From contig OY987227.1 in the NCBI GenBank assembly GCA_963920705.1, positions 8,721,602 to 8,785,601 of the forward strand: a stretch of DNA of 64,000 bases, given 5' to 3'. Shown here one piece after another: positions 1 to 64,000 of the stretch (the stretch's first letter is position 1; every line of letters starts with the position of its first letter). The position numbers and the translations under genes were made by a program. The notes beneath the pieces were generated by a model that worked only from the letters and a program-made list of their open reading frames with translations, was not told the DNA's origin and did not search any database. Source of the DNA: Odiellus spinosus (taxonomy: Eukaryota; Arthropoda; Arachnida; Opiliones; Phalangiidae).

Positions 1-561
1 GTGATGGGCGAGAAATACCGCACCTTAGGCGTTTATTCGAAGTTCTAAAATACACCGATAATTTAGTATTAGAGCTACAGAATTATAAATATAGCGTTAA
101 GAAAATTCGGAAAAAATGAAAAATATGTTCGTAAAAATGATAGAATACGCTATTAACCTAATAAGAGAAATGCATTAGAAAATTATTTTAGCTTCAAACA
201 GGATGGAGATCTTTTTAGTGGCAAAAAAGCATTTCTTTATCGATTTGAAACGGTAAAATCAAACAGCTAATCAAATCGTTCTAAAACGCGTAACTAACGA
301 GTGTCTGCCATCAGTTAGAAAGAGTGATTTACTAGAAATTTTAAAAATACATTGAACAATGTACGTCAATCGTGGATGTCGAATTATACGAAATAAAACA
401 ATATATATAATAAAGGTAAGCCAATTTAACCAAAATTATTGCCGCACATAAGATCGAATAGCGTAAAAACAAAGCTAAGTATCGTCCGAATTTCTATATT
501 TAGTTTATAATGATCCTCAATAAAACACAATAAAACAACAAACCATATACATCTTTGAATC
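1..561. other. AT-rich sequence, no gene seen
   Basis: Apart from the MITE remnant at 228-290 I see no exon, RNA gene or organised repeat here. Confidence 0.4.
228..290 (-). repeat. Remnant of TA-type MITE family 1
   Basis: A stretch beginning AGCATTTCTTTATCGATTTG matches one end of the dispersed ~265-bp family seen at 18250, 19464, 23401, 27521 and 45623. It continues through the GAAACGGTAAAATCAAAC segment, then jumps to the part reading TCAAATCGTTCTAAAACGCG. The rest of the element is lost, so this is a deleted fossil copy. Confidence 0.5.
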
Positions 562-783
562 TTAACCTTTTATCTCGGCATGAATACGGAAGAAAAAAAA
601 TATTGCAAAATCTAGGCTAAATTCGATTGTTAATACTACATAGAAACCTAGATTCGAAAATAGTAGTAATCCGATTTGGCAAAATAATGCCAGCCAGATA
701 ATCGTAATTGATCGGTCGAAAGAATCCGAGAGCCCTTGTTTTTGGTTCATTTCATTTTCTAATTCGAATATACTTTCATCCAT
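562..783 (-). CDS. Hypothetical small two-helix membrane protein ORF (73 aa)
   Basis: I do not recognise this ORF. It has a real ATG (781-783) and encodes 73 residues: an acidic, polar N-terminus of about 25 residues with MDESIFELENEMNQKQ, then two hydrophobic stretches (about residues 26-44 and 46-66) that could be a membrane hairpin, then a short charged tail. The TTAA-flanked foldback element at 808-1199 begins 25 bp upstream of the ATG, so any native promoter or upstream exon would be interrupted or separated. No splice sites or poly(A) signal stand out. In AT-rich DNA a hydrophobic ORF of this length can occur by chance, so it is listed only as a candidate. Confidence 0.2.
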   Translation of the reverse strand: MDESIFELENEMNQKQGLSDSFDRSITIIWLALFCQIGLLLFSNLGFYVVLTIEFSLDFAIFFFFRIHAEIKG

Positions 784-807
784 CGCTTACACGCTTTATT
801 TGTCCTT

Positions 808-1199
808 TAAAGGGAGAATGCAACCTAAAAACCAGTGATTTTTAATCTATTCCTTATCGTTAAAATAAGCCTAATCCAACAGTAAAAAAATTTAAAACAA
901 ATATTAAACTAGAAATAAATTTAAAACTTACCATCAAAATAGGCTTAGCTGGATTCATGGAGATATCTTGAACTCTCTGTATAAGGACTAGCGACCAATG
1001 ATATTGATCGATGACTCTTATATGGGGAATGAATGGTCTCCATGATCAACGTCATTGGTCGCTAGTCCTTATATATGAGGAGTTCAGGTGATCTCCATGA
1101 ATCCAGCTAAGCCTATTTTTACCCTTGGATTAGGTTTATTTAAACGATAAGGAATGGATAAAAAAAATCACTTGTTGTTAGGTTGCATTCTCCCTTTAA
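808..1199. mobile_element. Foldback MITE family 2, full copy, TTAA-flanked
   Basis: Almost the whole element is one long imperfect inverted repeat. The left end reads TTAAAGGGAGAATGCAACCT and the right end is its reverse complement ending CCCTTTAA. Inner arms pair again around AATAGGCTTAGCTGGATTCA and its complement near 1098-1118. The loop region carries a further pair, GACTAGCGACCAATGA and TCATTGGTCGCTAGTC-like. The TTAA at each edge is the target duplication typical of the piggyBac superfamily. There is no ORF, so it is non-autonomous. A 5'-truncated relative lies at 33737-33986. Confidence 0.8.
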
Positions 1200-1539
1200 G
1201 TATAACTTAAGATCAAATATTACGCTTTGGGCAATTTGGTTAATCTTTGGATTTCGAGGATTGAGAATTAAATTACATATTTTAGGGATTATAATACGGA
1301 AAATAATATTTTTAATTTTTGGGTTAATTTTCGTTCAAAATAAATCTATCCCAAAACTACATTTTCTAAAATAGACTTCAGTTTCATGCAATCATAACCA
1401 TACGATTTGGATAAATTCGTTACATCAGATCAGTTTACATTAAAGAGAAGTTTTCACGGATTTTTCATGAGTTCTAAATGCAATTTAAGTAGGATTTTAA
1501 TCCTTAAAAAACAATTAAAAAAATCTACATATTTTTGGC

Positions 1540-1616
1540 ATTTTAATTTTCAGATAGAAATCTGAAAATTAAAATTGTTGACGCATTTTTAAGAATAAAA
1601 ATGCGTCAACAATTTT
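1540..1616. repeat. Two adjacent perfect hairpins
   Basis: The first hairpin has a 16-bp perfect stem (1540-1555 with 1560-1575) and a 4-nt AGAA loop. The second has a 20-bp perfect stem (1571-1590 with 1597-1616) and a 6-nt AAGAAT loop. They share 1571-1575, so the two full stems cannot form at once. The region just downstream (to about 1698) ends in CACCTTAA and resembles the terminus of TTAA family D, so the hairpins may belong to a transposon relic. Confidence 0.7.
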
Positions 1617-1699
1617 ATTGTGTTTTTAAGAGTATGAAAAAACCAAAAATATTATATAGAAGGCATTGAAAAAAAAAATTATCACAGCATCACCTTAAT

Positions 1700-3207
1700 T
1701 TGCTTTTAATTATTATATTTTGGAAATAAATATCAAACGTTTAATTAAATATGAGATGGGGAGGTTCTCATTTTACCATTTTTGTGTTGAATTTAATTTC
1801 CTAGTACGGCTTTCAAATAAGCGGAAAATGCTTTAAATCTTTTTAATTCAATATTTTCAAAGAGAATATAGGATGATAATGGCAAAAAAATGCCGATTTA
1901 AATTGGAATAGAAAAATAGTATTTTATTTGACCAGTATTTCAAACCATATCCCGTTGATGAAAACTACTTCCGTGTATTTTCAAATTTGTATAACAAAGC
2001 TACACCGATACGCCTTTAGAAGGAGTGTAAATTGTAATTCAATAACCAGTTTTTATAGGGGAATTAAGATTCTTTCAAAGATTGTGACGAAATATACAAA
2101 ATCTCGAAGAACCGATCGAGCGAAGAATATAATTTTAAGTTCAATTCTCGGAAAAATACGTCAAATATATTTTCCCCTTTTTCGACGATTGTAGGTCGAC
2201 CGAGTAATTGTTTAATATATTAATTAACTTTAATTAAAATATAGTTTTAATATCCCGGTGCGCTTATTTAATTAAATTTTAATTAGAAAAAGAAAATTTA
2301 AAGTTTCAATAATTTTGAGTTTCAATAAAATTATTTTACATTATTTAATGAGTCGACGTTGTCATCTATAAATATTAACTAATTATTATATTACAAATTG
2401 ATCTCACGCCAATTAATTAGCTCGCGCGCCAATTGATTGGTTCGCAAATTTAATTTCTGAATATAGCTTTTAAATAGTATGAAAATAACAAAAATTTAAA
2501 TTCATAAAACTTAAAAAACCGTTATAGATATACACTTGAACTATCAATTAGGTCAATATTTAAATAAATTTACTGAATAATTTACATTTAATCATATTTA
2601 TAATAAGTTCGATAAATCTCCTAATTTTACAAAAGCCACGTTCAAAATTGATGGTCAGCAAGCTCGTTTTAAGATAGATCATATTTATACTCGTCTTTCA
2701 AGAAATAAAAGGGTGTTTTTCATCAATCTTAGGGCGCGTTATTCAAATCCGGGCGTTGTAATAAACGATATTTAAAATTTTAAACATAAAACGCCCAGTT
2801 TTAAATAGGAATTAAGCTTCAGCGGCGCAGTTGTCATATACGAGACCCAAATTTACATAATATACTATATTACTCGAGCGTGTAATAATATTTTTGAAAA
2901 ACGAGTTGAACACGAATTTTGTACACGCGAACCCATTTTTATTTCAATAGAGCGATTTCGTGGCTCGACCTACAACCTGTCAAAGTCAAGATCTTAAATC
3001 TTTCTACTCTGTGGAACAATAAGATTCTTTGTGAAACCGAACACGGCGCGTCTATTGTACCGAGTAATTTTTCTTAAAGGAAAGTTTTTACCCATTCTAT
3101 AGAATTGGATGTCTGCTTGTGTGAATGTTATTTAAGAGATAATGAAATACGTAATTTCCTGAAGTTATATGTAACTGTAAACGTATCCTTTCTATATCAT
3201 GTTTAAG
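1700..3207. other. AT-rich sequence, nothing organised seen
   Basis: I find no supportable gene, RNA or repeat family in this stretch. The 88-codon ORF starting near 1928 has no recognisable features and uses a TTG start. Confidence 0.35.
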
Positions 3208-3705
3208 ATAGACAGATAGTTAGACATACAGACATGATAGATAGACAGACAGACAGATAGATCAACAGATAGACAGATTGATAAATAGACAGACTGATAA
3301 ATAGATAGACAGATAGATAGACATATAGACATGATAGATAGACATATAGACATGATAGATAGACAGACAGACAGACAGAAAGATAGATATACAGATAGAT
3401 TGATAAATAGATAGACAGATATATATACAGATAGATAGACATACATACATGATAGATAGATAGACAGACAGACAGACAGAAAGATAGATAAACAGATAGA
3501 CAGATTGATAAATAGATAGACAGATATATAGACAGATAGATAGACATACAGACAGACACAAAGATAGATAAACAGATAGACAGATTGATAAATAGATAGA
3601 CAGATAGATAGACATACAGACATGATAGATAGACATACAGACATGATAGATAGACAGACAGACATAGATAGATAGACAGACATAGATAGACAGACAGACA
3701 GATAT
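3208..3705. repeat. GATA/GACA tetranucleotide microsatellite, ~500 bp
   Basis: Interleaved GATA and GACA (with ATAC/ATGA variants) run for about half a kilobase. Apparent long ORFs on the minus strand rich in S, V, C, L, Y and I are translations of this simple repeat and not proteins. Confidence 0.95.
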
Positions 3706-3709
3706 ATTG

Positions 3710-3774
3710 GATGGCGATAATGTCTTATTTTTACTATAGTAAAATTATAGTACAAGTAAGACATTATTGCCATC
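3710..3774. repeat. Hairpin at the end of the microsatellite
   Basis: Positions 3710-3730 (starting GATGGCGATAATGTC) pair with 3754-3774 over 21 bp with two mismatches. The loop is itself partly palindromic (TACTATAGTAAAATTATAGTA). It starts about 5 bp after the tetranucleotide tract. Confidence 0.7.
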
Positions 3775-5000
3775 TATAATTTGTAATAGAAAAAAATAAA
3801 ATCGCCGTTCAAGTAAAGCAAATGGTTAAAATGTAATTTAATTAATGAATTTAAAAAATGAATTTTGTTGATTGGTTTGCTTTGAAGTCTCGCACCCCAT
3901 TTCAAATTAACAGGTTATATCGTCCTCATTATCCCTTTAAATTGTTAAATAGAAGAAAAAAAACTAAAATATGTATAATCATTTTTTTTTCTTTTAACTA
4001 ACTCGTTTCAAATATAATAACTATAATTAGTGGCTATATAGAGCGAAGTTCCCCAAATCATAAAAAACTCTAATATAATAATTCTGTTTAAGAATTAAAA
4101 CTTGAGAAGATACGTGGGTTAAAACCAAGGCGGAATGATACGTAATATGTTAAAAATCGTAGAGAAAAAGTAGTATATGATAAACTTAAATAAAAGCGGA
4201 ATAAATGCTATATAAGAATGATCATTATGAAACATCATAAAAAAACATGAATTTTTCATCAAGATAAAATATAGACTAGCTTCTAACTTCCCCGTATTTT
4301 CCATAGTTAATAAGAGTAATCTCTCGCATAAATTATGAGACTACGGACAAGATTTTATTGTACCTTTTAGAATATATATACACTTAGAAAAAAATTCACG
4401 AACTTTAGACTAAATTAGAAACTAAAATCCAGGAAGCGTATAAATTTAAATTCATATATATTTTTTTAATATATCCTATAACCAGAAAAAAAAAACAGTA
4501 GAGGGAAGAAATAGCCTTTTTGGAAACACAGATGGTGATTAAAATATTAAAATAATACTCTTGTTACTAAAAAAAAAAAAAAGGTCTGTAATACCTTTAT
4601 CGTTTCACGACATTAATAATGAGTCAGATTATTTAGCCAATGAACTCATCGGGGAAACTTAACTTATTTTGAATTAATATGTTTAATTTCAAATATTCAA
4701 AAGAAAATTAATGCTTAAGGGTGTTATTTAAAATTTCACACTTCTTTCAAATCTTCTCCCCCCCCTAAGTTAATAAAATTATATTTACTAAAATATGTTA
4801 ATGATATAATTAGTTAATGTTCCTGAAGGAAGATTGAGTGTAACTATGATTGGAAAAGGATATTCGGTAGAAAAAGTATTACATTTTCTACTCAATTCAT
4901 ACTCTCAGCTTAGAGGGGTCAAAGGACTGATTCTATACAGCTTTTAAAGAGTTAGGGACACTAAAATTAATTATAATTTAATTTCATTACCAACAAAATT
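3775..5000. other. AT-rich sequence with no supported gene
   Basis: Nothing organised is seen here except short homopolymer A runs (about 4489-4497 and 4569-4582). Confidence 0.35.
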
Positions 5001-5170
5001 GTGACGTAGTATTACGAGGAATATTAATTTTGAAAATATCGAAAATGGCGATTTTAAAATATGTATTTTTACTGTCGGGGAAATTTTGTTCTCTGGCATA
5101 TGAATATATATTTTGATTAGTTTTTTAACGATCTTTCCGAAAATCCTACTCAACTTCCATTTGGACAGCC
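5001..5170 (+). repeat. Partial copy of TTAA family D
   Basis: Shared with 30402-30914 and 10973-11260: the series TGACGTAGTATTAC, AAAATGGCGATTTTAAAATA, TGACATATG-like, TTTTTTAACGATCTTTCCGA and CAACTTCCATTTGGA. Neither terminus is preserved. Confidence 0.65.
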
Positions 5171-5824
5171 CAGAAAATTTTAAAATTTGGAACAATTTGT
5201 AAAAGAAATTCGGAGTTTTGATACTGAAAAGGGATTTTAAAGAAACACTGAAACAGTGTCAATTTTCAGTACGTACAAAACTATAAATTACCTTCTATCT
5301 CCATTGTTCGGTTTCTTAGATATGGAAGGTATATATATGGAAAAATGGGTTGAAACTTCAAAGTGATTCTTAATTCTAAATAGGTGTTGAAAGGTGGGTG
5401 TTTCGAATTAAAATTTGAATAAAAACACGATTTCCAAAAGTAAATCATCATCTTTTCTGTAAATATATATAGACATATATATTTATTCGAATGAAAGTTA
5501 ATAAACAATAACCTTTTTCTGGGTGGTCTTAATTTAAATTTTCTTAATAATAATATTATATTTTTTTATATTTATATAAATTTAGAACGCTAAAATTATT
5601 TATTGTAATTTGGATTCAAAACCCAATTTTCCATAATCATTCGCAGAATCTCGTAAGCCAATGTTTCCCTAAATCTAAAACTTAAAAAGGGGTTTTTATG
5701 AAAAATTTTGGACACTTTCATGATTACAATTGACTTGTAAGACTATAAAACAACCAAGCCCAATTTAAAATTTTGGAAGTTAGAAAGATCAGCGAAATTC
5801 ATTTAAACTTTATTTTATAAATTC
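5171..5824. other. AT-rich sequence with no supported gene
   Basis: The small minus-strand ORFs here show no recognisable motif and I regard them as chance. Confidence 0.35.
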
Positions 5825-6175
5825 AAAAGTCCATCACTTCATTCCATAAAAGTAAACAACGCCCCGTAGCTTAATACTATCAGCAAAGGCGCAGGCAAAT
5901 GTACTAGCCCATCACTTAAAAATAGCCAAAAAAGTCATCACCCCTGTCTGGCTCAAGTGATTTGGACTCTTCCTCGATATTTTGAGTCGGGAGAGCCGCG
6001 CGTCTGCTATATTGTCTTCTCCCAACTCCAGAATTTCTCCAAAGATTCTGATTTCTCTATTTTACACGGCGACTGCGACCGCTAGAGTGTCTCGAATCAG
6101 AATCTGCCGGTATATTTACAGGGACCTTTGCTGATAGTGTTAAGCTACGGGGTGTTGTTTACTTTTATGGAATAA
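5825..6175 (+). mobile_element. TIR MITE family 3, copy 1 (~350 bp)
   Basis: A near-perfect terminal inverted repeat of about 48 bp: ATTCCATAAAAGTAAACAAC at 5841 is mirrored by GTTGTTTACTTTTATGGAAT ending at 6173, with GCCCCGTAGCTTAATACTAT and its complement just inside. The GC-richer core carries GTGTCTCGAATCAGAATCTG. There is no ORF. Copies 2 and 3 are at 36571 and 53941. Confidence 0.85.
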
Positions 6176-7680
6176 ATTGCTAGAATATTGATAAAATTAA
6201 TTTCGCAGAATGTACAGAAATTGTAAACCTTAATTTCTTCGTATATTTGCCCAAATAGAAGAAATCTATATATTTTTTAATTAAAACGATATTATTTTGA
6301 AAATTATTATCAAGGATTTTTATTCTCCGTATTAAAACTTTAAAGATGATTTTATTTAAATGTTTATTATACCAGGATGTTATGGCAAACATGCAGACCG
6401 CGCGGGAAATCTCAGATCTAAAAAAAATTATATTCATCTTTAAAAGTTCGATAAATAATCGAGGATCTCAATATGGGGTCCAATAGATAAGGGACTCTAT
6501 GGGAGGTGAAGATCCCAACCACATAGGTGGGCCAAAACCGAAAAGAACCATAAAAAAAATCAGGCTATAGTTGAATAAAAAAATATTCTTTCAAAAAAAT
6601 TTCAAAAATCGAATGAAATGAAAAATAATTTTTTTGGGGGATGTTGGTACCATTGTAGATTTCAACTGGTACGATGGATAATTTAGGTTTTCTACCCACT
6701 AAAGTCTGTATATTCTTAGATAATGATGTACTGGGGCCCCTGATACAGTCGGACAAGTTTGGTCCAAGAAAAATAGAAGTTCTGACAAACGCCCTCGCAT
6801 CGTACTTATTTGAGCCTTAATTCAGAAAACCCCAAAAAAACGCGCCCAGAGGTCTTACGCGGGGCCAGCTACCTTTATATATTATATAGAACCATTATTT
6901 TTCACCATTACAGTTGTTATAGCAAGAGCATCCTCGTTTTTGTATTTTTGTTTAGAATCTAGTTTTTGAATCTGTGATTTTTTTTTTATTATTTGGAGGT
7001 TTTTTATGAAAACTATTTCAACGCCCTTTGACGCTGCAGTTCGAATATCATCCCATCCCGGAGGCCGCGTGTTACATACAAAGGTTAAAGGTTACGACGT
7101 CAAAAAGGTGACAACCGTATATTATCCGTACTTGAAATTATAGGGTAATGAAAGTACTATTTATATATTGGTATTTTTCAATAGGTACAGCTGCTGAAAA
7201 TAACTTTTAAGACGTTCCCATTAGATCGATTTTTCATTCGACCGAAAAACTTGTTGGGCTCAAATTGTCAATTTGGTGGTTTTGAGTGTATCACATTTTT
7301 GGTGATGCTTAGGTTAAAATTAGGCTGTCACAATTTTTTCAAATCTCGCAGGATTTTCTGGTTAAGTACTTTTACGACAAGTTGGGAAACCAAAATAATA
7401 CCTCCCCGACAACCACGTGATGTTAACTAACCTAACCTTACCTAAAATATTAAAATTTATGGCATTTGTGGAAGACGAAGATTGAAAGCAAAAAGAAATA
7501 ATATCTCAATTAAACACTAAATATATTAAACCAATAATTCAGATCAAAAATATACTTCTTATCAAGATAAATTTGAATGCAAAAGAATCAAACTTAATTC
7601 AAAATAAAATTTTGAGAACCAGAGTCGGAAAAAAATTTGCTGAATAAGGAATTAATTTTAATATAAATGCGTATCGAGTA
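6176..7680. other. AT-rich sequence, no gene recognised
   Basis: I see no exon, RNA or organised repeat. TACCTCCCCGAC at about 7400 echoes the hairpin arm at 10937-10970, which hints at an undefined repeat family. Confidence 0.35.
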
Positions 7681-7829
7681 AAATAAGCAAGGTCAAGGTT
7701 CTTCTTTTAAAACCATATAATAATTTTGAAGGCTCTAGAGTTTTTGCAGACTAAGTAATGCCAATAGGCAAAATATTATATCACATTGAACCTATAAGCA
7801 TTTCTTCAGTATACCAACACAACCCTAAA
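7681..7829 (+). repeat. Direct duplication, copy 1
   Basis: Begins AAGGTCAAGGTTCTTCTTTT and ends near ACACAACCCTAA. It is alignable with 8309-8451 with scattered substitutions and small indels. The surrounding AT-rich sequence is also vaguely similar, so the original duplicated unit may have been about 620 bp. Confidence 0.75.
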
Positions 7830-8308
7830 TAATTCTCTACTTAAAACCAAACCTAACTAGAGAAAAAAAGGAAAATATATAAGATATAACCACATAGATT
7901 TAAAGATAAATAATCCAGTCCATAATTCAGTATTAAAACAAAAAAGTCAGAATTAAGACAACTGAAATTAGCAACCTTTGGTAATATGTAAAATAGCCCT
8001 TACACGAACAATTTAAGTAAAGCAAATTATCAAATAAACGCCAAATAAGTCAATTAATTAAAATGAAAAATATTAATCTTACCACTACCAAATAGCGGGC
8101 AGAAAACACAGACATCAAGATAACATTAGCAAAATAAATTTTCAACACCGGTAATCCTGAGAACTAGGTTCTACAAAATCTTCCTGAATAATAAATTTAT
8201 TTTAATCTAAAAAATTTAAAATCTTAAAAAAAATATATATACAAATAACATATTGATAAACCAATTAAAATTAGATGCGAAAAACATTTAATCTCGATAT
8301 GAGATTAA

Positions 8309-8451
8309 ATACACAAGGTCAAGGTTCTTCTTTTAAAACCATATCAGAATTTTGACGGTTGTAGAGTATTTGTAGACCAAGTAACGTGAAAAGGCAAAAT
8401 GTTATATCACATTGAACCTATACATGGCTTCAGTATACAACACAACCCTAA
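8309..8451 (+). repeat. Direct duplication, copy 2
   Basis: Second copy of the segment at 7681-7829, offset about 620 bp, sharing AAGGTCAAGGTTCTTCTTTT and CACATTGAACCTATA. Confidence 0.75.
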
Positions 8452-8739
8452 TAAACCTATCAATAAACAACTAACGCATTGGCTTTCCGTATATCAGGTT
8501 AAACTAAAAATTACGATGTAAAATTTCGCTTATTTGCGCTACTCGGTCTACATATACTCTACTTGTCTGTACAGAAAGTTTTAAGTAACCTTTTTTTAAG
8601 TTAACCTTCTTTGTGGATTAAGGCTGTGAGTGAAGAATAAAATATATTCTTTTAAGGCAGGACAGATCAGAGTAAAATTACACCAAGTTGGGAAACAACG
8701 TCATATGACGACAAACTAACTAGAATATTTTTCAAAATA

Positions 8740-9290
8740 TTTAAGGCCTGGTTCTTCGCGCGACTTTCGTCGATTTGCCGGAAATGGGCGCTTGTGTCAT
8801 AGCCGCGCCGCCATCTTTTTGCAGTAACAGGTTGCCAGACTATTTCTAATTTTATTTCCCACAAACCAAATTCAAGTTGTTAGTCCAACACCTCCGATAT
8901 GATAAAATATAGGAGGCGTTGGTTAGTCTGTCGCTATATTCACACTACAAAAAGATGGCGGACGATCACGTGACAAAAGTTTTCCCCGCCAAAATTTTCG
9001 CGAGGGTCTCTAGACTTCCGGTTTTGGAAATCGACCAGGACTATACTGCAAATCCAGCGCTTCTCCTGACACACGCGAAATTTAAACCCTCGCGCGAGTT
9101 TCAAGCATATTTGATTTCTCGAACAACTTCAATATGCATCCGCTTATAGAATTTTTGCAACTTGTCGAGTGTAAACCGGCTCGATCTTTTCGCGGGATCA
9201 CAGTTGCGAAGTTTGTACAACTTAAAGCAAGTTCGCAAATCGAACAAGTACTCTAGTGAACTAATTGCAGACCGGAAGTGTGTGGCGGCT
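8740..9290. promoter_or_regulatory. GC-rich candidate TATA-less, possibly bidirectional promoter
   Basis: This block is visibly richer in G+C and CpG than its surroundings. It carries a YY1/TISU-like AAAAAGATGGCGG on the plus strand (8949-8961) and the same 13-mer inverted at 8808-8820. It also has TCACGTGA (8966-8973), an E2F-like TTTTGGCGGGGAAAA on the minus strand near 8980-8994, an ETS-type ACTTCCGG near 9017, and ACCGGAAGTG on the plus strand near 9271. In animals this combination is characteristic of CpG-rich housekeeping promoters. Between the two ATGGCGG motifs lies an imperfect palindrome centred near 8902 (ACACCTCC against GGAGGCGT). No transcript is directly visible, so promoter function is inference. 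A repeat-derived origin is possible because the two halves are mirror images. Confidence 0.4.
8955..9149 (+). CDS. Candidate short first exon or ORF starting in ATGGCGGAC (64 aa)
   Basis: The ATG lies inside the plus-strand AAAAAGATGGCGG motif, a context used by genes with very short 5' leaders. The frame stays open for 64 codons (starting MADDHVTKVFPAKIF) and ends at a TAG at 9147-9149. Codon use is less AT-biased than the surroundings, but that may only reflect the GC-rich block. I recognise no domain and see no clear GTRAGT donor. It could equally be a non-coding promoter segment. Confidence 0.2.
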   Translation: MADDHVTKVFPAKIFARVSRLPVLEIDQDYTANPALLLTHAKFKPSREFQAYLISRTTSICIRL

Positions 9291-9890
9291 TATTGAACTT
9301 GCCTACCTTAATTACCGTATAGCCTATCCTAGTAGTAGGAATGGGGCTGCTATTGAGTAGTTGTCCATTTATTGAAGTCTGGGTCTATACTCTATAGCAC
9401 ATCCTAGTCGCGGGACTCAAATAAATTTATAAATAAAGTAGAGATTAGGATTTTAAGTATAATTGAGCACTTGGTGTAGGATGTCCAACTTGATCGTATT
9501 TTTTTTCCCTATTGTAAAGTCATACTTGCCTTACAGTCTAAGAATTGCGAATCAAGTCGCCGAAAAATAGGTACTTGCAAAGGGTTCTTGCAAGAAGTAC
9601 GTGCCTTATTTAAACACACTACTCAAAATATGTGATAATAGGTGCGTTTTACCAGCGCCTTAGCAACCAAGAGCCGTTGCCGAATCAATGAGGCAACACC
9701 GCTAGCGTGAAAGCCTAACGTGAACCTCTCCTCGCCCTACACAAGGTTATCATTGAGTGGGAAACATGATAATCTCGCTTATTTATACCCCGAGAAGCGA
9801 TGCTTATACAAAGTTAAAAAATATATCTAGTCTACTTTTTAACCAAAAATAGATAAAAAACAAAAGTATACAAATTGGTCTATAATGTTA
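9291..9890. other. No gene recognised
   Basis: Mixed-composition sequence with no supported exon or repeat. Confidence 0.3.
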
Positions 9891-10165
9891 TTTAAATTCT
9901 TCAATCCACCCCGAGTTTGCAGAAAGCCAAAACCTATACTGCCCGTTATACCTCGGCTTTTTTTACTAAATGATATATGGAAAATAGCTTAGCGCTTGCT
10001 GTCAACTCAAGCTGGTATTAGTATAGAAATTGGCTTAAATTTTTCAATCCACCCCGAGTTTGCAGCAAGCCTAAGCCTATACGGCCCTTTATACCTTTGC
10101 TATTTTAACTAAATGATATATGGAAAATAGCTTAGCGCGTGCTGTCAACTCAAGCTGCTATTAAA
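9891..10165 (+). repeat. Two tandem ~143-bp units
   Basis: TCAATCCACCCCGAGTTTGC recurs at 9901 and 10044. Both units continue through AAATGATATATGGAAAATAG and CTGTCAACTCAAGCTG with a few substitutions. Confidence 0.85.
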
Positions 10166-10523
10166 CGGTCAAATATTTAGAGAATTTCTTAAATATCTTC
10201 AAAACTATCGCCAATTTAAAATTTAATTTTCAGCTACATTATTAATAAGATTAAGAGACATAATTATAATATTTTGAATTATATTTTAAATTAATATTAT
10301 GTTTCAATTCACTAAAAGATATCACGCCATAATGCTACAATGTACTATACTTCCAAAGAGACTATATAAGCGAATCGAATGCCATTATACAGTATCCGAT
10401 TGTGATAAGATCTGGTGGAGATCCCACCTTATCAATGCTCAGACGTTTGTCGTAACCCTGAGTGCTCACGTGTCGGCCAATTTACCCTTGGGGGGCGATG
10501 TTTGGAGAGTGGAGGGTCGATGT

Positions 10524-10742
10524 GGACCATATTAGTGAGGGACGCCTCGCTAGTATGGCCCGCTGACATCCGACACTAGTGGTTGGACCTTGGTGCGTGA
10601 TGGTCGGAGGTGATTATAACAGTGGGAGACGTCCCATTGCGTATAATCGCCTTCAACTGTCCAGCATCGAGGTTCGACCGTAAAGTGGATGGTGCAAGGT
10701 GATAATATGCAATTGGAGACGTCCTGTTGCATATCATTGCAC
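10524..10742. repeat. Array of three regularly spaced hairpins, two centred on GACGTC
   Basis: Three imperfect palindromes are centred at about 10542, 10630 and 10720, 88-90 bp apart. The first (10524-10560) pairs GGACCATATTAGTGAGG with CCTCGCTAGTATGGCC around GACG. The second (10609-10651) pairs GGTGATTATAACAGTGGGA with its near-complement around GACGTC. The third (10694-10742) pairs TGATAATATGCAA with TTGCATATCA around GACGTC. The linkers are weakly alike, so this is a degenerate tandem repeat whose hairpin potential is kept. The region is GC-richer than its flanks. No ORF here is convincing. Confidence 0.65.
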
Positions 10743-10897
10743 GACACTTGAAACTTAATGTTGCAGCCACGCTTAAAGGAGGTAATTCCCGTTAAACGGA
10801 ATTGAACGATAAGCTGGTATGATAATGTCTCTAGACTTTTGGCTCTACGAGCTAGGTCACGTGATATCCGCGTACACAGGATATCCGGTTACACAGG

Positions 10898-10925
10898 AAG
10901 TGACACACACACACACACAGACACG
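10898..10925. repeat. Short (CA)n microsatellite
   Basis: A run of ACACAC ending in AGACACGACC. Confidence 0.9.
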
Positions 10926-10936
10926 ACCAGTGTAAA

Positions 10937-10970
10937 ACCTCCCCCTGAACTAAAGTTCAGTCGGGGAGGT
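10937..10970. repeat. Strong short hairpin
   Basis: ACCTCCCC pairs with GGGGAGGT and CTGAAC pairs with GTTCAG around a TAAA loop, with a 2-nt TC bulge. It is followed by A6. It resembles a stem-loop terminator but lies in eukaryotic repeat DNA next to a family D copy. Confidence 0.7.
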
Positions 10971-10972
10971 AA

Positions 10973-11260
10973 AAAAGAACGCACGAGAGCAACCTAATCA
11001 CTGGTGCTAGAACGCGTGAGAATCAACTGTAAGCTCTACAATAACGAAATTACACGACCATTGTGATGACGTAGATTGCGGGAATTTTCATTTAAAAAAT
11101 GTCGAAAATAGAAATTATAAAATATGTAGTTTTACTGTCGCTGTAATTTTCCCCATGACATATGTATACATATTTTGAATTGTTTTTTAACGATATTTCC
11201 GAAATTTTTGGTCAATTTCAATTTAGAGTTCATGAAAAATTGATGAGAGCCTCACTTTCC
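10973..11260 (+). repeat. Family D copy, left end missing
   Basis: It aligns with 30639-30914: an AGAACGCACGAGAGC-like start, CGTGAGAATCAACTGTA, TGACGTAG, TTTTTAACGATATTTCCGA, then GAGTTCATGAAAAA and CCTCACTTT at the right edge. Confidence 0.65.
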
Positions 11261-13089
11261 AGAATTAACTATTGGCTTTACAAACACTCCTCCATTAAGA
11301 GGTTTACTTGACGCCAAATGGGTTTTCTATTGGCTGGCTAGATCACGTGTCTTGAAGGAGGTGTTTTCTATTGGCCGCAGTCTAGTCCTAAACTTTTTCT
11401 TCTTTTACTTAATTTTGGTCAGGTGTTTTACTTTTTTCTCCATTTGGCAGTTTGAATTCTCTCCATACGTCTAGCTTTTGAGCTTCAGACAAATTCACGC
11501 GTCTCAGATTTCAAAATTATGGATGGTGTAAAAAAATCAAAGCCCGAGCCCCGAAACTTTACAAAATTGACCTTAAGAGTCTAAGGCGCCAAAATGGAGA
11601 GCGAGCAGAAAAAAACTACATTAAATAGCGTAGAAACATTTGCTCAACAATAAAAAGCTTAGAAAATATCACGTATATATAAAGTATATATAGTAAATTT
11701 CTCTTTGAATTAGCAGCGCAACCAAACCTAGGTTATCCATTATTATACATTCCATGACATATTGGTCATAAAGGGAGCCTAGAATGGTACACATTACCAA
11801 TTCTGGGTGAAATTCGTAATATAAACCACGAGGTTATTTTCGACAAGACAGAGGACGATTCAAAATAGCCGCGGGATTTCTCACACGTAAACGCGATGGT
11901 TTTTAAAACGGCGGGGCGCGAATCTTCATCTATATAGTTCTAGACCCTCTAATTTAAATTATACGCCAAACGTTTAATTTTAGAAAAGTTGGTCTGAACC
12001 CTAGAGGGTTTTTTTCCAACATAAGCCATGACCTCAAAAATTAATAATAATATAAACTAAAATTTAAATTTAGTTCGCAAAATTTCCTGTTAAACTTTTA
12101 ACACCTTTATCAAACCGCTTCGCTAAGCCTAAAGCTTCCTAATCTAAAAACAAAACGTCTTATTAAAATGTAATTAAAGGAATTTTTTCTTAATGAGCCA
12201 TTATGCAACGCTAATATTCACATTGATCAATTACCCTAGTGGAAAAATTTGGAAGCTGAACTTCAGCTTTGATAATACATTTGGTTTCTAAGCAATATAT
12301 TTAGTTATATTTAAGACAAAAGTCAACTAACACGCAAGTTCAATTAAAAAAGTATATATCTCGTTCTAGTCAGGTAACAACGGACTATTTACATTCCTAC
12401 GAGATTTAACATTGTGTATTAATCCACCCCAGCTTTCTCTCTATAATAATTAAATCTAGCATAAAAAATGCATAAAGAAAATCGGTTATTATGAATAAAT
12501 TTTAAGTATACTTTTTAAGTCACGCGATTCAATGTTATAAAAGCATCCGAATTATCATTGTAAAACCAGTTTTATTATAATATTAGTATCTTTTAAGGTT
12601 CTTAACAAAATCTATATTTTGTAACGCAACGGACAAGATGTTGATGCCAAGTTAGAGATAGCGAGTCGAGCTTAAAACAGACCATGCAGAAATTTTAGAG
12701 GAGAATCCACGGTGTGTAATTAAATGGCCAAACATCCGTTCGTAAAAATTTTAGTTAAAAAAAAAGAAAAAAAACATAGGTAAGCTTACACGGAGATCAT
12801 TGGCTCGCTAGCAGAGTTTAGTGCACCGTATGACGTCACTCGCGTGACGTGATATTGGGTAATCCGAACAATTGACTAAATATTTGCTCACCCAAATCGT
12901 AGCGCGATAAAATTAATTAGATCCTGTAAAATATATACCCAATGTTTTTGGAATTAAAATTAAATTAAGCTTGGTTTATGATAGCTCGAGTATTCAAAAG
13001 TTTAAATAACATTTTACGTTAAATTTAATGGTTAAAATAAATATGATGACGTCATAGAGGAAAAGTAATTTATAATTGTACGTTATATC
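11261..13089. other. No gene recognised
   Basis: Mostly AT-rich unique-looking sequence. AAGGAGGTGTTTTCTATTGG at 11355 resembles the opposing CACTCCTCCATTAAG at 11284, so there may be a degraded inverted repeat at about 11270-11380. Nothing else is supportable. Confidence 0.3.
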
Positions 13090-13389
13090 ATTATGGTCGA
13101 GTGGTTTTTCCAACAGTTGATTCTCCCGCGTTCTGGCGCGTGATAAGGTGTGCTTTCGCGCGGTCTTTTTCGTAGAAGTACTTGATCAAGATCAAGTCAA
13201 CTACCCTTCGTATTAAAATTATAGTTAGGTTCTAGAAATAAACTACGTCATATATCGAAAAACAATTACCTATATATTTTTGTCATTTTGATTTTTAAGA
13301 TTCTAAAGAAGGCTTCAACCCAAAGGTATCTTAATTGTATGATAAAACTAAAAGTATTAGAAAAAAAAATGGTGACAACCTCACTTTAA
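13090..13389 (-). repeat. Family D copy, minus orientation, right end intact
   Basis: Ends at 13389 in GGTGACAACCTCACTTTAA, the family D terminus next to TTAA. Inside it carries the complements of the GAATCAACTG and GACCGCGTGAAA blocks. The ATGGCG-containing segment present in other copies is missing. Confidence 0.6.
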
Positions 13390-15800
13390 AATAATAAAAA
13401 CTTGTTTTGTTTAAAAAAATTAAAATCAATGTGTATTACGAAATCCCCAATGTTTTTACGCGCAAAAAAGAACATTAATTACAGTACAATTACAAAGCTA
13501 CCTACATGCCAAATGAACTACAAAAACAAAATTACTTATAATTAGTAATTAGAATGAAACACGACGGAAAAATGAATTATACTGACTGGGCACGATTAAG
13601 GGGTTAACCATGAACTCTTAAGAAAGGTTTACGCGTACTTTTAATGAATTTGAAATATTCCCTCAGTAAAACTAATTTACATAAAGTAGCCACGAGTCTT
13701 AAAATTACGTTTCGCGAGCGCTACCTAATTAGAGTAAATACAAATTAACATAGCCCGTGAAATAATGAACCGAAAAAAATTAAAATTTGATACGGTTTCA
13801 AGGTCGCAAAGATTTTTGCTCGCGTCAGCTTATGATGGAGTTAAGGAGTTTGTAGGATAGCGGATTAACGTATAATGTTAAATCTTAGAGATTAATAAAA
13901 AGTTTGGTTTTCAATGCCTAAAGGATTCATTAAGGTAAATTTTATTCACCTTGGAAATATATATGACTTAAAAAGATCAAGAGCAACAAGGGCGTATCTT
14001 CATGACGAAGATGCGTGGTTTTTAAACTTAAGTTAGGATTAAAATTAGAGATGATTATCTAAGCCTTCGGGGATAAAGATTAAAGGGATGTTGAATCGTT
14101 TTTCAATATGTGTCAAATTTAAGACTGTGTTTTGAAATAATTAAAAACCTAAAAATATTTCCTTTTTGATTCCTTAACTCTTTAAAGAAATGTTAGATTC
14201 ACACGCCCATCAAATATCATTTAATTAAAGAACGATTTTCTCAATTTTCCACTTTTTTTTTCTTTCTTTAAAATAATGATTGTGTCACGTCTGTGGGAAA
14301 AAAAAATAATTTCCCGTTTTTTTGCATTTCTTTTACGGCGAATCAAATTCCAAATTAACCACTTTTTGGGAGTATTTTTCTTTCAAGAGAGAGAAATAGA
14401 AAAAAAGCGTGAATCACGCGTAACCAATAGGTTTTCCATTGGCCCCAACACGCGTCTATCATTTAGCCAGAAAAATATTTTTCTTCCAGGGTTATCAGGT
14501 ACCGCCTATAGTTTATATACAGTGAAAATTTCTAAAAATAATTTGCTTCGCAAAACAAAGAAGTGTGGGAATAAAGTAAGAGGAAATACGAAATAAGTCG
14601 TGATGTTTTGTTAATCATGACGATTTCAACTAGGTGTTAATGGATACGAAGATGATCAGTTTCAAAAAAAGAGGCCCTTGCTCGCTGATCATAGGGCACA
14701 CCAAAACCCATAAGGTACGTATTTGTATTCAATAATTAAGTTGGCCCCTCCGCGTTAGCTAGGGAGAGAGTGTTAAAGAGCCGTACCGAATTCAATCGAC
14801 CTTTGAACACCCAGATATATTTCCCATCGTGAAAAAATTATTATTTTTAAAGGAAAAATGAAAGATGAAAATATTAAAAAAACATAATTCTCTATGTAAA
14901 AGATGTCGGTCAGTAACGCTAACAGAAATGGCGCTACCAGGGTAGGCTACTGTTTTCACTAACGCATTTAAACAACATTACACCAGACGAAAATCCCTTT
15001 GATCGACAAGGAAAACTAGTCCTGGTAACCTAACCTAATTGTCGATCAACTGGAATGGTTCGTCGATAATTTGGCTCTTGATCAAGTGGATCTGCTTCGG
15101 ATCACTTGGATCTAATCCTATATGCCAGTTTGTGTCAGTGCATTAATTATATTTCTAATTAGATTGAATTAGATTAGATTAAATCCCATCTGTAACGAAG
15201 TGAACGGGTCCTATGATATTTCATAGCTTAGCGTCCCTTTAAAACCGAATGAACTATAAAACCCGAAACTATAAATCTTGTTAAAATGACCTTTATATTT
15301 ATAAATCAAATTTATTTATTTTACGGCGTTGAGTTATTTCAGAATTATAGAAATACAAACCCCATATTGTACATGACCTAAATCTCTCGTTGTAATCGTT
15401 AGAAAGTGTGACACATAACCTAAAAAAATATTACTTTCTACCTCAATATATAATATTTATTATTAAACTTAAACAAGCGGACAAAGAAATGATTTAAAAA
15501 AAAAATAAGACGGATCATATAATGGTCTGGGATGCGACACCAAAATTTTCCTCAATATACCGATAATAATTAATGCTTTCAAATTGCCCCCGAGTCTCGT
15601 ATTTATCACAAATTAAATTTAATAGGTTCCCTTTCCACGTATTTCACACAAACGTTTTTCCTTCAAATTGTCACGCGCGCCAAGTTTATTAACCTATTGA
15701 CCTTTTAGAATCAATTATATAAATATCTATGCTTAATTTATGATTTTAAGAAAATGACGTTAAGCCTAACTCGGGCCTAATTAAGTTATATTTACGTAAT
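13390..15800. other. No supported gene
   Basis: The longest ATG ORF (14276-14596, 106 codons, lysine, arginine and phenylalanine rich) has no recognisable domain and is treated as chance. No tandem arrays are seen. Confidence 0.3.
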
Positions 15801-16260
15801 GTTTTCCACAACAGTGCAAAAGTTATTTTGAATATTTTTTAATTATATGTTGACCTTTCGTGACCTATACTTGTTCGTATAATGCAATTATGACCTCCAG
15901 CTTAATTGTCTAACACGTAGTTACGATAAAATATTTTAGATGATTACTTTAAAAAAATCCGATTTTAAACCTAATACAGTTCAAAGGTTATTTTGATTAC
16001 TTTTTAATTATACGTTGACCTTTCGTGACCTATACAAGTTCATATAATGAAATTAGGACCTCCAGATTAATTGTCTAACATGTATGAGTTAAGATAAAAT
16101 ATTTTGAATGATTACTTTTAAAACAAATCAGATTTTAAACCTAATTACTTAATGTTTTCCATGAGATTTCAAGGGTAATTATTTTAATATTTATTTGTAG
16201 ATCTTTTGTAACCAATTTAGTATGAAGTAAAGAAATTAGGACCTCCAGTTGAGTCTAGTA
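15801..16260 (+). repeat. Three diverged tandem units of ~165-183 bp
   Basis: The landmark GTTGACCTTTCGTGACCTAT recurs at about 15849 and 16014, and in a degraded form at about 16197. Each unit also has AATTAGGACCTCCAG- and AAAATATTTTGAATGATTAC-like blocks. Confidence 0.8.
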
Positions 16261-18249
16261 AGTTGGGCTTAATCGGTTTTCCATGTATAAATAAAAATAT
16301 TTTAATTTTAAAATAATAATAGAATGATATAAGCGTCTGCTTATATTCTAACAAAACGCGACATAGTTCTAAAATTCTATTGTAATCACTAAATTTAATT
16401 AAAATAATAATTCAAAAGTCGTTGTCCTTTAGAGAAAGCAACAGGTGGTTTTGTTTTTAAAATAACACCGGGTCTCTTTTCCTCGAAATTATTATTGAAA
16501 GCGTATTTACTCCGCTAAGCCTAAAACCACTATACTTTCGACCGGGAGATTGGAGTTTTTAATCAATTCTAACTGGTTACTAGGCCTCCTTTCCGATATA
16601 TATTTAGTTGCCTGTATAATGGGCTTTCAAATAATATATTTTCACCGATATCTTTTATCCGTGACTCACATCCTGATAACGTAAGGGTTAATTTCGCACG
16701 CGGCGTTATCGATATTAATCTATTTCACCTAACGCCTCTACACACAGATCTAAATTTGCAACGTATCCTGCGTATTGTAATGAGACTATAAGACTAGCTA
16801 CCTCGTGAATTGGCTAAAATTTGAGATATGGAATTCATATAAAACTTTCACGGTAAAAACTCCTAAAAATATAATAATAATAATTTTTTCGAGTTTTTGC
16901 CAGGACAATACATATATTATGTAAATATTAAAATTAATTAAATGAATTACCGGTATATATTAATTAATAATTATAATAAAAAATATGTTAAGAATAAAGA
17001 AGACAGTATCGTTAACAGCCACGTAACTATTATCATTTTTAATGATATCACGGGTAATAGCTAACATAATTAACGATCACCTTAAAAAATTGTTTAACAT
17101 AATTAAGATTATAATAAAATAATTCAGTTTAAAAATTTGAGTTTCTTTTCCCTTTAATTCTTTTCTGAGATAATTAACTTTTTGTTTTTGTTTTAGAAGG
17201 AGATACTGTAAGAGGCCCTATCTAAATTATAATTAAACACATTTTCTTATTACATCCCGAGGAAAGTCTAAATTTTACTTAAAATCCATTATTCGCGACA
17301 AAAAAACTGCCCCTAAGACATTCGAAAACGCAGGCATCCAAAACTTGAAAACTTATTTTTATAAAATTTCAAAGTTTCTTTAAATTTTTTTTCGTAAAAT
17401 CAGTGACACACATTTTATAAAATTTTGAAATAAATTTAAAATTAAAAAATTGAACTTTCCTCTCGTTTTTCTCTATTGAAAGTGTATTATTTACACGCCT
17501 CAATAGTTTAAAATTGTTTAAAAGTATAAAAAACTAGAGCTTAAAAGGGGTCTTTAAATATAAAGATACATTGTTAACAATTGTATAAAACTTCTCATTA
17601 AAAAAGTGACAAGATTGTAAGAGTAATCTCCACTGTTATTTTAGGTTTCCTTTGCACTTAAAGATAATTTGATACATAAAACTAAACTTATTTAACTTAA
17701 AACGCTTGTTATCTCTATTAAAACACAAAGTCTTGCTCATCAAGAATATAAATTAATGAAATTCAATCCTACGCGCTTTGAATTTAATTTAAAGCTGGGC
17801 GTTTGAAATAAATAAAAGGGGTGATGTAATCGTTGACTTCAGATTTTATCATATTCCTAAAGTCGCGTGTGTACTTTAGCGTTCCCGACCGAGAGACAGA
17901 CAGACGTATGTAGGGAATTATATATTTTAGTTATTTTAAAAATAAAATTGGACAATGTAGCCCTTTAAAATCAAAACGAAATTAAAATCGAACCAAATAA
18001 AACTGGTTTAAAATTAAGGTTGACCTTTCTATTGTTTTCAAGATCATTACAATAATCATTAAAACGTTTTTGGGTTAAATTTGACACAAAGCCGCGGAAA
18101 GTAATAATGACAATAGAAATTTTTCGAGTCGCAGCTTTATATACTGAGAACTTTAATATTACAGAGACAATTATTAAGGTTCAAGTTCAATTTTTCGTTA
18201 TAAACGAAAATTCGTTATAAATATATATTAGAACGTAGCAACCTTACAT
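16261..18249. other. AT-rich, no gene recognised
   Basis: Nothing organised beyond short AT-rich simple runs. Confidence 0.3.
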
Positions 18250-18519
18250 AAGCAAAGGTCACACTAGCATTTCTTAATCGATTTGAAAGTAATCAAACCG
18301 ATATTCAAATCGCCAGGAATCGTTTAAAGCGTCACACTTCACGCATTATCTTTATAAATCGATTTATCTATCGGTTGTTGAAACCGAATCGGTATGAAAC
18401 TGGTTCCCGAAGCAGTTTTGAGAAATCGAATCAAATCGATTCGAGAAAGGACGGTTTCCTGTTTACACGACTCTAGCGAAACATTTTAAATCGATTCCAA
18501 GGCCTAGTATGAACGCGGC
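18250..18519 (-). mobile_element. TA-type MITE family 1, copy B
   Basis: Runs from GGTCACACTAGCATTTCTTA to CTAGTATGAACGCGGC followed by TA. It shares all internal blocks with the copies at 19464, 27521 and 45623. The left terminus is eroded. It is non-coding. Confidence 0.8.
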
Positions 18520-18985
18520 TATAGAGTAAAAACTTCATTTTTTATACGTTAAATTTTAGGCTAATCAAGTTTGTGGAGAGTTATCAATTCGTTATATCCG
18601 TAATTTATTTACCTCAATTAACGATACCATAATTGTCTTTTAATTTTCAATTTCGAAATTAAAATTACCATTTAAGGGAAATTAGATTTTAATAATTACC
18701 GTACAAATGAAATGAAGCGTCCATTATCTTGTCAGAAAAGGACGCGCTGAATTAATTTCATCATTCATTTCCAGAAACCCTCGGGACTAGTTAGTATACG
18801 GGGTGTTAATATATATATAAATTACATCAACTTCAGAAAGCGAACATAATCTCGTATAAAACCAGATTTTTTAAACAGGAAAGTGGATTAAATTAAGGAT
18901 GTTACTAAATTATAGGAAATTGTCATTAAATTATGAGCGTCGATCAAGTACATGGCATGATCGTGCAGTCTTGATTTTACCATAA

Positions 18986-19033
18986 GTATTATCAGAGGCA
19001 TATAATAACCACCTTCGGGGGGAAGTATGAAAG
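18986..19033. repeat. Left arm of a 48-bp inverted repeat
   Basis: Nearly the exact reverse complement of 19353-19400, containing ATAATAACCACCTTCGGGGG. The two arms bracket a 320-bp non-coding core, giving a ~415-bp TIR element. Confidence 0.85.
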
Positions 19034-19352
19034 GTAGGCAAAATCGACGAACAACAAGTGGCCGGCGTAAATCGCGGCGGATCGACACACCGCTTTACTC
19101 CCAAAAAATAGTTACACCATTTTGAACCTCACTAAATTTTCCTTACGCACACTTCCGGAACTTGCGAGCTGAAGTCAACCTTCGACTCCATTTTAACAGA
19201 CAGCCTGACTCCTGAGACAGGAAGTTCTAAACACAAATCGGGCCGTCTTGTTTATACAAAGACCATTTACTAGGGTAGCGACATTGAGAAGTCCAGCGCG
19301 AGCTAGTGGCCTATAGTCAGCAGCGTGATTTTTAGCATTGGTAGTATAGGGG

Positions 19353-19400
19353 CTTTCATACTTCCCCCCGAAGGGGGTTATTATATACCTCTGGTATTAT
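19353..19400. repeat. Right arm of a 48-bp inverted repeat
   Basis: Starts CTTTCATACTTCCCCCCGAA and pairs with 18986-19033 with about three mismatches. Confidence 0.85.
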
Positions 19401-19463
19401 TATTTCCCTATAAGTTTAAGAGTCGTACAAAGGTAGAGAATGCGATCTTAAAACATATCTATT

Positions 19464-19723
19464 GCCGCGTTCATACTAAGCCTTGGAATCGATTTAAACC
19501 GTTTCAAAACGTTTCGCTGGAGTCGCGTGAACGGATACCGTCTTTTCTCTAATCGATTTGATTTCTCGAAACTGCTTCTGGAACCAGTTTCATTTCGAGT
19601 CGATTTCAGCAACCGATAGATGAAGCTACAAATCGATACATAGAGATAATGCGTGAGTACGTGACGCTTAAAACGATTCCTGGCGATTTCAAATTGATTA
19701 AGAAATGCTAGTGTGACCGTAGC
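19464..19723 (+). mobile_element. TA-type MITE family 1, copy C
   Basis: GCCGCGTTCATACTAAGCCT to GTGTGACCGTAGC followed by TA, with full-length internal blocks. The terminal repeats GCYRCGKTCAYAC are inverted. It faces copy B across the 48-bp inverted repeat. Confidence 0.85.
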
Positions 19724-20520
19724 TAAAGGTTTCTAAGCCATAGGAGGAGTTAAAGCTTTACACCTTGGTCCAAACTACAACTGATCACTAATACAATTAT
19801 TAAAATATCAGATTTAGAATTCATAAAGGGCGAAACCATACCTTCAGGATTTTCTCTGATTTTAAAAAAGGGATAGTGACGATAATCTTAGCTTTATACG
19901 CGTTGCATTCTCCGATTAATCAGTTTTTGAGTAATTACAAAAGGGAAATTATAACAATTGTCGGAAAAAAGGTATTCTCTACAAATTCTGAAGCAGTAAT
20001 TAACAGAGAACAGGTTTCACATACCGGTAATCTAGGGGTTCCACTTTTTCTCAATTTCTTTTTTTTTTTTTGGAAAAAGAAAAACCGATAGGATGCTGGC
20101 GATTTAGAACCAAAACTCAAACATTTAAGGGGCTTAAAAGGAATGAAGTGTAAGGCAGGGTGAATAAAAAGGGGTGGTGACGTCATTACGTGTTATTTCT
20201 TTATCCCCGTCTTTCACTTATATGCTTCTGTTAATGGACACATTATATAAGGATTTGGGTATCAATATCTGTTTGATCATTTTGATCATTTAATGGGTAA
20301 CCCAGGGCTTCACCGGATGACCACGTAGTGTAAAACGGGTTTTACAACAGGATTCGTTGAGTCATTTTACGTGGAAGCTTTCTAAAGAACCAACGGATGA
20401 GAGGAATCGAATTAAAACCAACATCACGTTTCGAGATTTTCTTGATATCGATAAAAAAATTAAGCCGTTATAATGAAAGAAGAACCCAAACGTTCCATAA
20501 GAATTTGGACAAGCTAATCA
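19724..20520. other. No supported gene
   Basis: Two overlapping opposite ORFs at about 19876-20186 share a poly-T/poly-A run and look accidental. Confidence 0.3.
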
Positions 20521-21010
20521 AACACTATTAATTTACAATGTCTAGAATGTTCTAGAAGGTTGCAGAAAAGCCTAGAGAGGAATAGAAAATTATGTTAATT
20601 GCTGGAAAGTTATAGAAAATTCTGGAAAATTAATTCTTTCCTGAAAATCTCTGGAAAATTCTAAAAAATTCGGAAAAATTCTAAAAAAATTTGGAAAAAT
20701 TCAAGAAAATTTGGAAAAATTCAAGAAAATTTGGAAAAATTCTAGAAAATTTGGAAAAATTCTAGAAAATTTGGAAAAATTCTAGAAAATTTGGAAAAAT
20801 TCTAGAAAATTTGGAAAAATTCTAGAAAATTTGGAAAAATTCTAGAAAATTTGGAAAAATTCTAGAAAATTTGGAAAAATTCTAGAAAATTTGGAAAAAT
20901 TCTAGAAAATTTGGAAAAATTCTAGAAAATTTGGAAAAATTCTAGAAAATTTGGAAAAATTCTAGAAAATTCTGAAAAATTCTAGAAAACTAACATGATT
21001 TTTCACGGGT
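20521..21010 (+). repeat. Dispersed repeat with internal 20-bp HSE-like array, copy 1
   Basis: The left border AACACTATTAATTTA and the right border TTTTTCACGGGTT are both shared with the inverted copy at 29820-30055. Inside, 20541-20567 reads as five pentamers GAA-TTC-GAA-TTG-GAA at exact 5-bp steps. From about 20655 to 20985 a 20-bp unit (TCTAGAAAATTTGGAAAAAT) is repeated about 17 times, with 11 successive identical units from 20741 to 20960. No ORF. A non-autonomous transposon is likely, but I could not define its class. Confidence 0.8.
20541..20567. promoter_or_regulatory. Heat-shock-element-like pentamer run
   Basis: GAA at 20545, TTC at 20550, GAA at 20555, TTG at 20560, GAA at 20565. 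This fits the alternating nGAAn/nTTCn rule of heat shock factor sites with one mismatch. Binding is inferred from sequence only. Confidence 0.55.
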
Positions 21011-22360
21011 TAATAAAAAATATTGCTTTGGACTAAAATTTATTTTAGCATTAGCTTGGAATTTTCTTTATGATTTGAAATTTGATTTATTCGATGTATA
21101 AATCATAACCTAACTTATTGTTCCTATTAATTATAAATACTAATTTCCACCAAATTTACATTCGGTTCAATACAAATAACTAGCTTTTTACCTTAAACCA
21201 ATTTCCATCTTATATATTACCACATGAAAATAAAATGTCATCATTTTCTATTAAAAATTTAAATCTGATATAAGGTCAAAAGAACAAAACATTTAAACAA
21301 GCGTCTGTAAAGCCGTGACCTTAAGGATCAGTCTTATAGCTTAAATCGCCGAAGGCCATCTTTAGACAATTGCATATTCCACGAAAAATATTCAACTACA
21401 AAAAAATATGAAAAACCCGTTTTTTGAGATATTTATAAAAACCAGTAACCGACTATAAAATCGAGACAATCCAACCCTAAGACCGCGATACGCGTTTAAA
21501 GCTACGTCTAAGCTAAATCATACTTTTCTTAAAAGTCCCTAAATCTAGAGTGTCGCGTACTTCAACTATACTTTCAAAAGAAAAATATTTAAAATACTCT
21601 ATTTGTAGCAGAAGTTTATTTTCGAGGTGAAGTTCCTAAAAAATATAACGCATCCAAACAAAATTCAACTCGGAACGTACAGAAAGTTTTATTTATAAAC
21701 GTATGGTAGTAAGTAGAGAAAAAAATGCTAATATCGGGAATGGCTCTCAAAAGAACGCCTCATTAAACAACAAGCTAACTTTTGGACAGACACGCCAGCC
21801 AGAACCAGTTAGATCTTGCATTTAATTCAAATTTAGGCTTATTTCGTTCAACCTCTACACGGGAAAGTAATCACTGAAGTATAGCTTCGTACCAATTGTA
21901 AAGTCGAAAGAAATTCTGACATACGATTGGATAAGGGAGAACAAAAGGCTGGTGACCCTCGTGAGACCCCCATTTCATTCGGATTTACGCTAATAGCCCC
22001 CGTATACGCATTTGTTTAAATATTACAAGGATACTTGGGTAATGGTAAAGGAGATAAATAGGGGTCATAATAGGTTCAATAACGCTACCCAATGACATTG
22101 ATCGCCTAATTTCGACAATTTCTACGAGTGCCTTTTCATGTCACTGTTTTATTTTACTCAATGAAATTACGCTTAAATATAGGTTTCATAACAAATTTAA
22201 TGGAAGGTGATTCGCAAATATATCAGGCTTAGAAAGCGTAAAGGGTTACTAAAACACTTCAAGTATTTTATTTTGACTGTTGCGCCTATATAAAGACCTA
22301 CCAAATGATACGAATTTATGAACTTCCAATTATATTTGGAAAATATCAGATTAAACTCAT
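21011..22360. other. No supported gene
   Basis: AT-rich sequence without a recognised exon or repeat. Confidence 0.3.
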
Positions 22361-22625
22361 TTAAAGGGAGGGTGAAAAGGAAAATTGATTTTTTGTTTGA
22401 TTGATTCTTCTTCTAAAAATACGTTTCAAGATTCAGGAAGTGTTTCCGAATTGTAATTGACACTCAATTAAAAGTAATACCTCTGACCAATCAAAAGACG
22501 CCCCCCCCCCCTTTGGTTTCATAAAATCCCAGCGACACGTGCCGCTGCACACTCTTTGAATCGGGCTAAATAACGTTCTTGATTCGAGCAAAGGCTTAAA
22601 ACCTGCACGTGCGATGATTTACCAA
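22361..22625 (+). mobile_element. TTAA MITE family 4, truncated copy
   Basis: Starts TTAAAGGGAGGGTGAAAAGG and follows the copy at 55911 through CTTCTAAAAAT, ATTCAGGAAGTGTTTC, GACCAATCAAAAGACG and GCGACACG. The second half is lost. A run of 11 C at 22501-22511 interrupts it where the other copy has a short unrelated segment. Confidence 0.75.
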
Positions 22626-22724
22626 ATGAAATTCTTCTATTTTATATTTAATTAGAAGGATACGGAATGGTAGTTTTTATTTCTAAATTTATTATATAAA
22701 ATTTTTGGTTAGTTGTCAAAAATG

Positions 22725-22752
22725 TTTTTTTTTTTTTTTTTTTTTTTTTTTT
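22725..22752. repeat. Poly(T) tract of 28
   Basis: An uninterrupted T28. It could be the tail of a minus-strand retrotransposed sequence, but nothing recognisable lies next to it. Confidence 0.9.
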
Positions 22753-23400
22753 CTAGTGTTTAGGGCGCGCCGCTAAAGTTTCGCTTGACAAAATTTGACT
22801 AAAAAAAAGCCTTGGAGAAGGGGCGATGGACCTTATTCTAATGTATTTTTAAAAGGTTTTTTTCTCCCAATAGTAGGTTTTGGAACTAAAAATTAATATA
22901 TTTAGGAAATTCTCGGGTTTCCTAGGTTTTTTGTTACGTTGACTAATCATCGAAGTATTTCTTTTCAAGGAATGAAATCCTACACTTAAGTTTGTTTCAA
23001 CTGGAGAAAGAATTTAAATTATTATCGTAAAACTGGTTTATCCAATGAGATTTAGATCCCAACAAAGGTTGTAACTAAGACAGACTACAAAGCAAAACCA
23101 TTGTTACGAAAAATCGAAGGTTTCTGTATTATTCATTTTTCCCCTCACATTTGCTCCTATTCATTGTTTTCAATTTCTTTAATATAGCAAAAAATATAGA
23201 CGTCAAGAACAACCTATCTTTGTTAAAATAAATATGTTATACAAAGGCTTAGAATCTTATTCCGTGTTCATTCAACGTTATTATTGAAAATAAAGGGAAA
23301 ATGAAAAGACTAACGTGGTATTTTAAATCGATTTATAGGAGCACTATCCAAAGTGTAAAATCTTACTAAAACTCACTAAGCTCACAAATTTAATCTAATT
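22753..23400. other. No supported gene
   Basis: Nothing organised seen. Confidence 0.3.
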
Positions 23401-23618
23401 TGGCCTTGGAATCGATTTGATTCGATTTCTTGAAACTACTACGGGAACCAGTTTCATACCGATTCGGTTTCAATTACAACCAATAGATGAAGCTACTATA
23501 AATCGATTTATGAAGATAACGCGTGAACACGTGACGCTTAAAACGATTCCTGTCGATTTGAATATCGGTTTGATTTTACCGTTTCAAATCGATGAAGAAA
23601 TGGTAGTGTGACCGTAGC
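23401..23618 (+). mobile_element. TA-type MITE family 1, copy D (internally deleted)
   Basis: Follows the family from CCTTGGAATCGATTT, then skips about 60 bp to the TGATTCGATTTCTTGAAACT region, then runs through to GTGTGACCGTAGC. The 64-codon ORF over it is a shadow of the repeat. Confidence 0.8.
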
Positions 23619-26600
23619 TTTACTTAAGTTTTGATTGTTGTACTCGTGATTAAAGGTAGTCCTGAAGCTGATATTAATCAATATAAATTATAAATATAAC
23701 AGCTAACAAGACCACCCCCATTCGATTGATGAATGAAGTGATCGAGATAGCCTACAAGACAATTTAACACTAAAGACAGTAAGGAGATTACAATAAAATC
23801 AAAGGTAATCTGTAGAGAAATAGCGAAGTAATTTGAATCTCATTTCAAACTTTAGTTTACGTCCCTCGGGTGTTTTTTAGTATCTTGAGAGATGAGTATT
23901 TGGGAAACCCGTTATAGTGGGCGACCCCAAAATAACCGTTAAGGGTATCCTTGGTTAAATCCTGAAGGATATCGACTTTCTTTGATTTATTTAAAGACGT
24001 TATAAAAGGATGTAAGCATATTGGAACCCTTTCAGTTAAATATCTATTGTACCACGCATACTACCAGTATCAAAACGATTAAACCAAATAAATACAAATG
24101 TATTGCCACAAATATGAATAAACATCCTGAAATTCGATTCGCCGCCAAGGCTTTAATATGAAAAGTATTATTTTCAGGTCAAACTGTGTACGGGGATTCG
24201 AGAATGAAATTCGAAAATGATATATGGTACTGTTTTCGAAATGATTCATATATATTAATATAATATATATTCAATATATACACATTAATTATAAATAATT
24301 AAATTATATATAAATATTGAATTAGAGACGCCAATTTATTTTAGAGAGTTCATAACATTGTTAATTTAATATAATTAATTTGTTAAATAAGTCAAACTAA
24401 TTGACTGAACCTACAAGTTCACGTACACGGACGAAGGGCAGCTATATGGTCACTCCCACGTTTAGGTTTGAAAAAAAAAATGTGATTAGAATCAAAAGAT
24501 CATTTCAAATTATCATTTAATCTTTATGAACGAGATTCGCGTGAACTCAATTCTTAATAATTAAAAACATATTAAAACAAATATTAAACGAATTTTGAAA
24601 ATCAATTTCCAGACTCACCTAAACAAATAAATCAATCTTTGTCTACGAACAACGGTAAAGTTCTTCTGGTACCGGTATATTTACGAAGAAACCAACAAAT
24701 TCAAGAGGATTACGTTGGTAAAAATCACGTTTCGGATCAAAAAACACGTCGAACTCGAATCAAATCGAATGTTCGATTATTTCGGTTTATTTTTTTCGAG
24801 GATTCGTTAATAAAATTCGTTTAATTTCGTCGATATTAATTAAAAACGTTCCTTTAAAGCTTGAAATACTTTTAAAAAATGTGCGGGGTTAGACCGCCAT
24901 AAACAAAAGACTTAAATTCTGGACTTAAAAAAGCCGGTTGGTGTTTGAAAACGTTGCTGCCACGAACTCCCGTCGCGCGAGCCAACTGCTTTGATATTAA
25001 GCGAAGTATTAGCGATCACGAAGTAGTCTGGAGGGCTTCTCTGAGTGGATACGAGATTGTACTACGTCATCGCTAGCGTCACACCTGACTTATTACGCGT
25101 TTTTATCCATTCTCTACCTGTATCCCTCCTTCCCCCCGCCATAAAGATTCCAGTTTTGTTCCCGAGTTGTTATTATCGTTTCAGAGAGTACAGTTTCTAC
25201 CAAACAATATACAGTATGGAAATCTAAATGAAATGGTATACCGAGTACCTTTACTTTAACTGTAGTTTCAAACTGATCTTGACTTAAATATTTTTGTTCT
25301 TTTTATTATTATATACCTGTACCCCGTTTAATATTAAATCGAGTTTCAAGCTGAGTTTTCAACGGTTAGAAAAGTGGAATTTGTCCCTAACTTAATGGTT
25401 TACTAAAGGATTAGATAGTTTTTGAAGTCAGGATTATAGGCGATGAAACTTCCGATTGAGATCAACTTTGTATTTCACGCGCTTAAATGTAGAGATGATT
25501 TTAGCGCGCGCGACGGCGCGTGCAAATTGGTGGAATGACGATCATGCTCAAGGTACAGGGACAATATTATAGGCTAAAAATCACGTGTCTTTTTTGGCTT
25601 TGAATTAATGGTCAATGAGTAAAATCACGTGATTTATGGGTCGGGGTCGTGCCCCAATCAAAAAGTATGACTTCATGGCAACATTAGATTCTCCTTCACG
25701 CGTTCTCTGGTTTCAAAGATTAGTTCTTGATGTATAAACTAACAAAAAACACTTACGCAACCTTAATTCTCTGACTGATACGAAACCCCACTATTATTCC
25801 CATTATTTCGAGACACAATGAAAATAATGGCGTCCGCCTTCGTATTCAAAGAATAATGTCGCTTCTAAAGAATCCTAAACTTTTTGGGGTAAATTACTCG
25901 AGGCCTACACCTTTTTTCTCTCTTTGTTTCCTATATCTTAATAGGCCAAAGTTCGGGCGCGATTCGTTCGAGTCTCGCGGTCAAACCTCTGTACGCGGTA
26001 ATTACCTTTAAATCTTATAGATTACCTGGTATAAAACGCGTTTTTTTGACGGTTAAGACCCTCATTATCATTAGAGTAAAAACGGTTACCCGCCTTTGAC
26101 TGCACTAGAGTCTATGGAAAGATATCATGGGTTGACACTAGATATACCTTCCGGGATGGGCCGAGAGTACTTGAAAAGACCGAATTTATAAGAGAAAGTT
26201 ATATTTAATGTAATAAAAACCACGCCCTTTCTAAGATTGAAATTTTATCTACGGTACGAGTAATTTAAAATATTTTAGATATTTATAGAGTAACGGCACA
26301 CCGTGTTATTTCTCAAATTAAAACTTATTAAGTCAAAGGCCAAGAGACGCTGATTCCCTAATTGTTTTCTATTTGATATCATTTCAAGTCGAGTTTTCAT
26401 TGTAAATTCAACAAATTTTCCAGTCAAATATATTAGAAATTGAAAATAGGATAGCCTATATTACTCGCTGAACTCTCAACCGGACATACGCCTTAACTAA
26501 TTCCAGTGACGCGTAAAATTAAAATTCACTCCTAGCTTTTTATTTTTCCGGTATAAATGTTGGAAGCTAAAATTATTGCGACACAATAATTTTGTAATGC

Positions 26601-27518
26601 AAATCTAAATTACAATCAAATTTATTTCATCTTAAATTGAGAGCGTGTACGAAGTTAGGTAACGTGTTATATCCATGATTTGTATATATAGTAATAAATA
26701 TGAATCTATAGCTTTGTAAACGGCTACCAATTCGAGATGAAATAGACAATAGGAAACAAATAAAAACGTGGGAAAAAATCCTTGAAAATCATATTTAAAA
26801 TTATTTCAAACGAGGATGTTTAAGACATATTTAAATCTATCCCATAGAGTTTTATAAACGAAAACTTAGAAAATCTATAACTGATATATAACTCAAATAT
26901 ATAACTGTGCTCTCGAATCTTCCACCATAAAGAGGCCCTTTTAAAAACGTAAAAGTATAAAAACAAAGATTAGGGTTTCCACTTTCGGGCGTCAAAATCC
27001 ATTTATGATCCGTAAGGTTTGATTATCGACCAAACACAAATTTGTTATCTATTCCGTATGTACAATAGATACTATTGAAGGAAGTTCAAAATAAGTTATC
27101 AACGAACACTATTTTATCTACGAGGTTTAACGTTACGTATCAACGCGCTTCAGCTGCGAAATCTATTGCCAACTCTTCTTGAACAGAAATAAATATGCAA
27201 AGAAGTTGAAATGGAGCTTTTAGTTTCAGACGAAGCCACTGATAGGCCTAAAATAAGACTATTATGGCTTCTTTATTCGTTGTTAGCTACGTATATAGAC
27301 AAGTAATAAGTGTACAGAGGTATCCCAACAACCAACTTACGTCAATAAAGACTAGAAGATATTCTAAACGGCTTATAAAACGAAAAGCGGAATTGAAACT
27401 CTCTCTCAAGTTTAAAAACAAATGACGTCAAAAAAAATCGTTAAATTTATATAATGTATAATCTTTCCTGTTCACTCGATGTTTGCTAAACTTCTTCATA
27501 GCCTATGAGGTTTAATAT
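23619..27518. other. Long stretch without a supported gene
   Basis: Locally AT-rich (about 24240-24330, nearly pure A/T). A more GC-rich patch at 25480-25640 contains TCACGTGT (25581) and TCACGTGA (25625-25632) and CpG-dense GCGCGCGACGGCGCG. It could be regulatory, but no exon was recognised. Confidence 0.3.
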
Positions 27519-27520
27519 TA

Positions 27521-27805
27521 GCTATGCTTACATCAGCATTTCTTAATCGATTTGAAACGGTAAAAATGAAACCGATATTGAAATCGCCAGGAATCGTTTT
27601 AAGCGTCACGTGTTCACGCATTATCTTTATAAATCGATTTATTGTAGCTTCATCTATCGGTTGTCGAAACCGGATCGGTATGAAACTGGTTCCCGAAGCA
27701 GTTTCGAGAAATCGAATCAAATCGATTCTAGAAAAGACGGTTTCCCGTTCACACGACTCTAGTGAAACAGTTTAAATCGATTCCAAGTCCTAGTATGAAC
27801 GCGGC
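27521..27805 (-). mobile_element. TA-type MITE family 1, copy E, TA at both edges
   Basis: A TA dinucleotide at 27519-27520 and another at 27806-27807 bracket a full-length copy (GCTATGCTTACATCAGCATT to AGTATGAACGCGGC). This is the best evidence for a TA target duplication and hence Tc1/mariner-type mobilisation. Confidence 0.85.
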
Positions 27806-27807
27806 TA

Positions 27808-29152
27808 TTGTGAATAAATCAGCTTGACTATCAATTCTATTGAAAATTCCTATAAAAAATCGGTATCTCTAATGAATACGTCAAAAGGGGTTTAATAGGT
27901 TAAGTTAATCTTGAGTAATCATCAAAATATCGTAGTTAATTTTTAATAATTAAAAATTAATAATTAAAAATTAACTAACCGATATTATGGTAAGTTTAAT
28001 TTTTGATTGAATAACAAATTTTACAGATCATCTTGTGATGTTTTTCAACATCTTTTCGATATACATAAATATTTTCTTAACCTCGAGGAATATTTATGAA
28101 TTTTTTGGGGGCCCCCGTCAAGAATCTTCGCGGGGATGGTTCAAAATTTATTATTTTTATTAAAGGTCACGACCTCTAAAAGTCCAAAAACTAGTTTATT
28201 TTATAAGTTATAGGTAGGATTATTTATGAATTTCGGGCAGATGTTTTTTTATTTTTTTGTTTTAGTTTCCAGAGCGACCTAAGGCTGAAATAACAATACA
28301 ATTTTTTCTAGTTCCATCATTCGAGCACGGCGAGGAATAACCTGCAGCAAAATATTCCAGGTGTGAACGAAAATAAAGTACCACATATTCCCGAAACAAT
28401 GGATGCAAATTATGCCAAATACATGAGATGAAGACAGACTAACCGTAAATCAATAGATTATCAACATTCACTTCAATATTACAGATATAACGAAATTCAA
28501 AGGGTTTGAATTATTTCGTTATATCCGAATTTATAGTTTAAAGGGAAACTTGGAGCTAAAAATATAACACTTTTTGAATTTATTTGAGGAAGTTTTAGAC
28601 ACGCATTTGGTGTTTTAATTAATTTCTAACGTTTGGTAAAATTTCTATAAAAATAAATATAAATTCGGGCCAATCATATTATTTCAGCCTTCAACAGCGC
28701 TTGTAATGTCCTAACATTAAAAGAATAGGCCGGCGTTGGCTGCCCAAGGGACAATGGGTATATATTTAACTTTGATTAGTTTATAACCAAAATTCGTTAT
28801 ACCTTAATTACGCTTTAGTTGATATTTTATAAATATATTCAGAACCATTCAATAACTTTCATAGTTTAGTGTTCTGATTGAAAATAAAGATTAAATATAG
28901 TCAAATATTTTAAATCAGGGATTATTTACGATTTTAGTTATATTGTAATTCGAAAGGCTTAACTATAGAAAAGTTCGATTGAAATTAATCGCTACGTTTA
29001 TAACGAAATTTCGTTACAGAAATTAAAATTTTTTCCCCGCATAGTCTTAGATTTTTACTTTCTCTCTTCAGCCAGGAGTGCTCCTCCCTTAGACACCGCC
29101 TCAATATCAAAAATAAATCTCAAATTTCCCACGCGATGTAAGATATCCTTTC
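27808..29152. other. AT-rich, no supported gene
   Basis: Contains a short AT-only palindromic triplication at about 27935-27978. Otherwise nothing is recognised. Confidence 0.3.
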
Positions 29153-29449
29153 TTATTCTTGTATTATATGATCCAAAAAATAATCCGTCATTATCGTCTG
29201 TAAGACTCTAGGACCAGATTCGCTAGACCACCGTGTAGACGACATTTGGGCGGAATTACGTAGGATTGTCAAAAACTGTACTCGCGAGGTATCAAAATAC
29301 AAAGTTACGTAACTTAAAAGCGAAACCCGTTCCATTTCAATACGAAAAATTGAATTCAAGAAGAAACTCGCGTCCGTAGAGTTGATATTACGTTTCGATA
29401 ACGCTGCCAAGTTAAAGGCGAAGTTATAAACTAAATCTAGGTACCGCAT
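29153..29449 (-). CDS. Hypothetical 98-aa ORF
   Basis: I do not recognise it. It has a real ATG (29447-29449), ends in TAA, and encodes 98 residues with a balanced composition (MRYLDLVYNFAFNLAALS at the start, DYFLDHIIQE at the end) and third positions less AT-biased than the flanks. The 5' side has no evident splice acceptor, and the 3' side has no obvious poly(A) signal. It lies on the same strand as the spectrin-repeat exons, but 28 kb away. It might be a relic of a transposon protein, an exon, or chance. Confidence 0.25.
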   Translation of the reverse strand: MRYLDLVYNFAFNLAALSKRNINSTDASFFLNSIFRIEMERVSLLSYVTLYFDTSRVQFLTILRNSAQMSSTRWSSESGPRVLQTIMTDYFLDHIIQE

Positions 29450-29789
29450 ATTCGAGTTAAGTTGGCATAATGAGTTTTAAACTGGAAAAATAAATTCGAG
29501 GTAACAAACTTTGTAGTGGAACGCCATTAAACTCTACGCCTCATTAAGAATGGACAAATCGAACGAAAAGTACCCACTACATCAAAAAGCGATAAAAGAA
29601 ACTGACGAAACAATAGAAAATATACCAACGTATAAAACCCTACGGTTGAACGCTGACGCATACGCCTAAGTTCTACAGTTAAGCAATAGTCATTACACTT
29701 TACAGAACATTATTTCTATTTATGATCACATGTTCACTTATATTAGGGCGTTAATATAGATCAAAGTATACTATAGGAAAGTTTATAAT

Positions 29790-29809
29790 TATATATATAT
29801 ATATATATA
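29790..29809. repeat. (TA)n dinucleotide run
   Basis: About ten TA units, directly bordering the HSE-like repeat copy 2. Confidence 0.9.
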
Positions 29810-29819
29810 CTAGCAAAAA

Positions 29820-30055
29820 CCCGTGAAAAATTTCGAATTTTTCAGAATTTTCTAGAGTTTTTCCGAATTTTCTAGGGTTTTTCAGAATTTTCTAGAATTT
29901 TTCAGATATTTCTAGAGTTTTTCAGAATTTTCTAGAATTTTTCAGAATTTTCTAGAATTTTCTGGAATTTTCAAGAAGTCTTCAGACTTTTCTGGAACAT
30001 TCTGCAAAAAGTTACGAACTTACGCACGTACAGACATAATAAATTAATAGTGTTT
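29820..30055 (-). repeat. Dispersed repeat with HSE-like 20-bp array, copy 2 (inverted)
   Basis: Read on the minus strand it starts at ACACTATTAATTTATTATGT, passes GCAGAATGTTCCAGAAAAGT, then about six to seven units of TTCTAGAAAATTCTGAAAAA type, and ends in TTTTTCACGGGTTTTT. The borders match 20521-21010, but the array is shorter and its units carry TTC where copy 1 has TTT, giving three perfect heat-shock pentamers per unit. The array is diverged between units, so it has not been homogenised recently. Confidence 0.75.
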
Positions 30056-30401
30056 CATACGTATAACGTATGCGTGTACGTGAAGCTATCCTTCGCGGTA
30101 ACGTTTAAGTTGGATAAATCCGTATGATTTCTAAATATTTTCAAAACATCCCTATTGTTAACACGATGAAGAAATGCTGTAAAAATGTATAAGAATCAAA
30201 CACGAACCATTAATTACAAAATCTTTTCGAAACTCGGAAAGAATAGGATTTCGTGGTTAAATCCCACGCAATTTGCGAAAGAAAAAAATAATTAAACAAA
30301 TATTAATTATCGTCCAATTTTTCAACAAAACTAATAAGCAGACAATTTTGAAAGGATCTTTTCCCCCGGCTCCATTTTGAAGTTAATGAAATATTTATTT
30401 T

Positions 30402-30914
30402 TTAAAGTGAAGCTGTCACCATTTGTTTTTTAATCCCTATGGATTATTTTTAGTTTTAAAACGCCATATTCAAATTTTACACCCCTAGGTTAACGCGTTA
30501 GAAAGAACTTCAAAATGAAAATATCAAAAATATATAGGTCATTGTTTTTCCCGATATATGACGTAGTTTATTTTTGGTACGTAATTAACGATAATTTTAG
30601 TACGAAAGGTAGGGCTTTATGGATGAAGTACTTTTACGAAAAAGACCGCGTGAAAACAACCTTATCATGTGCCAGAATGCCCGAGAATCAACTGTAGGCT
30701 TTACAATAGCGAAATCACCTATGGAAATCACGCGACTATAGTGGGATGACGTAGTATTGCGGGAAATTTTTATTTTAAAAATTTCCAAAATGGCGGTAAC
30801 TTTTTTCTATGACATATGTATTTACATTTTGAATTGTTTTTTACCGATCTTTCCGAAAATGCTACTCAATTTCCATTTGGAGTTCGTGAAAAAGCCGTGA
30901 CAGCGTTACTTTAA
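30402..30914 (+). mobile_element. TTAA family D, full-length copy (~510 bp)
   Basis: Left end TTAAAGTGAAGCTGTCACC, right end GTGACAGCGTTACTTTAA: inverted termini bordered by TTAA. Internal landmarks GACCGCGTGAAAAC, CGAGAATCAACTG, TGACGTAGTATTGC and AAAATGGCGG are shared with the partial copies at 5001, 10973, 13090, 33130 and 45545. The short ORFs inside are not convincing. Confidence 0.75.
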
Positions 30915-31724
30915 GCTTCACCTTGGGTGCTTTTTGGTATAGTTAACGATTATAAAAATTCATTTTTCATTTTCGGCCACCGGATCTTTAAAATTCGTTA
31001 TTAGCGAGGCACGATTTTATTTTCTTTGAGAGAAGAAATTTCAAATTTTGCATTCGTTAAAAATGTAAAAATGTTAAAAAGGGCAGCTGCAAAAAGAGAC
31101 GTACGAATACATTACCGAAAAAATTGGTTAAATCTATATACGGTACATTATGTTTAAGAAATTAGAGACAATACGGCTCGAACGAGAGGGGTAGATTAAG
31201 TATAAGCGTACAATCATGATGGATGGATAAATTCCATTATCCGTATCAAACATTAATTCTTTCTTTACGGGTGATCATGAAGTATCTAGCTAATAATTTA
31301 AGATTTTTTAATCTTGAATACTGATCGATAGTAATTGAACGGTTCAAGAATTTAATCCGTACCGGGTCATAACCTATAGATACACCTGCTTCCCAAAAAA
31401 ATAGTTCATTTCAGTTCTACTACGCAATTCGCTAAGTTTTATTTCGACTCTAAATAAATTTAATTTTATTTAATCTTCAATTCTTCGTTGAATTATTTCA
31501 CTGCACACAGACTATGAAACCAACCCACTTTCAGGATTTCAGGATCAAAACATAAAATTTGTGGATATATTTCGTATTTAAAGGTCGTGTGAAATGAACA
31601 TTCAATATATATTCATAAATTAAATTTATTTAATTTGAATTTTCATAAATTGAAATGAAAAGTAAAAAAACAGCCTCGGGAATATTTTCAATTTCTCGTG
31701 ATTAAATTCGCGAGCTTGGAAACT
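30915..31724. other. No supported gene
   Basis: AT-rich sequence, nothing organised. Confidence 0.3.
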
Positions 31725-31856
31725 TAGCTACGTTCATATTTACGAATGTTCAAATCGACTCTTCCAGATATTTTGATCAAATATCTACACGGGTGACCTC
31801 AAAATTTTATAATTTGACCTTTACAACACGGTTAAAACGCAGTGTGAACGCAGCTA
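31725..31856. mobile_element. Short relative of MITE family 1 with TA edges
   Basis: TA, then GCTACGTTCATATT; at the other side GTGTGAACGCAGC, then TA. The ends match family 1 termini in inverted orientation, but the ~100-bp core is unrelated, so it is a second element using the same end sequences. Confidence 0.65.
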
Positions 31857-32796
31857 TGAAAAGCTGTCCGATTCGAGTCTAGTTGCGTGTAACCTTTGAA
31901 CTTATATTTGGAGTTTTAGTTGTACAAAGCCCCCCGTTTGAACTCCTTTTCAGAACTTTAAGTGTACGAACCCTCACCTTTGAACTCAATATTTCCAAGT
32001 ACTATCGACAAATCAGTAGACGTCTTTATAGTACATTAAAATCGATCAAGAAATAAAACCAATTTCAAGTTCAACCTCCCTATAAAATAACACGAAACAA
32101 ATAACCCTTTGCTTCTTATAGAAAATTACGTCATCTTTAATAACGCGAAAAGAAAAGCAGGTAAAATAATGGCACACGCGCTCAGAATATCAAGTTACCC
32201 CCTTTTTAGACACGAATCCAACTTTCCCCCACGATTGCAGAGTTCAGGAAGCCATACAAGATCCATAACGTGAACGGGACTTCTTTTTATACTTGATGGA
32301 ACAGAAAAATAAATTCGAAAACCATTTTAAGATGATGATGCGCTTATATTAAATTTACAACCTTATAAAGGGTTTAAACTCTACCAGAAATCCTAATTTC
32401 TACGTGTTTTAATACTTAACTTCTAAGACTGCGACTAGAACAACGTTAAAAAAACGAATTTTCTTTTTGATATGAACGACCGCGCGAGAAATATATGATC
32501 CACCCGGAATTTGCACTTATTTAAACTTATTTCCAATTTAAATTCAATGGTAATTCAAACCTAACATGATAAGGAGTTTAACTTTAGTTAATAATGAATT
32601 TTACGAGCGAATTTTTCGAGCACGCTTCGAAAATTTCACCAATTTGAGATTGCAGCGCGTTCAAAGGGTGTACAAAGGCTTAATTTAAATCTTTTCGTCT
32701 GTTAGAAATAAGTAAAAGCAAAGCTTTGTACGTAATGACAATCCAAATTTACTATTTCAGGTCCTGAACTAGCAGTTGAATCTTTACATCATCAAA
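31857..32796. other. No supported gene
   Basis: Contains CTATTTCAG at 32752-32760, a possible splice acceptor just before the ORF at 32797. Confidence 0.3.
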
Positions 32797-33024
32797 ATGA
32801 ATATAGGCTGTCATGTAAAACAAGCCCTTGCTTTTCAAATATTTTTTATTATTATGTTTTTTATTGTAAGCGGTAGTGGTTTGAATTCAATGGCAACGAC
32901 CCCTTTCAAGTCGAATATTTTTTTCAATTTGAGTGTCGAGCAAAATGAAAGGCAGGGTTTAACTAATTCAAACTTATATGAAAATAAAACGGTCTCAGTA
33001 TTAATCTTCAATCCAATTTTATAG
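32797..33024 (+). CDS. Candidate small secreted protein or terminal exon (75 aa)
   Basis: Not recognised by family. From a real ATG the ORF encodes 75 residues. The first ~30 look like a signal peptide: a short basic N-region MNIGCHVK, a hydrophobic core ALAFQIFFIIMFFIVSG, then a small-residue stretch. A hydrophilic tail with two N-x-S/T-type sites (NLS, NKT) follows. A pyrimidine-rich acceptor (CTATTTCAG, 32752-32760) precedes the ATG by about 36 bp, and AATAAA follows the TAG stop within 4-9 bp. Together this could be the last exon of a secreted-peptide gene. Chance remains possible, as hydrophobic ORFs are common in AT-rich DNA. Confidence 0.3.
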   Translation: MNIGCHVKQALAFQIFFIIMFFIVSGSGLNSMATTPFKSNIFFNLSVEQNERQGLTNSNLYENKTVSVLIFNPIL

Positions 33025-33129
33025 TGAAATAAATTTAATTTTGAAATAGTTTAGTATTATTAAATAGGGTTAATTCCAATATTAAAGTTTTGATGTGAAA
33101 ATCTCTGACTTAAGCGGGTTTTCCGATGT

Positions 33130-33345
33130 TTAAAGTGAGGCTGTTACAGATGTTTATAAACTCCAAATGGAAAATAAGTAGAATTTTCCGAAAGATCGTT
33201 AAAAAACTTTTCAAAATATATATGCATATATCATATAACAAAATTACGGCGACAGTAATTAATTTTGAAGTTTCTTGAAAACGCGTCAACCCAAAAGTGA
33301 TACAATTTTGAATATAGTTTTTAATAGTATTAAAAAAAAAACCTC
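33130..33345 (-). repeat. Family D partial copy
   Basis: Starts TTTAAAGTGAGGCTGTTACA and contains the complements of CCATTTGGAGTT and TTTAACGATCTTTCCG. It then passes into GCGTCAACCCAAAAG, which is also present near 13315 in the 13090 copy. Confidence 0.6.
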
Positions 33346-33736
33346 CGAAAAAATTGTTTAAGCAGCGCTTTAAGATTTAAGTGACTGTAAAATTTGAGAA
33401 GTGTATAAAATATGGCCATAAGGCTTATGGCATATAGATAGATATACAAAGCTTAGCATTATCATAAATATATAGCTTGGGGCTTAATTCTTACAGATTA
33501 TACGGCTTATCAGTTCAAATTAGAATAAGGCGAATATATGAGGTTAGAATAAATATTTTCCGAGAAACTTGGTTAACTTTTAAATTTCATTTTTCCATCC
33601 CTAGATATTCTTATACCTCAAAGGGCAACTCTCCCTTCGTGAAATATTTTCATATTGACACGTCTTGGGAACGAAATAAATATTAAACTAGGCATAGAAT
33701 TAAATTTAAAACATACCCGAAAAATGGAGAGCAGCT

Positions 33737-33986
33737 GAGCTCCCCGTAAAAGGACTTGCGACCAATGACATTGATCGATGACTATATGGGTAATGAAGGA
33801 TCTCCATGATCAATGTCATTGGTCGCTAGTCCTTATACCTAGTCCTAAACATATTTTGATGATAAGTTTTAAACTTATTTATAGTTTAATATTTCTTTGT
33901 AATTTTTTTACTGTTGGATTATGCCTATTTAAAGGATAAGGAATCGTTTAAAAATCACTTGTTGTTAGGTTGCATTCTCCCTTTAA
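33737..33986 (+). mobile_element. Foldback MITE family 2, truncated copy
   Basis: The loop hairpin (GACCAATGACATTGATCGAT with its inverted partner) and the full right arm to GGTTGCATTCTCCCTTTAA are kept. The outer left arm is lost. Confidence 0.75.
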
Positions 33987-34849
33987 GTGAACGTTAATTG
34001 GATTACGCGGTCGCGGATCATACAGAACGTTGTCATCCTTATACGAAGTGTGTTTATTAACACTTCAAGATAGAATAGTGTATTTTAAAATTTTTGCGCG
34101 ACTTTTCCTTTGAAATTTTGATACTCTCGTTTATAATTTCGACCCATAAAAGCGATAAAAAGGCGAGGATAGCTAGTAAAGTATAGGGAAATAGTAATTC
34201 GAATTAGCTACCTATAATGTAATCGCGAATCGTGCAAAGTAGTTTATGTATTCTGGCTATTTTCTCATTCTAACTTTACTTCTAGAGAGAGATAAGAAAT
34301 TTTGTTTCTTGCACCGTTTGCACGAACGGAATTGTTAATTTAACAGCGCTGTATACGCGCCTCATCTAGCAAAAAGAAGCTTCGAATTTTAAATCTTATT
34401 ATTTTCCTCCCAAAACGAGCGTGATTTTAAACAAAAAAAAATTAATCTGGAAAAATCATTTTTCGTCAGTTCATTATTGAGAAAACGATTATATTATTTT
34501 TTGAAATCACGATTTGGCTAAGTATATAGAAATAATGCCTTATCGTTTACGTAATGATTATTTTTAACATACATTTAAATTTAAACGATATTTATCCCTA
34601 ACTAAGTCATTATATTAAGAATTTTACGATTGAAGATATTACGAACTAATTTATTTTCATTTTACTAAAGATATAATGAAAAAACGTGGAGGAAATGATG
34701 AATAAAGTTGGGAAATTGTTGAAATCTTGAAAAAATAAGTTGTAAAAATGCTCAAATGTTGGAAAACGTACAGGAAAAGATTAAAATAACTTTAGAAAAT
34801 GTTAAAATGTTGGATAATGTTGTCAAAAAATTGGACAACGTTAGAAATA
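33987..34849. other. No supported gene
   Basis: AT-rich sequence. From about 34680 it grades into the GGAAAA-rich array. Confidence 0.3.
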
Positions 34850-35210
34850 TTGGAAAATTATGGAAAACATTGGAAAATTATGGAAAACATTGGAAAATTA
34901 TGGAAAACATTGGAAAATTATGGAAAACATTGGAAAATTATGGAAAACATTGGAAAATTATGGAAAACATTGGAAAATTATGGAAAATTATGGAAAACAT
35001 TGGAAAATTATGGAAAACATTGGGAAATTATGGAAAACATTGGAAAATTATGGAAAACATTGGAAGATTATGGAAAACATTGGAAAATTATGGAAAACAT
35101 TGGAAAATTATGGAAAACATTGGAAAATTATGGAAAACATTGGAAAATTATGGAAAACATTAGAAAATTATGGAAAACGTTGGAAAATTATGTATAACGT
35201 TGGAAAAATA
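34850..35210 (+). repeat. 20-bp satellite with phased A-tracts
   Basis: About 16-17 units of TGGAAAACATTGGAAAATTA with few substitutions. One half-unit deletion occurs near 34990. Each 20-bp unit has two GGAAAA tracts exactly 10 bp apart. The three 130-codon ORFs over it (repeating GKLWKTLENY and MENIGK in different frames) are translations of the repeat. Confidence 0.95.
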
Positions 35211-35570
35211 TTGTACAATTATGTAAAACGTAGGAAAAGTAATGGAAAATTATGGAAAACGTTGGAAAAATATTGAAATATTATGGAAAACGTTGGAAAA
35301 ATATTCGAAAATTATGGAAAACGTTGGAAAAATATTGGAAAATTATGGAAAAGGTTGGGAAAGTATTGAAAAATTATGTAAAACGTTGGAAAAATATTGA
35401 AAAATTATGTAAAACGTTGGAAAAATATTGGAAAATTATGGAAAACGTTGGAAAAATATTGGAAAATTATTGAAAACTTGGGAAAGTATTAAACGTTTGG
35501 AACATATTAGAAAATGTCGGAAAATTAATGGAGAATACATATGTTGAAAAATGATGGGAAAATTATGGAA
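35211..35570 (+). repeat. Degenerate extension of the satellite with ~31-bp units
   Basis: Units of the type AAAACGTTGGAAAAATATTG plus AAAATTATGG recur about eight times with increasing divergence. Confidence 0.85.
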
Positions 35571-36570
35571 AAATAATTAAAACTACAATCGTTTTTGTCC
35601 GAAAACGCATGTGACCGATTATTATACTCTGAAAACAATTCAGTTCAATTAAAAAATACATTTTGATATATTTTTTATATAATTAACGTTCATCAAATAA
35701 TTTCGAAGCAAACGAGATACCGGTTATAAAAGTATATCTGATAGAGGTCAATATGAAAATTATTTTCATAAATTTATGATAATGAAGGTGTGGAATTAGG
35801 GTCTCCCAAAAAAATTTAGTTCCTATACCATAACTGTCATTAAAATAGTTTCTTGAAAATATTTTTATTTAGACTATGAGATTGAACTTGAATCGGATAG
35901 TTCTGTTGAAGAGTTGCTATAATTATTAAAAGACCGCAAACTTTCAGGCTTCAAATTTGTAGTATATACTTTAATGACAGTACGTGTCTTATATTTGATA
36001 TTATCGGTTCAGCTTTGAAGTCGGAATATAAGCTATTAAATTGCCGGAATCGATCTGACAGGAACAACAAAAGGATTACTAATTACGTTGACAAAAGATA
36101 TAGAGAAGAGGTCTGTTTATTTAACAACCCCTCCCCTTTTCTCCGTTCTATTCGCGTATTATTTCGGAGGTTGTTGGCCCTCTTTCATTCTCATAAATAC
36201 GAACAGTTATAATATCGAGTTTTTGGATTTAATCCAAGTCTCCGTTATTACATTAGTTTGAACCGTCCGTCTCCGAACGTAAATAGAGGTCTATGCCAAA
36301 TTTACCATTTAGATATCAGTACAGGTAAATTATGTCACTCTAGTAAGACCGCTTTGCAGCGATAAAACACTTTAACCGCTTTCTATTGTCACGTAATTCA
36401 TCATCAAAAGCGTATTTGCAGGTGTTACTTATTCATGAGGTGTTACTTATTGTAAAGGTTTGTTTTTGTCTCGTAGGTACAGCTGGATATATAAATATTT
36501 GGAGATTACGACAAATAGAAATTCATTGTCGCCTAGGATTATTGACACCTTAATCTTAATAGATAAAGAC
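35571..36570. other. No supported gene
   Basis: The 65-codon ORF near 36015 starts with TTG and shows no domain. Confidence 0.3.
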
Positions 36571-36961
36571 AGAAGTCTATCAATTTATTCCATAAAAGTC
36601 AACAACGCCCCGTAGCTTAATACTATCAGTTAATGGCTAGGTAAACGCACTATATCATCACTTAAAAATAGCGAAAAAAGTCATCACCCTTGTCTAGCTC
36701 GAGTGATTTGGACTCTTCCTCGATATTTTGAGCCGGGAGAGAGGGACGGAATTTAGGCGGGCTGCGCTTGGCTATATCGTCTTCCCTCCCAAATCCGAAA
36801 TTTCTCAAAAGAGTGGCGCTTCATCAGTCTACTAGTTACACCGGCTGCGGACGCTAGAGTGTCTCGAATCAGAATCTGCAGGTACATTTACCGGGACCTT
36901 TGATGACAGTATTAAGATACGGGGTGTTGTTTACTTTTAATGAATGAAATGATACACTTTT
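36571..36961 (+). mobile_element. TIR MITE family 3, copy 2
   Basis: ATTCCATAAAAGTCAACAAC at 36587 is mirrored by GTTGTTTACTTTTAATGAAT ending at 36945. The core shares TGATTTGGACTCTTCCTCGA and GTGTCTCGAATCAGAATCTG with copy 1. It retains about 40 bp in the core (around GAGGGACGGAATTTAGGCGG) that copy 1 lacks. Confidence 0.85.
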
Positions 36962-37861
36962 GTTATTATTTATAGGCTAAATTAGTATTCACATAGACCC
37001 TACATTTAAAGAAGTTGCATACGACCAATGTAATGTAGTTCGGCTATATTGTTCGATCTAATTGTTGCCTCGACAGGTTACCTGACCCAGAGAGTCTTGG
37101 GGCGAAGAGGGTTTTCTAGTTTAATGTTTACATTATTTTCAAGGGGGGGATGGTAAATATCATATCGGTATTTGTCCACGCATTGAGTGACATCCGCATA
37201 TAAACTATCGTATATGGGGCCAAAAAACCGGTTGAAATTTGTAGGTTATTTTTTAAGAAAGCTTTTAAATTAAGATATTTTCAAATCCTATAGGCCTACA
37301 TCCTCCCCCTCATTTCTTACGATGTCTATGAGAAAATATTATAGGCACGTCCGTTTCAAAGTATTTAAACTCCCACGATATATATTACCTAAGGTAAAAA
37401 ATGTTATCATTATGTTTTTCATTTAACTAATATTACAAAGGAATATATAAAAAATCTTTTGTAAATTCAAAAGAAATGTTTTTTCTTAAGAGTTTTCGCG
37501 TTGCTAGAGAGAAGTGGCGCCACGAATTTGGTACTCATCGTGACTATAACGTTACTAGCGTTACCTTTTCAATTTTTAGCGGGCCCCTAAATTAGACGTT
37601 AAGGTAAGAGGACCCCATAGTGAATATATACAGTTATGATAATTACTTATCTCCATTAGATTACGACGAGAAGGATGGTTAAGAATTTAGATATAATCAT
37701 CAGATCATACTAATATTTACACATCAACATAATTATTTTGTCTTTGTTCTTACGGTCATTAGTTTAGTGAATAATTTAAATATGCAAATCGATAATAGCC
37801 AGATGTCAGATAATTGGCCTAAATCTTAAAAGCTTCAAGCAAAAAGTCTCCCAAATTTCTA
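36962..37861. other. No supported gene
   Basis: Nothing organised recognised. Confidence 0.3.
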
Positions 37862-38240
37862 TTTTTCACCACCATGTCCAATTTTAAAATGTTCTTTTAC
37901 CACCATGCCAAATTTTAAAAAGTTCTTTCACCACTGTGTCCCATTTTAAAATGTTCTTTCACCACCCATGCCCAATATTAAAATGTTCTTTTATCACTAT
38001 GTCCAATATAAATTGTTCTTTCACTGATGTCCAATTTTAAAATGTTCTTTCACCAAGGATGTCCAATTTTAAAATGTTCTTTCACCAAGGATGTCCAATT
38101 TTAACATGTTCTTTCACCAAGGATGTCCAATTTTAAAATGTTCTTTCACTGCTATATCAAATTTTAAAATGTTTTTTCACTAAAATTTGACTTTACAACT
38201 GTGGCTAATTTCAAAATTCTCTTTGACCACTGGGTCTGTT
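37862..38240. repeat. ~32-37-bp minisatellite
   Basis: About ten units of the type TGTTCTTTCACCAAGGATG plus TCCAATTTTAAAA. Three consecutive units (about 38040-38145) are nearly identical and the rest diverged. The last unit reads TTTGACCACTGGGTC, resembling internal repeats of CAGGG hAT-like MITEs. Confidence 0.85.
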
Positions 38241-39039
38241 TTTTCTCAGTTATTCTAGCTCAATCTGAACCCGCTATATCGTGCCAAAGATCTATTACCA
38301 TCGAGAAACACGCGTCAAAATATTTCCCTGTCGAACTTTGATTGAAATTATGTTAAAATGTTTTCGAACACAACCATTTAACTCCTAAGTTTTTAAATTA
38401 CATCCATTAAAGTCTTTGTTTCCAGACGATACGGGATTGACGCTCGCGAGCCCAAGCGTTAATTCAAACCATTTCACGATTTTAATTCTCACTCGAGTTG
38501 GGTCGAAAGTCGTGCACGCGTTATGGGTAAAAAATAAAACATTATTCGTTGTTCTATAAACATTGTTTTATGCAAAACCTTTTATTGCGTATTTTTTTCC
38601 GGCGTGGCATTTTCATTCGTCACGAAATGTAATTATAAAACCCAACCTCCCACATGAAATGACGTGAAAAATAACCCATTTTAATAATAACACGTTATTT
38701 GCAATTATTTTAGATATATTTCACCCCATCCTAAGTTTGCGTTACGTGTAAAGCTAGGTATTATCTCTAAAGGCCTGACAAAGTTATAATCTTAAAAGGG
38801 ACCTAAAATCCCATAGAAAACTCGGAATTTCGATATAGGCCTATATTAATCGTCACGAGAGCTTACTTTTAACTTCGGATTTTTCAATTTCTCAAATATT
38901 GAATAATAGATCTTTAAGTATATTAATATAATAATTAATATTAATAATATTAAATAGTTAAGGGATGAGTACAGCTGATTGCTTTATTTCTTCAAATTAA
39001 ATCTTTGACACGGACTTTCATTAAAGCCTGTATTTTTTA
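38241..39039. other. No supported gene
   Basis: AT-rich sequence, nothing organised. Confidence 0.3.
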
Positions 39040-39635
39040 ATTTAATTATTTAGTAGAATATTTTCAGCTTAATTTCAATTATTTAGTCGAATATTTTCAG
39101 CTTAAAATAATTATTTAGTCGAATATTTTCAGCTTAAAATAATTACTTAGTCGAATATTTTCAGCTTAAAATAATTATTTAGTCGAATATTTTCAGCTTA
39201 AAATAATTATTTAGTCGAATATTTTCAGCTTAAAATAATTATTTAGTCGAATATTTTCAGCTTAAAATAATTATTTAGTCGAATATTTTCAGCTTAAAAT
39301 AATTATTTAGTCGAATATTTTCAGCTTAAAATAATTATTTAGTCGAATATTTTCAGCTTAAAATAATTATTTAGTCGAATATTTTCAGCTTAAAATAATT
39401 ATTTAGTCGAATATTTTCAGCTTAAAATAATTATTTAGTCGAATATTTTCAGCTTAAAATAATTATTTTGTCGAATATTTTCAGCTTAAAATAATTATTT
39501 AGTCGAATATTTTCAGCTTAAAATAATTATTTAGTCGAATATTTTCAGCTTAAAATAATTATTTAGTCGAATATTTTCAGCTTAAAATAATTATTTAGTC
39601 GAATATTTTCAGCTTAAAATAATTATTTAGTACAA
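39040..39635. repeat. 32-bp satellite, ~18 units
   Basis: Near-identical 32-bp units (TTAGTCGAATATTTTCAGCT plus TAAAATAATTAT). Each unit junction contains the 12-bp palindrome AAATAATTATTT. Only a handful of substitutions are seen, mostly in the first units, so expansion or homogenisation is recent. Confidence 0.95.
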
Positions 39636-39754
39636 TTAAAAATGCAACGCATCATAAATATTTCATTGACTTATAACGAAATGTTTTATTTCTCTGACCT
39701 TTTGGACTCAATCCATTTTTAAATAACCTCACTCTTTAGGCCCATTTTCAAAGA

Positions 39755-39925
39755 TTTGGGGCCCACATGCGTATTTCATTTGCGCAGTCTGCATTTGCAC
39801 ATTTTTATTTGCGCAGTTTACCATTAATTTATTTGTAGGCACTAAATTACCCTAAATGAAAACTGCGGAAATGGAAAATTGCGCAAATGCAAATGCGGTA
39901 ATGGAAACTGCGCAATTGGAACATT
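39755..39925. repeat. ATTTGCGCA-rich imperfect inverted repeat
   Basis: ATTTGCGCAGT-type words to the left of 39830 face AACTGCGNAAATG-type words to the right. The overlapping opposite ORFs at 39847-40178 are by-products. Confidence 0.55.
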
Positions 39926-40058
39926 TCGATTGCCCTTTCTAAGTTCTTCAGGGCATGTCCTGTTAAAGACCTACTTATCAAATAAAACCAACCGTCTTGG
40001 GTTATTGCAAACTGTTCTAAAGAAATTAAAGCTGAAAATCGGCGTTGCATTATTATCA

Positions 40059-40092
40059 GGGGGATTATCATGTGGGGACATGATAATCCCCC
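40059..40092. repeat. Perfect 14-bp-stem hairpin
   Basis: GGGGGATTATCATG (40059-40072) pairs perfectly with CATGATAATCCCCC (40079-40092) around a 6-nt TGGGGA loop. Confidence 0.85.
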
Positions 40093-40178
40093 GTAAAATT
40101 GTATTTCCCTATAGATTTTATAATCACGTGAGCCAAAAACCGAAAACACCCATTTTTCACTCGATCCGTTTAATTTAG

Positions 40179-42860
40179 TTTAATGTCACGTCGTATAGAA
40201 AACGAAAGGATTAAACGTGAGTATATTTTAAGGTAAAATTGGCACGAGGACTGTTGGGAGTTTCGGAGTCCTTATACCCCTAGAGTTTAGTCACCCTGAA
40301 TAATATCGACCCGTTGTTATTAAATCCATTGTCGCGTGTTAGTGTAGATTTTCGTGCTAGTCTATATAGGAATAGGTAGGGCCTTTTTTAGCTCCCTCGC
40401 ATTTTGTAGTACGTTTTTTTCATCCACGCCTATTTTTGGAGGCAGAACTAATATAGCCACGGATTTACCCTACACGCGGTTCTATATTATTATTGCACCA
40501 ACCTGCACCAGGTTTCTGGTCGCCTATTTCATATATTCGGTCTATCAACTCGTCTCTTATTAGTGGGAGACTGATATTACAACCTTGTCCGCGAAATTAG
40601 AGTTAATAAAGGGGAAGTTGGTTTGGTTACAAATTCAAAACATTTTTTACATATAGGTATAGGATTTGTTTGTATTAACAGATGGTTCTCGTATTGATTA
40701 GATTCGGCGTATAGCGCGGGTTATGGTAGCCGTTTCGACTGATTTCAATATGTGTAAGGGTGGAACATTTTTTGACCTTACCACAATCTTGGAAGGCGAC
40801 TACTTCTTTCATACGAGATTTAACATTACGTATCAATACGCTTCAGCTATGATTATTCTATTATCTTCTCTTGAACAATTTCTACGACGAATAAACGAGG
40901 GAGTTACTCCAGGTAAGCGAGTACATCAGAAATACACCTTTTTTCCATTCTATTCATTTTCAAATCATGGACGGACTATGATCAATTTCATCGTTAGTTT
41001 GCAGTACACATAAGGCTAACTCTATTAATTGTATTAGTGAGATTTAGAGGGAAGCTTAGGTATCTACATGTTGATATTCAACCGATAGCGCTAGTAGGAA
41101 AGGGTGGTTTATACTCCGAATAATGCCATCTTGGTACCCCCGTATTTTTGCTTGCCCTAATATTTTTCCGCTATCTCCCCGCTGTTGAATAAAGCCCACA
41201 CATATAATCAAGATTGAATGAGATTAAAAATATATCACCTTTCATCTGCAGGTTCATCTCATTACATAATGACAGTGGGTAAAAAAATGATGTTTTCACC
41301 AATTGCATAGATCGAACTCAGAGTGGGATGTGTTCTAATCTAAAATTATTCTTATTATATGTGTTAAAAATATTACACCTCTCACGTGATCGTGGCCGTA
41401 ATCGAAAATGTCCATTTAAATTATTGCTATTTGTAAAAATTGTTTTGTCATATTTATTTCGCGGTACGTTTGGTGTCTACTGTTATGGGACCGATCGCCA
41501 TGTGTAATGCAATAAAGCTATAGGGATCATCATTGAAAAGACCGTGTTATTCATGGTTCAACGCTTTTTGTAGATCATTTGTATCCTTAAGTATCTCGTC
41601 GGTGATATTAATCAAAGTGTTCATTATATCAAAGCAGCTACTCAAGTACTGGTACTCTATTATCAGTCATAACATTGAAAAGGATCTTTTGCACACCAAA
41701 ATGGTTTTTGATTGAGAATATTTAGTTACTAAAAATGATATTGTCAGAGATACATTTTAAAATAATTGATCTTCAAAATAAAAAACAAAATTCCCTGGAG
41801 TGTTTATGCCAAAGACAGCCCTAGATGTAGGGAACTTTTTACGTGTGAGACCCCTTGCTTATTTCTCCATGTTCAAACTTAGAATTAATGGTTTTATTTA
41901 AAGATATATTAACCATTAGCGTAGATAATTTTTAATTAATATACGTATTAAACAAAAATGTAGCTTTGCTTCCCACTAATAAAAAGTGCATTTTACCAAA
42001 CAAAGGTTGACCAAAGCAGTAAAGGTACAGAAATTAAAAATTCGAAAAAGGGGAAGGGTCAGAAATTAAAAATTAACGGTTAAAGAAATAAGAAAGCCAC
42101 AGTCTAAGTTATACGCGACTACTACAGAATTATTATTACAAATTTTCAAAATTCCTATTTAGTTTTCCCATATATTGTATGCAAATCAAATCTGTAAACC
42201 TTGCCCATAACTTTCAAAATCCTAATTAATAGTTACCCATCAAATTACATTTGCAAATCAAGTATAATTGAACAATATGTGGTTTGCAAAAACAATTTTG
42301 GCAAACTAGTAAAAACCGAAGGGGACAATAAATTAAAAAAATATTAATTGAGCGTAATACCAAACTCCAAATTTAGGCTATATTTTTTTTTTATCATTTT
42401 ACGAATTCGCGAAGTAAAAATTAATTAAAACTTTAATATAGGAACTAAAATATAATTGATGTTAAATTTAATTATTGTTGATGCGTAAAGGTACTAAAAA
42501 TAATACAAGAATGGAGAGCTATAATGAAAAATCCGAGTAATATTATTACAATAAACTAAATTTAGGAGCCCGCAGATATGCCAAGAATAATACAATAAAA
42601 GTTTTTTTAAGCATTTATGTAATTAAATTTTTATCTCGGTTTGTTATTATCCAAAATAAAAAGCTGCCGAAATTTAGCAGGCGTTTCTCATAAACTAAAT
42701 ACTCGAAAGAATCAAACCGTAAATTAAATCGTTGTTGTTTAGAAAATTCTTCGTATATAACCTACGCTTGATATTAAAACCGTCAACAAAAACATTAACA
42801 AATTTTACTAAAAATATTTTCCTGGTTTGAAAATTAAGGCAAAATTATCATTACTAGGCC
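40179..42860. other. No supported gene
   Basis: Several 60-96 codon plus-strand ORFs at 40354-41715 show no domain, and most lack an ATG start. TCACGTGA occurs at 41392-41399. Confidence 0.3.
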
Positions 42861-42861
42861 A

Positions 42862-43250
42862 TTATCGCGGTAGAATCTATCTAAAAGAAAGAACGCAGCC
42901 CGACGAGTGATTTTTAACAATATGAAGCTTACTAGAAAAGTAGGCTTAACAAGGATCAATGGAGAGTTTGAAATCTCAATGTTTAGTTTATCGCGGTAGA
43001 ATCTATCTAAAAGAAAGAATGTAGCCCGACGATTGATTTTTAACAAATACGAAGCTTTAACTTACTAGAAAAGTAGGCTTAACAAGGATCAATGGAGAGT
43101 TTGAAATCTCAATGTTTAGTTTATCGCGGTAGAATTTATCTAAAAGAAAGAATGCAGCCCGACGAGTGATTTTTAACAAATACGAAGCTATTACTTACTA
43201 GAAAAGTAGGCTTAACAAGGATCAACGGAGAGTTTGAAATCTCAATATAC
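42862..43250 (+). repeat. Three tandem units of 126-133 bp
   Basis: TATCGCGGTAGAATCTATCT recurs at about 42863, 42989 and 43122. The units share GCCCGACGAGTGATTTTTAA and CTTAACAAGGATCAATGGAG. Unit 1 is shorter by 7 bp. An inverted piece of the unit (GGATCCTTGTTAAGCCTAA) lies about 120 bp downstream at about 43367. Confidence 0.9.
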
Positions 43251-44398
43251 CAATTTCTAAAATTAAGGTAATTTTTAGAAGTTTAGATTTACTAAGAAAT
43301 AAAGCGCGCGCTACTCGCGTGATTGGCTGAAGACTCGTTAACGACGAGACATCAAACTTCATATGGATCCTTGTTAAGCCTAATTTCAGAGTAAGTTAAT
43401 ATATAGCTTAATTTATTTGTAGAAAATCAACGTGTTATTGGGTTTAATTGTCTCTTTAATTATTTTCCCGCGCAAAATATAAATTTTTGTTTCGTTCGCG
43501 ACAACAGCGATAGGAATACCGTGTCATTTGTAAAACACAAAAATTATATCCCTCAGAAAAATTACTTTCTTTACAGTTATTCGAACGTGAACTATTGCAC
43601 GAAAGGTCAAATTTCGTTTTCCTCTATAACGTATATTATTATTATTATTAAAGCTATTATAAACATAACCTGGAAATGGGTTTATTGTTTCCTTAAAATT
43701 ACAGTTATTTAATATATTTCAAATTGCAATACTACCAAAGCTAATCTTATTATAGGTATTATCCGTAAAGAACGAATTGGTTTAAACCTTTACTTCTAGA
43801 ACAAACTCCGATTGAAATCGAATTCTTATATTTTCTCGAGCAAAGTAGGTCCGAGAGACGCACCCATTGAAATTTTCTTACATTTTCTTCTTCTAAATAT
43901 TTTCCCCTTAATATATTCACGATGAAAGACTTAATGGAGTGGAAAGATACGATAGGTGAATTTCAAAGCTCTACTTCACGCTGTTTTATCAATCTCCCTC
44001 TCATATCGCTTTATTCCAAACTATAAGATTGAAATTATAGTTATAATAGATGAAAGAAAAATGCGATCGAGGTGTTTATTGTTTAAACAACGCCAAATCA
44101 CGATCCAATCAGAGTCAAGCAAAAAATAAAATGTTCATAAATAAAATAAAGAGTCATTATTTATGGTCTAAGCGAAATATTTGATTGTTATCACGATTTA
44201 AATTGCATTTTTAAAGTTTTTTGTTCTCTTGGTATTTCTCGAGAGATTAAAGAAAATTTTAAGAAAGAATAGGTCTATTTAAAGTATAGCTCAACTTAAG
44301 TTTTGGAAGAATTTAACGTTATATTCTTTCTAAAATCTCTTAAGGTTTAATCTGTAAAGGTGAGTTTTCATGGTCCAATCAAGGACTAGAAATTAGAT
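43251..44398. other. No supported gene
   Basis: AT-rich with one GC patch at about 43300-43350 (GCGCGCGCTACTCGCG, ATTGGCTGA). No exon recognised. Confidence 0.3.
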
Positions 44399-44722
44399 TT
44401 AAAGGCACAGAATTTCTTCTGGATGTCACCCTGGAAATAAACTCACTTTCTAGGCTTCCCTTTGCATTTAGGCTTTAATCAAAACAGGTCGTCGCTAGAT
44501 CTTGGCCAAAAACATGTTTTGAGGAAAGCCTAAATCGAGGGTTCAGCTTTGACAGTGCATTGAGTTCGAACTGTCATGAACTCTGAGTTCAGCTTTGATA
44601 GTGCAAAGAGTTCAAAAAATTTGTACACCTGAGTTCGGAAGTGTCTTGCCTAAATGCAAGAGGAAGCCTAGAAGGTGAGATTATTTCCAGGGTGACAGGA
44701 AGAAGAAATTCTAGGCCTTTAA
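44399..44722. mobile_element. Foldback MITE family 5, TTAA-flanked
   Basis: Arms of about 78 bp: TTAAAGGCACAGAATTTCTT at the left faces AGAAATTCTAGGCCTTTAA at the right, both containing TCACCCTGGAAATAA-type cores and CTAGGCTTCC. The loop holds a two-fold repeat of GAGTTCAGCTTTGAYAGTGC. There is no ORF. Confidence 0.85.
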
Positions 44723-45544
44723 TTGGAGCTTTTTTTCAACTAAAATATTTTTTTAAGGTCTAAAAATATGAGAGTTTTGAAATCAGTGTCTTCCTTTATA
44801 TAGGGTTCTATTCAGGGTTTCATGGCCCGAACATATAGGCACACAGTGAGAAAATATTAATACAATGCCATTTTATATTTAATATACCTTACTAATCTTT
44901 CCAATTCGTGAATCACGTTCGTAAAATTATGATGCGGCACAAAAGTATAAATAAGTATTTATATATATTTTAAAATGAACATTGTATTACAACGTGTGGT
45001 GATGGTATCGAAAGAAATCGATCAGAACAATTACCATTGGGCTTTTTAAATATTCGTGTCTGTCTATAAATGTGCAAATGTATAGGGGCTAACCTAGATC
45101 ACACTATCTGATTAAAATATATTTATAGGAACATCAGTTTCGAGTTTGCAGCGCGTAAGAAGCCATAGTCACCCTTATATATCTGTTTCTGGTTTTCTAA
45201 CAAATCGAGCTTTCTCCACTCTGACAATCAGAATTGATCATATAATAATAGATACTGAGGTTATAAACTACACCAGGAAACAACAACATGCCCAAATCTA
45301 ACCTCTATCTTCAAATTAACAAATAATATATACAGTTAAAGGATAGAGTAACTTCTCTCGCGTTGTCAATTCCAAGTGGAATTGAAAGATTGAAGATTTA
45401 AATAACGCGGAAATAGTGCAACATTAATATCGTGGGAACCTTAAATTAAACGATTTCAAAATTTATTACAAGCTTCAAATGTCTCTAGAGGTTATTTAAT
45501 TGTATTAACCTTATTTTCAACATTCAAATTTTAATAATAATTTT

Positions 45545-45920
45545 TTTTAAAAGGCCCAATTTTTATTTTAAAATTTCAAAAATGGCGATTATATATGATA
45601 AGTATTATCACGCTACATATGAGCTCCGTTCATACTAGGCCTTGGAATCGATTTAAACAGTTTCAAAACGTTTCAGTATAGTCGTGAGAACAGCAAGCCG
45701 TCTGTTTGATTTCTCGAAGCTACTTTGGGAAACAGTTTCAAACCGATTTGGTTTCAACAACCGATTGATGAAGCTACAATAAATCGATTTATAAAGATAA
45801 TGCGTGAACACGTGACGCTTATCAGTTTGATTTCACCGTTTCTAATCGATTAAGAAACTAGTGTGACCGAAGCTAATTTCAATTTGGAGTTCGTGAAAAA
45901 TCATTGACACGAACTTTAAG
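45545..45920 (+). repeat. Family D copy interrupted by MITE family 1
   Basis: Family D sequence (TTTTATTTTAAAATTTC, AAAATGGCGATT) runs up to about 45600. It resumes after the inserted element with TTTCAATTTGGAGTTCGTGA and a GACACGAACTTTAA terminus near 45921. Confidence 0.6.
45623..45873 (+). mobile_element. TA-type MITE family 1, copy F
   Basis: GCTCCGTTCATACTAGGCCT to GTGTGACCGAAGC followed by TA, nested in a family D copy. A short stretch present in other copies (around CGATTCCTGGCGATTT) is deleted. Confidence 0.8.
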
Positions 45921-48877
45921 GCTTAATTCAAAGATGTAATCAAGATGGTCTATATATAGATTGCTTAATTAATATTACATATATAAGGATATTTTGATAT
46001 TTCATTGATAAAGGGGTGTGGTATTTTCATAATCTATTTATAAAATAAAATGATAATTAATATTTAAATATTTACTCTTCTCTAAATTATTTTTTAAAAT
46101 TTGTAAAACTGAAATATCATATTTAAAATCCGGTACCTATAATTTAGATCATAAGCGTTACCCCATACGATTGTAAATGATATTTAAAAAAAAATAAAAA
46201 AGGTATTTCGGGCTACAATCATTATTTAAAAAAAAAAAAAAAAACATATTTCATATCGGTTTAGAGCTTCCGTAGTGTTAAACGATATTTGTGGTTTCAC
46301 ATAGAAATGACCCTATTTCGTTCATATTTATCAATACAGCTCCGTAGCATTATCAAAGGCTAATATATATTACCTTATATATTAACAACATCCCTAGGTG
46401 AAACTGATAAAAGTTAAATTTAATATATTTCAAGCCCTATTTTCATCACTACCACTTATATTAAGAGAGGTTTATATGGTACGTAATTTTCCACCCACAT
46501 ATTGAATGGTAAGTGTGAACTTAAAAGCATTGACAGTTCTCTTATTTCTTGCACCAATGCCCACGAGTGATTATCATCCCCACCTTCGTAAGGCAAATGT
46601 TAAAAAAAAAAAATTATATGTCCAAAAACCGCCCTCGTAAAGTTATGTTTAGTACTAAAAATCGACCTCCGGTTTATTCTATACAAACCGGAAGTACTTA
46701 AGGGTCGCAAATATTAACCGCCTTAAAGGGGACCAGGAAACCTGGGTTTGAAAATTCCGAGTTAAACCGTTTTTGGGTAGAAAATAGCGTAAAATAAAAA
46801 TGGATAAAACATCAAATTTGGTGCCCAAATAAAGGTACATTCTGTTATTTTGAAAAACAATGCAATAGCCAATCACAGAAAAGTGTTAGTCACGAGTTTA
46901 CCGAGTTATCAAACGTCCAGTTAGGCCCCAAAACGAAAACGAACTATTATTGTAGCAAAAATAATTCACTTTTATACTCAGAACAGTTATTTCTGGTTGA
47001 TTTTACGCTAAGCCTAATTCGGGCCTAATTTCGTTTAAAATAACGTTTGAGGCGCGCGCTTTTGGCGCGAGCGTTACCATAGTTACACTCTGATGGAGAG
47101 GGCGCTACTTATTTCCCAATGTACATAACAATAAGATACCTTCAGTGGAAGAACACTCTCACACTAAAAACTAAGAAACCTATTAAGGGGCTACATGAAA
47201 AAAAAAAAAATGCACGAAGACAGGTATCAAAATGCAATTACTGATAAGGTCAATTGTGTAATGTAAGAAATAAGAATAATACTGATAAAATCGGAAAAGG
47301 GTTTAAGATAACGAATCTAACGAGATTTTAAAATACGTTTCGTGCCTATTTACCATCAGGATTATATATTATAAAGATAGAAGGAACCACACCTATTTCA
47401 TGTCAGCTGGCCCCAAAATTCACGCCATTTACAACGTAAAATATGAGCTTTAGTCGTATATACGTCGAGGGAGAGCTTGGCACGAGGGATATTTACGTCA
47501 AAAGACTCAAAACCAATTTTATTAGGGGGTGAACGTGAATATAACAAGGTGTTTTTGCAGGTTCATTAACTAAAATTGAAGTAATATGTTGAGAGAAAGG
47601 GTGTAATAAAACTGACATTAAATCTGTTTATATTTAAGATACGTTCACACGTTCTTCCACCCAATCAACCTCTAGGGGTTAGGCCCTTAACAGAGGGAAG
47701 GATAATAAGTTAAGGTATGTTCCAGGGCCCCACAAACATCTATAAAATGACCTTTTTCACCCAAAATTTAAATTCTATACTTAATCCAGGCCAGCTTGGG
47801 TTTTGGTCTAGTGTTCGGTGGCCTTTTCAACCTCTTGCCATAAGTTTCCCGCGATTTTTATTAAAAAATTACCCTTTAACATATTTAATTTTCTATTATT
47901 TGCCATTTTTAAGTTATCGATATTATACGATTTTTAGTGTCAAGAGATTATTTCACACGTGTTTAAAAACCACAATTTTTCGTAGGTTCGTGTGAAGGAA
48001 CCTTAACATTGGTTCCTGACTCTACCAGGTACTGTCAGAAGTAATTTGGTTCGAAAATGGCATCATTTGGAGGGAGGGTGGAGTTTGGAGATTTTTCTAA
48101 CGGGCGTATACCGCCAAAATACACGTTAAGGGACTCTAATCAAACAATGCCAGTCCGCTAGGGATTGCGTAAGACGTAACAGCTAGTTCAAGTAAGTCCG
48201 TGACTTTACTCAACCATTCAATATTAAAGACGAATTTAACGCTATTGTTTTATATCAAGATAAGATTGTACTAGAAAATAAAGCTATATGAAGTAGAAAA
48301 TAAACTATATTTAAATTGCAGACTACGTTTCCTTATTTAATAGTACAGTCTTACAGTGACAAAACGTCGACCTTCTCTATATCGTAACAATCATTCTCCA
48401 TTTTCAATACGTATAAACCTATAGGTTCCACATTAAAACTAAGAAATCAAAAATGGAAACGATAGGGTTGCATGTACTGCAAACTTAAACTGATCTCAAC
48501 AATGAGTAAATATAATTGCACGCGCAACAGTAAAGCACGCGCCACTGTTCAAGGTTTCGATATATAGTATAAATATCGACGTAACTTGACACTGTGGGAA
48601 TGGGACGTAGCTAAGTAATCTTGTCGTCCGTAGCGCTGTCAAGTGACAATGTTGATAATAGTATATCCCCCGATCGATTGACAAGGCTTGTGACCACGCA
48701 ACCACAACGAAAGAAGCGATATCAAGTAGGCCCTACGGTATCATCAAGTGCGTTTCAATGAAAAATTTGGTCGATTTTTTATTTGAAATAATGTGTAATA
48801 TGATAAAATAAGTACTAAGTTTACTTTAATACACGTGTACTCCAAATGTAACTGAATCTATTTTAAAAGTGGAATTA
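45921..48877. other. No supported gene
   Basis: A CpG-rich spot at 47040-47110 (GAGGCGCGCGCTTTTGGCGC, then GTTACCATAGTTAC, a loose RFX X-box-like inverted repeat) stands out. The ORFs at 47717-47995 and 48496-48705 have no recognisable domain. Confidence 0.3.
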
Positions 48878-49000
48878 ATGAGGCTTAAACACGCGATGTT
48901 CCCAGAGTTGTTTTGTCGTTACGACAATGAAGAGGAGGAGATTCAAAGCCGAGTTTCAAAGCTTATAAACATTGTGAAACATTGTAGCATTGATAAATAG
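48878..49000 (+). CDS. Candidate short ORF or terminal exon (40 aa)
   Basis: A short open segment with protein-like composition, MRLKHAMFPELFCRYDN and then an acidic EEEE followed by an amphipathic stretch, ending in TAG. The frame is open upstream to a stop at about 48826. TTTTAAAAG at about 48862-48870 is only a weak acceptor. Not recognised; too short to be sure. Confidence 0.15.
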   Translation: MRLKHAMFPELFCRYDNEEEEIQSRVSKLINIVKHCSIDK

Positions 49001-51759
49001 CCATAACGATCTAAGCCTAAATATGATTAACCATAGAATAAAGCTATAGAGTTTAATTAAAATACAAATTCAGTTGGAATAAGACCTCAATTCAACAAAA
49101 GTGGACCAAAACTGAAAATGCATTGAATGCGTTACTTTTAAGATCAAATTTATCGAAAGAAAATTTAAATTTTTAGTTTTTTGAGTAAAAATATACAGAA
49201 AATAGGCCTCGGTAATTTTTCGGGCAACTTTTGGACTTACAACACGAAATTCTTTCATTTAACCTAGTTAATTTAAATTCACTAATTAAATATTAAATAT
49301 TTATCTTCCAAAAGAAGATGAAAAGCTCTGGGTGTTATAAAAGCACTTGGATAATCTTAGAGACGCTAAATTATTCAAATAAATTAAATAAAACGCGTTC
49401 AAAATTCCCCCTCAGAATAAAATTTTATTTCTTAAGTTTGTAATTTGCCATGAAATCGTAATTTAACACTTAATTTTTAGGTTACTATTTTTGAAAATCT
49501 GGCTCCAAGTCCCATTTTAATTTTTTAAATATATTTTCGACTTAAAAGGTGGCTCAGCTCGCTTCAGGCGTCTCAAAGAAAAAGAATATATAATTTTAAA
49601 TTTAATAGTTACACCCAACTCTTTTAAAAATAAAAACATTAAAACGAAAATAATAGCGCTTTCTAAATAAACTATTTTGGCCCTAAAGTCAATCCACTAA
49701 CTTAGAGCTGATAGAATCATAGGTAGCTAGAGGAATAAATATTACAATATCATAAAACAACATTGCATATTTTAATACCTTTCTCTCTATTGGCTAAAAG
49801 ACAGTGAACGAATATTCGTTTTATATAGAAATTGCCCCGAAAGGAAAAAAAGCTATTAATAAAATCATAGGCAATATATCGTATAAAATTAAATTGAAAT
49901 TAATCAAACGACGGGAGAGATGCGAAAACATATTTCAGTTACAGCCTAAGAAAAGATTCAAATTACCATATAAAACTAGCTATTCTATTGAGATTTAGAC
50001 TCATTTAAAGATTGTTAATATAGGAGTGTAATCAGTAAATACTTAAGGGATAGTTAAATTACGTAACAAGTATTTGAGCGTTGCCTCTAGAAAGTATGTT
50101 TGAAAATATGTTTGAAATTAACACCAGCAGATGACATTTCCTAACTTTAAGTAAGATATGAATTGTTAAAGATTTTTATTTGGAAAATTTCAGAAATTTT
50201 TCGTGCCACGTGATATAATTAATGCTTCAAATCAAAACGTCGTGATTGGTCAAATTTAATCTCAAATTAATTCCAAATAAACATTAAAAATTCGTTTCTT
50301 ACTTAGTAAAATGGATTTTGTAAAAATTTCAAAAAATATTGTTTTTGTTAATTTAAAAATATTTGTTGAACCATTTAAGTAGCTCTTTAATTGTTATTAT
50401 CAAGATTATTTTACAATATAATCTATATATATATAATTACCCAGAGGCGATTTTATTATAAGTGTTCTAATTTCGGTATCAATTCAATTATAAGATTCGA
50501 ATTTTATGCTAATTTTGAGTTATTATAATCATATTCAAATATAATCAAAACTTCCCAACAAAAAAATGAGGAGAATTAGAATCCAGAATAAGAAAGAATT
50601 TCGATTCAATTCTCGAGCTAGATTAAATATTACTACCTAATAAACTTTAACACCAGTAAAATTTGAAATTTAAAATTTTTAAACTCTGATAGCTAATTTT
50701 ATTTAAATTTTGGATCAAAGGGGTCTAATGGAGATCCGGTTACTCTAACCCTAAGCAAAATATTCACCAACAATTTTAAACTTAATTTACGTGGGTGAAA
50801 AGTGGTTCGAGATTTACGATATTTATTTCAACATTAAAGTTTACCAAAACCCGAAGCTATGAGAAAGGTTTAAGTATTGTATATTTATTAGCGTTAACCT
50901 GAACTTTGACTTAAGTATGATTTAAAAATGAAAATCTAAAAGAAAATACGATAAAAAAAAATCTTTGAAAATTAGCGCCAATTCGAAGGTTAAGGATTTT
51001 CATCCGGGAATAAAAACTAATATTAGAATGTTATAATACGGATGTAAAATTAGGGTTTAAAATTACACTGATCTAAGCTTTCATTATATTCAATATTCCA
51101 GAGTGGATAGAGTTAAATTTCTAATGTAAGACGAAGATATCCGCGTTAGAATGGTCGTGACTTCGCAATTAGTCGCGGTCAAGAACTTTTAAAAATATAC
51201 CAAGCTATAGCGTACCAAAAAAACCGAAAATTAAGCTTTAAACTCCTTTCTTAATGGGTTTTTAGGCGAATTTATTATTTTTTTCTCGCTTTATTTAAGA
51301 AGAAAGAATTTCAAAAGATTATTTCAAGAAATAAAATCAGAACAGTCTCAAAAACGTCGACTAAAAACTATTTTCATTTTAAAAATTCCCTAGAACTACT
51401 TTTATCTCTACGACGTTTAATATTACGTATTAATCCGCTTCAATTGTATTTAGTTTCACAAACTTAAAAAGGGTTGAGAAAAATGAAGAATGTTTTGACG
51501 GAAAAACTACATTCAACAAATTGTAGGAATTTACAAAGTTATACGAGTTCAAAAACTTAAAACTGTGGTTCAAAATTCCCATTATCACCTCTAGTTTTCT
51601 TAAAGGGAAGATAAACAGGAATTTGATTTCAATTTTTTTTAATTTAAAACCCATAATCATCACGAGCTTCCTACTTAATTTAATAATTTAGGTAAATATT
51701 AAATATGTTTAAATTTTTTAGAGAGATAGATTTTATATAATAACAATATTTTCCTTATA
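49001..51759. other. AT-rich, no supported gene
   Basis: The ORFs near 49070, 49804 and 51430 show no domain. TGCCACGTGATAT occurs at 50204-50216. Confidence 0.3.
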
Positions 51760-52330
51760 TAACCTTTTGGGACCCTTTTTAAAATTTCACTGATCTTTTA
51801 GCATAATTTTAAAAAGCCCTAATCTCGTAGCATCATTTTCAAAATATGTCTTTCCCCTGACTAGTCATTCTTTTCAAATAACCTTGATCTTTTAGCATAA
51901 TTTTTAACCTTGATCTTTTAGCATAATTTTAAAAAGACCTGATCTTATGGCATCATTTTCAAAATATGTCTTTCCCCTGACTAGTCATTCTTTTCAAATA
52001 ACCTTATCTTTTAGCATAATTTTAAAAAGCCCTGATCTCATGGAATCATTTTCAAAATATGTCTTTTCCCTGACTAGTCATTCTTTTCAAATAACCTTAT
52101 CTTTTGACATAATTTTCAAATTCCCTGTATTTCCCTTGTCCTTTTTGTAATATTTTCAGATTCCATGTAGTTTTGAGACAACTTACAAACATTCCCTGAG
52201 TAATTTACCAAATTTCAATCCTCTGAGTTATTGGCACAAAATTTTAATTCCTCAACTTTTAAGGGTTCGAAATGTGGGCAAAGTTTTAGATTTCAAATAA
52301 ATGATTTTGCTTGTCACCTTCCCTTTAAAA
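51760..52330. repeat. Diverged tandem units with CCCTGA and TTTTCAAA words
   Basis: At least three ~105-bp units with TTTTAGCATAATTTTAAAAA, ATCATTTTCAAAATATGTCT and CCCTGACTAGTCATTCTTTT, then further decayed units with ATTCCCTGA and CCTCTGAG. The 67-codon ORF at 51947 is a reading of two units. Confidence 0.8.
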
Positions 52331-52739
52331 CTAAGTTAACAAACCAATAAGAAATAAATCAAAAATTTAATTCAGGACAAAAATATGACCTTACTTAAAA
52401 ACTTGTAGATATAGTAGGAAAAAAATAGGGTTAAGTTTAGGTTTTTATCCTTCTACTATAATTCAAAAGATAATATTTAAATTTAAACAAAACGTAATAA
52501 CGATTAAGACTGCTAAAAATTATTCCCGATATCTAACATGACCCGTTTTCTTTAAGCCTAACTCGGTTGGATTTATTTTCGGTTTGATTCAACTATGATA
52601 CCGTGTATCATTTTTCAAAACGAGAGAGGGATAATTAGAAGATCAGGATTATCGAGGAAATTACGTTACGTAAAATCAAATATAGATAATGTTACAAATT
52701 TAAAAGTTTATTACCTTATCGTAGTACTTTGTTTCACTT

Positions 52740-52900
52740 GTTTACTGTTTCTTGCGCGGGAAATATTGGCGCCAACCTGGAGCTGGTTTAGTTAAGGAAG
52801 CCGGTTCAGGCTATCGCCACAGACACAAAGAAAGTACTAGCAGACAGCGCGCGGAGTAAGTGGGAGCATGCGCGGCTGTTGCTTATCCGGGGCCTACAAT
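52740..52900. promoter_or_regulatory. GC-rich candidate regulatory element
   Basis: Within an AT-rich region this patch has GCGCGGGAAA (52754-52763, E2F-like), the 10-bp palindrome TTGGCGCCAA (52766-52775, also E2F or NFI-like) and GCATGCGC (52866-52873, NRF1-like), plus several CpGs. No exon is recognised on either side, so promoter activity is inferred only. Confidence 0.25.
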
Positions 52901-53940
52901 TCAATGGTGCACTATCGGCACCCCTGAGTATTTTGCCCAAATCGGTGGAAAATTCACGTCATATTTTCAACTCGAGTGAACCTTAAGGGCTCTTTCAATC
53001 TACTTCTAGTTTTATTAGTTTTAAGTGGTGCGTAGCCTTAGGCGTATTGAAAATTAATGTTGAAACTGAGAACTAAGGTTCAAATACCCCCCAAAATGAA
53101 GCAGGGGGATAGGCGCTGCAAAATTGGTAAGGGTGAATCGATGAATGAGTGATGGTTTTATAAAAATTATTTTACACTCGCTCCTGGAAAGACATCGAGG
53201 AGAGATATTTTAATGTACCTGTATTATACTTTAGTCCCTTACAAGAGTGTAAAATAAAAGACTATCTTTGAATAATTTGTAAAATGTTAAACTTCTCTTT
53301 AAGATGATTTTTGCTAATGAAACCTTAATACGAATTAAAAACGCTAAGCCTAAATACAATTTAAAACAAGACCCAAGTGGCGACTGGCGCGCGCGATCGG
53401 GCTCATCTAATCGTGACGTCATTAGGAAACCGTTAAATTTCAAGAATTAGGTTTTAAAAAAAATGTGTAATATCTTAAATACATATATTCTGAATCAGGA
53501 AAGTTTGTTTCTTCTATTCGTTAGTAATGAATTAAATTAAAATATAAATTAATTTGGGAGTCCTTAACGTAATAACATTCGAATTAAAGTGGTCCAATTT
53601 TCGAAAATAAAACAAAACTATTGTTTCGGGGCTATGTAAGGAAAACCACGGTTGGATAAACGCGGTAACTTTCTATTTGTTTTAACTTGTCAATTTATAT
53701 TTATTATTTGGAAATCGTGTTTTTAGTTCTTCGAATAGTGAATTGGAACGCTACATTGAGCGAAACAGCTCGAGAAAGAAGCCTATTTACTCAATACGAA
53801 ATCTATTCTAGTCTTAATTTGAATCCGTAATAAATTTAACATGATTGAAATAGAACGACATAACTTTCAATAAATTGAGGAAAATGAAATTTTTAAAAAC
53901 TTAGGTATTAAATCATTCAATATATATAATCACTTTTACC
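52901..53940. other. No supported gene
   Basis: A CpG-rich spot at about 53385-53400 (TGGCGCGCGCGATCGGG) followed by TGACGTCA at about 53414. No exon recognised. Confidence 0.3.
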
Positions 53941-54718
53941 AAAAGTCTATCACATTATTCCATAAAAGTAAATAACGCCCCGTTGCTTAATACTATCAGC
54001 AAAAGTCCGTTTAAATGTACCGGCAGATTCTGATTCGAGACACTCTAGCAATCGCCGTGTAAATAGTGAAATCGGAAGCGCCACTCTTTGGAGAAATTTC
54101 GGAGTTGGAGGGAAGACAATATGGTCAAGCGCGGCCCGCCTAAATTCCGTCCCTCTCTCCCGACTTGAAATATCAGGGAAGAGTTCAAACCACTCAAGGC
54201 AGACAGGGTGACTTTTTTGCTAGTTTTAAGTGATGGGCTAGCAGGGTTTGTACAAAATTTTGGAAGTTAATTTCCCTGACTTTTCCAGGTTTTCCCTGAC
54301 CATTTCCAAATAATTTCCCTGGCTAATTTTAATACTTTTTTTCATGAATATATTCTTACGAGCGAGCTGCTGGCAATTCCCACATTTTATTTGACATAGT
54401 TTATCAATCGGGGTCAGGATAGTTTACTCAGAATATGAGGAACAATTTGAATCTTTAGGCAAATATTTTCAGTTTATAATAATTACGTTACAACTGATTG
54501 GTAAACCAATCATAAACAGTTCCTTGACACATACGAAAATATTTATTTTCTCTGACCATTTGGGCTATTTTCAAATTCCCTGACTTTTCCCTGACCTTTG
54601 GGGCCACTTTCCAAATTGCCTGACTTTTCCAGGTCTTCCAGGTCGTGTACGAACCCTGGTACGTTTGCTGATCTACTAGGCGTTGTTGACTTTTATGTAA
54701 TAAAGTGATGGACTTTTG
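53941..54718 (-). mobile_element. TIR MITE family 3, copy 3, with nested insertion
   Basis: AAAAGTCTATCACATTATTC at the left and TAATAAAGTGATGGACTTTT at the right are the family termini. The core is in the opposite orientation to copies 1 and 2 (CAGATTCTGATTCGAGACAC near the left). It is split at 54242-54658 by a CAGGG element. Confidence 0.8.
54242..54658. mobile_element. hAT-like CAGGG MITE nested in family 3
   Basis: Begins CAGGGTTTGTACAAAATTTT and ends TCGTGTACGAACCCTG, an imperfect inverted terminus. Internally it repeats TTTCCCTGACTTTTCCAGG-type words on both sides. No 8-bp target duplication is clear, because the uninterrupted family 3 sequence (GGCTAGTAC) resumes almost directly. There is no ORF. 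Confidence 0.75.
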
Positions 54719-55910
54719 CTGTTACTCTAAACAAGCTTGCGTGTTGAGATTATGCACGCAAGGTTCTTTATCTATTAAGATTAAGGTATCCATTGTTAAT
54801 GGTTGTAGGATAAACTAAGTTGGATGAGTATCAATAAGCTGGCCTTAATTCAAATCCCACGCATAAATCTTCTCGTAAAAAATCTAAAATATGTCTGGAA
54901 TTAATGTCATATTAATTTCATTTCGCGACAACAAAGAAATTTTGAAATTTTTCCCAAATTTCAATATCGTTTCCTCTAAAAACCTATTTTTCCCATATTA
55001 TTGGAATTTGGAACGCGTCAAACTCAGTGACAGATTACGTCAATCATAGATAAAACGAGCTAAAAGGATTTGTTCTTAATCGTATTTCATTTTCTACCGT
55101 AAGTTAAGGGACTCGTAAATCAAGTAATTATATCATTGAAGTTTCCTTGATGAACCTTTCGTTCAATAACACCCGCGTTTCAAACCAACCGTTATCAAAT
55201 AAAATACTGATTTTTAAAAAATATTACGTTTAGTTAATTAATAAAAATATATTATCAAAGGCGTTTAATAATTTTACCCCGCTAAAATTTCGACAGAATG
55301 TGATTTCGGTCTAATGAATAAGAAAAATTCGGTCGAATGGGACAACTAAAATATCAAGTCGTTGCAAATTTCATTTCGGTTCAATGGGCCCGAAGTTTTT
55401 AATAATTTTATGGTTTCTAAGATACCGTGATAAATTCAAAATGACCCCAGAATTAAGAAAAATATGTTCAAATCGGGGAGTTTAACCGGTGGTATTCGCA
55501 ACGCGTTAAATTGCTTTATAATTTTAGCGAATAAAGTGTAGGTAATTTTCGTTATTAAATTACGAAGAAAGTGGAAAATTTGGTCAAGGCGATGGAGTTA
55601 AAAAAAAAATTGCGGGTTGTTAAAGTCATAAAAGATTGCATTGAAATAAACATAAAACGTCTGGTTGTTGAACGCCGAATATTTAGAATAGGATTCGAAA
55701 TTGCGAGATTCGCCAGTAATTTGCGAGCGTTAGTTGAAAATATAGAAAAAGCTAGTTTCATTAAATAACGATTTAAAAGCGTAAAATAGAATGATTTTCA
55801 AATAAAAATCTAACCCTACAATTTTCTCCCATATTAAAGAATATAAAAGCCTTTAACGTGGATCAAAACGAGATTTTTTATAGCATTTTGGATCAAGGTT
55901 ACTGAACGCG
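54719..55910. other. No supported gene
   Basis: A 65-codon frame at 55571 (lysine, arginine and isoleucine rich, GTG start) overlaps an opposite ORF. Neither has a recognisable domain. Confidence 0.3.
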
Positions 55911-56407
55911 TTAAAGGGAGGGTAAAAGGGAAAAGAAAATGATTTTTTAGATTTTTTATTAATTCTCTGCTTCTAAAAATCAGACATGTTAGTAAAATAT
56001 TCAGGAAGTGTTTCTGAATTGTACAAAATATCGGATTTTGGCGTAGAATTAAAAGTAGACCTTCGACCAATCAAAAGACATCTGTAACTTTGGTTTAATA
56101 AAATCCCCGCGACACGCGCTGTGGTATTCGCTCTTTGAATCGCGCTATAGATTCTGCACGTTCTTGATTATTTCACGCGCACAATCGTGTTTACAACAGC
56201 GCCTGTCGTAGATATTTTATGAGGTCAAAGGTACAAGGACGTCTTTTGATTGGTCGAAGGTTCTAGTTTTAATTGAATGAGTCAAAATTTGAATATTTCC
56301 GTTTTTTCGCATAAATCAGACAAGTACATTTCCCGAATGTTTTAGTCTTATTTGTGATATTAGAATCCATAAAATTCATTTAACTTTTCTCTTCATCTTC
56401 CCTTTAA
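55911..56407. mobile_element. TTAA MITE family 4, full copy (~495 bp)
   Basis: TTAAAGGGAGGGTAAAAGGG at the left faces CTCTTCATCTTCCCTTTAA at the right. Inner arms pair CCTTCGACCAATCAAAAGAC with GTCTTTTGATTGGTCGAAGG. The loop is GC-richer (GCGACACGCGCTGTGG). It is non-coding; a truncated relative is at 22361. Confidence 0.85.
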
Positions 56408-56734
56408 GAGCTGAAAGTTCCCCACATTAATGCTATATTAATGTTATAGAAAGTGTTTTCTATCGTTCCTAACCTTAAAATATAAGTTTTATTCCCGTTT
56501 TCATGGTTAAATCAGGATATAAATATACGTTATCGCGGTGTCTCTATTGCCCTATACGTGACACTTAACTAATTCCCTTATTGCTTAAGTTAGCATCGTT
56601 ATATTTCGCAATTAATGAGAATTAAAAATTTAATTACTTGTTAAGTATTATAAATAATGGCCTACTCAAAGTTTCAATATTTTATCAAAAAAAAATTTGA
56701 TTGAAAACACGCCTTAGTGTCGTAGCTGATTGGG

Positions 56735-57235
56735 GGCAAAAGAAAACTCCTTAAAACTATATCTTAACCAACTATGGGGCTCCAAATCCCATAAAAAAAG
56801 AGTGTTGCTGTTTAATAAAAGCCTAATAAACACGTCATATCCAAGATGGGGCCCAAACACCACATAAAAACAATGTTGCAATCAATCAAATAGATCCAAA
56901 AAGTACGTTTTATAAGTTATGGGGAACAAAACCCCCCAAAAAAACATGTTGTTTTGAAGATGAGGCACACAAACCCCCAAAAAAACCGTGTTGTTTTAGA
57001 GATGAGGCACAGAAACCCCATAAAAACGATGTTGTATTGAGGAATAGGGCACAAACCTCATACAAAAACAACATTGCATTCAATCATAGGCCCGAAAACA
57101 CTTTATATAATATGGGGACCACAATACCCCATAAAAACCACTTACAATCAAAAATTAACAATATTGGGCCCAAAATCCCCTAAAAAACTACGTTGAATTC
57201 AAATTGAGACAAAAAATTCCCATCCAAAACAATGA
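56735..57235. repeat. Degenerate ~45-55-bp minisatellite
   Basis: Loose units combining GGGGCACAAACCCC, a CATAAAAACAATGTTG-like block and ATTCAAT-type linkers recur about nine times, immediately downstream of the 57346-57470 exon. Confidence 0.7.
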
Positions 57236-57345
57236 TCAATATCATCAATTATATATTTCCCACAAAAATCTGATGAACATGTTTTAGTGTCAATAACTTC
57301 GAGGAAACCCCCAAAATATAATCAAAAAGGAAAATATGTTCTGAC

Positions 57346-57470
57346 CTGTTGTTGTTTGTACTTTTCCTCCAGTTCGTCGAGGGTCCAGCTGGGGCAAATG
57401 GTAAGAGGGTGAAGCCGACTTTCCAGTTCGCGAAGCCAGCGACGCAAACATCGCATCTCGTGCGCAATCT
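57346..57470 (-). CDS. Spectrin-repeat protein, internal exon (helix A segment)
   Basis: 125 bp on the minus strand, bounded by a long polypyrimidine tract plus TTCAG before 57470 and a CAG/GTCAGA donor after 57346. It contributes 2 nt that complete the split codon of exon 63121-63322, followed by 41 codons ending in phase 0. The peptide starts IAHEMRCLRRWLRELESRLH and ends with EELEEKYKQQQ. It has the heptad pattern and buried Trp expected of spectrin-repeat helix A, then the proline-containing loop and the start of helix B. A nesprin/MSP-300-, plakin- or dystrophin-type cytoskeletal linker is likely, but I cannot choose between them. The frame is uninterrupted, and this exon is GC-richer than its surroundings. 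Confidence 0.8.
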
Positions 57471-57954
57471 CTGAACGACAAAAAAAAAAAAAAGAAACAT
57501 TTTCAAAATCAATAATATTAAATTTTTTTAAATTTAATTAATATCTTTAATTATATTTATACTATATATAAATTATTAAAATTAAATAGAAATAATTATC
57601 TTTTAAAAATGTAATCAATAAAGAGTGTTTGCTAGATGGCGCTTGCCACGGAGATTTGGCGCGAATTCAAACTATGACTTTACACATTTTGAAGTTTACG
57701 CGTTATCAATACCGAAATTTTTGTTAGTTATGAGTTATTTTATATCTATAAACTTGTTATTTATTTTCTAATTACCTTTGGTTGTATAATTTTGGTTATT
57801 ACATGTAGTATCGTTACAGTAATTTGATTAACTGTTGTTGGTTCTATAGTTTTTGTAACTAATTAATTAAAGTTACTAAAATATAAATTCTAATATCCCA
57901 ATATTGTATATAAAAAATTTTAATTTTTGAGTTGTATATTGGTAAGTGGTATAT

Positions 57955-58110
57955 CCAAACCAATTTTCCTGATTTTGTTTCTGTAAAATTAGAATGGCTG
58001 ATATTTCCCAGATAACGTTCCTGACTTTTGGCCTATTTATCATATTTTTCTGACTTGGCCAAAATTCCTAGTTTTATTTTAACACATTTATTTGAGCAGT
58101 TTGGCCATTA
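57955..58110. repeat. Decayed CCTGAC-word repeat
   Basis: Words such as TTTCCCAGA, TTCCTGACTTTTGGCC and TTCTGACTTGGCC resemble the interior of the CAGGG element at 54242. The termini are not recognisable. Confidence 0.4.
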
Positions 58111-58350
58111 TTTCCCTATTATAGGAAGTTGGAACTGTAAATCTCCTTGGGGAAATTTTTGAAAATTTCCACTGGTCATTGTAGTCACATTTCTAGGGGG
58201 TAAACAAATATAAGCCGCTCTGAAGACCAGTTCCAGATCTATGACTGAAAGGAGATTATTTTCCAAAAATGAAGGGAGTTCCTTTAACTCCCTAATTAGT
58301 TTCAGATATTTTGGTCTATTTTTAATCAAATTCTCAATTTGTTTTGTCAT
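58108..58350 (-). CDS. Hypothetical 80-aa ORF inside the intron
   Basis: Real ATG (58348-58350), 80 codons. The first third is an amphipathic lysine/leucine helix (MTKQIENLIKNRPKYLKLIR), followed by a hydrophobic segment and a polar tail ending in QLPIIGK. Two AATAAA signals (complements at 58087-58092 and 58073-58078) lie 16-35 nt past the stop, on the sense strand of the host gene. It is not recognised. It could be a nested gene, a terminal exon of an alternative transcript, or a transposon relic, since it abuts the decayed repeat at 57955-58110. Confidence 0.25.
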   Translation of the reverse strand: MTKQIENLIKNRPKYLKLIRELKELPSFLENNLLSVIDLELVFRAAYICLPPRNVTTMTSGNFQKFPQGDLQFQLPIIGK

Positions 58351-58514
58351 TTTCGCCTTAATATAACTATGTTTTTACGATATTTTTAATTTAACAAATT
58401 TTTATATTTCAATGACGTCTTGGTGTATATTTTAATATTCCCAGTGCCATTTTTTTTTTCTAATTTTGGGCAAAGCATTATTATATTTCCCTCCCAGCGA
58501 AGAATGTCTCCAAA

Positions 58515-58528
58515 ATAGCTCTTAATCA
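58515..58528. repeat. Target-site duplication, left copy (14 bp)
   Basis: ATAGCTCTTAATCA, identical to 63094-63107 at the other edge of the Penelope-like insertion. Confidence 0.85.
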
Positions 58529-58627
58529 AAATAAGTAAATAATAAAATAATTTAGCGAAGAAGTACACGTGAAGGAAATTAAAAATAAAACTGGTTTATT
58601 TCTAAGTTTTAAAAATGGAAACAGTTT

Positions 58628-58641
58628 CGAACCGCGGTTCG
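58628..58641. repeat. 14-bp perfect palindrome in the minus-arm 3' region
   Basis: CGAACCGCGGTTCG, mirrored at 62945-62958 in the other arm. It sits about 70 bp beyond the endonuclease stop codon. Confidence 0.8.
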
Positions 58642-58711
58642 TTATTCAATCTGACAAAAGCTAATTTTTACATGGTTAATATACCAATTTTAATGACATT
58701 ATTTTTTAACC

Positions 58712-59113
58712 TTATTTATCAGTGCGGGCGTTTTTACAAAATAATTTGGGGATGTTCCATTTGTTTTTTAATATTAAACCCGGTTCAATGTTCATATTTT
58801 GTGAGTATTTTTTAATATAGATAGATTCGAGGATTTTTCTACGGTGGTAGTCATTTTCTTTTGCTAGAATTTCTGTTTTTTCTAGGTCTATTTTATGTCT
58901 GTTGGAATCACTATTTAATAAATGCATATAGATGGCATTATTTTTGTTTTCATTTTTAATGTCTCGTTTGTGTTCCTTTAATCTATCTCCTAATTTTCTT
59001 TCTGTTTCTCCTATATAAGATTTTCCACATGTACAATTAACTTTATAAATGACCCCAATTGTGTCTATTTTATTTTTTATATTTTTATTTTGTCGGTTTT
59101 TTTTCCCATCTGA
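58712..59113 (-). CDS. GIY-YIG endonuclease domain, minus arm
   Basis: Open from 59113 to the TAA at 58712. It carries GVIYKVNC, then CTCGKSYIGET, then RLKEHKRD, the GIY-YIG core with the paired-Cys feature found in Penelope elements, followed by MHLLNSDSNRHKIDLEKTEI with the conserved downstream H, E and K residues. The sequence matches the plus arm. It is +1 relative to the RT frame, with no ATG before the core, so it should be expressed by fusion to the RT. The enzyme is expected to nick target DNA for target-primed reverse transcription. Confidence 0.85.
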   Translation of the reverse strand, partial: SDGKKNRQNKNIKNKIDTIGVIYKVNCTCGKSYIGETERKLGDRLKEHKRDIKNENKNNAIYMHLLNSDSNRHKIDLEKTEILAKENDYHRRKILESIYIKKYSQNMNIEPGLILKNKWNIPKLFCKNARTDK

Positions 59114-60680
59114 CTAGTGTGTTTTTTAAGTTTTTTGCTTTTTTATTAATGATCTTTATGTTGTATTTTTTAAGTTTACGTTGTAGGTTTTCGTTGAATT
59201 CTTTGTAGTATGGAAGGAATAACCATATCTCGTCTTTTCTGTCTATTGTGGTTGTGATGATGTTATTGGTGTTTATTTGTTTTATTTGTTTTGGTTTTAT
59301 AAATCTATCGAGGACATGTGTGGGGTATTGGCTATTTTTAAGTTGGTTTTTAATTGTTTCTAAGTCTTTTCTTGGGTTGTTAGAAATGTTATTAATTTTG
59401 TTTGTGAGACCTTTTGCTATTCCATTTTTTACATGGAAGGCATGGTAGGACAGATAATTAAGGAATTTTTTAGAGTGTGTGGGTTTTTGGTAGTGGGTGT
59501 GGTTAATTGTAGTTGTGTTGTTTGTTCTATTTAGCATGACATCTAAAAAAGGTAATTTGTTGTTTTCTTCTAATTCTATTGTGAATTTTATATTTTTATG
59601 TGCTGAATTTATACGCGTTTGAAAAGATCTTAATTCAGTTATTCCATGTTTCCATACAGAAAAAATGTCGTCAACGTATCTCCACCATACGTTTGGAAAG
59701 AAATTATCTAGTTTTAAGATTGATTCTTCCAAATGCACCATGAATATGTTTGCTAAAATTGGTGAAATACTTGATCCCATGGGTAGGCCTTCAGTTTGTT
59801 TGTAGGTGGTATCATTAAATTCAAAATAATTTTGGTTTAAACATAATTCTGTGGCCTTTATTATGTTGTCTATATTTAGTTCAGTAATACTTTTTAAATT
59901 TGGATGTTTTTGTAAAAGTGTCTTTAGAATTATTAATGTTTCGTTGGTTGGAGTGCTAGGGTAAAGGCTTACTACATCAAAACTGACCATTAGGTCGTTT
60001 TTTGTTAGGGTCAATAAATCTACTTTTTCAACGAATTCCTCAGTGTTTAGTAGTATGTGTTGGGAGTCAATTAGGTTGTTGAAAATGGTAGCTAAGTGTT
60101 TTGCTAGGTTATTTGTGGGGGCTGCTGACATATCTACTACTGGTCTCATGGGGTGGTTGATTTTGTGTAATTTAATGTAACCTTTTAAATGAGGGAGTCG
60201 AGGATCTCTGACTCTCATAGTGAATTTAGTTTTATTATCTATCTGACCTGATTTTGCTAGATTAATGGTGAAGTTCGTGACATCCCGCGTAAGTTTAAGA
60301 AGGGAACATTTAGATTTTATATATCCCCCCTCTACAATTAAATTATTCATTTTTTGTATGTATATCGATTTGTCGAGGATAGCAATCTTGCCTCCTTTAT
60401 CTGCCGGTATAATAGAGATTTCATTTTTATCTATTAAAGTTTTTATCGATTTTCTTAAGTCTGAGTTTAAATTGTCTTTCGATTTATTAAGGTTAAATTT
60501 ATGTAACATATCTGTAATGATATGTATAATGTCAGTGGTATCGTTATCTTTAATGTAATTTTTAATAAACATTTTTTCAATTTCTACTATAATGGTAAGT
60601 TTATCCAAATCTTTGGTTTTGGTACGAAATTTAGTCCTAAACTTAATAAGTTAATCTCATTTTTGTCTAAAGTTGTTTGA
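59085..60680 (-). pseudogene. Penelope-type reverse transcriptase, minus arm, 5'-truncated and frameshifted
   Basis: 507 codons remain open from 60608 down to the stop at 59085. Sense motifs: KLHKINHPMRPVVD (Penelope KxHK region), SFDVVSLYPST, GLPMGSSISPILANIF, and the catalytic RYVDD at 59667-59681. Upstream, homology to the plus arm continues to 60680 but out of frame, because one T is missing in ATTTGG (60603-60607) against ATTTTGG. Homology then stops at the dimer junction, about 210 nt short of the plus arm's start. There is no ATG at the start of the open segment. The RT copies the element RNA at the nicked target. This arm is sense to the host gene. Confidence 0.85.
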
Positions 60681-60692
60681 CAGGAATTCGCA

Positions 60693-62501
60693 AAATTGAG
60701 CACCACATTTTACAACAAAATTAACAAGGACAAAGGCTTGATCATCAATCAGTGGATTGAAGAAAGCTACAACTCAACGTTCCAGGAACTTAAGGGTAAA
60801 CATATTAAAAAATACAATACCCTTCTTCAAGTAAAACTCATTAACCAATTATCCAACAAAGACCCGTTAAATACTATAGTGACAGACAATGTAATAAACC
60901 TTTCTCAAACAACTTTAGACAAAAATGAGATTAACTTATTAAGTTTAGGACTAAATTTCGTACCAAAACCAAAGATTTTGGATAAACTTACCATTATAGT
61001 AGAAATTGAAAAAATGTTTATTAAAAATTACATTAAAGATAACGATACCACTGACATTATACATATCATTACAGATATGTTACATAAATTTAACCTTAAT
61101 AAATCGAAAGACAATTTAAACTCAGACTTAAGAAAATCGATAAAAACTTTAATAGATAAAAATGAAATCTCTATTATACCGGCAGATAAAGGAGGCAAGA
61201 TTGCTATCCTCGACAAATCGATATACATACAAAAAATGAATAATTTAATTGTAGAGGGGGGATATATAAAATCTAAATGTTCCCTTCTTAAACTTACGCG
61301 GGATGTCACGAACTTCACCATTAATCTAGCAAAATCAGGTCAGATAGATAATAAAACTAAATTCACTATGAGAGTCAGAGATCCTCGACTCCCTCATTTA
61401 AAAGGTTACATTAAATTACACAAAATCAACCACCCCATGAGACCAGTAGTAGATATGTCAGCAGCCCCCACAAATAACCTAGCAAAACACTTAGCTACCA
61501 TTTTCAACAACCTAATTGACTCCCAACACATACTACTAAACACTGAGGAATTCGTTGAAAAAGTAGATTTATTGACCCTAACAAAAAACGACCTAATGGT
61601 CAGTTTTGATGTAGTAAGCCTTTACCCTAGCACTCCAACCAACGAAACATTAATAATTCTAAAGACACTTTTACAAAAACATCCAAATTTAAAAAGTATT
61701 ACTGAACTAAATATAGACAACATAATAAAGGCCACAGAATTATGTTTAAACCAAAATTATTTTGAATTTAATGATACCACCTACAAACAAACTGAAGGCC
61801 TACCCATGGGATCAAGTATTTCACCAATTTTAGCAAACATATTCATGGTGCATTTGGAAGAATCAATCTTAAAACTAGATAATTTCTTTCCAAACGTATG
61901 GTGGAGATACGTTGACGACATTTTTTCTGTATGGAAACATGGAATAACTGAATTAAGATCTTTTCAAACGCGTATAAATTCAGCACATAAAAATATAAAA
62001 TTCACAATAGAATTAGAAGAAAACAACAAATTACCTTTTTTAGATGTCATGCTAAATAGAACAAACAACACAACTACAATTAACCACACCCACTACCAAA
62101 AACCCACACACTCTAAAAAATTCCTTAATTATCTGTCCTACCATGCCTTCCATGTAAAAAATGGAATAGCAAAAGGTCTCACAAACAAAATTAATAACAT
62201 TTCTAACAACCCAAGAAAAGACTTAGAAACAATTAAAAACCAACTTAAAAATAGCCAATACCCCACACATGTCCTCGATAGATTTATAAAACCAAAACAA
62301 ATAAAACAAATAAACACCAATAACATCATCACAACCACAATAGACAGAAAAGACGAGATATGGTTATTCCTTCCATACTACAAAGAATTCAACGAAAACC
62401 TACAACGTAAACTTAAAAAATACAACATAAAGATCATTAATAAAAAAGCAAAAAACTTAAAAAACACACTAGTCAGATGGGAAAAAAAACCGACAAAATA
62501 A
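60693..62501 (+). CDS. Penelope-type reverse transcriptase, plus arm (about 602 codons, 5' incomplete)
   Basis: The frame is open from just after a TGA at 60678-60680 to the TAA at 62499-62501. Order: an N-terminal helical region (INKDKGLIINQWIEES and on, about residues 1-110), an alpha-rich stretch with the ADKGGKIAILDK motif (about 165-176), KLHK (about 240), SFDVVSLYPST (about 302), GLPMGSS (about 367), RYVDD (about 403-407) and a thumb-like basic C-terminus ending RWEKKPTK. The first in-frame ATG is near codon 108, so the true start is lost at the dimer junction or lay upstream. All RT catalytic residues that I can recognise are present. The ORF ends before the endonuclease, which continues in the +1 frame from the same A8 run. 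Confidence 0.9.
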   Translation, partial: KLSTTFYNKINKDKGLIINQWIEESYNSTFQELKGKHIKKYNTLLQVKLINQLSNKDPLNTIVTDNVINLSQTTLDKNEINLLSLGLNFVPKPKILDKLTIIVEIEKMFIKNYIKDNDTTDIIHIITDMLHKFNLNKSKDNLNSDLRKSIKTLIDKNEISIIPADKGGKIAILDKSIYIQKMNNLIVEGGYIKSKCSLLKLTRDVTNFTINLAKSGQIDNKTKFTMRVRDPRLPHLKGYIKLHKINHPMRPVVDMSAAPTNNLAKHLATIFNNLIDSQHILLNTEEFVEKVDLLTLTKNDLMVSFDVVSLYPSTPTNETLIILKTLLQKHPNLKSITELNIDNIIKATELCLNQNYFEFNDTTYKQTEGLPMGSSISPILANIFMVHLEESILKLDNFFPNVWWRYVDDIFSVWKHGITELRSFQTRINSAHKNIKFTIELEENNKLPFLDVMLNRTNNTTTINHTHYQKPTHSKKFLNYLSYHAFHVKNGIAKGLTNKINNISNNPRKDLETIKNQLKNSQYPTHVLDRFIKPKQIKQINTNNIITTTIDRKDEIWLFLPYYKEFNENLQRKLKKYNIKIINKKAKNLKNTLVRWEKKPTK

Positions 62502-62874
62502 AAATATAAAAAATAAAATAGACACAATTGGAGTCATTTATAAAGTTAATTGTACATGTGGAAAATCTTATATAGGAGAAACAGAAAGAAAATTAGGAGA
62601 TAGATTAAAGGAACACAAACGAGACATTAAAAATGAAAACAAAAATAATGCCATCTATATGCATTTATTAAATAGTGATTCCAACAGACATAAAATAGAC
62701 CTAGAAAAAACAGAAATTCTAGCAAAAGAAAATGACTACCACCGTAGAAAAATCCTCGAATCTATCTATATTAAAAAATACTCACAAAATATGAACATTG
62801 AACCGGGTTTAATATTAAAAAACAAATGGAACATCCCCAAATTATTTTGTAAAAACGCCCGCACTGATAAATAA
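62473..62874 (+). CDS. GIY-YIG endonuclease domain, plus arm
   Basis: In the +1 frame relative to the RT, open from 62473 (overlapping the last 29 nt of the RT ORF) to the TAA at 62872-62874. GVIYKVNC begins near 62539, then CTCGKSYIGETERK, RLKEHKRD and MHLLNSDS, ending in KNKWNIPKLFCKNARTDK. There is no ATG before the catalytic core, and the first ATG (62659) would omit the GIY-YIG residues, so it must be translated as an extension of the RT. Together with the RT it would carry out target nicking and reverse transcription. Confidence 0.88.
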   Translation, partial: SDGKKNRQNKNIKNKIDTIGVIYKVNCTCGKSYIGETERKLGDRLKEHKRDIKNENKNNAIYMHLLNSDSNRHKIDLEKTEILAKENDYHRRKILESIYIKKYSQNMNIEPGLILKNKWNIPKLFCKNARTDK

Positions 62875-62944
62875 GGTTAAAAAATAATGTCATTAAAATT
62901 GGTATATTAACCATGTAAAAATTAGCTTTTGTCAGATTGAATAA

Positions 62945-62958
62945 CGAACCGCGGTTCG
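62945..62958. repeat. 14-bp perfect palindrome in the plus-arm 3' region
   Basis: CGAACCGCGGTTCG, identical to 58628-58641. Confidence 0.8.
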
Positions 62959-63093
62959 AAACTGTTTCCATTTTTAAAACTTAGAAATAAACCAGTTTTA
63001 TTTTTAATTTCCTTCACGTGTACTTCTTCGCTAAATTATTTTATTATTTACTTATTTTAATATTCTCCGTGATAAAAATAATGAATCTTTTTG

Positions 63094-63107
63094 ATAGCTC
63101 TTAATCA
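63094..63107. repeat. Target-site duplication, right copy (14 bp)
   Basis: ATAGCTCTTAATCA, matching 58515-58528. It ends 13 bp from the exon boundary. Confidence 0.85.
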
Positions 63108-63120
63108 GTTAATAACTCAC

Positions 63121-63322
63121 CTTGAAAAACGCCTTCTTCTTTAGGAATGGATGGTTGATGAGGATTGAAGGCTTGTTCTAGGGCTTCCCTTTTATTGGCC
63201 AGGAGATTCACTCTTCGATTAATTTCATCTTTCATGTCGGGGTATCGACGCCCCAATTGTTGAGCTTGTTCTTTGAAAGACTTGCATCCGAAAACAACTA
63301 GTTGCAATTTTTCAAAAACAAC
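63121..63322 (-). CDS. Spectrin-repeat protein, internal exon (helix B end and helix C)
   Basis: 202 bp on the minus strand. The acceptor TTTGTTTTCAG precedes 63322, and the donor CAAG/GTGAGT follows 63121. It enters in phase 0, has 67 codons, and leaves one base over, which pairs with the two bases opening exon 57346-57470 to give GAG (Glu). The peptide VVFEKLQLVVFGCKSFKEQA looks like the end of a helix B. YPDMKDEINRRVNLLANKRE with ALEQAF is a typical spectrin-repeat helix C, and a proline-containing linker (NPHQPSIPKEEG) precedes helix A of the next repeat in the following exon. The exact family (nesprin, plakin, dystrophin or another spectrin-repeat protein) cannot be settled from 109 residues. 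Upstream exons lie beyond the window. Confidence 0.8.
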
Positions 63323-64000
63323 CTGAAAACAAACAAATAAAAAAGATTAGTAACATTTAATTAATAAATTCCGATATATATACGTTAAAATAGAGAAAAT
63401 AATGAAAATATATTTTGATTACGTTGGAACTTTTTCAGACAACATGTGCTAAACTAAACCTACTATAAAGTGCGTACTTCCATAGAAATTGGCTTTCCCA
63501 ATGAAGAAAAATCCATAATTTGGCCAAAAAAGGTTCAAATTTGGAAAATTTCAACCGAATTCGACCAAATAGACCAAATGAAATGACTCGAATTCAACAA
63601 AAATGAACTAAAAATAAAAATGCCTTTGGTTCACTTTTTGTTGAATTAGGGTGGTGGCGGGTAATTCCGTCCAAAGCTAATTCTGTTCACTTCGGTTAAA
63701 AATGTGAATCTTTAATTTGGGTTGCTCAAATTAAATGTAAAAGAACTTATTTTAGCCACGGATAAACGCCAGAAAAAAAAAATATTTCAAGGATAGAGCA
63801 AGGTTCGGCTACGATACGACTATAATTAACCAAGTAGCAATTTTCTCCGATTAAATAAATGCCAATTTAAGGGAATGAAGCCTTTTATAGCTTGGTAAAT
63901 AAGGATTAAAAACAATCAGGAAACTGCACAGATACGAACCCGATACCACTCGAAAACCCAGAGCTTTAGCTACAATATACGCGTCTCAGGTCTCATCTTG
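63323..64000. other. Upstream intron of the spectrin-repeat gene (partial)
   Basis: AT-rich, with a pyrimidine-rich minus-strand tract leading to the acceptor at 63323-63325. No further exon is seen before the window edge. Confidence 0.45.

Follow-up and report, generated by a model that had tools for sequence, protein, structure and literature searches.

The dispersed repeat beneath the heat-shock-element-like array in our window (the whole 64,000-nucleotide stretch of Odiellus spinosus DNA that was analyzed, part of contig C3 of a 443-Mb genome in 286 contigs) is a non-autonomous canonical Helitron, and its 5' leader probably carries a strong predicted binding sequence for heat shock factor (HSF). 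The array itself is a local, degenerate expansion in which one six-pentamer site is near-perfect. The initial annotation had described a satellite of heat shock elements (HSEs), and that observation is confirmed and its interpretation supported in part: the HSE register is real, but the strong HSE belongs to the 5' leader shared by the family, and the 20-bp array is the expansion of a single copy.

The assignment to the Helitrons was based on the ends of the element. Array loci elsewhere have in common a 3' end made up of a hairpin plus TTTTTGCTAG. The 3' end word CACGGGTTTTTGCTAG has 61 exact copies in the genome and the 5' end core ACACTATTAATTTACAATG has 63, compared to 0 for the reversed control of each, which bears out the placing of an HSE-like motif inside a dispersed repeat. 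Canonical Helitrons are described as starting with TC after an A and ending in CTRR before a T, with a hairpin ahead of the end (PMC8969392). In 55 of the 61 copies the base after the 3' CTAG was T, and because the copies were selected by a word that ends in CTAG, it is only this following T that tests the 3' end independently. The 5' end could be located in 32 of the 61 copies, 17 of which begin with TC and the other 15 with other letters; among the copies starting with TC, an A precedes in all 17 and CTAG|T is found at the other end in 16. A hairpin stem with at least five of six pairs stood before the 3' end in 34 of the 61 copies versus 14 of 1220 control positions. Since the dispersed repeat is itself a Helitron with canonical ends, the likeness to Caenorhabditis Helitrons drawn in the initial annotation was apt. 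Matches to Helitron_like_N (PF14214) were above the cut-off in all 150 that were scored, from 184 candidates, and in 0 of 14 control genomes, and many of them lie within long open frames. No autonomous element with the ends of this family was found in the genome: of the 150 RepHel positions, 46 were compared with the 61 3' ends and none had one of these ends within 150 kb, and the sequence read for 3 kb ahead of the best RepHel match, the one of the 150 whose upstream DNA was covered, contained one three-pentamer match and no leader. Judged by eye, a listed RepHel comes as close as ~50 kb to one of the 63 5' ends.

The window copy runs on the forward strand from 20518 to ~21011 (494 bp). Its 5' terminus, TCAAACACTATTAATTTACAATG (20518–20540), is preceded by an A at 20517, giving A|TC, and leads into the leader HSE, GTC-GAA-TTC-GAA-TTG-GAA, at 20540–20567 with 16 of 18 letters correct. 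Counted from 20545 (to 20567), the latter is the five-pentamer site with one mismatch that had been noted as preceding the array. Directly upstream of the leader HSE, ~28 bp of the usual family leader is missing. Degenerate 10-bp HSE-like units (20570–20654) lie between the leader and the tandem array (20655–20989), and the element finishes with a remnant of the Helitron 3' hairpin (TTTTTCACGGGTT) at 20999–21011, its terminal CTAG being lost or diverged and its last bases decayed. Adjoining the Helitron at 20476–20518 is the 43-bp end of another repeat (AAAGAAGAACCCAAACGTTCC...), which has 24 other genomic copies. Since it occurs as an inverted pair, roughly 650–700 bp apart, at locus L022, the 43-bp sequence probably belongs to an element with terminal inverted repeats that was the insertion target of the Helitron. 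We considered whether the 43-bp repeat was part of the Helitron and rejected this based on the Helitron sitting at the repeat's edge and on there being no array in the nine other copies read, ~900 bp each. A further, very abundant dispersed repeat is present at 19500–19728, for which a 1.1-kb query gave 2770 first-look candidates.

The array is built from the unit TTCTAGAAAATTTGGAAAAA with TTC, GAA, TTT and AAA at offsets 0, 5, 10 and 15, as the initial annotation had it, and the ~17 units claimed there correspond to 16.75 copies determined by TRF for 20655–20989, where periods of 40 and 60 were obtained with 96% matches. A looser 20-bp row (83% matches) was obtained for 20585–20989. The alternating HSF register was likewise said to persist for over 300 bp; it is continuous from 20690 onward, with 151 of 180 letters correct across 60 pentamers, and shifts by one base upstream of that position. 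This register is real and far above that of shuffled sequences. The eight-pentamer score was matched by only 15 of 20,000 shuffled and re-tiled units, so the proposal withstood the comparison with shuffled 20-mers by which it could have been refuted; moreover, neither the best six-pentamer score nor the 15 TTCnnGAA pairs of the array were reached in 500 letter shuffles or in 500 dinucleotide shuffles. The single perfect three-pentamer site of the array was equalled in 25 of 500 dinucleotide shuffles. Half of the pentamers are TTT or AAA, without the critical G/C, guanine being the most conserved nucleotide described for HSF sites (PMC8379338), and the array is therefore mostly a series of isolated TTCnnGAA pairs every 20 bp. 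Its best site, TTC-GAA-TTC-AAA-TTC-GAA at 20960–20987, spans six pentamers with 17 of 18 letters correct. Three-pentamer HSEs in this copy number two within 20518–20654 and one within the array.

A second copy of the same family (locus L043, 248 bp) is located on the reverse strand of the window at 29810–30057. Its 3' end, CTAG|T, is intact, its 5' end has diverged to A|TG instead of A|TC, and it has its own HSE array (29835–29997) and a perfect six-pentamer site (C3:8751551, 18 of 18 letters). Eleven of the 12 three-pentamer HSEs of the window fall inside the two Helitron copies. The array units, which were surveyed at 19 picked loci plus part of the window, were of 20 bp at L002, L004, L005, L006, L007 and L084, among others, of 30 bp at L034 and L042, of 40 bp at L049 and L056, and once, at L041, of 21 bp, so that the periods are mostly multiples of 10. 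The listed HSE-like units have two to four of their four pentamers perfect, and a few, such as that of L007, keep all. With units differing between loci, a length of 20 bp does not characterize the family, and given their differing lengths the arrays most likely expanded independently of one another, each from a 10-bp module that the element already had.

Several other arrangements were observed in the course of this survey. At L042 (C2, near 20435859) a family copy has seemingly inserted beside the 3' end of a further copy, an arrangement that points to Helitrons in tandem or nested in one another. At G000:C8:4396616-4415159, tandem matches to the array extend over a block of 18 kb, which would be an expansion of the module to satellite size. 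Another array in the window, at 34845–35572 (TTATGGAAAACATTGGAAAA), is 10/20-bp periodic with GGAA words in one direction, has a low HSE-register score and is without Helitron ends; it was rejected as a family member because no leader match passed the filters there and the Helitron 3' end word was also absent, allowing up to 2 mismatches. Elsewhere in the window, 58712–62874 contains two copies of a reverse-transcriptase element (RVT_1) with identical protein stretches in a head-to-head inverted pair. The ORF downstream in this element had no Pfam match; it presumably resembles the GIY-YIG endonuclease of Penelope-like elements.

The majority leader, derived from 28 copies, holds TTCCAGAATGTTCTAGAAGGTTCCAGAA, which is six perfect HSE pentamers, followed by further ones in register. 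The genome has 471 runs of six perfect pentamers and 0 of the reversed pattern; the first 50 listed sites represent 29 loci, 12 of them leader-like within two mismatches and 17 not leader-like. For the 61 3' ends, the preceding 350 bp of each, 21,350 bp in total, contain 180 three-pentamer sites, compared to a single site in 25,615 bp just downstream of those ends. Part of this HSE signal is 10-bp periodicity, since counts of the reversed control word are raised too, at 27 within the elements versus 1 downstream. In the two window copies (494 and 248 bp) the six-pentamer score peaked at 17 and 18 of 18, and in 108 background chunks of 500 bp at 10–14, with 14 in one chunk; the background for both site counts and scores was 18 loci fetched for other repeats. 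In the perfect three-pentamer sites of the loci fetched, the TTC-GAA linkers were pyrimidine-purine in 369 of 410 and the GAA-TTC linkers in 26 of 410; the figure for all loci together was 22%. A preference for pyrimidine-purine in the TTC-GAA linker is described for HSEs, as is a crystallisation DNA with TTCTAGAA (PMC8379338). The linker bias is also due in part to the copies descending from a common source.

With regard to the host, one HSF DNA-binding exon with its recognition helix was identified in the genome; it reads NNMQSFIRQLNM and matches HSF chains of the PDB, including HSF1 of 7dcs/7dct. Eleven small-HSP matches were found, and upstream regions of 1.1–1.25 kb were read for seven of them. 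HSEs are present in four of these seven regions, ~20–60 bp before a TATA-like word, and absent from the other three, and the small-HSP and Helitron HSEs use the same words (TTCTAGAA, TTCCAGAA and TTCTGGAA). Across the 8,287 bp of the seven regions there are nine three-pentamer sites (reversed control 0), two of which, at the end adjoining the HSP20 domain, may be coding; the 18 unrelated loci have one in 56,568 bp (reversed control 2). The best six-pentamer scores for the seven were 14, 12, 11, 12, 13, 17 and 15. An exact family 5' end core at G000:C13:16838382 is ~15 kb from a small-HSP cluster (C13:16853208-16872082), a closeness that may be chance.

We propose that under heat stress the host HSF trimer would bind the leader and, to a smaller extent, the arrays, by analogy with the Helitrons of Caenorhabditis. 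The leader site most likely originated as the promoter through which an autonomous parent Helitron responded to heat and, as it is now carried in short copies, its HSEs would have become scattered over the genome. The 20-bp array of the window would then have formed as the 10-bp HSE module multiplied locally in tandem, with one TTCTAGAA pair per 20 bp kept and the other lost; given the loss of one pair of two, HSF binding is predicted to be weak except in the last units of the array and in the leader. We infer HSF binding, induction by heat and any effects on genes here from the DNA sequence.

A different origin, which we regard as unlikely, is that the Helitron took up a palindromic 10-bp repeat, which expanded as a passenger minisatellite through slippage and unequal exchange; its likeness to HSEs would be a by-product, and the sites, in closed chromatin, would go unused by HSF in vivo. 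Such an origin is consistent with HSE positions decaying no less than others, as relative to the majority of the 28 leader copies 11.4% of HSE positions differ, compared to 12.7% for linkers and 10.9% for the 5' flank, and G/C letters differ at 20.5% in the HSE versus 10.0% in the linkers, HSE figures that are inflated by L031, L032 and L078, three of the 28 rows without an HSE because they belong to or resemble a sister subfamily. Since HSE positions decay like linkers and flank, there is no sign of selection on the HSEs after insertion. Also in keeping with a passenger repeat is that array units vary by locus, often minus every second G/C pair, and that the sister subfamily does without HSEs. 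The 61 copies were sorted into 39 of subfamily A, 17 of subfamily B and five of neither; B has the same 3' end as A and a similar 5' end, and no three-pentamer HSE was found in its 17 copies, whose best six-pentamer scores were 10–13 versus 13–18 for the 39 copies of A. This contrast is partly circular, because the A/B split rests on similarity to an HSE-bearing query, which the count over all 61 copies does not. As subfamily B spread without three-pentamer HSEs, these are not needed for transposition. Growth of a passenger repeat accounts poorly, however, for the six perfect pentamers lying in the leader too, beyond the arrays, with pyrimidine-purine linkers and no long A-tract, for copies that score as high as or above the small-HSP regions of the host, and for the 471 six-pentamer sites where the reversed control gave none.

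Two further explanations can be given very little credence. If the repeats were a curved-DNA satellite, A-tracts every 10 bp would curve the DNA, with effects on nucleosomes or replication, and TTC/GAA would be incidental; the A/T tracts at 10-bp spacing in the array and the predominance of periods that are multiples of 10 agree with this, but the majority leader is not A-tract DNA and yet has perfect pentamers, and the linker bias is that of HSEs. It is just as improbable that the Helitron transposase binds at the repeats or that they serve as a replication signal. Transposase contacts can be expected near a Helitron 5' end, and the repeats are indeed close to it, but the sister subfamily has the ends without the repeats. 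A Helitron with a predicted HSF-binding leader remains our preferred reading.

HSE-bearing Helitrons are described in Caenorhabditis (Helitron1_CE, Helitron2_CE and HelitronY1/Y1A/Y4_CE) (PMC6927752; PMC6765114), where the HSEs are reported to be bound by HSF-1, to gain Pol II and to lie near induced genes (PMC6927752), and where Helitron1_CE RNA increases with heat in an HSF-1-dependent manner (PMC6765114). According to the accessible text of a 2019 survey of genomes with annotated Helitrons (UCSC set), for which the search word is printed as NGAANNTCCNNGGAN, HSE enrichment was found only in three Caenorhabditis, and its authors considered that it may be limited to that genus (PMC6927752). 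Among the matches listed from the open-access literature, judged by titles and the starts of abstracts, none described Helitrons with HSEs from any genus other than Caenorhabditis. The family described here would represent a second, independently arisen case. We tentatively suggest, as a possibility somewhat short of an even chance, that the heat shock response has been captured by Helitrons on more than one occasion, and that an independent HSF-driven family may here have seeded many strong HSEs, some of them satellite-like, and rewired the heat response of nearby genes. If so, what appeared to be a nematode peculiarity would become a means by which transposons have repeatedly come to exploit and rewire the response to stress, and the family brings a built-in control in its sister subfamily, which has the same 3' end and no three-pentamer HSEs.

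Other heat-related repeats offer more distant parallels. Human satellite III of the nuclear stress bodies also has HSF target words in a tandem repeat, as a pericentric block, whereas here they are in short dispersed transposon copies (PMC9032817). The wheat Xuan-Feng element is likewise a Helitron linked to heat, with heat-promoted mobilisation demonstrated and, in the accessible text, HSEs and HSF unmentioned (PMC13286980). Unlike these systems and the Caenorhabditis Helitrons, the present family, HSEs included, is known from its sequence alone. It differs further from the Caenorhabditis elements in belonging to another genome, in its locus-specific 20-, 30- and 40-bp arrays, in having a sister subfamily without HSEs, in having no autonomous partner found in this analysis, and probably in its own terminal sequences. 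What it has in common with them, as far as they are described in the accessible reports, is tandem overlapping HSEs in high-density clusters, carried by mostly non-autonomous copies.
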